A DNA stretch of 40,921 nucleotides from a bacterium (GCA_030429975.1 JAUIGB010000008.1:1-40921); one strand, 5' to 3'. Positions 1 to 40,921 are shown, counted from the stretch's first letter. Notes: generated by a model not told the origin, from the letters alone. A program made the numbers and translations.

Positions 1-339
1 TATCTCGTTGATTATCCAGTTTTCGTCCAGGCATACTGCGTCCATTTCGGGCAGGTTGTCGTATTCGAGCGATAGCGTGTGAGTGTCGGATCCGTAGCCA
101 CTTCCAACGTCCCGGTCCAATAGCACCATTTCTTCTCGCAGTCGCACTTCTGTTTCTAGTGACTGCACATAGATATCTATTTCCCTTTTTGACCCACTGA
201 CAGGCCTGGCGGCATCACCCCAGTCTGCAGACATGTCATAATCTTCATTTACTGCGATTGTACGAAATTCCGCGTCGCCAAAAGCCAGCTGAACTAGCTC
301 GTTATAGTTGACATCCGGTGTAGTTTCGCCACTCGACAT
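1..339 (-). CDS. Hypothetical protein, N-terminal 113 residues, cut by window edge
   Basis: An open frame on the minus strand starts at the ATG at 339-337 and runs off the left edge without a stop, so only 113 residues are visible. The protein begins MSSGETTPDVNYNEL and is acidic and soluble, with no signal peptide or membrane segment in the visible part. I do not recognise the family. A TATAAT box (352-347) with a TTGTAA -35 at 17 bp spacing (375-370) lies only 7 bases upstream of the ATG, which supports this start and suggests a leaderless message. The intact reading frame across the whole visible stretch and the promoter are the main reasons to call it a gene. Confidence 0.6.
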   Translation of the reverse strand, partial: MSSGETTPDVNYNELVQLAFGDAEFRTIAVNEDYDMSADWGDAARPVSGSKREIDIYVQSLETEVRLREEMVLLDRDVGSGYGSDTHTLSLEYDNLPEMDAVCLDENWIINEI

Positions 340-389
340 TTGTTATATTATACAACTTTAGTCATAATATTACAAACGTAGGGCGTGTC

Positions 390-572
390 TCATCGACGCT
401 TTTTCTTCCAGTCTTTGATCGTTACGCGATTGCGACTCTCGCTCACGACGACTTTTTGTCGCTTGCGGAGCCCGATCTTTTGCGCGATGCGCGCGGGGAT
501 ACTGATCAGGTATGATCCATTTACGAACTGTACGTTTCGTATGCTTGATTTGCTCGTTTTTCTTCTAGGCAT
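390..572 (-). CDS. AbrB/MazE-type swapped-hairpin DNA-binding protein
   Basis: This 60-residue, very basic protein has the order typical of AbrB/SpoVT/MazE N-terminal domains: a strand-turn (VNGSYLISIPARIAQKIGL) followed by KRQKVVVSESRNRVTIKDW. Such domains dimerise and bind palindromic operators, either as transition-state regulators or as antitoxins. No toxin gene is adjacent: the next gene downstream is the unknown cut gene, and upstream is thioredoxin. Its promoter has TACAAT at 584-579, 6 bases from the ATG, and a perfect 20-bp palindrome at 591-610 covers the -35 position. The arrangement suggests autoregulation. The same palindrome recurs at the flavodoxin gene near 13.4 kb. Family confidence is good; the targets are inferred. 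Confidence 0.75.
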   Translation of the reverse strand: MPRRKTSKSSIRNVQFVNGSYLISIPARIAQKIGLRKRQKVVVSESRNRVTIKDWKKKRR

Positions 573-590
573 AACCTTATTGTACTAAAT

Positions 591-610
591 CCATATGGAT
601 ATCCATATGG
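591..610. promoter_or_regulatory. Perfect 20-bp palindromic operator at abrB-like promoter
   Basis: The sequence CCATATGGATATCCATATGG is its own reverse complement. It lies 6 bases upstream of the TACAAT -10 box of the abrB-like gene and occupies its -35 region, the usual position of a repressor site. With its flank (about 588-621) it shares roughly 35 nearly identical bases, in inverted orientation, with 13358-13392 at the flavodoxin gene promoter. The binding protein is not shown by the sequence; the adjacent AbrB-like protein is the simplest candidate. Confidence 0.75.
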
Positions 611-628
611 AAAATCATATGTATTTTT

Positions 629-958
629 TTATACAGCGGTTAGTATATCGTGCAGGGCCGGTTCTGGAACCATGCCTATGATACGGTCGACTTCTTTGCC
701 GGATTTGTACAGCACCATGTTTGGAATGCTTTGCACCTGATGTTCACCGGCAAGTTTGTTGTTGTCGGCAGACTCTTCGATATTTACCTTTACTATGTCG
801 GTCGTGTCGTCTAGTTCTTTTGATAGCGAGACCAGCGCGGGCGTCATCGCCACGCATGGTGGGCACCACTGCGCCCAAAAATCCACCAACACCACCTTGT
901 CACTGTTTAGTACCTTTTCTTCGAACTCTTGTTTGGTTGTTATGTTGTATAAAGCCAT
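629..958 (-). CDS. trxA: Thioredoxin with CPPC active site
   Basis: A 109-residue single-domain thioredoxin, close to the normal family length. It shows VVLVDFWAQWCPPCVAMTPAL with the redox-active CxxC, the buried Asp after VLV, and the conserved cis-proline segment QSIPNMVLYKSGKEV. It would reduce protein disulfides in the cytosol. The active site is WCPPC rather than the usual bacterial WCGPC; a Pro in this position changes redox potential in characterised thioredoxins. The reading frame is open further upstream to 1090, but MALYNITT at 958 is chosen because homology starts there and a TATACT -10 box (970-965) lies 6 bases upstream, as for other genes here. It probably has its own transcript. 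Confidence 0.93.
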   Translation of the reverse strand: MALYNITTKQEFEEKVLNSDKVVLVDFWAQWCPPCVAMTPALVSLSKELDDTTDIVKVNIEESADNNKLAGEHQVQSIPNMVLYKSGKEVDRIIGMVPEPALHDILTAV

Positions 959-964
959 ATACTT

Positions 965-993
965 AGTATAGCAAATGTGAGCGTTCCTGTGGA
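965..993 (-). promoter_or_regulatory. trxA promoter (leaderless type)
   Basis: TATACT at 970-965 is followed by 6 bases and the trxA ATG. A weak -35 (TCCACA, 993-988) lies 17 bp further upstream, inside the 983-1002 inverted repeat, so that repeat could act as an operator as well as an RNA hairpin. Confidence 0.5.
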
Positions 994-1187
994 CACAGGA
1001 ACCGAACATTCTTTGAGTCGGCAAAGAACCAAACCGACCGCATTTGAGGTCAAACGCGGGCAAACCCCCGGGGTGGCTTCGACTCGCCATGAACTATCAA
1101 ACAAAAATACCGGTCGTGGATTGTCGACCCATAAAGGGTCGTCCCAAAATATAAAAACTAGTTAACGATTTTGGGCAGAAATCCACG
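983..1187 (-). ncRNA. Candidate structured RNA (pseudoknot plus three-way junction)
   Basis: The non-coding gap 959-1315 contains nested complementary arms. 1115-1122 pairs with 1180-1187 (CGTGGATT/AATCCACG) and encloses two hairpins: CGACCC/GGGTCG around 1125-1141 and CCCAAAAT/ATTTTGGG around 1143-1175. Towards trxA there is an H-type pseudoknot (1009-1015 with 1022-1028; 1017-1021 with 1034-1038), a stem 1040-1047/1050-1057, a GGG-CAAA-CCC tetraloop, and an 8-bp hairpin 983-990/995-1002. The 1040-1057 stem has an A-C mismatch on the plus strand but a G-U pair on the minus strand, which favours minus-strand RNA. It lacks the recognisable cores of tmRNA, RNase P RNA, SRP RNA or 6S RNA. It could also be a set of DNA operators. 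No clear promoter or U-tract was seen. Confidence 0.4.
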
Positions 1188-1220
1188 AACTATTCCGATA
1201 TTTTTATTTACTAATTCTTG

Positions 1221-1236
1221 GGTGTCTGCAGAGACC
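1221..1236. repeat. 16-bp near-palindrome next to direct repeat copy 1
   Basis: GGTGTCTGCAGAGACC is palindromic apart from one mismatched pair and directly abuts the first long direct repeat. No function is apparent; it may be a recombination or binding site. Confidence 0.35.
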
Positions 1237-1320
1237 CCGGACCCCGTCGGCTATGCGCGAGGACCCATTTCCTATTTCCCAATCCCCAACTCCTACATCT
1301 ATATTTCCAATCGTGCTATT
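1237..1320. repeat. Direct repeat copy 1 flanking the toxin-antitoxin cassette
   Basis: This begins with CCGGACCCCGTCGGCT and ends with a 31-base block (1290-1320) that matches 1888-1918 at 30 of 31 positions. The middle is longer than in copy 2 by about 14 bases of pyrimidine-rich sequence. The right end supplies the stop codon of doc (1316-1318). With copy 2 it brackets exactly the antitoxin-doc pair. Confidence 0.7.
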
Positions 1321-1705
1321 TTGCATGTTCCTTTAGCCAGAGGCTAACTTCCTCGACAGCAACTTTGTCTTTCACTACGTGCACCATAAATTTTTCATAT
1401 TCCTCATTTGTGAAATCTATGTCTCTTCCATCTAATGCTAGATAAAATGTAGCAGATGCCATTGCCGTACGCTTGTTTCCGTCACGAAATCCATGGTTGT
1501 TGGCAATCGCGTGCAACAGGGCGGCCGCCCTATCAAAGACATCGCCGTACGCGTCCTTGCCCATAACAGAATGAAGCGGTCGTGACAACGCGGAGCGCAG
1601 GAGGTGTTCGTCGTGAATCCCTTTTGCGCCTCCCGAGGCTTCAATGATTGCGTCATGCATTTCTATTAGCACATCCAAATCATCGTCTGGATTATCTGAA
1701 AACAT
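1316..1705 (-). CDS. doc: Doc-family (death-on-curing) Fic-fold toxin
   Basis: A 129-residue protein of normal Doc length. It carries the Fic/Doc signature NNHGFRDGNKRTA, close to the Doc consensus HxFxDxNKR, after a helix typical of the fold (FDRAAALLHAIA). Characterised Doc toxins phosphorylate EF-Tu and stop translation; neutralisation requires a partner protein. The ATG at 1705-1703 overlaps the TAA of the 35-aa upstream ORF by one base (TAATG), so the two are translationally coupled and transcribed from the promoter before the small gene. The stop lies inside direct repeat copy 1, which suggests the cassette was inserted or its 3' end was rebuilt. Family assignment is secure; the exact target is inferred. 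Confidence 0.88.
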   Translation of the reverse strand: MFSDNPDDDLDVLIEMHDAIIEASGGAKGIHDEHLLRSALSRPLHSVMGKDAYGDVFDRAAALLHAIANNHGFRDGNKRTAMASATFYLALDGRDIDFTNEEYEKFMVHVVKDKVAVEEVSLWLKEHAK

Positions 1706-1812
1706 TACTTCTTAGACAGCTCTTGCAGAGCAGGCTTGTACTTTTTGATAAACTGCTTCGTCCATTTCTGTACAGCAGGTTTTTGTTGTTTGATATTAGC
1801 TTCTTTGTTCAT
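1705..1812 (-). CDS. Putative 35-aa antitoxin for Doc
   Basis: This small ORF begins MNKEANIKQQKPAVQKWTKQ and ends KYKPALQELSKK, 35 residues, lysine-rich and helical in character. Its stop overlaps the doc start codon (TAATG), the classic coupling of type II toxin-antitoxin pairs. A TAAAAT -10 box (1824-1819) sits 6 bases upstream of its ATG, so it is the first gene of the unit. It is much shorter than Phd and has no visible AbrB-like or other DNA-binding domain, so if it is the antitoxin it probably acts by covering the Doc active site. The role is inferred from position only. Confidence 0.65.
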   Translation of the reverse strand: MNKEANIKQQKPAVQKWTKQFIKKYKPALQELSKK

Positions 1813-1849
1813 AATTCTATTTTAGCATAACTTCTTAGTTCTGATCGTT

Positions 1850-1918
1850 CCGGACCCCGTCGGCTGCGCGCGAAGCCTACTTCCTGACTCCTACATCTAT
1901 ATTTTCAATCGTGCTATT
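1850..1918. repeat. Direct repeat copy 2 flanking the toxin-antitoxin cassette
   Basis: The second copy of the 16-base block CCGGACCCCGTCGGCT and of the 31-base terminal block found at 1237-1320, in the same orientation. The spacing between blocks is shorter. It lies between the antitoxin promoter and the DUF2798-like gene, and its right end abuts the sequence encoding that protein's N-terminus. Confidence 0.7.
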
Positions 1919-1978
1919 GTTATTACAGATGAAACGATTTCGACAACCCAAATATATGGCCTATTTCTAGGATTTTTC

Positions 1979-2161
1979 ATGGCTGTCGCCATGAGCTGTA
2001 TTATGTCGCTAGTTCTGACGGTATTCCGGATGGGATTTACGATCGAAGCACTAATCGCCTGGCCAGCAAACTGGCTAATTGGCTTTTTGGTAGGATTTCC
2101 AGTCGCATTAATCATCGCCCCCTTCGCCGCCAAACTCGCTCGGCGTGTCACCGGGGTATAG
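1979..2161 (+). CDS. DUF2798-like two-helix membrane protein, probably frameshifted at its 5' end
   Basis: The 60 residues read MAVAMSCIMSLVLTVFRMGFT, then WPANWLIGFLVGFPVALIIAP, then an RR-containing tail. This is the two-helix, MS-rich, FP-containing pattern of DUF2798 proteins, whose function is unknown. The ATG at 1979 lies in the middle of helix 1. The same frame stays open upstream and encodes YGLFLGFF with no ATG. A different frame starts at 1929 with MKRFRQPKYMAYF, which looks like the normal start of this family and hits TAG at 1968. One extra base around 1964-1966 would join the two into a full-length protein. It is therefore either a pseudogene, a sequence error, or a gene with an unusual start. 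It is one of few plus-strand genes here. Confidence 0.55.
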   Translation: MAVAMSCIMSLVLTVFRMGFTIEALIAWPANWLIGFLVGFPVALIIAPFAAKLARRVTGV

Positions 2162-2197
2162 TTATACAATGATTTTGGGCTTTTCGGGATTCATATG

Positions 2198-2598
2198 TCA
2201 CAAATAGAACTTATCTATAAGCAATAGCAGCGAGACCAAAAAGAAGAACGCACCGAACGTTATATATGCCCAATCACGTTTGCCCCAGAAGTAGCCGAAG
2301 CGTTTCACATATTCTTCCGTATGCGAGAGATCTCCACCCCTAACGTTATTGTCGCCGTATTTTTCCATATATTTGCGTGTCACCCTACCTTCGTATAGCT
2401 GGGCTCTCTCAACATCAACTACTCCCAAGTCTTCTGTGTAGTGAATCTCGACAGGTTTATGTAGTCGCGTCCAGTTAGATCCATAACTAGTCTTGTGTTC
2501 ATGAAATCTTTTCTCTGGTGTTTTAGAAGTAATACCGACATACCACTTGTCCTGTTCGAGCTTGAGAATGTATAGCCACCAATGTTTTTTGCTGTCAA
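2198..2598 (-). CDS. GIY-YIG nuclease-like protein with C-terminal membrane helix; start damaged or non-standard
   Basis: The minus-strand frame encodes HWWLYILKLEQDKWYVGITSK, RFHEHK, and later an AQLYEGRVTRKYMEKYG / NVRGGD block. These are the GIY-YIG strands, the catalytic Arg region, and the C-terminal block of single-domain GIY-YIG endonucleases. After it comes one membrane helix (YITFGAFFFLVSLLLLIDKF). The frame has no ATG, GTG or TTG before the domain. It opens directly after the in-frame TAG of the preceding DUF4268 piece. A TTG at 2598 would read MTAKKHWW if the A6 run (2590-2585) had seven A. The ORF from the TTG at 2428 would miss the catalytic half. A nuclease anchored to the membrane is unusual. 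Role unknown. Confidence 0.55.
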
Positions 2599-2610
2599 TA
2601 TGAGAATATT

Positions 2611-3003
2611 TTATCTAGCGTTTTTTAGAAAAGGTCTTAATGCTTTCTGAAAATTGTGTATTTTTGAGATCACTTTCTCATGTAGCTCGTGCCAGTTTGA
2701 CTGATCATCATATGAAAACCCGTCTATATAGTCAGCTACCCAAGAAGCCTTTTGCATATCTTTGCGGTCCCACTCGAGCATATTTCCGTAAATAGCTTCG
2801 ATTTCATCCTTGTTGTTATATAGATTGTCGAAAATATCTTTGCCTTCATTTATCCATAGAGCAACTCGAATCTTATTTTCGCCGTCCAGCAAGTTTACAG
2901 TTAAGTGATATTTGGATGATCCCATCCTAAAATCATACCAATGGTCGTAACCGGGTTTCCTGAGGCCAAGCTTTACATTGTTCTCTTCTATGTACGTATT
3001 CAT
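2611..3003 (-). CDS. C-terminal part of a split DUF4268 protein
   Basis: This 130-residue frame contains NNVKLGLRKPGYDHWYDFRMGSS, IRVALWINEGKDIFDNLYNNKDEIE and YGNMLEWDR, the hallmarks of the C-terminal domain of DUF4268 proteins. Those are normally about 300 residues and carry an N-terminal PD-(D/E)XK-like half. The frame is open upstream of the ATG at 3003 and reads YDFWTQM, which is also family-like. The true boundary is therefore the frameshift near 3048-3054 rather than this ATG. The stop is TAG at 2613-2611, after which the same frame continues into the GIY-YIG gene. Confidence 0.6.
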   Translation of the reverse strand: MNTYIEENNVKLGLRKPGYDHWYDFRMGSSKYHLTVNLLDGENKIRVALWINEGKDIFDNLYNNKDEIEAIYGNMLEWDRKDMQKASWVADYIDGFSYDDQSNWHELHEKVISKIHNFQKALRPFLKNAR

Positions 3004-3026
3004 TTGTGTCCAGAAATCATATCTAC

Positions 3027-3530
3027 CTATTTGGCTTCTCGTGAATTGTTTTTTACGGCCTTCATATACTCATTCGGCTGTGTAACGACATTGAATTGAG
3101 GGGCTGGGTCGCTATCACCTATCTTAATTGCGTGTATTTCGACTAGAAAGAAGCCTATGTCACTATCGGTGTGCTCATTTAGCCACTCGACTGCACTTAC
3201 ATGTTCTGGCCGTGCGTTCTTGACAATCCAAACTACGACGGATGCATTTACGCCGCTCGCATATACTATAGTTTTACCTAGATGATCATGGTTTGAGCTT
3301 TCGATTTGATTCTCGATGATAACAGTACGATTATCGTTTTCTATTTTACAGTGTATATCAGCACTGAAATTACCGACTTTTGTCTCCTGCTCTGCTTCTA
3401 CGAGTCCAAGTCCCAAAACATCACCGAGCGTGTCAAGGTTCTCTTGATCTGCAAGCCAAGGCGTAAAATCACGAGCCTCGTTTTTCCATATCTTTCGTAG
3501 TGGCACCTCTTCAATCTTGCCTAATTTCAT
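3027..3530 (-). CDS. N-terminal part of a split DUF4268 protein (PD-(D/E)XK-like half)
   Basis: This 167-residue frame reads DFTPWLADQENLDTLGDVLGL, then VGNFSADIHCKIEN, VIIENQIESSNHDHLGK, YASGVNASVVVWIV and AVEWLNEHT. It has the D-x(n)-ENQ core of a nuclease-like fold found in DUF4268 proteins near defence genes. It stops at TAG about 25 bases before the C-terminal piece. The two are in different frames. Just upstream lies A-AAA-AAC in the reading frame (3054-3048), a canonical -1 slippery heptamer, and slipping there would fuse both halves without a gap. A one-base deletion in the A6 run would give the same picture. The start at 3530 has TAAAAT (3543-3538) 7 bases upstream. Confidence 0.65.
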   Translation of the reverse strand: MKLGKIEEVPLRKIWKNEARDFTPWLADQENLDTLGDVLGLGLVEAEQETKVGNFSADIHCKIENDNRTVIIENQIESSNHDHLGKTIVYASGVNASVVVWIVKNARPEHVSAVEWLNEHTDSDIGFFLVEIHAIKIGDSDPAPQFNVVTQPNEYMKAVKNNSREAK

Positions 3531-3555
3531 AAATAATATTTTAACATAGAGTTAT

Positions 3556-6500
3556 TTAATCAAGTAGACTCGCGCCGCCACCTGATTGATAACCATCCTT
3601 TTTGCTCCATTCGTCCCCATATGATTTTGCTTGTTCTAGGACGAGTTGCGTAGCTAACGCTTGTTGGTCGGGGGGATATCCGTATTTGTTAAGAGTTTTT
3701 TTGACATTGACACGCAACCTGGCTTGCACGGTATCGCGGTATTGCCAGTCTATGCTTGCATCGTTGCGGACTTGCTCGACTAATACTCTTGCTAGGTCAC
3801 GCAGTTGATCGTTCTTCATTACTTCTGTCGCGCTGTTGTTGGCGACCAGTGCATCATAGAATAGCGTTTCGTCTTCGTTAAGGCCCTGAACTTCTTCACG
3901 GCTATCTTCTTGGCGCAGTTTATGGGCAATCGCAATCAATTCTTCTATAACCTGTGCGGCTTCAATCGTGCCGTTTTTGTAGCTCACTAGGGCTGCTTGT
4001 AGCATCTCGGAAAATTCGCCAGATTTAACGACGTTCTTGCCAAACCTCGCTTTTACTTCGTTATTGAGCAGTTTTTGCAATGCTTCAACGGCTAGGTTTT
4101 TGCGCTCCATGCCGCGAACTTCAGCCAGGAACTCGTCCGATAGAATCGTAAGCTCTGGCTTATCCAATCCTGCAGCTGCAAACACGTCCACTACCCCAAC
4201 TGGCGCTATGGCTTTGTCGACAATTTGCTTGAGTGCCATGCGGTACTCAGCATCTGTCGGTCCGCCGCTGACTGTACTGCTGATTTTATCTATACGCGAC
4301 TTTATTGCTTGGAAGAACGCCACTTCTTCGCGTAATGCCAGAGCGTGATCGTGTGGTATTGCAAGTGCAAATGCCTTGCTAAGTTCAGTAACGTGCTGGC
4401 GTAATCGCTTATCACCATCCTCGATAGAGAGTATATGTTCTTGGGCATCTAGGATAATTTGGAGCTGGTCACCAGTAGGTGCACTGAAATATCGTTTGTA
4501 GTCAAATCCATGGAATAAATCACGGACGATTTCGTAACGTCGCTTCATTTCCGCCACTGCTTCGTTGATATCAAGTGATGGTGCACCCTTGCCTCCACTC
4601 TTCGTGTATGTCTCCAATGCATCACGAAGTGCCGCCGCAACACCTAGATAATCCACTATCAAACCACCCTCTTTGCCGGGGAATACACGGTTGACGCGGG
4701 CAATGGCCTGCATCAGGTTGTGACCTTTTAAGGGCTTGTCCAGGTACATTGTGTGCATGCTAGGTACATCAAATCCGGTCAGCCACATATCACATACGAT
4801 TACCAGCTTTAGCTCGTCGTCAAAGTTTTTGATACGTTTTTCAATGTCTTTTAGCTTTTCTTTGCTGCGAATATGTTTTTGTAGCCTTTCCGGGTCAGAT
4901 GCGCTACCGGTAATAATAACCTTGATGGCCCCCAGTTTATCGTCGTCATTATGCCAGTCGGGGCGCAGATCGATAATCTTGTCATATAGTTCTGCGGCAA
5001 TCTGACGGCTCATTGTTACGATCATTCCCTTGCCCTCTAACGTACTGAGTCGGTTTTCGAAATGTTCGACAATGTCTTTTGCAATCAATTTTAGGCGCTC
5101 GGCATTTCCGACTATGGCTTCCTTTTGTGCGTGCTCGGCCTTTAGTTTGTCTTGGCGAGACATTTCTTCACCCTCGAGCAGGTCGTCCACTTCCTTGTCG
5201 AGCCAGTGCTTAGTAGATTCATCCATACCTAGATCGATTAGGCGGCTTTCGTAATAGATCGGTACTGTTGCACCATCTTCGACCGCTTGCTGAATGTCAT
5301 ACACATCTACATAATCACCAAAAACAGCAGGCGTGCTCTTGTCGTCGCGTTCGATCGGCGTGCCAGTAAATCCTATATAACTGGCATTTGGCAGGGCGTC
5401 GCGCATGTATTTGGCGTTACCATAGATCAGCTTTGCCTCTTGCGTTTCTTCGTTGACTCGCGCATGCGCGCCCAGCCCATATTGGCTACGATGTGCTTCA
5501 TCTGCTATTACGATGACGTTTGTGCGGTCAGTTAGTACCGGCAACTTGTCTTCGTCGTCTTCGGGCGAAAACTTTTGAATAGTCGTAAACATTACGCCGC
5601 CCGATTCGCGAGTCAGTAGTTCGCGCAGGTGTTTGCGATTTTCAGCCTGCACGGGGTTTTGTCGTAACAAATCACGGCAGGCGGCAAACGTGCCGAACAA
5701 TTGGCCGTCTAGATCTCGTCGGTCTGTCACCACGACGATAGTCGGATTACCTAGACGTTGATCCGTAATCAACTTACCCGCATAAAACATCATGCTCAGA
5801 CTCTTGCCAGAACCCTGGGTGTGCCATACCACACCAGCACGGTGATCGGCATCGGGTTGCGAAGAATCGGCAGTACGCTCCACGGCCTTGTTTACTGCCC
5901 AGTATTGGTGATATGCGGCTACCTTTTTGACGTATTGTGTATCGTCTTTGCTATCCTGCTCAAACACAACGAAGTTTTGGACTATGTCCATTAATCGTGC
6001 CCCGGTAAGCATACCGCGGATCATAGTGTCTAGTTCTGGCACGTTACCGGCTTCGCGCTCGCCATCGATGGTTTTCCACGCTAGGAATCGCTGAATCGGT
6101 GCCGATATTGTACCCACGCGCGCGTCGAGCCCGTCACTGATGATGCACAATTCGTTATATCGAAACAGTGCACTAATGTCGTTTTTGTATGTTTGGATTT
6201 GGTTGTATGCAGAGTCTAGATCGGCTTTGCTGCTGGTCGCGTTTTTTAACTCCATTACTACCAGAGGTATACCGTTTACGTACAGCACTATATCCGGGCG
6301 ACGATTTACTTTGTCTTGCACCACTGTCAGTTGATTTACGGCGATGAAGTCGTTATTGTCGGGGTTTTTATAGTCAAATAACCGCACCGATACCGTGCGC
6401 ACAGATCCGTCATCATGGCGATATTCTACGTTTACGCCCTCGGTCAGTAGTGTGTGAAATTCGCGGTTATCCAGCACTAGCTCTGGCGACGCCGTGCGGA

Positions 6501-6708
6501 TCACCCGGCGCAGAGCTTCTTCGCGGCTAGCCGTGGGTACGTCTGGGTTTAGGCGCGCTAGCGCTATCTGCAGCCGGCGCTTTAGTACTACATCGGCATA
6601 ATCGCGCTCCATTGTGCCGTCAGGTCCGATACTCGGTCCATTTACAACATCCCAGCCTACGCTGGCCAGGATTTCTAGTGCATTTTGTTCGATATCGTCT
6701 TCGGTCAT
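3556..6708 (-). CDS. hsdR: Type I restriction enzyme, R (translocase/nuclease) subunit
   Basis: The 1050-residue length is normal for HsdR. The N-terminal nuclease domain shows RRPDIVLYVNG followed by VVMELK (Asp139, Glu153, Lys155), the PD-ExK site. Next is the superfamily 2 motor: HTQGSGKS Walker A (GSGKS at 299-303), DEAH box 403-406, GFTGTPI, and the late motifs CDMWLTGFDVPS and QAIARVNRVFPG. The C-terminal helical part binds the HsdM2S core. It would translocate DNA from unmodified sites and cut it. It is the last gene of the R-M locus, 26 bp after the PIN gene, with a possible own TATACT box (6722-6717) 8 bases before the ATG. All catalytic motifs are intact, so the enzyme is probably active. 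Confidence 0.96.
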   Translation of the reverse strand: MTEDDIEQNALEILASVGWDVVNGPSIGPDGTMERDYADVVLKRRLQIALARLNPDVPTASREEALRRVIRTASPELVLDNREFHTLLTEGVNVEYRHDDGSVRTVSVRLFDYKNPDNNDFIAVNQLTVVQDKVNRRPDIVLYVNGIPLVVMELKNATSSKADLDSAYNQIQTYKNDISALFRYNELCIISDGLDARVGTISAPIQRFLAWKTIDGEREAGNVPELDTMIRGMLTGARLMDIVQNFVVFEQDSKDDTQYVKKVAAYHQYWAVNKAVERTADSSQPDADHRAGVVWHTQGSGKSLSMMFYAGKLITDQRLGNPTIVVVTDRRDLDGQLFGTFAACRDLLRQNPVQAENRKHLRELLTRESGGVMFTTIQKFSPEDDEDKLPVLTDRTNVIVIADEAHRSQYGLGAHARVNEETQEAKLIYGNAKYMRDALPNASYIGFTGTPIERDDKSTPAVFGDYVDVYDIQQAVEDGATVPIYYESRLIDLGMDESTKHWLDKEVDDLLEGEEMSRQDKLKAEHAQKEAIVGNAERLKLIAKDIVEHFENRLSTLEGKGMIVTMSRQIAAELYDKIIDLRPDWHNDDDKLGAIKVIITGSASDPERLQKHIRSKEKLKDIEKRIKNFDDELKLVIVCDMWLTGFDVPSMHTMYLDKPLKGHNLMQAIARVNRVFPGKEGGLIVDYLGVAAALRDALETYTKSGGKGAPSLDINEAVAEMKRRYEIVRDLFHGFDYKRYFSAPTGDQLQIILDAQEHILSIEDGDKRLRQHVTELSKAFALAIPHDHALALREEVAFFQAIKSRIDKISSTVSGGPTDAEYRMALKQIVDKAIAPVGVVDVFAAAGLDKPELTILSDEFLAEVRGMERKNLAVEALQKLLNNEVKARFGKNVVKSGEFSEMLQAALVSYKNGTIEAAQVIEELIAIAHKLRQEDSREEVQGLNEDETLFYDALVANNSATEVMKNDQLRDLARVLVEQVRNDASIDWQYRDTVQARLRVNVKKTLNKYGYPPDQQALATQLVLEQAKSYGDEWSKKDGYQSGGGASLLD

Positions 6709-6734
6709 TATTCTTTAGTATATCCTTTTATGCT

Positions 6735-7808
6735 TCAAAACGGTAACTGAGCCCTTTCTTCTTCCGTTGAAAGCTTTAATCCGTATCTATTTCTTATTTC
6801 AATAGCTAGTTCATCCTCTTCGTTGCTGTCTAAAGCATTGAAAAGTCTTTCGGCGAATTGGGCGATGTCATCATCGCCACCAATGGCATATATTTGACTA
6901 TTTGTAGTCATAATTTCCGTTATTGTCCTTAGTTGATCGATACTAAAATACGAAAACAGAGAATCAACTTCTGCTACTGCACTATGGGCACCGCTAAATG
7001 AACCTACTGAACTGAGCACATCAATCGTGCTATCAAGAGATTGTAACGTGTAAGATTCGGGCTCACGCGCTGAACTACTGACTTTTAGTGATAATTTATC
7101 GCCGTTGGGTTCGCCGAAGATCGATACGATATCGCCCTCATAATTTTGCCACTGATCGAGTGGTTCTCGTTGGCTCGCAATGTTGACACCCTCATCTTTT
7201 AGATATGACCAAATTCGATCAAGCAGTAGCTCGTCTTCCATCTTGTCCTCGCTATACAACTGGTCGAACTTTTGAAATCCATCAATGATCTGGATCTCCG
7301 TATTGGAGAAATATTCTTTCAGTCGATCATCGTTTGTCCAAAGAAAAATTTCCGCATCGGGATTTTTCGCATCGTACTGATCAATTGTTTTAGCTATGAG
7401 CGCATCTTTAAAGCCCTTGTCGCCGCTCTTTTCAAATGGTGGAGTACCTTCAATTGCATAGTGATAGATTTCTTTATACGCACTAGCTTCATCTATCAAT
7501 TCTACTACTTCAAATTTTACTGATTCAGATTTCTCTAGCTTACTAACCATTTCATCATGATCAACATCATCGATTGATTTATCGCTAATGTTCAATATGT
7601 GTCTGTGTGGATTAGTTTTAAAGCTTCTTTTTTGACCGGCTAAGAAAGTTTTTATATGTTTACGGATTTCGTCATACACTACCACGGGCAGTTTTATATC
7701 TGCACGTTTTGCTATTTTTTCCAAATCATTTCTACCACCCAGAAATGTTGTCACAGAGCCGCTATTATCCACCGCATTCGTATCAACAAACACAACGGGT
7801 CGTGGCAT
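6735..7808 (-). CDS. PIN-domain (DUF4935-like) ribonuclease embedded in the R-M locus
   Basis: A 357-residue protein whose N-terminal 165 residues form a PIN-like domain. It starts PVVFVDTNAVDNS (Asp9), has VVVYDEIRKH (Glu47), GFKDALIAKT (Asp135) and LWTNDDRL (Asp160), the acidic quartet of PIN nucleases. This is the long PIN type resembling DUF4935, not a small VapC. The rest (residues 166-357) is unrecognised and may sense or regulate. The gene begins 4 bp after hsdS and ends 26 bp before hsdR, so it is cotranscribed with R-M genes. PIN nucleases cut single-stranded RNA, often tRNA or rRNA. Position inside an hsd operon recalls prrC, an anticodon nuclease kept silent by its R-M partner; that parallel is inference. 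Confidence 0.75.
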   Translation of the reverse strand: MPRPVVFVDTNAVDNSGSVTTFLGGRNDLEKIAKRADIKLPVVVYDEIRKHIKTFLAGQKRSFKTNPHRHILNISDKSIDDVDHDEMVSKLEKSESVKFEVVELIDEASAYKEIYHYAIEGTPPFEKSGDKGFKDALIAKTIDQYDAKNPDAEIFLWTNDDRLKEYFSNTEIQIIDGFQKFDQLYSEDKMEDELLLDRIWSYLKDEGVNIASQREPLDQWQNYEGDIVSIFGEPNGDKLSLKVSSSAREPESYTLQSLDSTIDVLSSVGSFSGAHSAVAEVDSLFSYFSIDQLRTITEIMTTNSQIYAIGGDDDIAQFAERLFNALDSNEEDELAIEIRNRYGLKLSTEEERAQLPF

Positions 7809-7812
7809 CGCT

Positions 7813-8994
7813 TTAGTTTACCTTCACCTTTCCAGAAATCAATCGCGGGAGGAGGGTGTCGCGAAGGGTGGTGAGGGTTTGGATTTGTTCTTGATTGTTG
7901 CGCATCGCGTCAAACAAACTTGCGACTTCTGTTTCAAATTCTTGTAATGATTTTTTGCTCGGTTTTGTAATATTGATATTGCGGAATGCCGACTTGCTGA
8001 TCTCCATAAATGTTGAACCGTTAGCAGCATTCTTGATCTGCTCCATGTTATGTTTTAGCCAAAAATACATAAAATGGTTTGACAAATATGCACCTGCCAA
8101 AAATGCTATATATCCCTGATTTATCGCCAACGGTAATCCGGCTATTGCGACATAACCGATAGGTGCGCGCGATGATAAAAGTAAAGTTCCTTCAGGCAAT
8201 AAACCAGAGCTAATTTTTGCTAATCCCTTTTCGGTAATAGTCTTGTCGGTACTCAGAATGTGGGCGTCATTTTTTCCGGTTAAGTCGCGTGGACTTGTCC
8301 ACGCTATGTCACCACTCCAAAAGTCAGCCTCTTTTGTTGATGGCGTGCCGCCACCTTTTATACTTACAAGCTCTGCAATTTTTACCGTATCCCACTTCAA
8401 CACCTCGGGATTGTCGATAAAATAATGACGAAAGAGCGCCTGCCCCATCTCCTCGAGTGTTTCGTTCATTTTTCGATTTAGTTCGATTTTTTCGTCGATT
8501 GAGCCAAGAACTCCTACAATAGCTCGTTGTTGATCCAGGTTTAAACCCGGTAATTTAATCTTAGCAATGTTATAAAGCGGTAACTTTGGTTGCGTTGAGC
8601 CGACGCGCCCCGCTTGTATTTCAGCCTGCCCAGTTGACGACGAAAGGAAATAGTATAAAAATTCAGGGTCGATCTTGTTCCTGTCGCAAATCAGTTTGAC
8701 GCAGTTTTCGGTCAAGCTGGCATTGTCCAAGTTTTTGTCGACAATTGAGACCATGCCGATGGTGCCCACTATAGAAAGTAGTATGTCATCGGTATTGGTT
8801 ATGTATTTAGAGATTTTTGGAAATACATCATCAGGAACGTACTGAAGTGATGTTCTTGCAACGTACTTCTGCCCCATGTCCACTATTCGAAGATAGGGAT
8901 GAGAATTAGGCACACCCTGAAGAGCCTCACCTTTGGGGAGACGCTTTCCGCCCTTTATGCGCGCAACATCACCAAGCAAAACAGTCTGTGTCAT
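7813..8994 (-). CDS. hsdS: Type I restriction enzyme, S (specificity) subunit
   Basis: The 393 residues are arranged as two target-recognition domains separated by conserved helices. TRD1 begins LLGDVARIKGGKRLPKG. The central spacer contains LDQQRAIVGVLGSIDEKIELNRKMNETLEEMGQALF. TRD2 begins WDTVKIAELVSIKGGGTPSTK with IAWTSPRDL. The last helix ends TLLPRLISGKVKV. HsdS determines the bipartite DNA target for both methylation and cleavage. The start codon overlaps the stop of the 87-aa gene (4 bp, 8991-8994), indicating translational coupling. Both TRDs are complete, so a two-part recognition sequence is expected; it cannot be read from the protein. Confidence 0.94.
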   Translation of the reverse strand: MTQTVLLGDVARIKGGKRLPKGEALQGVPNSHPYLRIVDMGQKYVARTSLQYVPDDVFPKISKYITNTDDILLSIVGTIGMVSIVDKNLDNASLTENCVKLICDRNKIDPEFLYYFLSSSTGQAEIQAGRVGSTQPKLPLYNIAKIKLPGLNLDQQRAIVGVLGSIDEKIELNRKMNETLEEMGQALFRHYFIDNPEVLKWDTVKIAELVSIKGGGTPSTKEADFWSGDIAWTSPRDLTGKNDAHILSTDKTITEKGLAKISSGLLPEGTLLLSSRAPIGYVAIAGLPLAINQGYIAFLAGAYLSNHFMYFWLKHNMEQIKNAANGSTFMEISKSAFRNINITKPSKKSLQEFETEVASLFDAMRNNQEQIQTLTTLRDTLLPRLISGKVKVN

Positions 8995-9254
8995 TTTTTA
9001 CCTGCTTTCGGATTTCTAACACCCAAGAACTCATCAAAGCTCAGCTTGGACTTTTCAGTCTCGTTTAGACAATCGTCATACAGGAACTGCTGGAATTTTG
9101 TTATTTCCTCGGCGGTAAGTTCCGGGTCGAAGTTATCGCGGCTACCTAAATGACGCGCGATGTTTTGCACCTTGGTATATTCAATTACCCTAGCGACACT
9201 CACGTTGTCCCAATCATGAAATCCGTCTGGCAATATATAGGGTAATTTGGTCAT
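8991..9254 (-). CDS. Small unknown protein between fic and hsdS
   Basis: The 87-residue product begins MTKLPYILPDGFHDWDNVSVARVIEYTKVQNIARHL and continues with an acidic helix (DPELTAEEITKFQQFLYDD) and a lysine-rich end. No catalytic motif, membrane segment or known domain is recognised. It overlaps fic by 4 bp at its start and hsdS by 4 bp at its end, so it is tightly coupled to both. It could be a partner or inhibitor of Fic, a link to HsdS, or an R-M accessory subunit; nothing in the sequence decides between these. Confidence 0.75.
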   Translation of the reverse strand: MTKLPYILPDGFHDWDNVSVARVIEYTKVQNIARHLGSRDNFDPELTAEEITKFQQFLYDDCLNETEKSKLSFDEFLGVRNPKAGKK

Positions 9255-10414
9255 TCGCTATCCTCGTTCGTCGTTTCATCACTAAATAGACTCACGTAAT
9301 CACGGTATGTGTACTTTTGACCATAGCTATCAGTATCTTTGGTAGGGTACAAGATCTTCATGTCAACTAGGCGTTCGATCACTTTATATGCACCTTGTCT
9401 CGTATAGCCTGTCCATTTGACAATATCAGCAATACCAACCGTCGGCAGGCGGTAAAGGTTGCGTAGCACCTCTACTGTCGTAGGCGCAGATGCACGACCA
9501 AGCTTTTGGACTTTGCGCATGTCGCGTTCGCGGAGCTCTGTAATTCCCTGGCACGTGTTTATGGCAGAGCTGGCAATCTCGATGATACCGTCCAGGAAAA
9601 AGTCTACCCATTCGATAATGCGATTGTCTTCTGAGTGGTATCCGTTCAGCCTCTCATAATAAACGTCTTGGTTCTTTTTGAAGTATGACGACAGGTACAA
9701 CACCGGCATTTCTAGCATGTGCTCATGCCATAGAAACATAGTGACGATCATGCGCCCTGTTCGACCGTTTCCGTCTGCGAACGGATGTATCGTCTCGAAC
9801 TGGGAATGCAACAGCGCTGCCTTTATAAGTGGCAAGTAGTCATCCTGTGCATGAATAAATTTTTCATACTGGTCGAGGGCTATATTCATCTCATGTACTG
9901 GCGGCGGCACGAATCTCGCATTATCTGGACGTGTACCGTTTATCCAGTTCTGGCTAGTTCTGAACTCTCCTGGAAATGGATTGTGTGTCGTACGAGCGTC
10001 TGTCATAAGTTTTTCATGTAGCTCTCGAATAAAGCGTAGTGTAAACGGAAAGTCCTGCGCTCGCTTCATACCATAGTTCAGTGCGTCGATATAGTGCAAT
10101 ATATCATCTACGTCTGCCGGCAAGTCACTACTACGTTCAACATTTGCAGCTTCGATAGCGTCCATCATTGTTGCCTTTGTACCCTCTATCTGGCTAGATG
10201 AAGATGCGTCTTTGCGTACGAACATTTCTAGAAAATAATCTTTGTCGGGTAGTAGCTGCGTGATACCGTCTAGCTTACCGATCAACCTAACAGCTTCGGT
10301 ATGCTTGACGTTTATATCTCTGGAAAAGACTATCTGATCGGCTGGTGGAAAATCATTAGGGATAAAGGCTTTGTAGCCGCGTGGTTGCTGTCTGTAGTTT
10401 CCTATGATTCCCAT
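9251..10414 (-). CDS. Fic-family enzyme with self-inhibitory helix and winged-helix tail
   Basis: A 387-residue Fic protein. Residues 71-78 (SSSSQIEG) match the inhibitory (S/T)xxxE(G/N) motif in front of the Fic core, so this is a class II, self-restrained enzyme. The active site HPFADGNGRTGR (210-221) is complete, with catalytic His210. A winged-helix segment (IADIVKWTGYTRQGAYKVIERL) follows near residue 320-345. Such enzymes usually transfer AMP to Ser/Thr/Tyr of proteins. The gene lies between hsdM and hsdS; related Fic genes inside type I R-M loci exist, but their function is poorly known. Two inverted repeats upstream suggest that the winged helix, or another regulator, controls its own expression. 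The substrate is unknown. Confidence 0.92.
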   Translation of the reverse strand: MGIIGNYRQQPRGYKAFIPNDFPPADQIVFSRDINVKHTEAVRLIGKLDGITQLLPDKDYFLEMFVRKDASSSSQIEGTKATMMDAIEAANVERSSDLPADVDDILHYIDALNYGMKRAQDFPFTLRFIRELHEKLMTDARTTHNPFPGEFRTSQNWINGTRPDNARFVPPPVHEMNIALDQYEKFIHAQDDYLPLIKAALLHSQFETIHPFADGNGRTGRMIVTMFLWHEHMLEMPVLYLSSYFKKNQDVYYERLNGYHSEDNRIIEWVDFFLDGIIEIASSAINTCQGITELRERDMRKVQKLGRASAPTTVEVLRNLYRLPTVGIADIVKWTGYTRQGAYKVIERLVDMKILYPTKDTDSYGQKYTYRDYVSLFSDETTNEDSE

Positions 10415-10416
10415 AT

Positions 10417-10445
10417 TGTTTACATCCTTTATACTAATGTAAACA
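10417..10445. promoter_or_regulatory. Inverted repeat operator 1 upstream of fic
   Basis: TGTTTACAT (10417-10425) and ATGTAAACA (10437-10445) form perfect 9-bp arms with an 11-bp spacer, immediately upstream of the fic ATG (10414). The half-site is the same as in the second repeat at 10460-10486, so both are likely sites of one dimeric regulator. Confidence 0.65.
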
Positions 10446-10459
10446 GAATATCACTTTTT

Positions 10460-10486
10460 GTTTACATTTGCAAGTGCAATGTAAAC
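10460..10486. promoter_or_regulatory. Inverted repeat operator 2 between hsdM and fic
   Basis: GTTTACATT (10460-10468) and AATGTAAAC (10478-10486) are perfect 9-bp arms with a 9-bp spacer. On the minus strand, TTGCAA with TATTCT at 17-bp spacing runs from inside this repeat to the gap between the two repeats. That would make both repeats promoter operators for fic and the genes behind it. Confidence 0.6.
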
Positions 10487-10499
10487 GATCGTGTCAAGC

Positions 10500-11981
10500 T
10501 CATTCTGTTGATATTTTTGATAAATTCTCCTTTATCTTATGTTCCAAATCGTGCGATTTGGCAAACTGTTCGTCTAGCTCGGATTTTAGGCGTTGCATCT
10601 TGTCGGCGAAGGCTTCGTCGTCTTCCTCGACCTCTTCGTTACCTACGTATCGGCCGGGTGTTAGTACAAAATCATGCTCGCGGATTTCATCTATAGTTAC
10701 TACCTTGGCAAAGCCCGGTACGTCAGCGTACTCATCACTCTGAGTTTTGAAGTTATGATATGCGCTAGCTACACGTTCGATATCTTCGGCAGTTAGTTCG
10801 CGGTTGCGTCGGTTGATCATGCGGCCCAGATTGCGTCCGTCGATGAACAGTACTTTGCTACTGCGATTGGTACGCTCACGACTAATAAACCATAGACATG
10901 CAGGGATACCGGTGTTGAAGAATAGCTGGCTTGGAAGTGTTACGATACAGTCTACTAGGTCTTTTTCGACAATCTCTTTTCGGATCTCACCCTCACCACT
11001 GCTCTGGCTGCTCATACTGCCGTTTGCCAGGACAAACCCAGCCGTGCCGCGTGGCGACAGGTGGTGAATCATGTGTTGTATCCATGCATAGTTGGCGTTG
11101 CCCTTGGGCGGTGTACCATATTTCCAGCGCATGTCGTCTGTCAGTAATTCCTGCCCCCAGTCGCTAATATTGAATGGCGGGTTGGCGATGATGTAATCTG
11201 CTTTGAGATCTGGGAATTTGTCGTCGTGGAATGTGTCACCACGGCGTAGATCAGCATCGATACCGCGGATGGCCATGTTCATCTTGCCTAGGCGCCAGGT
11301 GGTTTCGTTTAACTCTTGGCCATATATAGATATGTCGCCTTTTCGTCCTGAATGTTCCTCTACGAACTTCTCACTCCATACAAACATACCGCCGCTACCA
11401 CACGCGGGGTCGTATACGCGGCCACCGTATGGCTCTAGCATCTCTACAAGCAATTTGACGATTGATCTTGGTGTGTAAAATTCGCCACCGTGCTTGCCCT
11501 CACTGTCGGCAAACATACCCATGAAGTATTCGTATACTTGGCCCAGCAAGTCCTTGGCATTGTCCGCATGGAATGAAGTATTACTAAACAGATCAATTAA
11601 TTCTCCTAAACGACGCTTGTCGAGTGCTTCGCGAGCATAATTTTTAGGTAGCACGCCTTTGAGCGAAGGATTGTCACGCTCGACGGCGTCCATTGCGTTG
11701 TCAATCAGTACGCCTATCGTGGGTTGCTTGGCGTTTTTGGACAGATAATCCCAGCGTGCCTCTGGCGGTATCCAGAACACGTTGTCGGCAGCGTAGAAGT
11801 CGCGATCTTCTGGATCGTAATCCTCGGATTTGGCTTTTTGGTACTGCACGTCAAATGCATCAGACACATACTTTAGAAATATCAGTCCAAGAACGACATA
11901 TTTGTATTCAGACGAGCTGATATTACCGCGTAGTTTATCGGCAGCTAGCCATAGTTTGGATTCAATCTGTTGGATATCCAT
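10500..11981 (-). CDS. hsdM: Type I restriction enzyme, M (adenine methyltransferase) subunit
   Basis: The 493-residue length is typical. The N-terminal helical domain (about 1-150) is followed by the N6-adenine methyltransferase domain with DPACGSGG (191-198, AdoMet binding) and ANPPF (NPPF at 267-270, catalytic). [17 protein letters not shown] just before is diagnostic of HsdM. The C-terminal part contains the helices that pack on HsdS. The enzyme protects host DNA and, with HsdS and HsdR, forms the restriction complex. It is first in the locus. A TATAAT (12012-12007) just after the radC stop, and the sequence GGGAGAG before the ATG, give it its own promoter and ribosome-binding site. Confidence 0.96.
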
Positions 11982-12006
11982 GTCTCTCCCTGTAAGTGTT
12001 ATGTCT

Positions 12007-12012
12007 ATTATA
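12007..12012 (-). promoter_or_regulatory. hsdM promoter -10 element
   Basis: TATAAT on the minus strand lies directly after the radC stop codon and 25 bases before the hsdM ATG. The -35 is poor. A GGGAGAG ribosome-binding site follows, so this promoter, unlike many here, gives a leader. Confidence 0.45.
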
Positions 12013-12014
12013 GC

Positions 12015-12662
12015 CTAAGATACGACTACATGAGAGGTTTTAGTGACAACAACATGGTCGAGTAATGTAACCCCTAATAATGTTGCGGCTTCTCTTAGGC
12101 GTTTGGTAACATCCTTGTCGGCTTGCGAGGGTTCCAGGTTTCCGCTCGGATGGTTGTGCGCCACGATGATTGATGCTGCGCGGTCAGTAATCGCATCGGC
12201 GAAAACTTCGCGTGGATGGACTAGACTGGACGTAAGCGTACCGATGGTTATGATGCGCTTAGCAATCAGGCGGTTCGCGCCGTCTAGAGTTAAGCAAACG
12301 AAGTATTCCTGTTTCTTGTCGCGGATGTCTTCCAGTTGCTCAACGGCTTTTTCAGAGCTGTCGATGATAGGACGGCCTGGGTCTGCCAAGTAGCGCTTGG
12401 ATAGTTCAAAAGCTGCTAGTACTTCGGTGGCCTTTGCAGCGCCAATACCCACGGTATCATATAGGAGTTTGGGCGGAATGTCGTGGCCATATTGCTTCAG
12501 AAGCTTTAGGAGATTTTTGGATATTTTGGTTACATCGGCCTGTGCGTTGCCACTACCAATAATCGCCATCAGTAATTCCAGATCACCAAGAGCCTCGGCG
12601 CCCTTTGCCTGCAACTTCTCCCTCGGTCTCTCGTCTGCTCGCCTATTCTTAATACTCGCCAT
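12015..12662 (-). CDS. radC: RadC-family JAB/MPN domain protein
   Basis: The 215-residue protein has the usual RadC layout. An N-terminal helix-hairpin-helix region (GAEALGDLELLMAIIGSG, VGIGAAKATEVLAAFELSKRY) is followed by the JAB1/MPN metal site HNHPSGNLEPSQAD (His169, His171, Asp182). The short end HVVVS is normal for the family. The cellular role of RadC is not settled, despite its annotation as a DNA repair protein. It is next to the R-M locus but transcribed separately: its TATAAT (12676-12671) lies 8 bases from the ATG, divergent from the oxidoreductase gene. Confidence 0.93.
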   Translation of the reverse strand: MASIKNRRADERPREKLQAKGAEALGDLELLMAIIGSGNAQADVTKISKNLLKLLKQYGHDIPPKLLYDTVGIGAAKATEVLAAFELSKRYLADPGRPIIDSSEKAVEQLEDIRDKKQEYFVCLTLDGANRLIAKRIITIGTLTSSLVHPREVFADAITDRAASIIVAHNHPSGNLEPSQADKDVTKRLREAATLLGVTLLDHVVVTKTSHVVVS

Positions 12663-12723
12663 TTCAGAGAATTATACTCTTTTCACCATATTTTAGCCAA
12701 GCGGAGCGTTGTATACTAACAGT

Positions 12724-13350
12724 ATGACCAAAACAATAGCAGTATTCGGAGCGACGGGCCGGACGGGGCGGGTTTTTGTAGATGTTGCTTTGCAAGCCGG
12801 TTGGCATGTACGGGCTGGCGTGCGGAATAATACTCTGCCTGCGCACGACAACCTGACCGTGGTAACATGCGATATAACCAAGCCCGACGATATTGCCAAT
12901 GTATTGCGTGATTGCGACGCAGTGGTTAGCCTGTTGGGACATAGGTTCAAAAGCCCGGCGAAGCTACAGACGGATGCTATGAATGTAATAACCGAGCAGA
13001 TGAAATTGCTAAACATACGACGTATAGTGTCGCTAACAGGTACAGGCGTGCGACGCCCCGGGGACAAGGTAAACATCGTCGATAGATTGGCAAATATGGC
13101 CATAGCAATAGTTGACCCAGCGCGCGTGAACGACGGCAAGGCACACGTGGACGTACTGGAACAATCCCAACTGGATTGGACAGTCGTGCGCGTGCTAAAG
13201 CTGACGAACGGCAAGGCCGAACAGTACAGGCTAACACGCGGTGGGCCAGCAAAGACTCTGGTATCACGACAAACCGTGGCGGACGCGCTCGTTTCGGTAC
13301 TGTACGACAATAAATACATCCATTCCCTGCCCGTAGTATCGAAAAAATAG
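12724..13350 (+). CDS. NAD(P)-binding NmrA/SDR-type oxidoreductase
   Basis: A 208-residue Rossmann protein beginning TKTIAVFGATGRTGRVFVDVAL, with the GxxGxxG nucleotide-binding loop. Later segments AVVSLLGHR and RIVSLTGTGVR fit the atypical SDR / NmrA / biliverdin-reductase-B group. No clear YxxxK active site is visible, so it may be a redox sensor or a flavin reductase. Start choice: an upstream TTG at 12709 is in frame, but TATACT at 12712-12717 would then lie inside the gene. The ATG at 12724 is 6 bases from that box, as in other genes here. It precedes the flavodoxin-like gene in the same direction. Confidence 0.82.
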   Translation: MTKTIAVFGATGRTGRVFVDVALQAGWHVRAGVRNNTLPAHDNLTVVTCDITKPDDIANVLRDCDAVVSLLGHRFKSPAKLQTDAMNVITEQMKLLNIRRIVSLTGTGVRRPGDKVNIVDRLANMAIAIVDPARVNDGKAHVDVLEQSQLDWTVVRVLKLTNGKAEQYRLTRGGPAKTLVSRQTVADALVSVLYDNKYIHSLPVVSKK

Positions 13351-13369
13351 CTAGAATCCATATGATTTT

Positions 13370-13389
13370 CCATATGGATATCCATATGG
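13370..13389. promoter_or_regulatory. Perfect 20-bp palindromic operator at flavodoxin gene promoter
   Basis: This is the second copy of CCATATGGATATCCATATGG. The flank CATATGATTTT on its left and ATTT on its right are also shared with 588-621 in inverted orientation. A TATAAT box follows at 13404-13409 and the palindrome covers the -35 position, so binding would block RNA polymerase. Confidence 0.75.
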
Positions 13390-13444
13390 ATTTTTATAAA
13401 CGTTATAATAGGTATATGGGTATGAAAGTCAGGAGGTAGATGAT

Positions 13445-14182
13445 ATGAGTGAAAATGAAACGAAATACGACGATCTAAAGGCAGTCTTTATCAATTGTTC
13501 GATCAAAAAGGACAAATCCCAATCACACACGCAACTGCTGATGGACCGCGCGGCGGATATCATGCGTAAACAAGGCGTAAGTGTAGAGGATGTATATGTA
13601 CTGGATCACAGAGTAGCTTTTGGCATGGTAAAAGACAGAGCGGACGAAGGTCAGGACGATGAATGGCCACAGATACAGCAAAAGATTATGGATGCAGATA
13701 TATTGGTCATAGGCTCGCCCATATGGCTAGGGACCAAATCATCCGTCGCGACGCTGGTAATCGAGCGTATGTACGCGTATAGCGGTGATCATAATGACAA
13801 AGATCAATACTTGTACTATGGCAAAACTGGCGGTTGTATCATTACTGGCAACGAAGACGGTATCAAACACTGCGCCATGGATATACTGTACGCGCTAGGC
13901 CACATAGGCTATACGATACCACCGCAGGCTGACGCCGGATGGATTGGCGAAGCTGGCCCCGGTCCTAGCTATGGCGACACCGAATGGGATGGCAAACAAC
14001 TAGACGTGCCCATGGGTTACGACAATGACTTTACCAATCGCAACACGACATTTATGGCATGGAATCTGATGCACACCGCACGCATGCTAAAGGACAATGG
14101 TGGAATACCGGCAGTTGGCAATACATCGTCTGGATGGAAGCACGTTACAAACGCCCAATCTGACAATCCTGAATATCGCTAA
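13445..14182 (+). CDS. Flavodoxin-fold NAD(P)H-dependent FMN reductase
   Basis: The 245-residue protein has the flavodoxin-like reductase pattern: LKAVFINCSIKKDKSQSHTQLLMDRAADIM (phosphate-binding start), DADILVIGSPIWLGTKSSVATLVIERM (the conserved GSPIW segment) and GKTGGCIITGNEDGIKH. It probably reduces quinones or other acceptors with FMN. Translation signals differ from many neighbours: a strong AGGAGG (13431-13436) stands 8 bases before the ATG, and the message has a leader of about 30 bases. The promoter carries the 20-bp palindrome shared with the abrB-like gene. Its stop overlaps the stop of the convergent gene by 4 bp (CTAA). Confidence 0.87.
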   Translation: MSENETKYDDLKAVFINCSIKKDKSQSHTQLLMDRAADIMRKQGVSVEDVYVLDHRVAFGMVKDRADEGQDDEWPQIQQKIMDADILVIGSPIWLGTKSSVATLVIERMYAYSGDHNDKDQYLYYGKTGGCIITGNEDGIKHCAMDILYALGHIGYTIPPQADAGWIGEAGPGPSYGDTEWDGKQLDVPMGYDNDFTNRNTTFMAWNLMHTARMLKDNGGIPAVGNTSSGWKHVTNAQSDNPEYR

Positions 14183-14859
14183 TCTTGGCCGTCACTATAT
14201 AGGCTAGGTGGACACAGTGACATGATAACCGTGGCGCGGTCTAGTAGCTTTTCTTCGAAATCATAGGGCACCCATTGGCCGTATTCGTCACCTTCGGACA
14301 TATCGGACAATTTGTCGCTGTCTGGCATATCTGGATCGGTCAGGATTTCCTGCAGGCGCTCTTCGCTGATAGGTTCTGGAAAGACTATGACTTCTACATC
14401 CGTGTCCGTGTCTTCGATATCTATCAGACCGGGATCAATGCCTTCGCTCCAGGCACGCTTTCGGCCCATGCAGTATTCTTCCATCGCGTCATATATATCA
14501 TCACGGGTGTCTAGTTCGAACCCAGCGATTGGGTTGATAGAGATTAGCGTATTGTACAGAGCATTTTGATCTTCGTCCGCGACCTGCGTCAATAGCGACG
14601 CGGCCTGGGTAGTTTCCATAGTATCCGCGGCGAATTCGGCAAGTCTGCGAAAGCTTTCACCGTGCAACTCGGTCGCGTAAAAAAGCATGGCTGAAGCTTG
14701 GCCAACCTTTTCGTGCAATTGGCCGTTCACGAACTGGGTCATGGTGTCATGCAGACTAGCTCTGCTGTTTTCGAAAGCTTCCTTATAAGTATCAATAGTA
14801 TCGAAAGACAACTCTCCTATATCAAAGGATGGAAAATCTTCTGGTCTCTCGGCTGACAT
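14179..14859 (-). CDS. Acidic hypothetical protein
   Basis: A 226-residue, strongly acidic, soluble protein with a helical N-terminal half and an Asp/Glu-rich middle (IDIEDTDTDVEVIVFPEP). No catalytic motif, signal peptide or membrane helix is visible and I do not recognise a family. It converges on the flavodoxin gene and overlaps it at the stops. TATAAT (14871-14866) is exactly 6 bases before the ATG, inside a 13-bp inverted repeat. Long intact frame plus promoter support a real gene. Confidence 0.72.
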   Translation of the reverse strand: MSAERPEDFPSFDIGELSFDTIDTYKEAFENSRASLHDTMTQFVNGQLHEKVGQASAMLFYATELHGESFRRLAEFAADTMETTQAASLLTQVADEDQNALYNTLISINPIAGFELDTRDDIYDAMEEYCMGRKRAWSEGIDPGLIDIEDTDTDVEVIVFPEPISEERLQEILTDPDMPDSDKLSDMSEGDEYGQWVPYDFEEKLLDRATVIMSLCPPSLYSDGQD

Positions 14860-14860
14860 G

Positions 14861-14907
14861 ACATAATTATACCCTTTCTAGCCCTTGCTGAAAAGGTATA
14901 ATTATGT
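14861..14907. promoter_or_regulatory. Inverted repeat with two outward-facing -10 boxes
   Basis: ACATAATTATACC (14861-14873) and GGTATAATTATGT (14895-14907) are perfect 13-bp arms around a 21-bp centre. The left arm gives a minus-strand TATAAT for the acidic-protein gene. The right arm gives a plus-strand TATAAT with no gene ahead of it, aimed into the 3' end of the YggT gene. It may be a divergent promoter making an antisense RNA, or a dimer binding site. Confidence 0.5.
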
Positions 14908-14917
14908 GTATATATAC

Positions 14918-15232
14918 TTATTTCTTTTTAGTGCTGGCAGACACGTGTGTAAGCGCGTCTATCAACGTAGCGACCAATAGCCCAGCTAGCATATAGACGA
15001 TGATGGCGAATATAGTCGAAAATTCGACCACAAACGCGCCATCGACGACGCGTACTGGAAAGATTCCACGGAATGGATCCAGCAATTCACCACTGGTGTT
15101 GTATAGCCAGTTAACAAAGCCGTTTTCGGCATTTGCGCCGAATAGCTTTAGAACGAATCTGAATGCCAAAAATCCTACGGCAATAGCCACGAAAAAGTTT
15201 ACTAGACCTAATAGTAGTTCACGTATTCTCAT
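14918..15232 (-). CDS. YggT-family membrane protein
   Basis: The 104-residue protein has two membrane helices: LLLGLVNFFVAIAVGFLAFRFVLKLF and IFAIIVYMLAGLLVATLIDALT. The intervening loop is NGFVNWLYNTSGELLDPFRGIFP, the typical YggT family motif with the conserved P-F-R. In many bacteria YggT lies near cell-division genes and may act in osmotic or membrane organisation; the function is not firmly established. AGGGAG lies before the ATG. A promoter with TTGACT (15297-15292) and TAGTAT (15274-15269) at 17 bp spacing is upstream. Confidence 0.85.
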   Translation of the reverse strand: MRIRELLLGLVNFFVAIAVGFLAFRFVLKLFGANAENGFVNWLYNTSGELLDPFRGIFPVRVVDGAFVVEFSTIFAIIVYMLAGLLVATLIDALTHVSASTKKK

Positions 15233-15268
15233 ACTTTAATCTCCCTTCGGTTTAATATCCTACTATCC

Positions 15269-15297
15269 ATACTAAAATGTTATGGGCATCAAGTCAA
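15269..15297 (-). promoter_or_regulatory. Promoter of the YggT gene
   Basis: Minus-strand TTGACT (15297-15292), a 17-bp spacer and TAGTAT (15274-15269) precede the YggT gene by about 36 bases. A leader and an AGGGAG ribosome-binding site follow. Confidence 0.6.
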
Positions 15298-15304
15298 ATT
15301 AGCA

Positions 15305-15829
15305 CTAGTGGCTCGCGAATAGTTTCAAAAAGACGATAGCTAGTCCAATAGCTAATTCTACCGACGCCAGGACTAGTGTTTGCATCTTGTTGGCGCTGAG
15401 CGCACGTGCCGATATAAGTGACCATCCTACCATCAATAACAGTCCATATGCGATTGATATATCGACCGCTACCACCAGCGGTATTATGCCTATAAATGCC
15501 AACAGTGACATGAGTGTCGGGAAAACTCCCGCGGCTAGTAGTGGAGCATGTTCTCTTAATCTACGCTGGATAGCGACCTCGTCTATCTCGGCCGTCTTTA
15601 GTACGATACGCCTAGACATACGAGTCGCAACTATGCTGGCCGCCCATAACGACACAGTCGTTCCTATTATTATCAATAGAACATGAAGCGACGAAGTGTG
15701 GCCGGGGTCAACGCTAATCAATACTGCCAATAATATAATTGTCGCGTATATTCGTTCTTTTAAAAGCGAAGCCTTGTGTTCTAGCTGAAACAGTATGACG
15801 TCTTTTTTTGATGCTAATTGCGTAGACAT
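15305..15829 (-). CDS. Four-helix membrane protein of unknown function
   Basis: The 174-residue protein has four hydrophobic helices (about residues 27-42, 47-67, 98-122 and 124-143) plus a fifth candidate near 150-172. A charged stretch (TRMSRRIVLKTAEIDEVAIQRRLREH) sits between the second and third. I do not recognise the family. It lies upstream of the YggT gene on the same strand but is separated from it by a promoter. Its own TAGAAT box is 9 bases before the ATG. Confidence 0.72.
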   Translation of the reverse strand: MSTQLASKKDVILFQLEHKASLLKERIYATIILLAVLISVDPGHTSSLHVLLIIIGTTVSLWAASIVATRMSRRIVLKTAEIDEVAIQRRLREHAPLLAAGVFPTLMSLLAFIGIIPLVVAVDISIAYGLLLMVGWSLISARALSANKMQTLVLASVELAIGLAIVFLKLFASH

Positions 15830-15846
15830 ACTCTCACTATTCTAAC

Positions 15847-15875
15847 AAATACCGCCCCGTAGCGGGGCGGTATTT
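15847..15875. terminator. Bidirectional hairpin terminator after rpsG
   Basis: AAATACCGCCCCG and CGGGGCGGTATTT form perfect 13-bp arms around TAG. The GC-rich core with A-rich and T-rich outer parts is a typical terminator, ending the rpsL-rpsG transcript before the membrane-protein gene. Confidence 0.85.
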
Positions 15876-15894
15876 GCAAGCTGTTCGACGTGGA

Positions 15895-16374
15895 TTATCC
15901 GCGTGCGAAGTGAGCGAAGGCTCGGTTGGCCTCTGCCATCTTGTGCGTGTCTTCTTTTTTCTTGTACGCAGCGCCTGTCTGGTTGTAGGCGTCTACAATT
16001 TCTAGAGCCAAGCGTTGGCTATAAGGCATACCACTGCGGGCACGTGCTGACTGAACTAGCCAGCTAAATGCGAAGTGCAGTTGGCGATGACCCTGGATAC
16101 CAAATGGAATCTGGTAGTTGGCACCACCGACACGTCGAGATTTGACCTCGAAGTTCGGGCTGACATTCCGTAGCGCGCGCTCGAAAACTTCTAGCGGTTC
16201 TTCGCTATCTAGTTTTTTGGCTGCTGCTTCTAGTGCGTTGTAAACTGCGCGTTCCGCGACAAGCTTTTTGCCATCTAGCATAGACTTGTTGATCAGACGC
16301 TGTACCAATACTGATTGGTATTTGCGATCTGGTTTTAGTTCGCGCTGTAGTTTTCGGGTAACTTTACGTGGCAT
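15895..16374 (-). CDS. rpsG: 30S ribosomal protein S7
   Basis: The 159 residues carry the S7 pattern: MPRK start, SVLVQRLINKSMLDGKKLVAERAVYNALE, VFERALRNVSPNFEVKSRRVGGANYQIPF, and the C-terminal HKMAEANRAFAHFARG. S7 nucleates assembly of the 30S head and contacts the exit site. It starts 2 bp after rpsL, and a strong terminator follows it. The usual next genes fusA and tuf are absent, so this str operon is shortened to two genes. Confidence 0.97.
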   Translation of the reverse strand: MPRKVTRKLQRELKPDRKYQSVLVQRLINKSMLDGKKLVAERAVYNALEAAAKKLDSEEPLEVFERALRNVSPNFEVKSRRVGGANYQIPFGIQGHRQLHFAFSWLVQSARARSGMPYSQRLALEIVDAYNQTGAAYKKKEDTHKMAEANRAFAHFARG

Positions 16375-16376
16375 TA

Positions 16377-16790
16377 CTACTTGCCCTCCTTTTTGGTACC
16401 GTATTTGCTACGGCCCTGTTGGCGCTTGCTCACACCCTGAAGGTCTAGAGCACCACGTACGATATGGTATCGCACACCTGGAAGATCCGGCACACGACCA
16501 CCACGAACGAGCACTACGGCGTGTTCCTGTAGGTTGTGACCTTCGCCACCAATGTATGCCCAAACTTCGTGACCGTTTGTTAGGCGCACACGTGCAACCT
16601 TTCGTAGGGCCGAGTTAGGCTTTTTAGGTGTTTTGGTCGTTACCTTGATACAAACACCTCGCTTTAGAGGTGAATCTTGGTCATAGTAACGTACTTTTAG
16701 TGCGTTGTGTATGCGACCCAAGTGTGGTGACTTGGACTTTTTCGCCTTGGTGTGGCGAGGCTTGCGCACCAGTTGGTTGATAGTAGGCAT
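16377..16790 (-). CDS. rpsL: 30S ribosomal protein S12
   Basis: The 137-residue protein contains [70 protein letters not shown]12 sits at the decoding centre. The lysines that change in streptomycin-resistant mutants (in TPKKPN and in GRVPDLPG context) look wild type. It is first of the rpsL-rpsG unit. The ATG is preceded by AGGAG about 13 bases away and by a leader of roughly 90 bases with hairpins. Confidence 0.97.
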
Positions 16791-16817
16791 ATTTAAAAAA
16801 TACTCCTGTTATAATTT

Positions 16818-16870
16818 GCTGATTGTATCCGCTCGGATCAGCATTCCGTGCGGTTCCGCTGTTAGGCGGA
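16818..16870 (-). promoter_or_regulatory. Structured leader of rpsL
   Basis: Two hairpins lie between the promoter and rpsL: GCTGAT/ATCAGC (16818-16823 with 16837-16842, with a GC-rich interior) and TCCGC/GCGGA (16855-16859 with 16866-16870). Ribosomal-protein operons are often self-controlled through such leaders. Whether S7 or S12 binds here cannot be told from one sequence. Confidence 0.4.
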
Positions 16871-16884
16871 GAAACTCATCTGTT

Positions 16885-16913
16885 ATTGTACCAAAAAGCA
16901 CGAGTTTTGTCCA
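16885..16913 (-). promoter_or_regulatory. rpsL-rpsG promoter
   Basis: Minus-strand TGGACA (16913-16908), exactly 17 bp spacer and TACAAT (16890-16885) form a near-consensus housekeeping promoter, 95 bases upstream of the rpsL ATG. Confidence 0.75.
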
Positions 16914-16983
16914 CACCCTGCTTGTATGAATCGCATAAGCACGATAAACTGGGGTCATAAGATAGAAAAAGGGTAAGGAGTGT

Positions 16984-18141
16984 ATGGATACAAAACCAAA
17001 TGATAATCCTGTCCCACCTAGGGATAAGGATGAAATGGCTGGCGGAGACGACAGCAATGTAGATAGCAACGCTAATGACGGGCAGTCTATAACCGTGAAA
17101 AGAGTGCCTGTTACATCCGAGGAGACTCCCGAGGAGTCTAACGCCGAGGAAACTACGCCAGTAGAGGCGCCCGAGGAGGAAGTCGCGGAGGTGCCAGAAG
17201 AACCCGTGACGACACCAGAACCAGTTAACTCGCCCGTGTCAGAACCTAGCGAAAAGCCAGCCATGGCAGCGGTTGGTGGCGAGAAAAAGAGCAAAAAGCC
17301 ACTGTTACTAGCCTTGTTGGGACTAGTGCTGTTGCTCGCAATAGCTGGTGGCGCGTACTATTACTTTTTCGTAATGAACAAATCTACGCCTACTAATACG
17401 GCGGCGGATACTTCGCCAGCACCAACAGAGCAAATGTCTGGAGCTGAGGCCCTGGTAAACAAGCTGTCGGGCGTTATAACGGGTGATGAGGTGGATATAG
17501 TGGAAACAACCGCCACCAGCGCCGAGGATGGCCAGGGAACGGTACTATATACCACTCCTTTCTATCTAGTTGGTGAACGTGACTATTCTAACTACCCAGA
17601 CGCTTCGTTTGGCCTCGCGGCCACTGGAACCGAGGAAGTAGCTACAACTGATTATCAAGCCCTAGTAGAGGCTATCGAAACCGAAGGGCTAGAAACAGTC
17701 GAGATAACCGCTGAATCACCGGTCGTAACGTCCGAAGCATTATACGCGTCTGACAGCGTGGTTTGTTATGTCGCGCAAATGGATAAATCCGCAGAGCAAA
17801 TTGGTTCTCATATGACATCCGTTGTTTGTTCTGACGTATCTAGTTATGCGGCTGCGGCTGTAGAGATCGATCCACTTTTTGAAGCCTATCTGACTGGCGA
17901 GGGGCTTGATCCGGAAACTAGCGGTGAAACATTCCTAGTTGGCGAGCCTGACATCAGCGACGGAACAGAGGGTCACATGAACGCCATCGTTGATATCAAT
18001 TCAGCAGTAGCCTATCTATACAAGGCTCCTGACGCTGATTGGACGCTATTGGTACACACCCAGGACGACCTAGCTTGTAGCTTACTAGATAATGAAACTA
18101 AAGAGATGGCATTTGACGGCGTAGATTGCGTCGACGCCTAG
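16984..18141 (+). CDS. Single-pass membrane protein with disordered cytosolic N-terminus and large external domain
   Basis: A 385-residue protein. The first 95 residues are rich in Pro, Glu, Asp and Thr and look disordered. One membrane helix follows (KKSKKPLLLALLGLVLLLAIAGGAYYYFFV, about residues 100-130), then a Thr/Pro linker and a long domain probably outside the cell. That domain holds four cysteines (in SVVCYV, SVVCSD, DLACSL and GVDCVD) that may form two disulfides. No known domain is recognised. It is one of few plus-strand genes, with AAGGAG (16975-16980) just before the ATG, and ends at a bidirectional terminator facing rpoC. A surface or cell-envelope role is plausible but unproven. 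Confidence 0.8.
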   Translation: MDTKPNDNPVPPRDKDEMAGGDDSNVDSNANDGQSITVKRVPVTSEETPEESNAEETTPVEAPEEEVAEVPEEPVTTPEPVNSPVSEPSEKPAMAAVGGEKKSKKPLLLALLGLVLLLAIAGGAYYYFFVMNKSTPTNTAADTSPAPTEQMSGAEALVNKLSGVITGDEVDIVETTATSAEDGQGTVLYTTPFYLVGERDYSNYPDASFGLAATGTEEVATTDYQALVEAIETEGLETVEITAESPVVTSEALYASDSVVCYVAQMDKSAEQIGSHMTSVVCSDVSSYAAAAVEIDPLFEAYLTGEGLDPETSGETFLVGEPDISDGTEGHMNAIVDINSAVAYLYKAPDADWTLLVHTQDDLACSLLDNETKEMAFDGVDCVDA

Positions 18142-18158
18142 TCGATCTAGACTATAAA

Positions 18159-18190
18159 AAATACTCCCGCCTTTATCGGCGGGAGTATTT
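18159..18190. terminator. Bidirectional terminator between the membrane-protein gene and rpoC
   Basis: AAATACTCCCGCC (18159-18171) and GGCGGGAGTATTT (18178-18190) are perfect 13-bp arms with a 6-base loop. The outer A/T tracts let it end both the plus-strand gene and the converging rpoBC transcript. Confidence 0.9.
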
Positions 18191-18205
18191 GTATGTTTGT
18201 TTGTA

Positions 18206-21200
18206 TTAGTCGTCTAGGTTTAGCTCTTCCGCTATTTCGTCGACTATCTCGTCGCCAGAACCCGTACCTGCTACTTCTACACCAGTACCGACAGGAATCT
18301 TGCGTCCGATGATGACGTTTTCCTTTAGTCCGTGTAGGTGGTCTGCTCGACCGCTAGTTGCTGCGTTGATCAGCACGCGTGTCGTATCCTGGAATGACGC
18401 TGCAGATAGCCAGCTATCACTCCAGATAGATACCTTTGTGATACCTAGTAGCAATTGAGTAAACTTGACGGTTTCTTTGCCTTCCATTTCTAGCTGTACG
18501 TTGGCATCGACTACTGCAGCCTTGCCTACGATATCGCCAGTCACGAAGTCGCTGTCACCTGGATCTTCGATCTGAACACGACTGAACATCTGTCGAACGA
18601 TGATCTCGAGGTGCTTGTCGGCAACGTCTTGACCCTGTGCAGCGTAGATACGTAGCACTTCGTTGATGATGTATCGTTGTGTAGCCTCGACGCCCTTTAG
18701 ACGCATGAGGTCATGTAGATTCAATGATCCAATAGTGAGACGGTCACCAGCCTCGACTGTGTCGCCCTTTTTGACAACCAGCTGTGTAGTACCAGGTATT
18801 TGGTACCTAGCAGGCGCGCCAGCATCGGCAGTGATAGTAGCGTTTGTTTTTGTAAACGTAACGATACCGTCGAATGGTGCGACCAATGGATTGGCGCCTT
18901 CTTCTTCGCTCGCGATTACATCACCAGCTTTTACGGCAGCGTTCTTCTTTACGCTCGCTTTTCGACCCTCTAGTGGGATTTCCTCGACCTTTTCGGTCAC
19001 AGGAGTTACCTGAACGACGTATTCTTTGCCGTCTTCCCAAGTATCTACGACACCAGCAACTTCAGTGATGTGTGCCTGACCTTTTGGAGTACGTGCCTCG
19101 AATAGCTCTTCGACACGAGGTAGACCCTGCGTGATGTCGCCACCAGCCACACCACCGGCGTGGAAGGTTCGTAGCGTCAACTGTGTACCAGGCTCACCGA
19201 CAGACTGCGCGGCGATAACACCGACAGGCTGTGAACCGGCAACTAGGTGGCCAGTCGCCATGTCGATACCGTAGCTCTTTGTTGGGATACCGTTTAGGTT
19301 CTTTGTAGACAATACTGATTGGATTGAAACTTCCGTTACTTTTTCGTCTTCTTCGATCGCGTCAGCGATGTCACGAGTGATTAGCTGGTCTGCTTTTATG
19401 TGACCTGGGACTTCTTTGGCAGTGTAGCGACCATACAATCGGTTGCTAAACTCGATCATCGTATCTTCTGTTTCAGATCGATAGATCGTGTAGCCTTCGT
19501 CACCAGCGTCGTCTTCGACAGTAAACACGTCTTGTGACACGTCAACTAGACGGCGAGTTAGGTAACCAGAGTCAGCTGTCTTTAGCGCGGTATCGATCAG
19601 ACCCTTACGAGCACCTCGTGTTGCCACGAATGATTCTAGGGCTGATAGACCTTGCTTGTAGCTAGAACGGATAGGTAGCTCGATTTCTCGGTTGGTCGCG
19701 TCGACCATGATACCGATCATAGCGCTAGCTAGCTTGACGTTGCTGATATCACCACGGGCACCAGAGTTGACCATGACAGAGATACTAGTATCCATGCTCT
19801 GCAGTTGGTTCTGCAAGAATTCCGTCACCTTGTTGTCGACGTTTCGCCATGCTGCGACAGTTAGGCTATAGCGCTCTTCGTCAGTGATCAGACCTTGGTC
19901 GTATTGATCAGAGATTTGAGCAGCACGTTCGTCGCCTTCTGACACGAACTGGTGGATTTCTTCGAAGTTTAGGTAGTCATCCTTACCGGTAGACACAGCG
20001 GCAACTGTCGCGAATCGGAACGATAGTCCCTTCATGCGGTCAGCAGTTCGAGCTGTTTCCTCGGCACCATAGGTGTTAAAGATCTTTGCCAGAACTTTCT
20101 TTAGCTGTTTCTTGGTCTGAACGTTGTTGTTGTACGGATAATCCTCGGGAAGGATTTCGTTAAAGAACACGCGTCCTAGAGTAGTGTTACGGATTTCACC
20201 TTTGGCAAACACGCGGATTGGTGACTGCAGTTGAATCTTGCCTGCTTCCCAAGCCATTTCTGCTTCGTAAACAGAGCTGAAGGCACGTAGTTCGTCGTTT
20301 TGCGCGCTAGGCTTTTCGTAGGTAATGTAATAGTTACCAAGGACGATGTCCTGACCGATAGACAGAACCGGAGCGCCGTCGGCTGGTTTTAGCAAGTTCT
20401 TTGAAGCTGTCATCAGCTCGCGAGCTTCGCGCTGCGCGTCTTCGGACAGTGGCAAGTGAACAGCCATCTGGTCACCATCGTAGTCGGCGTTGAATCCGTT
20501 TGCTACTAGTGGGTGCAGTTGGATAGCTTTACCTTCGACTAGTTTTGGCATGAAGGCCTGGATAGACAGACGGTGAAGTGATGGAGCACGGTTCAATAGA
20601 ACGTATTTGCCCTTGATCACCTCGTCCAATGCGTCCCATACCAGTGAATCACCAGATTCGATTAGTCGTGTAGCCGAACGGATATTGTGTGCATGTTCGT
20701 TGCGAATCAGCCAGCTGATTACGAATGGTTTAAACAGTTCCAATGCCATTTGCTTTGGCACACCACATTCGTCGATCTTTAGCTTTGGACCAACAACGAT
20801 AACTGAACGTCCAGAGTAATCCACGCGCTTACCTAGTAGGTTTTGGCGGAATCGACCCTGCTTACCTTTTAGCATGTCGCTGATGCTCTTTAGACGGCGT
20901 CGGCCACCTGTAGCGTTTACTGCTCGGCCACCGCGTGCGGCGCTGTTATCCACTAGTGCGTCTACTGCTTCTTGTAGCATACGCATTTCGTTTCGTCGGA
21001 TAACTTCCGGCGCGTTTAGGTCGATTAGTTTCTTTAGACGGTTGTTACGGTTGATAACGCGACGATATAGGTCGTTTAGGTCGCTAGTCGCGAATCGACC
21101 ACCAGTCAACTGCACCATAGGACGTAGGTCCGGTGGAATAACAGGTAGGACCGTAAGCGCTAGGCTGTTTGGTCGAATACCAGCAGAGTACATACCTTCT

Positions 21201-22039
21201 AGAACACGAAGTCTCTTCAGTAGTTTCTTTTCTCGTTGACCCTTGGCGTTTTCGACTTCTTCGCTGAGTTCTTTGATCAGAACAGGAAGGTCGATTTCGT
21301 CCAATAGGTGTTTTAGAGCAGTACCACCCATACCTACGGTGATGAGCTCTTCGTACTCTTCTGGTAGGTTGCGGTAGTCTGTTTCGTTCATCAGAGAGCT
21401 CTTTACTAGGCTATCTAGCTGAGCTTTCTTTACGTTATGTACTTCTTCTAGCTCTTCGTTCTCTTTGGACATTTCTTCGGCTAGTTTCTTGACGTCCGCG
21501 TTTTCGTTTTCCGCTTCTTTTTCGTAGCGGATCTTTATCGCAGCACGTCCAGCCTCTGTTTCAGCCTCTAGATCGGCTAGCATTTGATCACGTTTTTCTT
21601 CGTCTACGCTTAGGATGACATAGCTAGCGAAATACGCGATTCGTTCTAGGTTGCGTACCGTGAGGCCTAGCAGTAGGCTCATGGCACTTGGAGTACCACG
21701 CATGAACCAAATGTGCGCTACCGGAGCGGCAAGGTTGATGTGACCCATTCGTTCGCGACGAACAATTGATTTAGTGACTAGCTCGCCGTTCTTGTCGACG
21801 GCTGCCTCGCGTGAACGTACGCCTTTTAGTTTGTTATCGTGTGGGTTGATATCCTTGACTGGACCAAAGATCCTTTCGCAGAACAATCCGTCACGTTCTG
21901 GTTTCTGTGTTCGATAGTTAATGGTTTCAGGCTTGGTAACCTCGCCGTGTGACCATTTTAGAATGTCGTCAGAACTAGCTACAGCCAATCTAACTGCGTC
22001 GAAATCTGCGATTCCTGTACCTGCAACAACTCGTGGCAT
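18206..22039 (-). CDS. rpoC: RNA polymerase subunit beta-prime without zinc-binding cysteines
   Basis: A 1277-residue catalytic subunit. The start [32 protein letters not shown] and [19 protein letters not shown] are standard. The Mg-binding loop is NADYDGD (Asp519, 521, 523 with Tyr520 where Phe is usual). The trigger-loop and bridge-helix region includes [21 protein letters not shown]. Both normal zinc sites are gone. Where ZBD1 carries four Cys, residues 61-90 read [20 protein letters not shown] and onward with none. Where the second site has CETKRGVCAKC, this protein has [12 protein letters not shown]. Only Cys54 and the Cys in IDECGV remain in the whole subunit. It starts 2 bp after rpoB with GGAGAGGAG inside the rpoB end. 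Confidence 0.98.
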
Positions 22040-22041
22040 GG

Positions 22042-25000
22042 CTATTTCTCCTCTCCTTCCGCTACGGTTTCTTCTACTTCGTCTATGTCTTGAACGGATA
22101 GTCCGTCTTCTTCTAGGTCAATTCCGTCAGCTTCGTCTAGTACAGACTCGACCTCGGGTTCATCGTCTACTGGAACAGTCTTGTCCTCTGGGCCAGCTTC
22201 GGCGATCACTTCCTCGGCATCGACTACTAGATCTTCGCCACTCTCGTCTTCGTCCAATAGATCTACACGTAGACCTAGGCCTTGAAGCTCTTTGACGAGG
22301 ACGTTAAAGCTCTCTGGCAGTTTCGGACCAACGATTGGCTCGTCCTTGATAATCGATTCGTAGGCTTTCGCACGACCGTAAACATCGTCGGATTTGATAG
22401 TAAGCATTTCCTGCAATGTTGTGGCGGCACCGTATGCTTCTAGTGCCCACACCTCCATCTCTCCAAATCGCTGACCACCGTTTTGGGCCTTACCGCCTAG
22501 AGGCTGCTGGGTAACCATAGTGTATGGACCAGTCGATCGGGCATGGATCTTGTCTGAAACCATGTGATGTAGCTTGATCATGTGCATGACACCAACAGTT
22601 GTTCGTTCCTCGAACGCATCACCTGTTCGGCCATCAAATAGCTGTGATTTGCCATCTTCGGCAAAGCCTGCTTTTTTCAGCTCTTCGCTGATTACTTCGT
22701 TTGGCACTCCGTTAAATGACGGCGTAGCGACCTTGTAACCTAGTGCACGAGCAGCCATACCAAGATGAGTTTCGAACAGCTGTCCGATATTCATACGTGA
22801 TGGCACGCCTAGTGGGTTTAGGATTACGTCAACTGGTGTTCCGTCTTCCATGAACGGCATGTCTTCGGAAGGTAGGATACGCGCCACGACACCCTTGTTA
22901 CCGTGTCGTCCCGCTAGCTTGTCACCGACGCTGATTTTTCGTAGTTGAGCTACGAAGATCTGAATTTGCATCAAGACACCGGCTTTTAGTTCGTGGCCGT
23001 TTTCTCGGCTAAATACCTTTACGCCAACAACCTTACCGCCACCTGCGTTGTTCATGCGCTGAGAAGTGTCGCGTACATCTTTGGCTTTTTCGCCAAAGAT
23101 AGCTCGTAGTAGACGTTCTTCGCTAGAAAGTTCTTGCTCGCCTTTTGGAGTAATCTTTCCAACCAATACGTCGCCTGCCTTTACTTCAGAGCCGACTTGG
23201 ACGATACCGTCTTCGTCTAGATGTCGCAAAGATTCTTCACTCACGTTTGGAATGTCACGAGTAACGATCTCGGCACCTAGCTTGGTTTCTCGGACTTCTA
23301 CGTTGTAGTCCTTGATATTGATGCTAGTGAGGCCGTCGTCTTTTACAAGTCGGTCGGATAGAACGATCGCGTCGTCCATGTTGTAACCACCCCATGGCAT
23401 AAACGCCACTGTTAGGTCACGACCTAGTGCTAATTCACCTTCGCTGATAGACGCGCCTTCGATGAGGATGTCGCCTTTTTTGACCTTGTCGCCACGAGAA
23501 ACACGTGTTTTTTGGTTGATTGAGCGGTCATCGTTGCTTTTCGCGAAGTGAACCAACTCGTAAACCTTTACTCCGTCCTTGTATTTGACATGGATTTCTT
23601 CGCCGTCGGCGCGGACAACTTCACCTGCACCTTCAGCTACTATCAATTGACTTGTGTTCTTTGCTAGTTCGGCTTCAATACCAGTTCCTACCGTAGGGGC
23701 TTCTGGTGTCAATAGTGGTACAGCCTGCTTCTGCATGTTTGAACCTGTCAAGCTTCGGTCGACACGGTTTTTCTCTATAAATGGAACGAGAGCCGCAGTC
23801 GAGCCTAGGATTTGTTTGTGAGCAGCATCCATATAAGTGACTTCACTTGCGTCAACTTGCTCTGGCAATAGTCCGTTTCGGGCACTTACGCGCGCTTCGA
23901 TGAACTTATTGTCTTTGTCCAGAGGCGCGCTGGCATCGGCGATAACTTCGGTCACTTCTTGGCTAGCGTCTAGATATACAATCTTGTCGGTTACTTTGCC
24001 GTTTTCAACCTTTAGATACGGAGTTTCGATAAAACCGTACTCGTTAATTCGAGCATACGTACCAAGGTTTAGCACCAGTCCGATGTTTGCACCTTCTGGT
24101 GTTTCTACTGAACACAGTCGTCCATAGTGAGTCGGGTGGGCGTCACGCACATCAAATCCGGCGCGTTCACGCGATAGGCCGCCTGGGCCCATAGAGCTTA
24201 GGCGTCGCTTGTGGCTTAGTTCCGATAGAGGATTACAATCATCCATCAACTGGCTCAACTGGCTGCTGGCAAAGAATTCACGAACAGCCGCGACAACTGG
24301 GCGAGCATTGATTAGCTGACCAGGCGTTACGCTCTCGATTTCGCTCATAGACATGCGGTCCATGGCATTTCGTTGCATACGTAGCATACCTACGCGGAAC
24401 TGACGAGCTACTAGTTCGCCAACTAGTTTGACTCGACGATTGTTTAGCGCGTCGATATCATCCGGGGCTTCCTGTGTATTGTTCAGGCGAATGATTTCCG
24501 TGATGATCGCGATTAAATCGCTCATTTGGAATACGCGGTTTTTATTCGTGTTAGGAACATCCATTCCTAGGCGTTGATTGATCTTGTATCGACCTACACG
24601 ACTGTAGTCGAATCGTTTGAAATCAAAGAACATTCGCTCGATCATGGTTCGGGCATTTTCTACAGTAGCCAAGTCACCTGGGCGTAGGCGCCTATAAACT
24701 TCGATCAATGCTTCGTTTGAACCACGAGCTGGGTCCTTTTCTAGAGTGGCTTCTATGAAATTAACATCGCCAGTGTCGACAGAGCTAAACATAGTCTTTA
24801 GGTCTGCTACCTTTGTGTGGCCTAGTGCACGTAGCAATGTAGTGACAGGCAACTTGCGTCGGCGATCAATCTTGACGTAGATACAACCGTTAGCGGCCGT
24901 TTCAAACTCTAGCCATGCGCCACGGCCAGGGATTAGCTTGGCGCCGTAATAGTTACGTCCACCGTTGTTATCGGCAGTAAAGAACACTCCGGCAGAACGA

Positions 25001-25410
25001 ATAAGCTGTGATACGACTACACGTTCGGTCCCGTTAATTACAAAAGTACCTCGGTCAGTCATCCATGGATAATCACCTAGGTAGATTTCTTGTTCTTTTA
25101 CTTCGCCAGTAACCTTGTTGGTTAGCTCGACGTTGACCATCAAAGGAGCGTCGAACGTTAAGTTATTTTCCTTCGCATCCTTTTCAGTCTGTTTTGGATC
25201 CTGAAAATGATAATCCTTGAACCGTAGTTCAAGTTTTTGTCCCGTGTAATCCTCGATGGGATTTAGTTCGGTAAATATTTCGCTCAGGCCAGATTCGACG
25301 AATTCACGCCAACTGTCCTTTTGGTGAGCGATGAGATTTGGTAGCGGTAGTGCTGTGTCGTCCTGCGTAAAAAAGACACGGCTAGCCGCTTTTGCGTTCG
25401 CTTTTGCCAT
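22042..25410 (-). CDS. rpoB: RNA polymerase subunit beta
   Basis: The 1122 residues cover the whole subunit. Landmarks are [58 protein letters not shown] (the rifampicin-pocket cluster), [35 protein letters not shown] and [24 protein letters not shown]. In the rifampicin cluster the key Asp, His and Ser positions are as in sensitive enzymes, while a few neighbours differ (for example Cys after MDD). It is acidic at the C-terminus. No rplJ-rplL genes precede it, unlike most bacteria; instead there is its own promoter and a structured leader of about 150 bases. It is cotranscribed with rpoC. Confidence 0.98.
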   Translation of the reverse strand: [1122 protein letters not shown]

Positions 25411-25433
25411 CGTTCCTCGCTTGTATATCCGCT

Positions 25434-25547
25434 CTTCGCCGGCCGACGAAGGCAGTAAATAGTTATATTTAGTGATCTGGCCCGAAGATTCACTAAGCCT
25501 GGTAGTTCAAAGTTTCGCCACAAAATTTGAACAATAGAATACCAAGC
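25434..25547 (-). promoter_or_regulatory. Structured 5' leader of rpoBC
   Basis: Three hairpins occupy the leader. CTTCGCC/GACGAAG (25434-25440 with 25445-25451) sits nearest rpoB. TTAGTGA/TCACTAA pairs 25469-25475 with 25490-25496. The third is a two-part stem, GCCTGGTA/TACCAAGC (25497-25504 with 25540-25547), enclosing GTTCAAA/TTTGAAC (25505-25511 with 25526-25532). Mismatches in the outer stems are G-U on the transcribed strand. A regulatory role (attenuation or protein binding) is inferred. Confidence 0.5.
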
Positions 25548-25567
25548 TACTCTGCTTCTTAAAGTAT

Positions 25568-25595
25568 ATTGTACAGATTCTCTATACAAAGTCAA
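25568..25595 (-). promoter_or_regulatory. rpoBC promoter
   Basis: Minus-strand TTGACT (25595-25590), a 16-bp spacer and TACAAT (25573-25568) lie about 158 bases upstream of rpoB and directly after the terminator of the preceding gene. Confidence 0.75.
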
Positions 25596-25597
25596 GT

Positions 25598-25625
25598 AAA
25601 AAGCGCGGGGTAAATCCGCGCTTTT
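25598..25625 (-). terminator. Terminator upstream of rpoBC
   Basis: GCGCGG (25603-25608) and CCGCGC (25616-25621) pair around a 7-base loop; on the minus strand the stem is followed by TTTTT. It ends the transcript of the secreted-protein gene just before the rpoBC promoter. Confidence 0.85.
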
Positions 25626-25644
25626 ATACCTGTTATCGAGCTGT

Positions 25645-26403
25645 TTAGTTCCAGCCGCGAATGACGTCTGTCATTTCAACGCGTAGCTGGTAACATTTCT
25701 TCAAAAGTACAGCGATTTGTCGCAATATTTCAAAGTTCCTGTCTACTCGTAACTGTGTGCCCTTAACAATTGTCTTTATATTGTCGTTGGTTACACCCTT
25801 GATGTAGTTTGCTTTTGCCTGAACTACGTCACCTGTGAGCGAAATTAGTACGCCCAGGTTATCACACTTCGTCATTGCTTCGGTGATTGCAGCGTTCAGC
25901 TCTGTTTTTAGCTCGGTTACCAAATCACGCAGTTTCTGTTGGTGAGCCTTGATTAAGGCTAGGAAATCTTCGCGATACGCAGAGTTTGCAGCGTCGTAGT
26001 CGTCATGGAACAGACTAAGCGCCAATAGCTTGTCTACGCGATATTTATCGACGGCAGCGACTTTTTCGGCGGTTTTTGCCCGAATCTTTTCATACACCTT
26101 TAGCAAACCAAGGAACAGAGACTCTGCAGCCTTTCGCTTACCATTAGTAATCGCGTCCTCTATTTTCCATTTTAGGTCCAATAGTTGAAGTGACAGCTTA
26201 AAGCTAGACTCCATAACTTTTGACTTTACCTTTATCGCCGTAAAGGTAGCACCGCTATAAGTCTTTATAGCCGCACATCGTAATTTGCCTACAATCGTAC
26301 TCTGGGCTTGGACGGGCTGAGCCGCGACCGTAGACACCAAGAATCCGACCATAACAGCGAGGATAGTTCCCCGTGATATTAGTTGTTTAACTCGACTACT
26401 CAT
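25645..26403 (-). CDS. Secreted helical protein of unknown function
   Basis: The 252-residue product has an N-terminal signal peptide (MSSRVKQLISRGTILAVMVGFLVSTVAAQPVQAQS; probable cleavage after VQA). The remainder is almost wholly helical and lysine-rich, with heptad-like stretches (VYEKIRAKTAEKVAAVDKYRVDKLL, HQQKLRDLVTELKTELNAAI) and three cysteines (in RCAA, KCDN and KCYQ). No family is recognised. It overlaps the upstream membrane-protein gene by 8 bp and is probably made together with it, suggesting the two form a cell-surface pair. A terminator follows. Confidence 0.78.
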   Translation of the reverse strand: MSSRVKQLISRGTILAVMVGFLVSTVAAQPVQAQSTIVGKLRCAAIKTYSGATFTAIKVKSKVMESSFKLSLQLLDLKWKIEDAITNGKRKAAESLFLGLLKVYEKIRAKTAEKVAAVDKYRVDKLLALSLFHDDYDAANSAYREDFLALIKAHQQKLRDLVTELKTELNAAITEAMTKCDNLGVLISLTGDVVQAKANYIKGVTNDNIKTIVKGTQLRVDRNFEILRQIAVLLKKCYQLRVEMTDVIRGWN

Positions 26404-26800
26404 TTACTTCCTCCTCGGTAGGTGGCAATGGTATACCATCTGCCAATTCTTTTGCGGCAGCAGAAGAGTTCTCTACGGCTTCGTTGTCGCTATTGTCTTT
26501 CTCTGCCTCTAGTTCCTTTTCCAAGGCCTCGATCTCGTCAGTGATTGACGCTTCGATTTCCTCTTCCTCGGTCAATTCCTTTTCCTGAGAAGTGTCGGTG
26601 CCTTTGTTGTCATCTGAACTGTCGTTATTTATGTACGTTGCCCAGTACCACCATGCGCCTACGGCGACGGCGACAACCAAAACAACGACCACGACGACCA
26701 TCATGACCTTGCTTTTCGCCTGCGAAGCAGGACTTTTCCCTGACTTCGAGTTTCCCTCTGCACTCGAAGCATCGGAATCGTTCTTGTCCTTCAAATCCAT
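26396..26800 (-). CDS. Small single-pass membrane protein with acidic external tail
   Basis: The 134 residues comprise a Ser/Lys-rich N-terminus, one very hydrophobic helix (VMMVVVVVVLVVAVAVGAWWYWATYI, about residues 32-57) and a Glu/Asp-rich tail (EKELTEEEEIEASITDEIEALEKELEAEKD) that should form a coiled coil. GAGGG precedes the ATG. It overlaps the following secreted-protein gene by 8 bp. The acidic tail could contact the basic helical partner. No known family is seen. Confidence 0.75.
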   Translation of the reverse strand: MDLKDKNDSDASSAEGNSKSGKSPASQAKSKVMMVVVVVVLVVAVAVGAWWYWATYINNDSSDDNKGTDTSQEKELTEEEEIEASITDEIEALEKELEAEKDNSDNEAVENSSAAAKELADGIPLPPTEEEVNE

Positions 26801-26901
26801 ATACCCTCTTTTATGTTAGTATTAACTACCGACATTTTACGAGGTATGAACAGGTTTGTAAACCCTTATGGTTTGGTATGTGGAAAAGTCGCTATACTAT
26901 T

Positions 26902-27501
26902 TCAAGCTTTTTTTATGACGTTATCCGCGATTCCGTATTCAACGGCTTCCTTGGCGCTCATCCAAAAGTCGCGATCAGTGTCTTTTTCTATTTTCGATAA
27001 TTTTTGACCAGTATTTTTCGCTAGAATTTCGTTTAGCTTTTGTTTTAGATACAAGCCTTCGCGCAATGAAATCTCTTGATCGGAAATTTTGCCGTGATTT
27101 CCGCCGCTAGAAGGCTGATGAATCATGACGCGACTGTTTGGCAATAGTGAGCGCTTGCCTTTAGTGCCGCTAGATAGCAGAAACGCACCCATACTAGCCT
27201 GAACGCCAATTCCGATAGTCTGAACGTCAGGGGAGATATATTGAATAGTGTCATAGATAGCCATGCCATCATAAACACTACCGCCGGGGCTATTAATATA
27301 TAGCTTTATGTCCTTTTTGGAATCTTCGTATGCCAGAAAGAGTAATTGCGCCACAACAAGGTTCGCGGTGTGTTCGTTCACGTCTTCGCCTAGGAAAATA
27401 ATTCGTTCCTTTAGCAAACGACTGTATATATCGAAAGCCCTCTCGCCGTCAGGTGACTGCTCTACGACAGTGGGCACTAAATAGCTGGTAGGTTTTGTCA
27501 T
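26902..27501 (-). CDS. clpP: ATP-dependent Clp protease proteolytic subunit
   Basis: The 199-residue peptidase has all ClpP marks: [37 protein letters not shown] with Ser103, [11 protein letters not shown] with His128, and EKDTDRDFW with the catalytic Asp174. It assembles into the 14-mer that degrades proteins fed by a Clp ATPase, none of which is in this window. The promoter carries a CIRCE operator, so heat-shock control by HrcA is expected. TATACT is 6 bases before the ATG. The stop is TGA, showing that TGA is not recoded here. Confidence 0.97.
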
Positions 27502-27507
27502 GCCATT

Positions 27508-27536
27508 AGTATATCCATTATTGGCACTCGCGTCAA
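27508..27536 (-). promoter_or_regulatory. clpP promoter
   Basis: Minus-strand TTGACG (27536-27531), exactly 17 bp and TATACT (27513-27508), followed by 6 bases to the ATG at 27501. The -35 lies inside the spacer of the CIRCE repeat, so HrcA bound there would block polymerase. Confidence 0.8.
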
Positions 27537-27547
27537 TAGAGTGCCAA
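27521..27547. promoter_or_regulatory. CIRCE operator (HrcA site) at clpP
   Basis: TTGGCACTC, nine bases, GAGTGCCAA. This is the CIRCE layout (consensus TTAGCACTC-N9-GAGTGCTAA) with one symmetric change per arm. CIRCE is the binding site of the HrcA repressor, classically at groESL and dnaK operons. Confidence 0.88.
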
Positions 27548-27565
27548 TAATTTCGGTGTTATTCT

Positions 27566-28837
27566 CTAGGAATTCAGCTCGGCAAGTCTCGTGATCGTTT
27601 TGTCGGTGATCAAACGATTCGCGATCTGTCGTTGCATTTCTGGAGTGGTAAAGTCTTGCTCGGTATTCTTGTACTGCGTTTGGTATTCGTTGATTTTTTC
27701 GGCCAGCTCTTCGTTGGTGGCCTGTACATTCTCTAGTTTACTGAGCTCTGCAAGTACTAAACCTGACTTGATACGAACAACGGCGGCGTCTTTTACTTCC
27801 GTGTCTTGCCATTCTTCACGCGTCAAGTTCTTGCTTTCTAGATACGAATCAATCGTCATTCCACGATATGCCAAGTTCTGCGTCATGTCTTGTTCGATCG
27901 ATCGCTTTTGGTCTTCTACCAAAATATCGGGAACGGGTACGTTGCTTTTCTCTACGAGCTTGTCGACTAGCTGTTGTTTGAAGTTTTCGTCTGCTTCGCG
28001 TTCGCGATTGTCATTTAACTCTCGCTTTATATCGTCCTTCATTTCCTTGACGGTTTTGAAAGGACCAGCCTTTTTAGCGAACTCGTCATCAACCTTTGGT
28101 AGTACTACTTCCTTGACCGCTTTTAGGGTCACGCTGAAGACGACGTCTGCGCCAGCCAGTTTTGCCGAATGATACTCTTTAGGGAACGTGAGGTTTAGAT
28201 CAAATTCGTCGCCAGCCTTGTGGCCAACAACACCTTCTTCGAATCCGTCGATAAACTGTGATGAACCTATTTCTAGCGTGTAGTCCTTGGCGGTACCGCC
28301 GTCAAAAGCCTCGCCATCTAGTTTGCCAACGAAATCTATAACGACTTCGTCACCATCTTTCGCGGCACGCTTTACTTCCTTTTTCTCGGCGAATCCTTTT
28401 TGCATTCGTTCGATTATTTCAGTAACGTCTTTTTCGGATACTTTTTCTACCACCTTTTTAACGCCAAGCTTTTTATAAGAGCCTAGCTTTACGGTGGGTA
28501 GAATATCGGCCTCTGCCGTGAACTCTACTTCTTGTCCTGGTACGTATTTCTTTATATCAACCGCCGGACGATCTAGCACTTGTATCTTGTCTGCGATAAA
28601 GGCCTCGGCTACAGCCTTGCTGACGGCGTCTTCAAGTTCTTGCTGAGCGAGCGCGTTTGGATCAATATGTTTCTGAGCCACGCTTGGCGGTACTTTGCCC
28701 TTTCGAAAGCCTGGCGCCTTGACGTCCTTGGACAGCTTTGTCAACGCTACTTGGCGAGCGTCGTCTAATTCTTTTTGTCCTAGCGTTATAGTTAGCTGGA
28801 CCTTGGTTTCTGATAATTGCTTTTTCGTTGTCTTCAT
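27566..28837 (-). CDS. tig: Trigger factor (ribosome-bound chaperone)
   Basis: The 423-residue protein has three regions: the ribosome-binding domain with the signature APGFRKGKVP (residues 41-50), the FKBP-like prolyl isomerase domain (about 155-245; VVIDFVGKLDGEAFDGGTAKDYTLEIGSSQFIDGFEEGVVG), and the C-terminal helical chaperone cradle. It meets nascent chains at the ribosome exit. It lies upstream of clpP on the same strand, a common arrangement (tig-clpP), but CIRCE and a promoter separate the two here. TATAGT precedes the ATG by 9 bases. Confidence 0.96.
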   Translation of the reverse strand: MKTTKKQLSETKVQLTITLGQKELDDARQVALTKLSKDVKAPGFRKGKVPPSVAQKHIDPNALAQQELEDAVSKAVAEAFIADKIQVLDRPAVDIKKYVPGQEVEFTAEADILPTVKLGSYKKLGVKKVVEKVSEKDVTEIIERMQKGFAEKKEVKRAAKDGDEVVIDFVGKLDGEAFDGGTAKDYTLEIGSSQFIDGFEEGVVGHKAGDEFDLNLTFPKEYHSAKLAGADVVFSVTLKAVKEVVLPKVDDEFAKKAGPFKTVKEMKDDIKRELNDNREREADENFKQQLVDKLVEKSNVPVPDILVEDQKRSIEQDMTQNLAYRGMTIDSYLESKNLTREEWQDTEVKDAAVVRIKSGLVLAELSKLENVQATNEELAEKINEYQTQYKNTEQDFTTPEMQRQIANRLITDKTITRLAELNS

Positions 28838-28892
28838 ACTCGGGACACTATAACAGATACAACTCCATACGGCTACCGTGAGCGTTTAAATA

Positions 28893-30233
28893 CTATTCTT
28901 CGGAAAAAATATCGTCGTCAGGATCAGGATTAATAGACTTTGACCTATGGTCTTTTACCCTGCTGATTACACGCTCTAGGCTAAGCTTCTCCTCGTCGGT
29001 AGTGTTGACGTCCTTGAAGGTATAGATTTCCTCCTGAACTTCCTTTGATCCAACGAATAGCATGTACGGCACGTCTTTTTTGACTAGGGCTTTTATCTGC
29101 TTGTCTAGTTTGCGACCTGTATAGTCAACTTCTGTATTTACGCCTTCCGAACGTAGCTCGCGGGCAATCGCCATTGCTTCGTCGACTTTGTCGTCTATAA
29201 CCACGATACCTATTTCCGTAGCCGGCAGTAGTTTGGGCAATAGTTTGTGTGATTTCAAGAACAGCTCGGTCGAGGTTAGTCCTGGTGCAAATCCAACCGT
29301 GGCAACTGAATCTACCCCAAACAAACCAACGAGGCCGTCGTAGCGTCCTCCTCCGAACATGGCGCGGTTGTTATCTGGGTGCAGATCAAAGATTTCGAAT
29401 ACCATGCCCGTGTAGTAATCGAATCCTCGCATAAGAGTCATATCGAACTTGGCGTTGGTTATTTTTGCAGATTTTAGATTATCTAACAAATCAGACAGTT
29501 GAGAGAACGCGTCTGTTTTCTGCAATTCTTCTGGCATTTCATCTAGCGTTTTTACTCTAACCAACGTGCTCAATTTTGACAGGACTGCCTTTTTCTCTAC
29601 TATCTCGGCCGCGGCTTTTGCGAAATCATCGGCGGACATTTTGTCTTTTTTATCTAGCAGTTTTATTAACTTGTGAGCTTTTTCTTTGTCTAGGCCTAAA
29701 TAATTTTTCATTACCGCGTCGACCAATCCACGATGGTTGACACGGATTGTATACATTTCGTCCTTGGCGCCGAATGACTTCATTACATCGTCGGCAATTT
29801 CGATAATTTCCGCATCAGCTCTGACACTGTCCACGCCAAAAATATCAGCGTTTAATTGCCAGAACTCGCGTTCGCGACCACGCTGAGGCCTCTCGTATCT
29901 CATAAAGTTAGCAATGCTGTATAGCCTCGCTGGGTACCCAAGTTCTTGGCGCCTAGCCGCAACCATGCGACTAATACTAGGCGTCATTTCTGGCCGTATA
30001 GCCACCGTACGGTCACCCCTATCTTTGAATTGGTATGTTTGTTCGCCTACTAATTCTTCGCCTGATTTCGCGGCGTATAGTTCGACGGGCTCCAAAGTAG
30101 GCGCTCCATATTCCTGATAACCATACCTTTCGACGACTTTGCGCCAGGTATTAAAAATATAATCCTGGACACGCTTGTCCTCGGGGTAATAATCTCTCGT
30201 ACCTTTATAGGGTTGTGTGCTCAAACTAGCCAT
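28893..30233 (-). CDS. hisS: Histidyl-tRNA synthetase
   Basis: A 446-residue class II synthetase. It opens with STQPYKGTRDYYPEDKRVQDYIFNTW. Then come the motif 2 region (YSIANFMRYERPQRGREREFWQLNADIFG), the histidine-binding segment RGFDYYTGMVFEIFD, and motif 3 context MFGGGRYDGLVGLFG. The C-terminal anticodon-binding domain follows (about 345-430). It charges tRNA-His. It is alone between tig and the methyltransferase gene, with short gaps on both sides. Confidence 0.96.
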   Translation of the reverse strand: MASLSTQPYKGTRDYYPEDKRVQDYIFNTWRKVVERYGYQEYGAPTLEPVELYAAKSGEELVGEQTYQFKDRGDRTVAIRPEMTPSISRMVAARRQELGYPARLYSIANFMRYERPQRGREREFWQLNADIFGVDSVRADAEIIEIADDVMKSFGAKDEMYTIRVNHRGLVDAVMKNYLGLDKEKAHKLIKLLDKKDKMSADDFAKAAAEIVEKKAVLSKLSTLVRVKTLDEMPEELQKTDAFSQLSDLLDNLKSAKITNAKFDMTLMRGFDYYTGMVFEIFDLHPDNNRAMFGGGRYDGLVGLFGVDSVATVGFAPGLTSTELFLKSHKLLPKLLPATEIGIVVIDDKVDEAMAIARELRSEGVNTEVDYTGRKLDKQIKALVKKDVPYMLFVGSKEVQEEIYTFKDVNTTDEEKLSLERVISRVKDHRSKSINPDPDDDIFSEE

Positions 30234-30257
30234 TACTATTATCCTACCACATATCTG

Positions 30258-30788
30258 TTATTCAGACGCAAGTACGTTTTGCTGAATCCATGCGTACATC
30301 GCTATACCCGAAGCTACACCTACATTAACCGACCGAGTGCTACCAAACTGTTCAATCGCAACAATCTTTGAACACGCGTCAATCATCTCTTTGCTCAAAC
30401 CGGCGCCCTCGCTACCAAACACCAAAATTGAATTGGATGGCAGTTTCTGTCCGCCCATAGGAACACTGCCTTCTATATTGTCTATGCCTATTATCTGGTT
30501 GCCGCCCACATTCTTAACAAAATCGTCCACTGTTGAATGATACTGAATATTCATGTAGTGATCCGTTCCCATAGCGCCTCTTTTATTCCACTGTCTGCGT
30601 CCAATCACGTGTATAGTGCTCACATTGAAGGCATTGGCGTTTCTGATGATAGTGCCCATATTAAAATCGCGTTCTAGGTTCTCTACGGCGATCTGTAAGC
30701 TATTTCTGCGTTGATCCAACATCGACTTAATATCGTCGGTTGGTACGCCCCGAAATTCGTCTATAACATTTCTCGTGTCGTCTCTCAT
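30258..30788 (-). CDS. SpoU/TrmH-family RNA 2'-O-methyltransferase
   Basis: The 176-residue SPOUT enzyme shows the three family motifs: NLERDFNMGTIIRNANAF, ILVFGSEGAGLS and STRSVNVGVASGIAMYAW. It should methylate a ribose in tRNA or rRNA; which one cannot be told, as it is short and lacks an extra RNA-binding domain. An upstream in-frame start at 30839 exists, but MRDDTRNV at 30788 fits the family and leaves room for TATAGT before it. It is divergent from the membrane-protein gene at 30841. Confidence 0.88.
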   Translation of the reverse strand: MRDDTRNVIDEFRGVPTDDIKSMLDQRRNSLQIAVENLERDFNMGTIIRNANAFNVSTIHVIGRRQWNKRGAMGTDHYMNIQYHSTVDDFVKNVGGNQIIGIDNIEGSVPMGGQKLPSNSILVFGSEGAGLSKEMIDACSKIVAIEQFGSTRSVNVGVASGIAMYAWIQQNVLASE

Positions 30789-30840
30789 GGCATGGGTTAC
30801 TATAGCAGTCACGAACAGGTATTGGTATACTAGAAACATT

Positions 30841-31653
30841 ATGACTAAAGATTCAAAGATAAAAGTAGACTATGAAAATAACCCATTTTTCGTTGCGACG
30901 AACGGTATAACAAAACTATTTAACTTGGCTACCGGTGTTGCTACGGTGATGATCGTACTATCCGTACTGTCATTTTTTGGTGGAGGCGTAGACTCGCCCG
31001 AGGGCTCACAGCGAGAAGCTGAAAACTTCTTTAATACCGTATCTGGGTGGAGCGCAGAGCAATGGACATTAGCCGTAGGAGCGGGTCTGATAATTGGCCT
31101 GGCCGTGCTGATGATTAGCGCGTTATTCGGAGGAGTTTCGGCATATACGTCCGCGGAATTAGCAAAAGGCAACAGAGTAGCACTTGGAAAGGCTTTTCGG
31201 ACCGCGTTTGACCATCTATGGCCTTTTGTTTGGCTACAAATAGTCATGTTTGTAAAACTAGTACTATGGACATTGCTGTTCATTGTTCCGGGTATATACT
31301 TCGCGTTTCGATACAGCCTTGCTGGAGTCGCCTTCTATGACTCGAAAAAGAACCTACGCGGAAACGCCGCTATTCAGGAGAGCTTGAAGTTAACAAGAAA
31401 CGGATGGTTAACGACATTTTCATCCAATCTATTGTTCAATTTGTTGACGTTTGGTGTTTTGGGCGCGTTAATATCCACTGGCGTAAATGCAGAACTATAT
31501 CGGCAGTTCGGCGCCGTTGGAGACAAAAAACCTCAGGCTCATTGGTTGGCGTGGATAACGTTGTTCTTGCCATTCGTGCTAGTTGTATTCTTGTTCACGT
31601 TTCTCATTGCTCTAGCCGTTGGATTAGCCGTTGGCGGGTCTGTCGGCTTGTAA
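30841..31653 (+). CDS. Multi-helix membrane protein of unknown function
   Basis: The 270-residue protein has about five membrane helices: ATGVATVMIVLSVLSFFGGG, LAVGAGLIIGLAVLMISALFGGV, the VWLQIVMFVKLVLWTLLFIVPGIYFAFR pair, NLLFNLLTFGVLGALI and WITLFLPFVLVVFLFTFLIALAVGLAVG. The middle segment (LFIVPGIYFAFRYSL ... ESLKLTRNGW) resembles DUF975 and related proteins with the phrase IPGIxxxxRYxxxxxL, which are common but uncharacterised. TATACT (30826-30831) is 9 bases before the ATG. An earlier in-frame start at 30775 would overlap the divergent methyltransferase gene and is rejected. Confidence 0.75.
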   Translation: MTKDSKIKVDYENNPFFVATNGITKLFNLATGVATVMIVLSVLSFFGGGVDSPEGSQREAENFFNTVSGWSAEQWTLAVGAGLIIGLAVLMISALFGGVSAYTSAELAKGNRVALGKAFRTAFDHLWPFVWLQIVMFVKLVLWTLLFIVPGIYFAFRYSLAGVAFYDSKKNLRGNAAIQESLKLTRNGWLTTFSSNLLFNLLTFGVLGALISTGVNAELYRQFGAVGDKKPQAHWLAWITLFLPFVLVVFLFTFLIALAVGLAVGGSVGL

Positions 31654-31721
31654 CACCTCGTTGCGAATCATTACCCTATAGGATATACTTCATATGCCCG
31701 CTCCTGGGCGCAAGTTGTTCA

Positions 31722-31790
31722 TAGTTACCACACGCAGATGTGGCGGTCTGCGTGAACGCAAATTATGAGTAGACGCGCAAGCGCGCAACG
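31722..31790 (+). other. tRNA-Leu-associated element, copy A
   Basis: This resembles the 5' half of the tRNA-Leu gene that follows it: GCAGATGTGGCGG at 31734-31746 and GTAGACGCGC ending at 31778. Between them an insert folds as TGCG-TGAA-CGCA (31749-31760), with outer pairing GTCT/AGAC. A second hairpin GCGC-AAGC-GCGC follows (31775-31786). A homologous element lies before the second tRNA-Leu gene. It sits upstream of the tRNA promoter. It may be a degraded partial duplication or a structured RNA. Confidence 0.5.
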
Positions 31791-31798
31791 GTCCGCAA

Positions 31799-31828
31799 TT
31801 GACAGTAAACTACGGGCATACATACAAT
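31799..31828 (+). promoter_or_regulatory. Promoter of tRNA-Leu(CAG)
   Basis: TTGACA (31799-31804), an 18-bp spacer and TACAAT (31823-31828) stand 11 bases before the first base of the tRNA. Confidence 0.75.
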
Positions 31829-31839
31829 CTATTACATAT

Positions 31840-31927
31840 GCGGATGTGGCGGAATTGGTAGACGCGCTAGCTTCAGGTGCTAGTGTTCCTTGGGAACATG
31901 GAGGTTCAAGTCCTCTCATCCGCACCA
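31840..31927 (+). tRNA. tRNA-Leu (anticodon CAG)
   Basis: An 88-base class II tRNA. The acceptor arms are GCGGATG and CATCCGC, with discriminator A and encoded CCA. The D arm is GGAATTGGTAGACGC. The anticodon stem CTAGC/GCTAG carries loop TTCAGGT (anticodon CAG). A long variable arm (TGTTCCTTGGGAACA) and GGTTCAAGTCC T-arm complete it. TTTTTT follows directly and should end transcription. Confidence 0.97.
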
Positions 31928-31950
31928 GTTTTTTGAATTTATAAAACATC

Positions 31951-32526
31951 ATGAATAGCCCTATAGATATATTTCCCTTTGCGCTCCAGGTTTCGAAAAA
32001 GATTGTCAACGATGACCCGCTTTTGGCATTTCGTGACATGAATAAGCCCTTTTTGCATGATATAAGAGACGAATTCAATGATTATGTTATACGAAAGTGC
32101 GACTTGAGTATTGATGGAATCACTGAAATGGGCGAGCTGATAGAATCAGGTTTTGACGCCACGGTTACAGTTGTAACGGAATCATTAAAACAATCGAATC
32201 GTATTATTAGAAAAAATAAAGCTTTGAGAATAGCGACCAGTGACGGAACCGTAGAGACTCTGGGTACTATTGCGCGACAAGAACCAGGTATGGCCGTGAG
32301 GTTAATTAAACAAGCAACGCTGCCGTCATCACCATACGTGGTTAACTATCAAGACGAATACATCTCGTTTCCGCACCCAAATTACCAAGGTGTTCATCCT
32401 ACTAGGCGCTGTCCCGCCGTCATAGCAAGAGGATCAGAAACAATTTCTCCTGCTTTTAGCAACTTCGTAAAATGGAGCGGAGCACTAGCTGTTCATAGTA
32501 TGTATAAGCGTCGCAGAGTTAACTAG
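31951..32526 (+). CDS. Hypothetical soluble protein
   Basis: The 191-residue protein begins MNSPIDIFPFALQVSKKIVNDDPLLAFRDMNKPFLHDIRDEF and ends with a basic KRRRVN. It has a helical middle (DATVTVVTESLKQSNRIIRKNKALR) and a Pro/His-rich stretch (YQDEYISFPHPNYQGVHPTRRCPA). No membrane helix, signal peptide or known domain is recognised. TATAAA (31940-31945) is 5 bases before the ATG, just after the tRNA T-tract. It overlaps the convergent oxidase gene by 8 bp at the stops. Confidence 0.68.
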   Translation: MNSPIDIFPFALQVSKKIVNDDPLLAFRDMNKPFLHDIRDEFNDYVIRKCDLSIDGITEMGELIESGFDATVTVVTESLKQSNRIIRKNKALRIATSDGTVETLGTIARQEPGMAVRLIKQATLPSSPYVVNYQDEYISFPHPNYQGVHPTRRCPAVIARGSETISPAFSNFVKWSGALAVHSMYKRRRVN

Positions 32527-34153
32527 AAGCACCGTAGACCGCGAAATCACTACCATCATAGTCACTGCGCAACCAACTGTTCAGTTGCTTGCGATCGGTA
32601 TCCTTTTTGACACCTGTATTCATGATTCCTTGGGGATCAAGTACCTTTTTGACGCCTTCGTATAGTTCTTTGACATTGTCTTCTAGCACGCCATAGGCGT
32701 ATGGCGCCTTGAGACGGCCCTCACCCGCTTCGCCAATTAAGTGTCCGCCGTGTTCGGTAACTGCCAACGACCAATCTTCCAGGAGTTTGAATATCTTTTG
32801 CCTGTCGGTGGCTTTGTCAAAATCCAGCATTGGATATGCGTAATACACATCCTGAAACGCATGTCCCGATAGAGGTAAATCGACTCCACGATTTTTAGCT
32901 ATAGCTGTTACTTCCTTTGCAAAATCTTCGAATCTTTCAGGTGGTACAAATGCACCGTTCAAGAAACCAGGGGCGCATATATTTTTCTGATCAGAAAACA
33001 TCACCACGGCAGGTGCATGTAGCAATTCTTTTAGCGTAGCGATTTTGTCTTCGTCGCTTTCAAGAACCAGGTAAGGTGGTAGTTTAGAAAAATGCTTTGC
33101 TATTTTTTTGGCTATTTTTTTCTTGGTTCGTCCACTTTTATCATCGAATTCCAAATATACAACCGCTGCTACTTCGCCTTGATCTAAAGCATCGTTATAG
33201 AAGTGATATTGATTGCCCTGGGCCATGGCTGTTTCAAAAAGCTTGGCATCTATTAGCTCCATGACAGATGGATCAAACTCCCTGAGTACATCCAAACCAT
33301 CCCGCATAGATTCGTAATCCGTAAATGCAATAGCTCCTACCAGCGGCTTTTGAGGCAAGACTTCCGCCTTCATTATCACTTCCGAAACAATACCTAATGT
33401 TCCCTGACTACCAATAAACAAAGGTGCCAAATCCATTGATCCGTTACGCTGTTTGACATCGACCAAGTTATATCCGGCGTTATCACGCACATCAATCGCT
33501 AATGTATCCAGCAGTTCGTCATTGTCTGTTATTAGATTATCTATGCCTCGATATATTTCGCCTTCAAATGTTTGCAGACCTTTTCTGCGAGCAACTTCCC
33601 GTTTGCTTAATCGCCCCGTCTGTATGACGTCGCCATTAGAGAGCACGACTTCTAGCTGATATACCCAGGCTGATATCGATCCATATTTACCGGACAGTAT
33701 ACCACTAGCGTTGTTAGCTATGGCGCCACCCAATGTGCTATATGCTTGAGAACCCGGAAACGCCGGGATGTATAAACCGTATAGTTTTAGAGCTTCATTC
33801 AGTGATTTGAATGTTATGCCGGGTTGAACACGTACCAATTTTTGCTTTTGATCGACTTCGAATATCGTGTCCATGTGCGCCTGCGTGTCGACGATAATTC
33901 CCTCGCCAATAGCCGCGCCCGTTTGGTCCGTGCCACCGCCCCTTGGAGTCAAGGGTAGTTTGTGGCCCTTTTCTGCCAGTTGCCATGCAAATCTGGCAGT
34001 TTTTCGTATATCACTAGTAGATCTAGGAAACGCCACCATCTCGGGAGTAAGCGTCAAGACACTTCCGTCAGTAGAAAATCGACGACGCACGTTGTCATTG
34101 TTCGTGACCTCACCCTGCAGGTGTCTATTCAAGTATTCTGAAACCTTACTCAT
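32519..34153 (-). CDS. FAD-linked oxidase (glycolate oxidase GlcD / D-lactate dehydrogenase type)
   Basis: The 544-residue flavoprotein has a PCMH-type FAD domain: VAFPRSTSDIRKTARFAWQLAEKG, TPRGGGTDQTGAAIGEGIIVDTQ, RVQPGITFKSLNEAL and FPGSQAYSTLGGAIANNASGILSGKYGSI. A C-terminal FAD-oxidase cap domain ends with HGGHLIGEAGEGRLKAPYAYG and KVLDPQGIMNTG. It oxidises a 2-hydroxy acid such as D-lactate or glycolate. No iron-sulfur partner (GlcF) or permease is nearby, so the electron acceptor is unknown. An upstream in-frame start at 34195 would run into the tRNA-side region; MSKVSEYLN at 34153 fits the family. Confidence 0.9.
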   Translation of the reverse strand: MSKVSEYLNRHLQGEVTNNDNVRRRFSTDGSVLTLTPEMVAFPRSTSDIRKTARFAWQLAEKGHKLPLTPRGGGTDQTGAAIGEGIIVDTQAHMDTIFEVDQKQKLVRVQPGITFKSLNEALKLYGLYIPAFPGSQAYSTLGGAIANNASGILSGKYGSISAWVYQLEVVLSNGDVIQTGRLSKREVARRKGLQTFEGEIYRGIDNLITDNDELLDTLAIDVRDNAGYNLVDVKQRNGSMDLAPLFIGSQGTLGIVSEVIMKAEVLPQKPLVGAIAFTDYESMRDGLDVLREFDPSVMELIDAKLFETAMAQGNQYHFYNDALDQGEVAAVVYLEFDDKSGRTKKKIAKKIAKHFSKLPPYLVLESDEDKIATLKELLHAPAVVMFSDQKNICAPGFLNGAFVPPERFEDFAKEVTAIAKNRGVDLPLSGHAFQDVYYAYPMLDFDKATDRQKIFKLLEDWSLAVTEHGGHLIGEAGEGRLKAPYAYGVLEDNVKELYEGVKKVLDPQGIMNTGVKKDTDRKQLNSWLRSDYDGSDFAVYGASS

Positions 34154-34228
34154 TATCCCTAATATAATAGCACAAGCACCATGGTCGTAAAACACTAGCC
34201 GTGTAGAGTAAATTATGCTATGATATTT

Positions 34229-34300
34229 CAGTTATCTACCTGCGGATGCGGTGGTCTGCGTGAATGCAATCATTTGTAGACACGCTGCGTGGCAGCAGTA
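34229..34300 (+). other. tRNA-Leu-associated element, copy B
   Basis: The second copy of the element seen before tRNA-Leu(CAG). GCGGATGCGGTGG (34242-34254) and GTAGACACGC (34276-34285) copy the 5' half of the following tRNA. They flank an insert that folds as TGCG-TGAA-TGCA (34257-34268). The change relative to copy A turns a G-C pair into G-U. The next hairpin is GCTGC-GTG-GCAGC (34284-34296), different in sequence from copy A but at the same place. An extended -10 (TGCTATGAT, about 34216-34224) precedes it. Confidence 0.5.
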
Positions 34301-34343
34301 GACGTCCGGAACGACGACAAACTAGCGCTTTTACATTATCTAC

Positions 34344-34428
34344 GCGGATGTGGTGGAATTGGTAGACACGCATGCCTTAGGAGCATGTGCCGCAAGGCGT
34401 GAAGGTTCAAGTCCTTTCATCCGCACCA
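34344..34428 (+). tRNA. tRNA-Leu (anticodon UAG)
   Basis: An 85-base class II tRNA. The acceptor arms are GCGGATG and CATCCGC, with A discriminator and encoded CCA. The anticodon stem CATGC/GCATG carries loop CTTAGGA (anticodon TAG). The variable arm is TGCCGCAAGGCGT and the T-arm AAGGTTCAAGTCCTT. Its acceptor stem and most D-arm bases equal those of the CAG isoacceptor at 31.8 kb. Confidence 0.97.
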
Positions 34429-34435
34429 ATACAGA

Positions 34436-34457
34436 GGAGGGGTAAACCCCTCCGTTT
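34436..34457 (+). terminator. Terminator after tRNA-Leu(UAG)
   Basis: GGAGGGG (34436-34442), loop TAAA, CCCCTCC (34447-34453), then GTTTGTT. It is a compact intrinsic terminator 8 bases after the tRNA. Confidence 0.75.
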
Positions 34458-34528
34458 GTTATCGAAGTCAATTCGATAACTACACCCCACCCCCTAAAGC
34501 TTGTCTTACGACTCGTGGGGTAAACCCC
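34458..34528. repeat. Further inverted repeats between tRNA-Leu(UAG) and the Ada-like gene
   Basis: GTTATCGAA/TTCGATAAC (34458-34466 with 34472-34480) is a 9-bp hairpin. GGGGTAAACCCC recurs at 34517-34528, repeating the core of the terminator at 34439-34450. They may be tandem terminators or binding sites for the following gene; no clear promoter was seen. Confidence 0.5.
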
Positions 34529-34543
34529 TCAAAATCAGAATTT

Positions 34544-34840
34544 ATGGAAAGTAAAACATACCAAGTCGTCGTAAACGGCAGGGAACAAAACACCGACACC
34601 CCGGGTGAATATGCTGGTTGGCGCGCTGGAAAAATATTCGGTACGCTAGATTGCAAATCAGGTATGAGAATGAAGCGAGAAAGTAGAATATTCTTTGCGA
34701 CTATGGGCGAGGCTATTTTACGCGGTTACCGACCGTGTAAAAATTGCCAGCCGATGAACCGGTCGGATTTTGACACATATTCGGACATCATAGAACAACA
34801 TTCTCTCGCTGATTTTTATGATCGCGACAAAAACCAATAG
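34544..34840 (+). CDS. Stand-alone Ada-like zinc-binding domain protein
   Basis: The 98-residue protein contains WRAGKIFGTLDCKSGMRMKRESRIFFATMGEAILRGYRPCKNCQP. This aligns well with the N-terminal metal domain of Ada, including the strongly conserved GYRPCKNCQP end. Only three of the usual four ligand cysteines are present (in LDCK and PCKNC), and the position of the reactive Cys of true Ada is not a Cys. Repair of methyl phosphotriesters by cysteine is therefore unlikely; it may simply bind DNA or metal. No AraC or alkyltransferase domain follows. Its stop adjoins the stop of the converging GNAT gene without a gap. Confidence 0.65.
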   Translation: MESKTYQVVVNGREQNTDTPGEYAGWRAGKIFGTLDCKSGMRMKRESRIFFATMGEAILRGYRPCKNCQPMNRSDFDTYSDIIEQHSLADFYDRDKNQ

Positions 34841-35353
34841 CTAGTCTTTTTGATATAGCATCGTGATTCGGCCGTCGTCAGTGGCACCGACCTTTTCGTA
34901 TCCGAATTTGTCGTACAGTTTCAGAGCGGCTTTGTTATCCCAATCCGTAGCTAGCCATACTGATGTATCCGGATGTGATGCCAGAAAATCATCGTGCGCT
35001 TGGCGCATCAACGGCTCGGACATACCTTGACCAAGGGCTTCTTGATAGACTCTAATCGCGAACGTATAGTCAGCATCCAGATGAGGTCGTTCATTTCGTG
35101 AAAACCACACTATTCCGGCAAGTTTTTCATCCTTTCGTAGAGCGTAAACATGTCTTTCTTTGCCTTTATACCATTCAAAAGCCGCATCAGGATCTGCAAA
35201 CCTTTTAGCCGCGTCATTAGGCGTGTATTTTAAAATATGCGGTTGTCGTGATACATCCACTAGTTCTTCGGCCAACGTATCACTCCAACCCTTGCGCACA
35301 ACAAAACCATCCGCCAGTTCTGTTTCGTGATGATTCGTATCTATCCGTTCCAT
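34841..35353 (-). CDS. GNAT-family N-acetyltransferase
   Basis: The 170-residue enzyme has the GNAT order: a basic N-terminal strand (FVVRKGWSDTLAEELVDVS), the central beta strands KLAGIVWFSRNERP and ADYTFAIRVYQEALGQGMSEPLMRQAHDDF with the acetyl-CoA loop QEALGQG, and the late VWLATDWDNKAALKLYDKFGYEKVG. It transfers an acetyl group to an unknown amine. TATAAT lies 9 bases before the ATG. It is a separate unit from rsmD, which ends 28 bases upstream. Confidence 0.85.
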   Translation of the reverse strand: MERIDTNHHETELADGFVVRKGWSDTLAEELVDVSRQPHILKYTPNDAAKRFADPDAAFEWYKGKERHVYALRKDEKLAGIVWFSRNERPHLDADYTFAIRVYQEALGQGMSEPLMRQAHDDFLASHPDTSVWLATDWDNKAALKLYDKFGYEKVGATDDGRITMLYQKD

Positions 35354-35381
35354 GATCTATTCATTATACAAAAAACGATGC

Positions 35382-35930
35382 CTACTCGGCATCTCTTCGG
35401 CGGAAGAAAACGAGCGTCGCGTCTCCATAACTACGATTGTCCACCACAACAATTCCTGGTCTGGTCGGACACTCGTCTCTTCCTGGTTGCGATAATACCA
35501 TAAGCGCTCCAGGTTTTAAAAGACCCATAAGCTTTTCAACTGTGGAAAACTGCATATCGTGGTATGGCGGATCTACGAAAATTATGTCAAAATTATCACC
35601 CTCATAAGTGGAAAGCCAAGATGCCACGGGTGCTTTTACGGACTTTGTTCTGTCGTCAATATTTAGTGTTGTAATATTGTCAATTATGCATTTTTGGGCT
35701 TTGCCGTCTTTTTCAATGAAGGTGGCGTGACTAGCTCCGCGACTAATTGCCTCGATTCCCAACGCACCTGTCCCAGCGAACGCATCTAGGACCTTTGCGT
35801 CCCGCACCTCGTCGCCCAATATATTAAATAACGCGCCCCTTATGCGTTCACCCATCGGATGAGTTTTTCGTCCATCAGGCGCCGACAACAACCTGCCTCC
35901 AAATTCACCAGATATTACCTTGATCTTCAT
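35382..35930 (-). CDS. rsmD: 16S rRNA (guanine966-N2)-methyltransferase RsmD
   Basis: The 182 residues have the RsmD pattern: MKIKVISGEFGGRLLSAPDG, THPMGERIRGALFNIL, VLDAFAGTGALGIEAISRGA (AdoMet-binding) and IIFVDPPYHD (catalytic DPPY). It methylates G966 of 16S rRNA in the 30S subunit. Its ATG overlaps the stop of the preceding phospholipase-like gene by one base, so it is translated in line with recG and that gene. Confidence 0.94.
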   Translation of the reverse strand: MKIKVISGEFGGRLLSAPDGRKTHPMGERIRGALFNILGDEVRDAKVLDAFAGTGALGIEAISRGASHATFIEKDGKAQKCIIDNITTLNIDDRTKSVKAPVASWLSTYEGDNFDIIFVDPPYHDMQFSTVEKLMGLLKPGALMVLSQPGRDECPTRPGIVVVDNRSYGDATLVFFRRRDAE

Positions 35931-36751
35931 TACTTACCCGCTTTCGCAGCAGCCTTCAGATGGCAACTATACCAAGCTAACGTTACTATTTTTACTATTT
36001 CTGGTATTAACTGCGCTTTGGTTTCCCTCGCTAGTCGTCTCGTCCAGCCTGCTCGATTGAATTCCTCGTAAAGTTTTAACCTGTATATATTATGCAGAGC
36101 ATCATCAAACAAAGGCATAAATCCATCATTCTTTAAGCGAACGATATCGTTGCTGGATGGAGAAGTATTTTTTAGACGTGCCGTGGCTAGCGTAGTGGCT
36201 ATACCCCATTCAAAGGTAAAATGCGTCGTCATCACGCCTTTAGCGCCCCAAAACTCCCAATTATTTCGAAGCTGGTGCCGTCTATTCTTTCCTGGTAAAA
36301 CAAGCTTCTTGACAGTTGTATTCCTGGTTTCTAGACCCTCTCCGTCCCTTAACTCGGATAGTTTTTCCTCTAACGGAAAGTGGTGCGCGGGCGTTAGACC
36401 GTCTGTTATGGCATGGGCTAGCCACGATGCCTCGAAAGCGGCACGCTGTTTATTGTTTTTATATAAAGCGACTGTCAGATTATGCATATGATCAAGTATC
36501 ATCTCACGAAGCGCATTGTCATTTGAATCTGTTGGATCCAAGTAGTGCCAGGGCTCGTCCTGACCGGGACTCTTGCGCTTTATACCATCCGGACCATTGA
36601 GGCCCTCAAAATGCAGTATGTCCTTTGTAGTGGGAAAATACTGTCGTCTATTTAGCAATTTCCTCAGTTCCTTGTGGGCGTGCTTATCAATCCGCTGATG
36701 AACACCCATCATTCGGCCGGATTTGTTTCTAAGTGTTGATCCACTATACAT
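35930..36751 (-). CDS. Phospholipase C/P1 nuclease-like metal-dependent hydrolase
   Basis: The 273-residue, largely helical protein contains SWLAHAITDGLTPAHHF (His113, Asp117, His123-124), which fits the HxxxD(x)nPxH metal motif of zinc-dependent phospholipase C and S1/P1 nucleases. HQRIDKHAH (His18, 24, 26) and PWHYLDP (His69) are likely further ligands. There is no signal peptide, although classical members are secreted, so it should act in the cytosol. It lies 5 bp after recG and overlaps rsmD by 1 bp, pointing to DNA, RNA or envelope metabolism. Substrate unknown; family assignment is moderate. Confidence 0.65.
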   Translation of the reverse strand: MYSGSTLRNKSGRMMGVHQRIDKHAHKELRKLLNRRQYFPTTKDILHFEGLNGPDGIKRKSPGQDEPWHYLDPTDSNDNALREMILDHMHNLTVALYKNNKQRAAFEASWLAHAITDGLTPAHHFPLEEKLSELRDGEGLETRNTTVKKLVLPGKNRRHQLRNNWEFWGAKGVMTTHFTFEWGIATTLATARLKNTSPSSNDIVRLKNDGFMPLFDDALHNIYRLKLYEEFNRAGWTRRLARETKAQLIPEIVKIVTLAWYSCHLKAAAKAGK

Positions 36752-36756
36752 CGTGA

Positions 36757-38787
36757 TTAATTTAGCTTGGTCAGTCGTTGATATTTTTCAACCTGCTCGG
36801 CTAATCCTATGTATTGTAACAAATCACGCTTTGATTCAACGAACTCTCTTGCTTGCTTCTGGGCGCGTGCAATCAACCTAGCATCGCCCAATGTTGCCAC
36901 TTGCAGGTTAAGCTGTCCATGTTGCACGCGTCCGTATATCTCGCCGGGACCTCTGAGTTTCAAATCCACCTCCGCTAGATAAAATCCATCGTTTGATTTC
37001 TCTATCTCTTTCAAACGTCTGGTAGGTGGAGTCGTATCGGACATCATCAGATAGCAATAACTTTGTAAGTCAGACCTGCCGACCCTACCGCGCAACTGAT
37101 GCAACTGGGCTAGACCAAAACGATCGGCGTTTTCGATTAGTATGACAGTCGCGTTCGGTACGTCTACACCAACCTCCACTACCGTTGTACTCACTAGTAT
37201 ATCTATTTTTCCGTCTGAAAAGCGAGCCATGACCTCGTCCTTTTCAGCAGAACTCATCTTGCCATGCAGTAATCCTATCTGGCGATGTTTAAAGGGTCCT
37301 ACTCTCAGTTTTTTATACTCTGCTTGAACGCTCTTTTGCTCGAGCATTGGGTTGTCGTCTATCAGCGTACAGACAACGTACACTTGTCGACCCATAACTA
37401 TCTGCTCTTCGATGCGATCATACAAACCTTCACGATCCACTGGTGACCATGTTTTTGTCAGAATAGGCTTTCTGCCCTTTGGACGTTCATTAATAATACT
37501 AACATCCAACTCGCCATAAACCGTCAACGCCAAGCTACGAGGTATTGGCGTCGCAGTCATAGATAGTAGATGTGGCATATTATCAGACTTTTGCAATAAT
37601 GCCTGGCGCTGTGCGACGCCAAATCGATGTTGTTCGTCGATAACAACGAAACCTAATCGGTGAAATTTAACTTTGTCTTGTATGAGGGCGTGCGTGCCAA
37701 CTACTACGTTTACACTGCCATCAGCTATCTTTTCATACAGGACTTTCCTGGCAACACCTTTCACATTTCCCGTTAGCAATCCTACGCCAACCCCTAGCGG
37801 TTCTAGCATGCTGGATAATGTTTTAGCGTGTTGCGATGCGAGTATTTCAGTAGGTGCCATTATCGCCGTTTGAAATCCGGCGCTGGCGGCCTGCCTAGCC
37901 GCCAACCCGGCGACTACCGTCTTGCCACTACCAACATCACCTTGTAACAGTCTATTCATGGGCGTGGCTCGTTCGAAATCTTGAATAATATCCCATGCGG
38001 CCTTGCGTTGAGAGTCTGTGAGTTTAAACGGCAGTTGGTCAACGAAACTTTTTACGATCTCTTTATCGAATTTTATATACCATCCAGATAATTCCATATT
38101 AGCCTTTTTGTTAAGCGTCGCGGCTAACAGTAAATGAAAGAGCTCCTCGAATGCTAGCCGGTCTCGGGCCTGTTCAACTTCGTCCATATTATTCGGAAAG
38201 TGGAGCGCCAGCAAAGCATCCGCATATGGCATAAGTTTTTCTTTTTTGACTATGTCGTCAGGTAAGGTCTCTGCCATCATCGTTATGACAGGACGCAGTT
38301 CAATCAGTGTCTTCCTAACCACCTGGCTTTTCAGACCCTTTATTGCTCTGTAGATCGGAACAATTCTATCAGTCGAAACGGGGACTTCACTCACCTTTTC
38401 GGCGCTAGGGTTTGTTAGTTGGTATCGATTGTAACTAAACTCATATTCCCCGGAGAAGTAAAACTCGCCGTCTGATCTCAGCTGTTTGTCCCTATAGGGC
38501 TGATTAAACCAAACGGCGCTAATCTTGCCCGTTTCGTCAACCAAAGTCGCAGTCGTTATCTGTAGCCCCCTCCGAACACGTTTGGTCTCAACTTTTTCGC
38601 ACCTTGCCTTGACCGTACGTTTACCGGGTCTAATGTCACGCATAGCTGTGACCTCGGAAAAATCCTCATACTTTCTAGGCAAAAAAGTTACTAGGTCCAA
38701 TACCGAAACAAGTCCCGCGTCACTAAACATCTTCGCGGTCTTTGGCCCCACGCCTTTTATTGATGCCAATGGTGCATCTAGGTTCAT
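36757..38787 (-). CDS. recG: ATP-dependent DNA helicase RecG
   Basis: The 676-residue protein has an N-terminal helical/OB wedge region (LASIKGVGPKTAKMFSDAGLVSVLDLVTFLPRKYEDF; TATLVDETGKISAVWFNQPY). The superfamily 2 motor follows: GDVGSGKTVVAGLAA (Walker A), MAPTEILASQHAKTL, VIDEQHRFGVAQR (DEQH), MTATPIPRSLALTVYG, VSTTVVEVGVDVPNATVILIENADRFGLAQLHQLRGRVGR. It reverses stalled replication forks. It heads an operon with the phospholipase-like gene and rsmD. TAAAAT (38800-38795) stands 7 bases from the ATG. Confidence 0.97.
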   Translation of the reverse strand: MNLDAPLASIKGVGPKTAKMFSDAGLVSVLDLVTFLPRKYEDFSEVTAMRDIRPGKRTVKARCEKVETKRVRRGLQITTATLVDETGKISAVWFNQPYRDKQLRSDGEFYFSGEYEFSYNRYQLTNPSAEKVSEVPVSTDRIVPIYRAIKGLKSQVVRKTLIELRPVITMMAETLPDDIVKKEKLMPYADALLALHFPNNMDEVEQARDRLAFEELFHLLLAATLNKKANMELSGWYIKFDKEIVKSFVDQLPFKLTDSQRKAAWDIIQDFERATPMNRLLQGDVGSGKTVVAGLAARQAASAGFQTAIMAPTEILASQHAKTLSSMLEPLGVGVGLLTGNVKGVARKVLYEKIADGSVNVVVGTHALIQDKVKFHRLGFVVIDEQHRFGVAQRQALLQKSDNMPHLLSMTATPIPRSLALTVYGELDVSIINERPKGRKPILTKTWSPVDREGLYDRIEEQIVMGRQVYVVCTLIDDNPMLEQKSVQAEYKKLRVGPFKHRQIGLLHGKMSSAEKDEVMARFSDGKIDILVSTTVVEVGVDVPNATVILIENADRFGLAQLHQLRGRVGRSDLQSYCYLMMSDTTPPTRRLKEIEKSNDGFYLAEVDLKLRGPGEIYGRVQHGQLNLQVATLGDARLIARAQKQAREFVESKRDLLQYIGLAEQVEKYQRLTKLN

Positions 38788-38810
38788 ATACTCTATTTTA
38801 GCAACATCAA

Positions 38811-39581
38811 TTAGTCTTCGTGACTCGTTACGCCCAAGACGCCTTCTAGTACGAATATCGTATCGTCTTGGTGTCGTACTTCAATCGTATCGATTCCCAT
38901 CGCCTTCACAGGGTAGTCATTGCCACCCTCTTGCAATTTATCGCCAACGAACAAAATCTCGTCTTTGCTTACGTCGATTGCTTCGCACAGCTTTTCCATG
39001 CCGTATGCTTTGTCTATACCAATCATAGTCACGTCCGTGCTAGTAGTACCACCGATTCTCACTTCTAGATCTGGCAACAAGTCCGCTACTTTGTCACGTA
39101 GAATTGGTCTCACGTCTTTATACTTTTCGGCCCAAGCATATTTATCCTCGGGAGTTGCCTGTTGGCCGAGGGCCGACATGGTCACTTGGCTACCGCGGTC
39201 CTCGATAATTTCACCCGCCGGATTCTCCACCCATAGACCTAGTTCTTTGGAGACTTTTTCAAGGGCATCCACAATCTGCTTTTTCTGTGCCTTAGTTAAA
39301 TCTTCGGCATATTGCAGGGCCCAATCTTCTTTGAGTTCGTCGTAACGATAATACCTCGTACCGCATGTCGGCATGAGGTGAAGTCGATTCAGTTTATGAG
39401 CCGGCGCTTCCAGCCTGTCGACTACTTGTTTTTTGAACTGTTCGAAATTACCACCAGAAATTACACAAACGTCATAATGCTCTAGTAATCTAACTAGAAT
39501 CTCGCCCATTTCATCGGAAATTGGCGATTTAGTAACCGCCAGCGTGTCATCTAGATCAAAAGCTATAACTTTTTTGGTCAT
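38811..39581 (-). CDS. HAD-superfamily phosphatase, phosphomannomutase-like (IIB)
   Basis: The 256-residue enzyme carries the HAD motifs: VIAFDLDDTLAVTKSPIS (nucleophile Asp and +2 Asp), VCVISGGN, and FVGDKLQEGGNDYPVKAMG. The middle part (CGTRYYRYDELKEDW, EDRGSQVTMSALGQQATPEDKYAW, RIGGTTSTDVTMIGIDKAYGMEKL) resembles the cap of eukaryotic-type phosphomannomutase and sucrose-phosphate phosphatases. The substrate is probably a sugar phosphate, though whether it is mutase or phosphatase cannot be told. GGGGGAG lies before the ATG. Confidence 0.85.
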   Translation of the reverse strand: MTKKVIAFDLDDTLAVTKSPISDEMGEILVRLLEHYDVCVISGGNFEQFKKQVVDRLEAPAHKLNRLHLMPTCGTRYYRYDELKEDWALQYAEDLTKAQKKQIVDALEKVSKELGLWVENPAGEIIEDRGSQVTMSALGQQATPEDKYAWAEKYKDVRPILRDKVADLLPDLEVRIGGTTSTDVTMIGIDKAYGMEKLCEAIDVSKDEILFVGDKLQEGGNDYPVKAMGIDTIEVRHQDDTIFVLEGVLGVTSHED

Positions 39582-39632
39582 TGTTCTCCCCCAAGATTAG
39601 GTCTATGAGATTATATAATAACATCTGAAAAA

Positions 39633-40847
39633 TTATTTGACGAGCAAGAAGCTGTTCTTGCCTTTTTTAATAAGCGATTTATTCTCGATTATTCTATCTT
39701 CAGAAATTTTCTCGCCATTAACACTAATAGCGCCACCCAATATCATTCTACGCGCGTCGCCACGGCTCGATGTTAGTCCGCTACTCTCTAGTAGATTGAT
39801 GACGCTGTCGCCTGTATGGGCGGTTGGTATTTCATGAGACAGCAGCTCCAGGTCATCATCTGACATATCAGACACGCTTAGCTCGCCAAACAAAACTCGC
39901 GTGACATCCTCTGCCTGCCGGGCTTTTTCTTCGCCATGCACGATAGTGGTGACCAACTTTGCCAATGTCTTTTGCGCCTTACGTGCCTCGGGACTCTGTT
40001 TGTGCGACGTCACTACTTCATCTAGACTCTGTTGATCTATCATTGTATAAATCTTTAGATATTCTTCGACGCTTTCGTCGTCCGCGTTCAGCCAGAATTG
40101 ATAAAATTTGTAGACACTCGTTTTGTTTTCGTCTAGCCAAACAGCACCATCCTCGGTTTTGCCAAACTTTACACCAGTAGCTTTGTTTACAATCAATGGG
40201 GCGCTCAATACATGCGTTTCCTGCGACTCAATACGACGAATCATATCTACACCAGCTATACAGTTACCCCATTGATCGCCTCCACAGACCTGTAGGGATA
40301 CGCCATATTCCCGAAATAGATGTAGAAAATCATAGCCCTGGATCAATGAATAGCTAAACTCCGCGTAACTAATGCCGCTACCGCCTTCGCCCAAACGAGA
40401 CTGTACAAAATCACGACCCAGCATATTACTAAGAGGAACGTATTTGCCTACATCACGCAAAAACGACAGATAGTTAATCTTTGAAAACCAATCGTAATTA
40501 TCAACTATCTCGAATGGCTTGCCATCAAATACGCGCTTGTACTGATCGACTATCGCGTTTTTGTTTCGTTCTATTTCATCAACTGATTTTAGGGATCGCT
40601 CGTCCTTTTTGCCATCTGGGTCACCTATCATACCGGTCGCGCCACCTACTAATAGATATGCTTTGTGTCCATTGTTTATCAGATGCTTTACCAGCATGCA
40701 AGGAACTAAGTTCCCGATAGTCATACTATCCGCAGATGGATCGATACCAATATAAAACGACATTGGTTGCGTATCTAGTACAGTAATATCGTCTAGCGTA
40801 GTTTGGTTTATGAACCCACGCCAAGACAATTCATCAGATAAAGTCAT
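39633..40847 (-). CDS. tyrS: Tyrosyl-tRNA synthetase
   Basis: A class I synthetase with MSFYIGIDPSADSMTIGNLVPCMLVKHLINNGHKAYLLVGGATGMIGDPDGK, AEFSYSLIQGYDFLHLFREYG, QVCGGDQWGNCIAGVDMIRR, the KFGKT form of KMSKS, and a C-terminal S4 RNA-binding domain. The HIGH motif reads TIGN (residues 43-46 of this start), so both histidines are changed. An upstream ATG at 40853 is in frame. The TACAAT box (40859-40854) abuts it directly, so the ATG at 40847, 6 bases from the box, is taken as the start (404 residues). Confidence 0.94.
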   Translation of the reverse strand: MTLSDELSWRGFINQTTLDDITVLDTQPMSFYIGIDPSADSMTIGNLVPCMLVKHLINNGHKAYLLVGGATGMIGDPDGKKDERSLKSVDEIERNKNAIVDQYKRVFDGKPFEIVDNYDWFSKINYLSFLRDVGKYVPLSNMLGRDFVQSRLGEGGSGISYAEFSYSLIQGYDFLHLFREYGVSLQVCGGDQWGNCIAGVDMIRRIESQETHVLSAPLIVNKATGVKFGKTEDGAVWLDENKTSVYKFYQFWLNADDESVEEYLKIYTMIDQQSLDEVVTSHKQSPEARKAQKTLAKLVTTIVHGEEKARQAEDVTRVLFGELSVSDMSDDDLELLSHEIPTAHTGDSVINLLESSGLTSSRGDARRMILGGAISVNGEKISEDRIIENKSLIKKGKNSFLLVK

Positions 40848-40853
40848 GGTCAT

Positions 40854-40859
40854 ATTGTA
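40854..40859 (-). promoter_or_regulatory. tyrS -10 element
   Basis: Minus-strand TACAAT sits 6 bases before the ATG at 40847 and adjoins the earlier ATG at 40853, which it excludes as a start for a message beginning about 7 bases downstream. Confidence 0.55.
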
Positions 40860-40873
40860 TCAGAAAATACTTA

Positions 40874-40907
40874 TTGTGGGCTGTAGTTTGGTGCTATAAT
40901 ATATAGC
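40874..40907 (+). promoter_or_regulatory. Plus-strand promoter leading out of the window
   Basis: TTGTGG (40874-40879) and an extended -10, TGC-TATAAT (40892-40900), diverge from tyrS. The -10 is part of a short inverted repeat GCTATA-ATA-TATAGC (40893-40907). The gene it drives lies beyond 40921. Confidence 0.55.
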
Positions 40908-40921
40908 AGTAATATTTGAGG

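Follow-up and report, generated by a model that had tools for sequence, protein, structure and literature searches.

A structured copy of the tRNA 5′ half in the leaders of tRNA genes of Candidatus Saccharibacteria

The two tRNA-Leu genes in the window, a 40,921-nucleotide stretch of DNA from a bacterial genome of 1.02 Mb (98.9% complete), are each preceded by an element that copies the 5′ half of the downstream tRNA and carries a hairpin in place of the D-loop. Named relatives with the same element are Candidatus Saccharibacteria. A preliminary description of the window had reported such a tRNA-like element in front of each tRNA-Leu and had taken it for a maintained unit. We find that both are real, and conservation across genera, covarying hairpins and the way in which each copy (hereafter, the mimic) tracks its own tRNA bear out the maintenance of the unit. 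We tentatively propose, with a confidence that stops just short of an even chance, that the element is a conserved structured pre-tRNA leader, born by tandem duplication, which acts in cis on the folding and processing of the tRNA.

Element A (31734-31812) lies 5′ of tRNA-Leu(CAG) (31840-31927) and element B (34242-34324) lies 5′ of tRNA-Leu(UAG) (34344-34428), all on the plus strand, and both tRNA genes were called by ARAGORN and by Rfam (RF00005). The parts follow each other in the same order in the two elements: a copy of tRNA nucleotides 1-13, a hairpin insert (TCTGCGTGAAYGCAA...), a copy of the 3′ strand of the D-stem (GTAGACGCGC or GTAGACACGC) and a fold-back. The motif that the two had been said to share, GGTCTGCGTGAAYGCAA, occurs in exactly two copies in the window, with no others even at three mismatches; shuffled sequences give an expectation of 0.15. 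The tRNA-matching parts of element A are GCAGATGTGGCGG and GTAGACGCGC, where tRNA-Leu(CAG) itself has GCGGATGTGGCGG...GTAGACGCGC, and those of element B are GCGGATGCGGTGG and GTAGACACGC, where tRNA-Leu(UAG) has GCGGATGTGGTGG...GTAGACACGC. Each copy matches its own tRNA at variable places, as had been noticed, with GTAGACGCGC in A and GTAGACACGC in B. The two tRNA genes are separated by a 558-aa ORF on the minus strand (32519-34195), which is FAD-linked oxidase/dehydrogenase-like by sequence only and for which no link to the elements was seen.

The first part of mimic A (31734-31746) comprises the acceptor 5′ strand, U8 and the 5′ strand of the D-stem, and 12/13 positions are identical to the downstream tRNA. 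It is followed by the insert in place of the D-loop (31747-31768), with the hairpin TGCG-TGAA-CGCA (31749-31760) and AATTATGA, and by the second part of the mimic with the fold-back GCGCGC (31769-31786), which is complementary to GTAGACGCGC. A second conserved hairpin with its tail, GGTC-CGCAATT-GACAGTAAACTA, occupies positions 31790-31812. It conforms to an extra hairpin, read by eye as N-GUC-NNNNNN-GAC-N′ with the tail NNAAACUA, that is present in Leu leaders of many genera and has a covarying outer pair. Mimic B likewise agrees with nucleotides 1-13 of tRNA-Leu(UAG) at 12/13 positions (34242-34254); its insert (34255-34275) contains the hairpin TGCG-TGAA-TGCA, with one G-U pair, and ATCATTT, and its second part (GTAGACACGC) with the fold-back (34276-34296) can form the alternative hairpin GCTGC-GTG-GCAGC. 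The second conserved motif of B, CGTCCGGAACGACGACAAACTA (34303-34324), was recognized by inspection and is also found in the orthologous Leu(UAG) leaders of two genomes (G008 and G009). Both units have kept the insert hairpin and a second hairpin (GCGC in A, GCTGC in B) despite sequence change. Folded alone, element B is more stable than shuffled sequences (z -2.96), and element A is no more stable than its shuffles (z -0.15). Because the single-sequence fold of A is at the level of shuffled sequences, the case rests on the comparison between genomes, which is strong.

A covariance model of the element, R1, was run on 198 genomes from 61 genera of one Saccharibacteria family, and matched in 64 of the genomes and 28 of the genera. 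Both inserts of the window belong to it. Among 102 distinct fetched matches, 95 have a called tRNA downstream, five have a tRNA that is cut by a contig end or by N, and two, both weak and judged false, lie outside tRNA leaders. The downstream tRNAs are Leu with all five anticodons (59), Ser-GCT (17), Phe (11), Thr-GGT (4), Lys (2) and Val (2). A first scan of 61 relatives located the motif before tRNAs for Leu(UAA), Val and Lys, always embedded in a duplicate of the 5′ half of the tRNA in question. Comparison of all leaders with their own tRNAs in five genomes gave 25 mimics for 183 tRNAs, and the mimics of Met, His, Gln, Asn and Tyr in these genomes are without the R1 hairpin. The preliminary description had noted the element at tRNA-Leu only; at least 10 other tRNA species carry it as well.

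Wider searches placed the element mainly in this family. The 14-base core had 13 matches in 295 family genomes, two of which (L055 and L063) lie away from tRNAs and one of which (L042/L053) ends with its contig. When 84,980 named genomes were scanned for the exact pattern, 15 loci were returned: all five in Saccharibacteria/Patescibacteria are located 86-99 nt upstream of a tRNA, and none of the ten in other groups is upstream of one. In a class-wide search the sole match outside the family was in G051, a member of another family, and mimics were also found in two genomes of other families. Two contigs of G051 (L241 and L304) and one of G027 (L042) end within the element 5′ of tRNA-Leu, probably because tandem units break short-read assemblies there. 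A virus source was rejected, as the core pattern was unmatched in viral contigs. Within genus g2, no R1 match was present in the listed genomes or in G006, and G010 has at most one weak mimic among 30; this patchy distribution indicates that the element is dispensable. A genome of another class of the phylum, G449, has its own kind: seven of its 43 tRNA leaders (L326, L327, L335, L339, L340 and L389) contain a truncated tRNA 5′ part, often that of an isoacceptor, ending in a common tail, YCCYTCACYYTTT, just 5′ of the intact tRNA. This is a parallel and different kind of leader mimic. At L280, the tRNA-Leu(CAA) gene of G042 is preceded by a mimic of another tRNA-Leu and then by a terminator-like hairpin with a T-run, an arrangement that is possibly an attenuator.

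From 5′ to 3′, the unit consists of a promoter, a short leader, the mimic acceptor strand, the D-stem 5′ strand, the hairpin block (consensus CU-NNCGU-GAA-ACGNN-AARUNAUC), the D-stem 3′ strand, a turn, the fold-back (which in many cases runs on into an antisense to the D-arm), in Leu units the second hairpin, a spacer and the tRNA. The mimic acceptor strand is identical to the tRNA in young copies and decayed in others, and many mimics have lost the acceptor part and retain only the D-arm and hairpin. A conserved acceptor 3′ strand within the mimic was considered and rejected, because it is found in some Leu elements (GTCCG) and is not general. The D-stem 3′ strand of the mimic often runs on into the anticodon stem, before a turn of 2-4 nt and the complementary fold-back. 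Full Leu and Phe units measure about 102 nt, and short units (52-64 nt) are without the second hairpin. At L035 (G000:C23:40825-40909), a tRNA-like gene that ARAGORN assigns to Pro(AGG) bears a hairpin, GTTCCCAGCAGGGAC, inserted in the D-loop of the gene itself, and its anticodon loop is short; it is possibly a degenerate tRNA-Gly.

Across 96 distinct sequences, 98.7% of the cells of the hairpin stem are paired and seven cells are changed on both sides, and none of 500 shuffles had a covariation score as high. A control slid by +2 has a similar score, but only 53% of its cells are paired. The compensatory changes in the helix make it well supported that the element is a conserved structured RNA. 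They also led us to reject a DNA-binding palindrome, as the stem covaries and the loop varies by one base (TGAA versus TGAAA), unlike a protein site. RNAalifold gave little signal for the full Leu leader, because the spacers of Leu leaders fail to align.

The place of the hairpin can be taken by other palindromes. The Leu(CAA) leader of G000 (L032) has TCCGCCAGCTGGCGGA there and the Asn leader (L001) a close variant, the palindrome that replaces the GAA hairpin in these two mimics being TCCGCCAGCTGGCGGA or TCCGCCAGCCGGCGGA; L197 and L200 have GTTCTTGC-GAA-GCAAGAC and GTCACTGC-GAA-GCAGTGC, respectively. Such replacement would suit a tiny selfish palindrome that inserts in D-loops and can be tolerated only by a tRNA copy that is redundant and lies upstream, much like the Rickettsia palindromic elements, which are short palindromes inserted in genes, RNA genes included. 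However, mimic, fold-back and antisense are here cognate to each tRNA, and a cognate fold-back and antisense are beyond what a generic element can carry. The R1 hairpin is, moreover, almost confined to tRNA leaders, the two weak matches elsewhere apart, and the core pattern had no match in viral contigs. Beyond these two, R1 gave no copies at unrelated sites, which speaks against a mobile palindromic element, and we consider a selfish palindrome very improbable.

The mimics are specific for the tRNA that they precede. At a score of at least 30, 21/173 leaders matched their cognate tRNA, versus 19/5890 non-cognate comparisons within the same genome, an enrichment of about 40-fold. The tRNA 3′ end had no match in any of the 173 leaders; only the 5′ half is copied. 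A duplicate functional tRNA gene was rejected on these grounds, the T-arm and 3′ strand being absent, and because ARAGORN and RF00005 do not call the mimics. As the partner of a mimic, its own tRNA beats the same isoacceptor of other species in 456 versus 114 comparisons, and the summed mimic-tRNA identity is 851 versus 799.5 +/- 7.6 after shuffling. In G131, where the Met acceptor reads GGTAGTG instead of GGCAGCG, the mimic has the matching change. Gene conversion, which had been suggested for the window, may contribute to this identity.

A simple promoter score, applied to sequence only, found promoter-like sites 5′ of the mimic in 59% of cases, nearly the frequency before ordinary tRNAs, compared with 25% for shuffled mimic-free leaders. 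Between the mimic and the tRNA such sites occur in 14%, versus 13% in shuffled sequence and 58% for mimic-free tRNAs, and a proximal promoter at this position was rejected because its frequency equals the shuffled background. In unit A, a promoter-like site (TTGCGA, 17 nt, TATACT; 31661-31689, plus strand) has the top score 5′ of the mimic at L161, which is the same locus; it is a consensus match only. Unit B has a -10-like TATGAT (34219-34224, plus strand), recognized by reading and position, without a clear -35. Because promoters sit upstream of the mimic and not between mimic and tRNA, the mimic is probably transcribed as a pre-tRNA leader of about 110 nt. The mimic takes the usual start place of a tRNA, the real tRNA is shifted by about 100 nt, and one transcript should carry both.

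Many leaders also contain segments antisense to the tRNA D-arm, of up to 16-18 nt. Antisense to the whole D-arm is present for Ser (CCGTCCCCTTCAGCC), Lys (GTGCTCTAACCAGCTG), Leu (GTCTACCAATTCCACC), Val (GCTCTAACCAGC), Met (CGCTCTAACCAACTGA) and His (17/18). At a score of at least 12, antisense runs were found in 12/86 cognate versus 4/4034 non-cognate comparisons. The Met antisense CGCTCTAACCAACTG is invariant in four genomes of three genera while the leader has diverged; among 287 genomes of the phylum, its exact pattern occurs in G000 and G131 only.

For antisense-bearing precursors, the predicted minimum-energy fold differs from that of leader and tRNA folded apart. In this predicted switched fold, the 3′ acceptor strand of the tRNA is taken up by the acceptor strand of the mimic. 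The T-arm and, in most cases, the anticodon arm are predicted to form, and between the D-arm and the anticodon arm the antisense makes a long helix with the real 5′ half. Relative to the separate parts, the predicted gain is 9-18 kcal/mol (Met -14 to -17, His -18, Lys -11, Thr -9, Leu at L169 -9.9 kcal/mol), and the switched fold is also predicted for one Gln. Over all 111 cases, the median stabilization is -1.4 kcal/mol for cognate versus -1.3 kcal/mol for non-cognate combinations, so the switched fold fails to explain every member. For Met, Lys, Ser and others, both of two exclusive pairings are conserved in the predictions, which is not so for most Leu elements. The switched fold is predicted mainly for antisense-bearing members, and not clearly for either element of the window. 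A different mode of action, or loss of the acceptor strand that would compete, may apply to many of the Leu elements.

We hypothesize that the mimic and the real 5′ half are rivals for two partners, the 3′ acceptor strand of the tRNA and the antisense in the leader. In one state, the mimic would pair with the antisense and the tRNA would fold normally; in the other, the real 5′ half would be held by the antisense and the mimic strand would occupy the 3′ acceptor strand, so that RNase P would meet the wrong 5′ end and the yield of tRNA would fall. The near-identity of mimic and real half would bring the two states close in energy, and the need to keep them close would explain the co-evolution of mimic and tRNA. 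A trans-acting factor could tip the balance by binding to the hairpin, which, being common to otherwise different tRNAs, would be a natural place for it. The likely points of action in this model are tRNA folding and the choice of the RNase P site. Pairing of a leader with the 3′ RCCA, by just two base pairs, lowers the kcat/Km of RNase P (PMC9433436). We speculate further, and with more doubt than belief, that the pre-tRNA is bistable, the 5′-half copy in the leader rivalling the real one for the 3′ half, and that maturation is switched in cis, probably through a factor binding the D-loop hairpin, which would constitute a new class of tRNA gene regulation. The element may be a decoy or a processing signal, as the preliminary description suggested; the folding evidence favours a cis effect on folding and 5′ processing.

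How the units arise is suggested by the young copies, which also duplicate the flanking leader: 38 nt are repeated exactly in L057, and L147 contains exact tandem units of 102 nt. Upstream of tRNA-Phe in G103 there are two exact 102-nt copies, and tandem pairs are also present in G104, G079, G129, G131 and G132. Direct repeats spanning leader sequence show, as far as sequence comparison can, an origin by duplication; the leader and the tRNA 5′ half would have been duplicated in tandem, the upstream copy then being fixed as a tRNA-mimic domain. The turn from sense to antisense suggests template switching, a process of local copying that gives rise to perfect inverted repeats and to compensatory changes (PMC8794818). 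Of the earlier idea of a partial-duplication relic, the duplication stands; the relic is unsupported, because conservation is seen in the hairpin, the D-stem and the antisense but not in the spacers.

The same repeats could be read as a functionless mutational by-product of slippage and template switching at tRNA hairpins, with likeness preserved by gene conversion or repeated duplication. A sense copy followed by a tight antisense fold-back at variable positions resembles template switching (PMC8794818), and units flanked by direct repeats duplicate easily. Yet the hairpin CUGCGUGAAACGCAAAUNAU is templated by no tRNA and nevertheless recurs, with compensatory changes, in Leu, Ser, Phe, Thr, Lys and Val leaders of 28 genera; the Met antisense has stayed constant amid diverging surroundings; and neutral direct repeats about 100 bp apart should delete readily. 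Duplication and template switching explain the birth and multiplication of the unit, not the conservation of hairpin and antisense, and we regard a pure by-product as unlikely.

A leader freed by RNase P could also act in trans, as a small RNA that titrates a tRNA-binding protein or a nuclease in the manner of a sponge or decoy. The fragment would be structured and about 100 nt long, and tandem units, of which G051 has at least two with contigs breaking inside the array, would raise its dose. There is precedent in spacers released from tRNA transcripts that act as sponge RNAs, such as E. coli 3′ETS-leuZ. Such a role leaves unexplained why the mimic matches, and is antisense to, the tRNA of the same transcript, and it seems to us improbable.

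The cis-acting leader proposed here shares features with known systems and differs from each. A T-box riboswitch is a leader RNA that base-pairs with a specific tRNA and offers two exclusive folds, as is predicted for some of the present leaders, but it lies upstream of amino-acid genes and reads the anticodon and the NCCA end, whereas here the leader is that of the tRNA gene, whose 5′ half it copies. Rfam searches (E<=5) of six element-bearing loci returned no T-box and nothing relevant to the element but tRNA, and a tRNA gene instead of an amino-acid or aminoacyl-tRNA synthetase mRNA lies downstream in 100/102 matches; a T-box was rejected accordingly. A preQ1-like reading (hairpin and AAACUA tail) was also rejected, having no Rfam support and a loop without partner. 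In the E. coli thrS leader and viral tRNA-like structures, RNA domains imitate a folded tRNA for a protein, whereas the element copies the 5′ half only, has a hairpin at the D-loop and adjoins the copied tRNA. Leader anti-determinants of RNase P similarly slow 5′ processing by pairing with the 3′ end, but involve 2-3 nt beside the cleavage site and not a duplicated 5′ half with antisense (PMC9433436). Template-switch hairpins are alike in their inverted repeats and supply no hairpin conserved between unrelated tRNAs and genera (PMC8794818). Interrupted, permuted and split tRNA genes (PMC3978253, PMC4390854) have separated tRNA halves, whereas here a complete tRNA follows an extra 5′ half. We found no published description of the element in the open-access literature, where one could have been missed, and as far as found it appears to fit no Rfam family or paper.

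Bacterial tRNA leaders are usually regarded as short throw-away sequence. In the five genomes of these ultra-small epibionts, about one in seven tRNA genes appears to be preceded by a structured copy of its 5′ half that is transcribed and evolves in step with the tRNA. A leader that is kept across genera, co-evolves with its tRNA and is unmatched in Rfam may represent an unknown control of tRNA folding and maturation. If it governs folding or the choice made by RNase P, the element would be a self-referential way of setting the levels of single tRNAs; if it is mutational, it would point to tRNA genes as places where RNA structure arises very actively.
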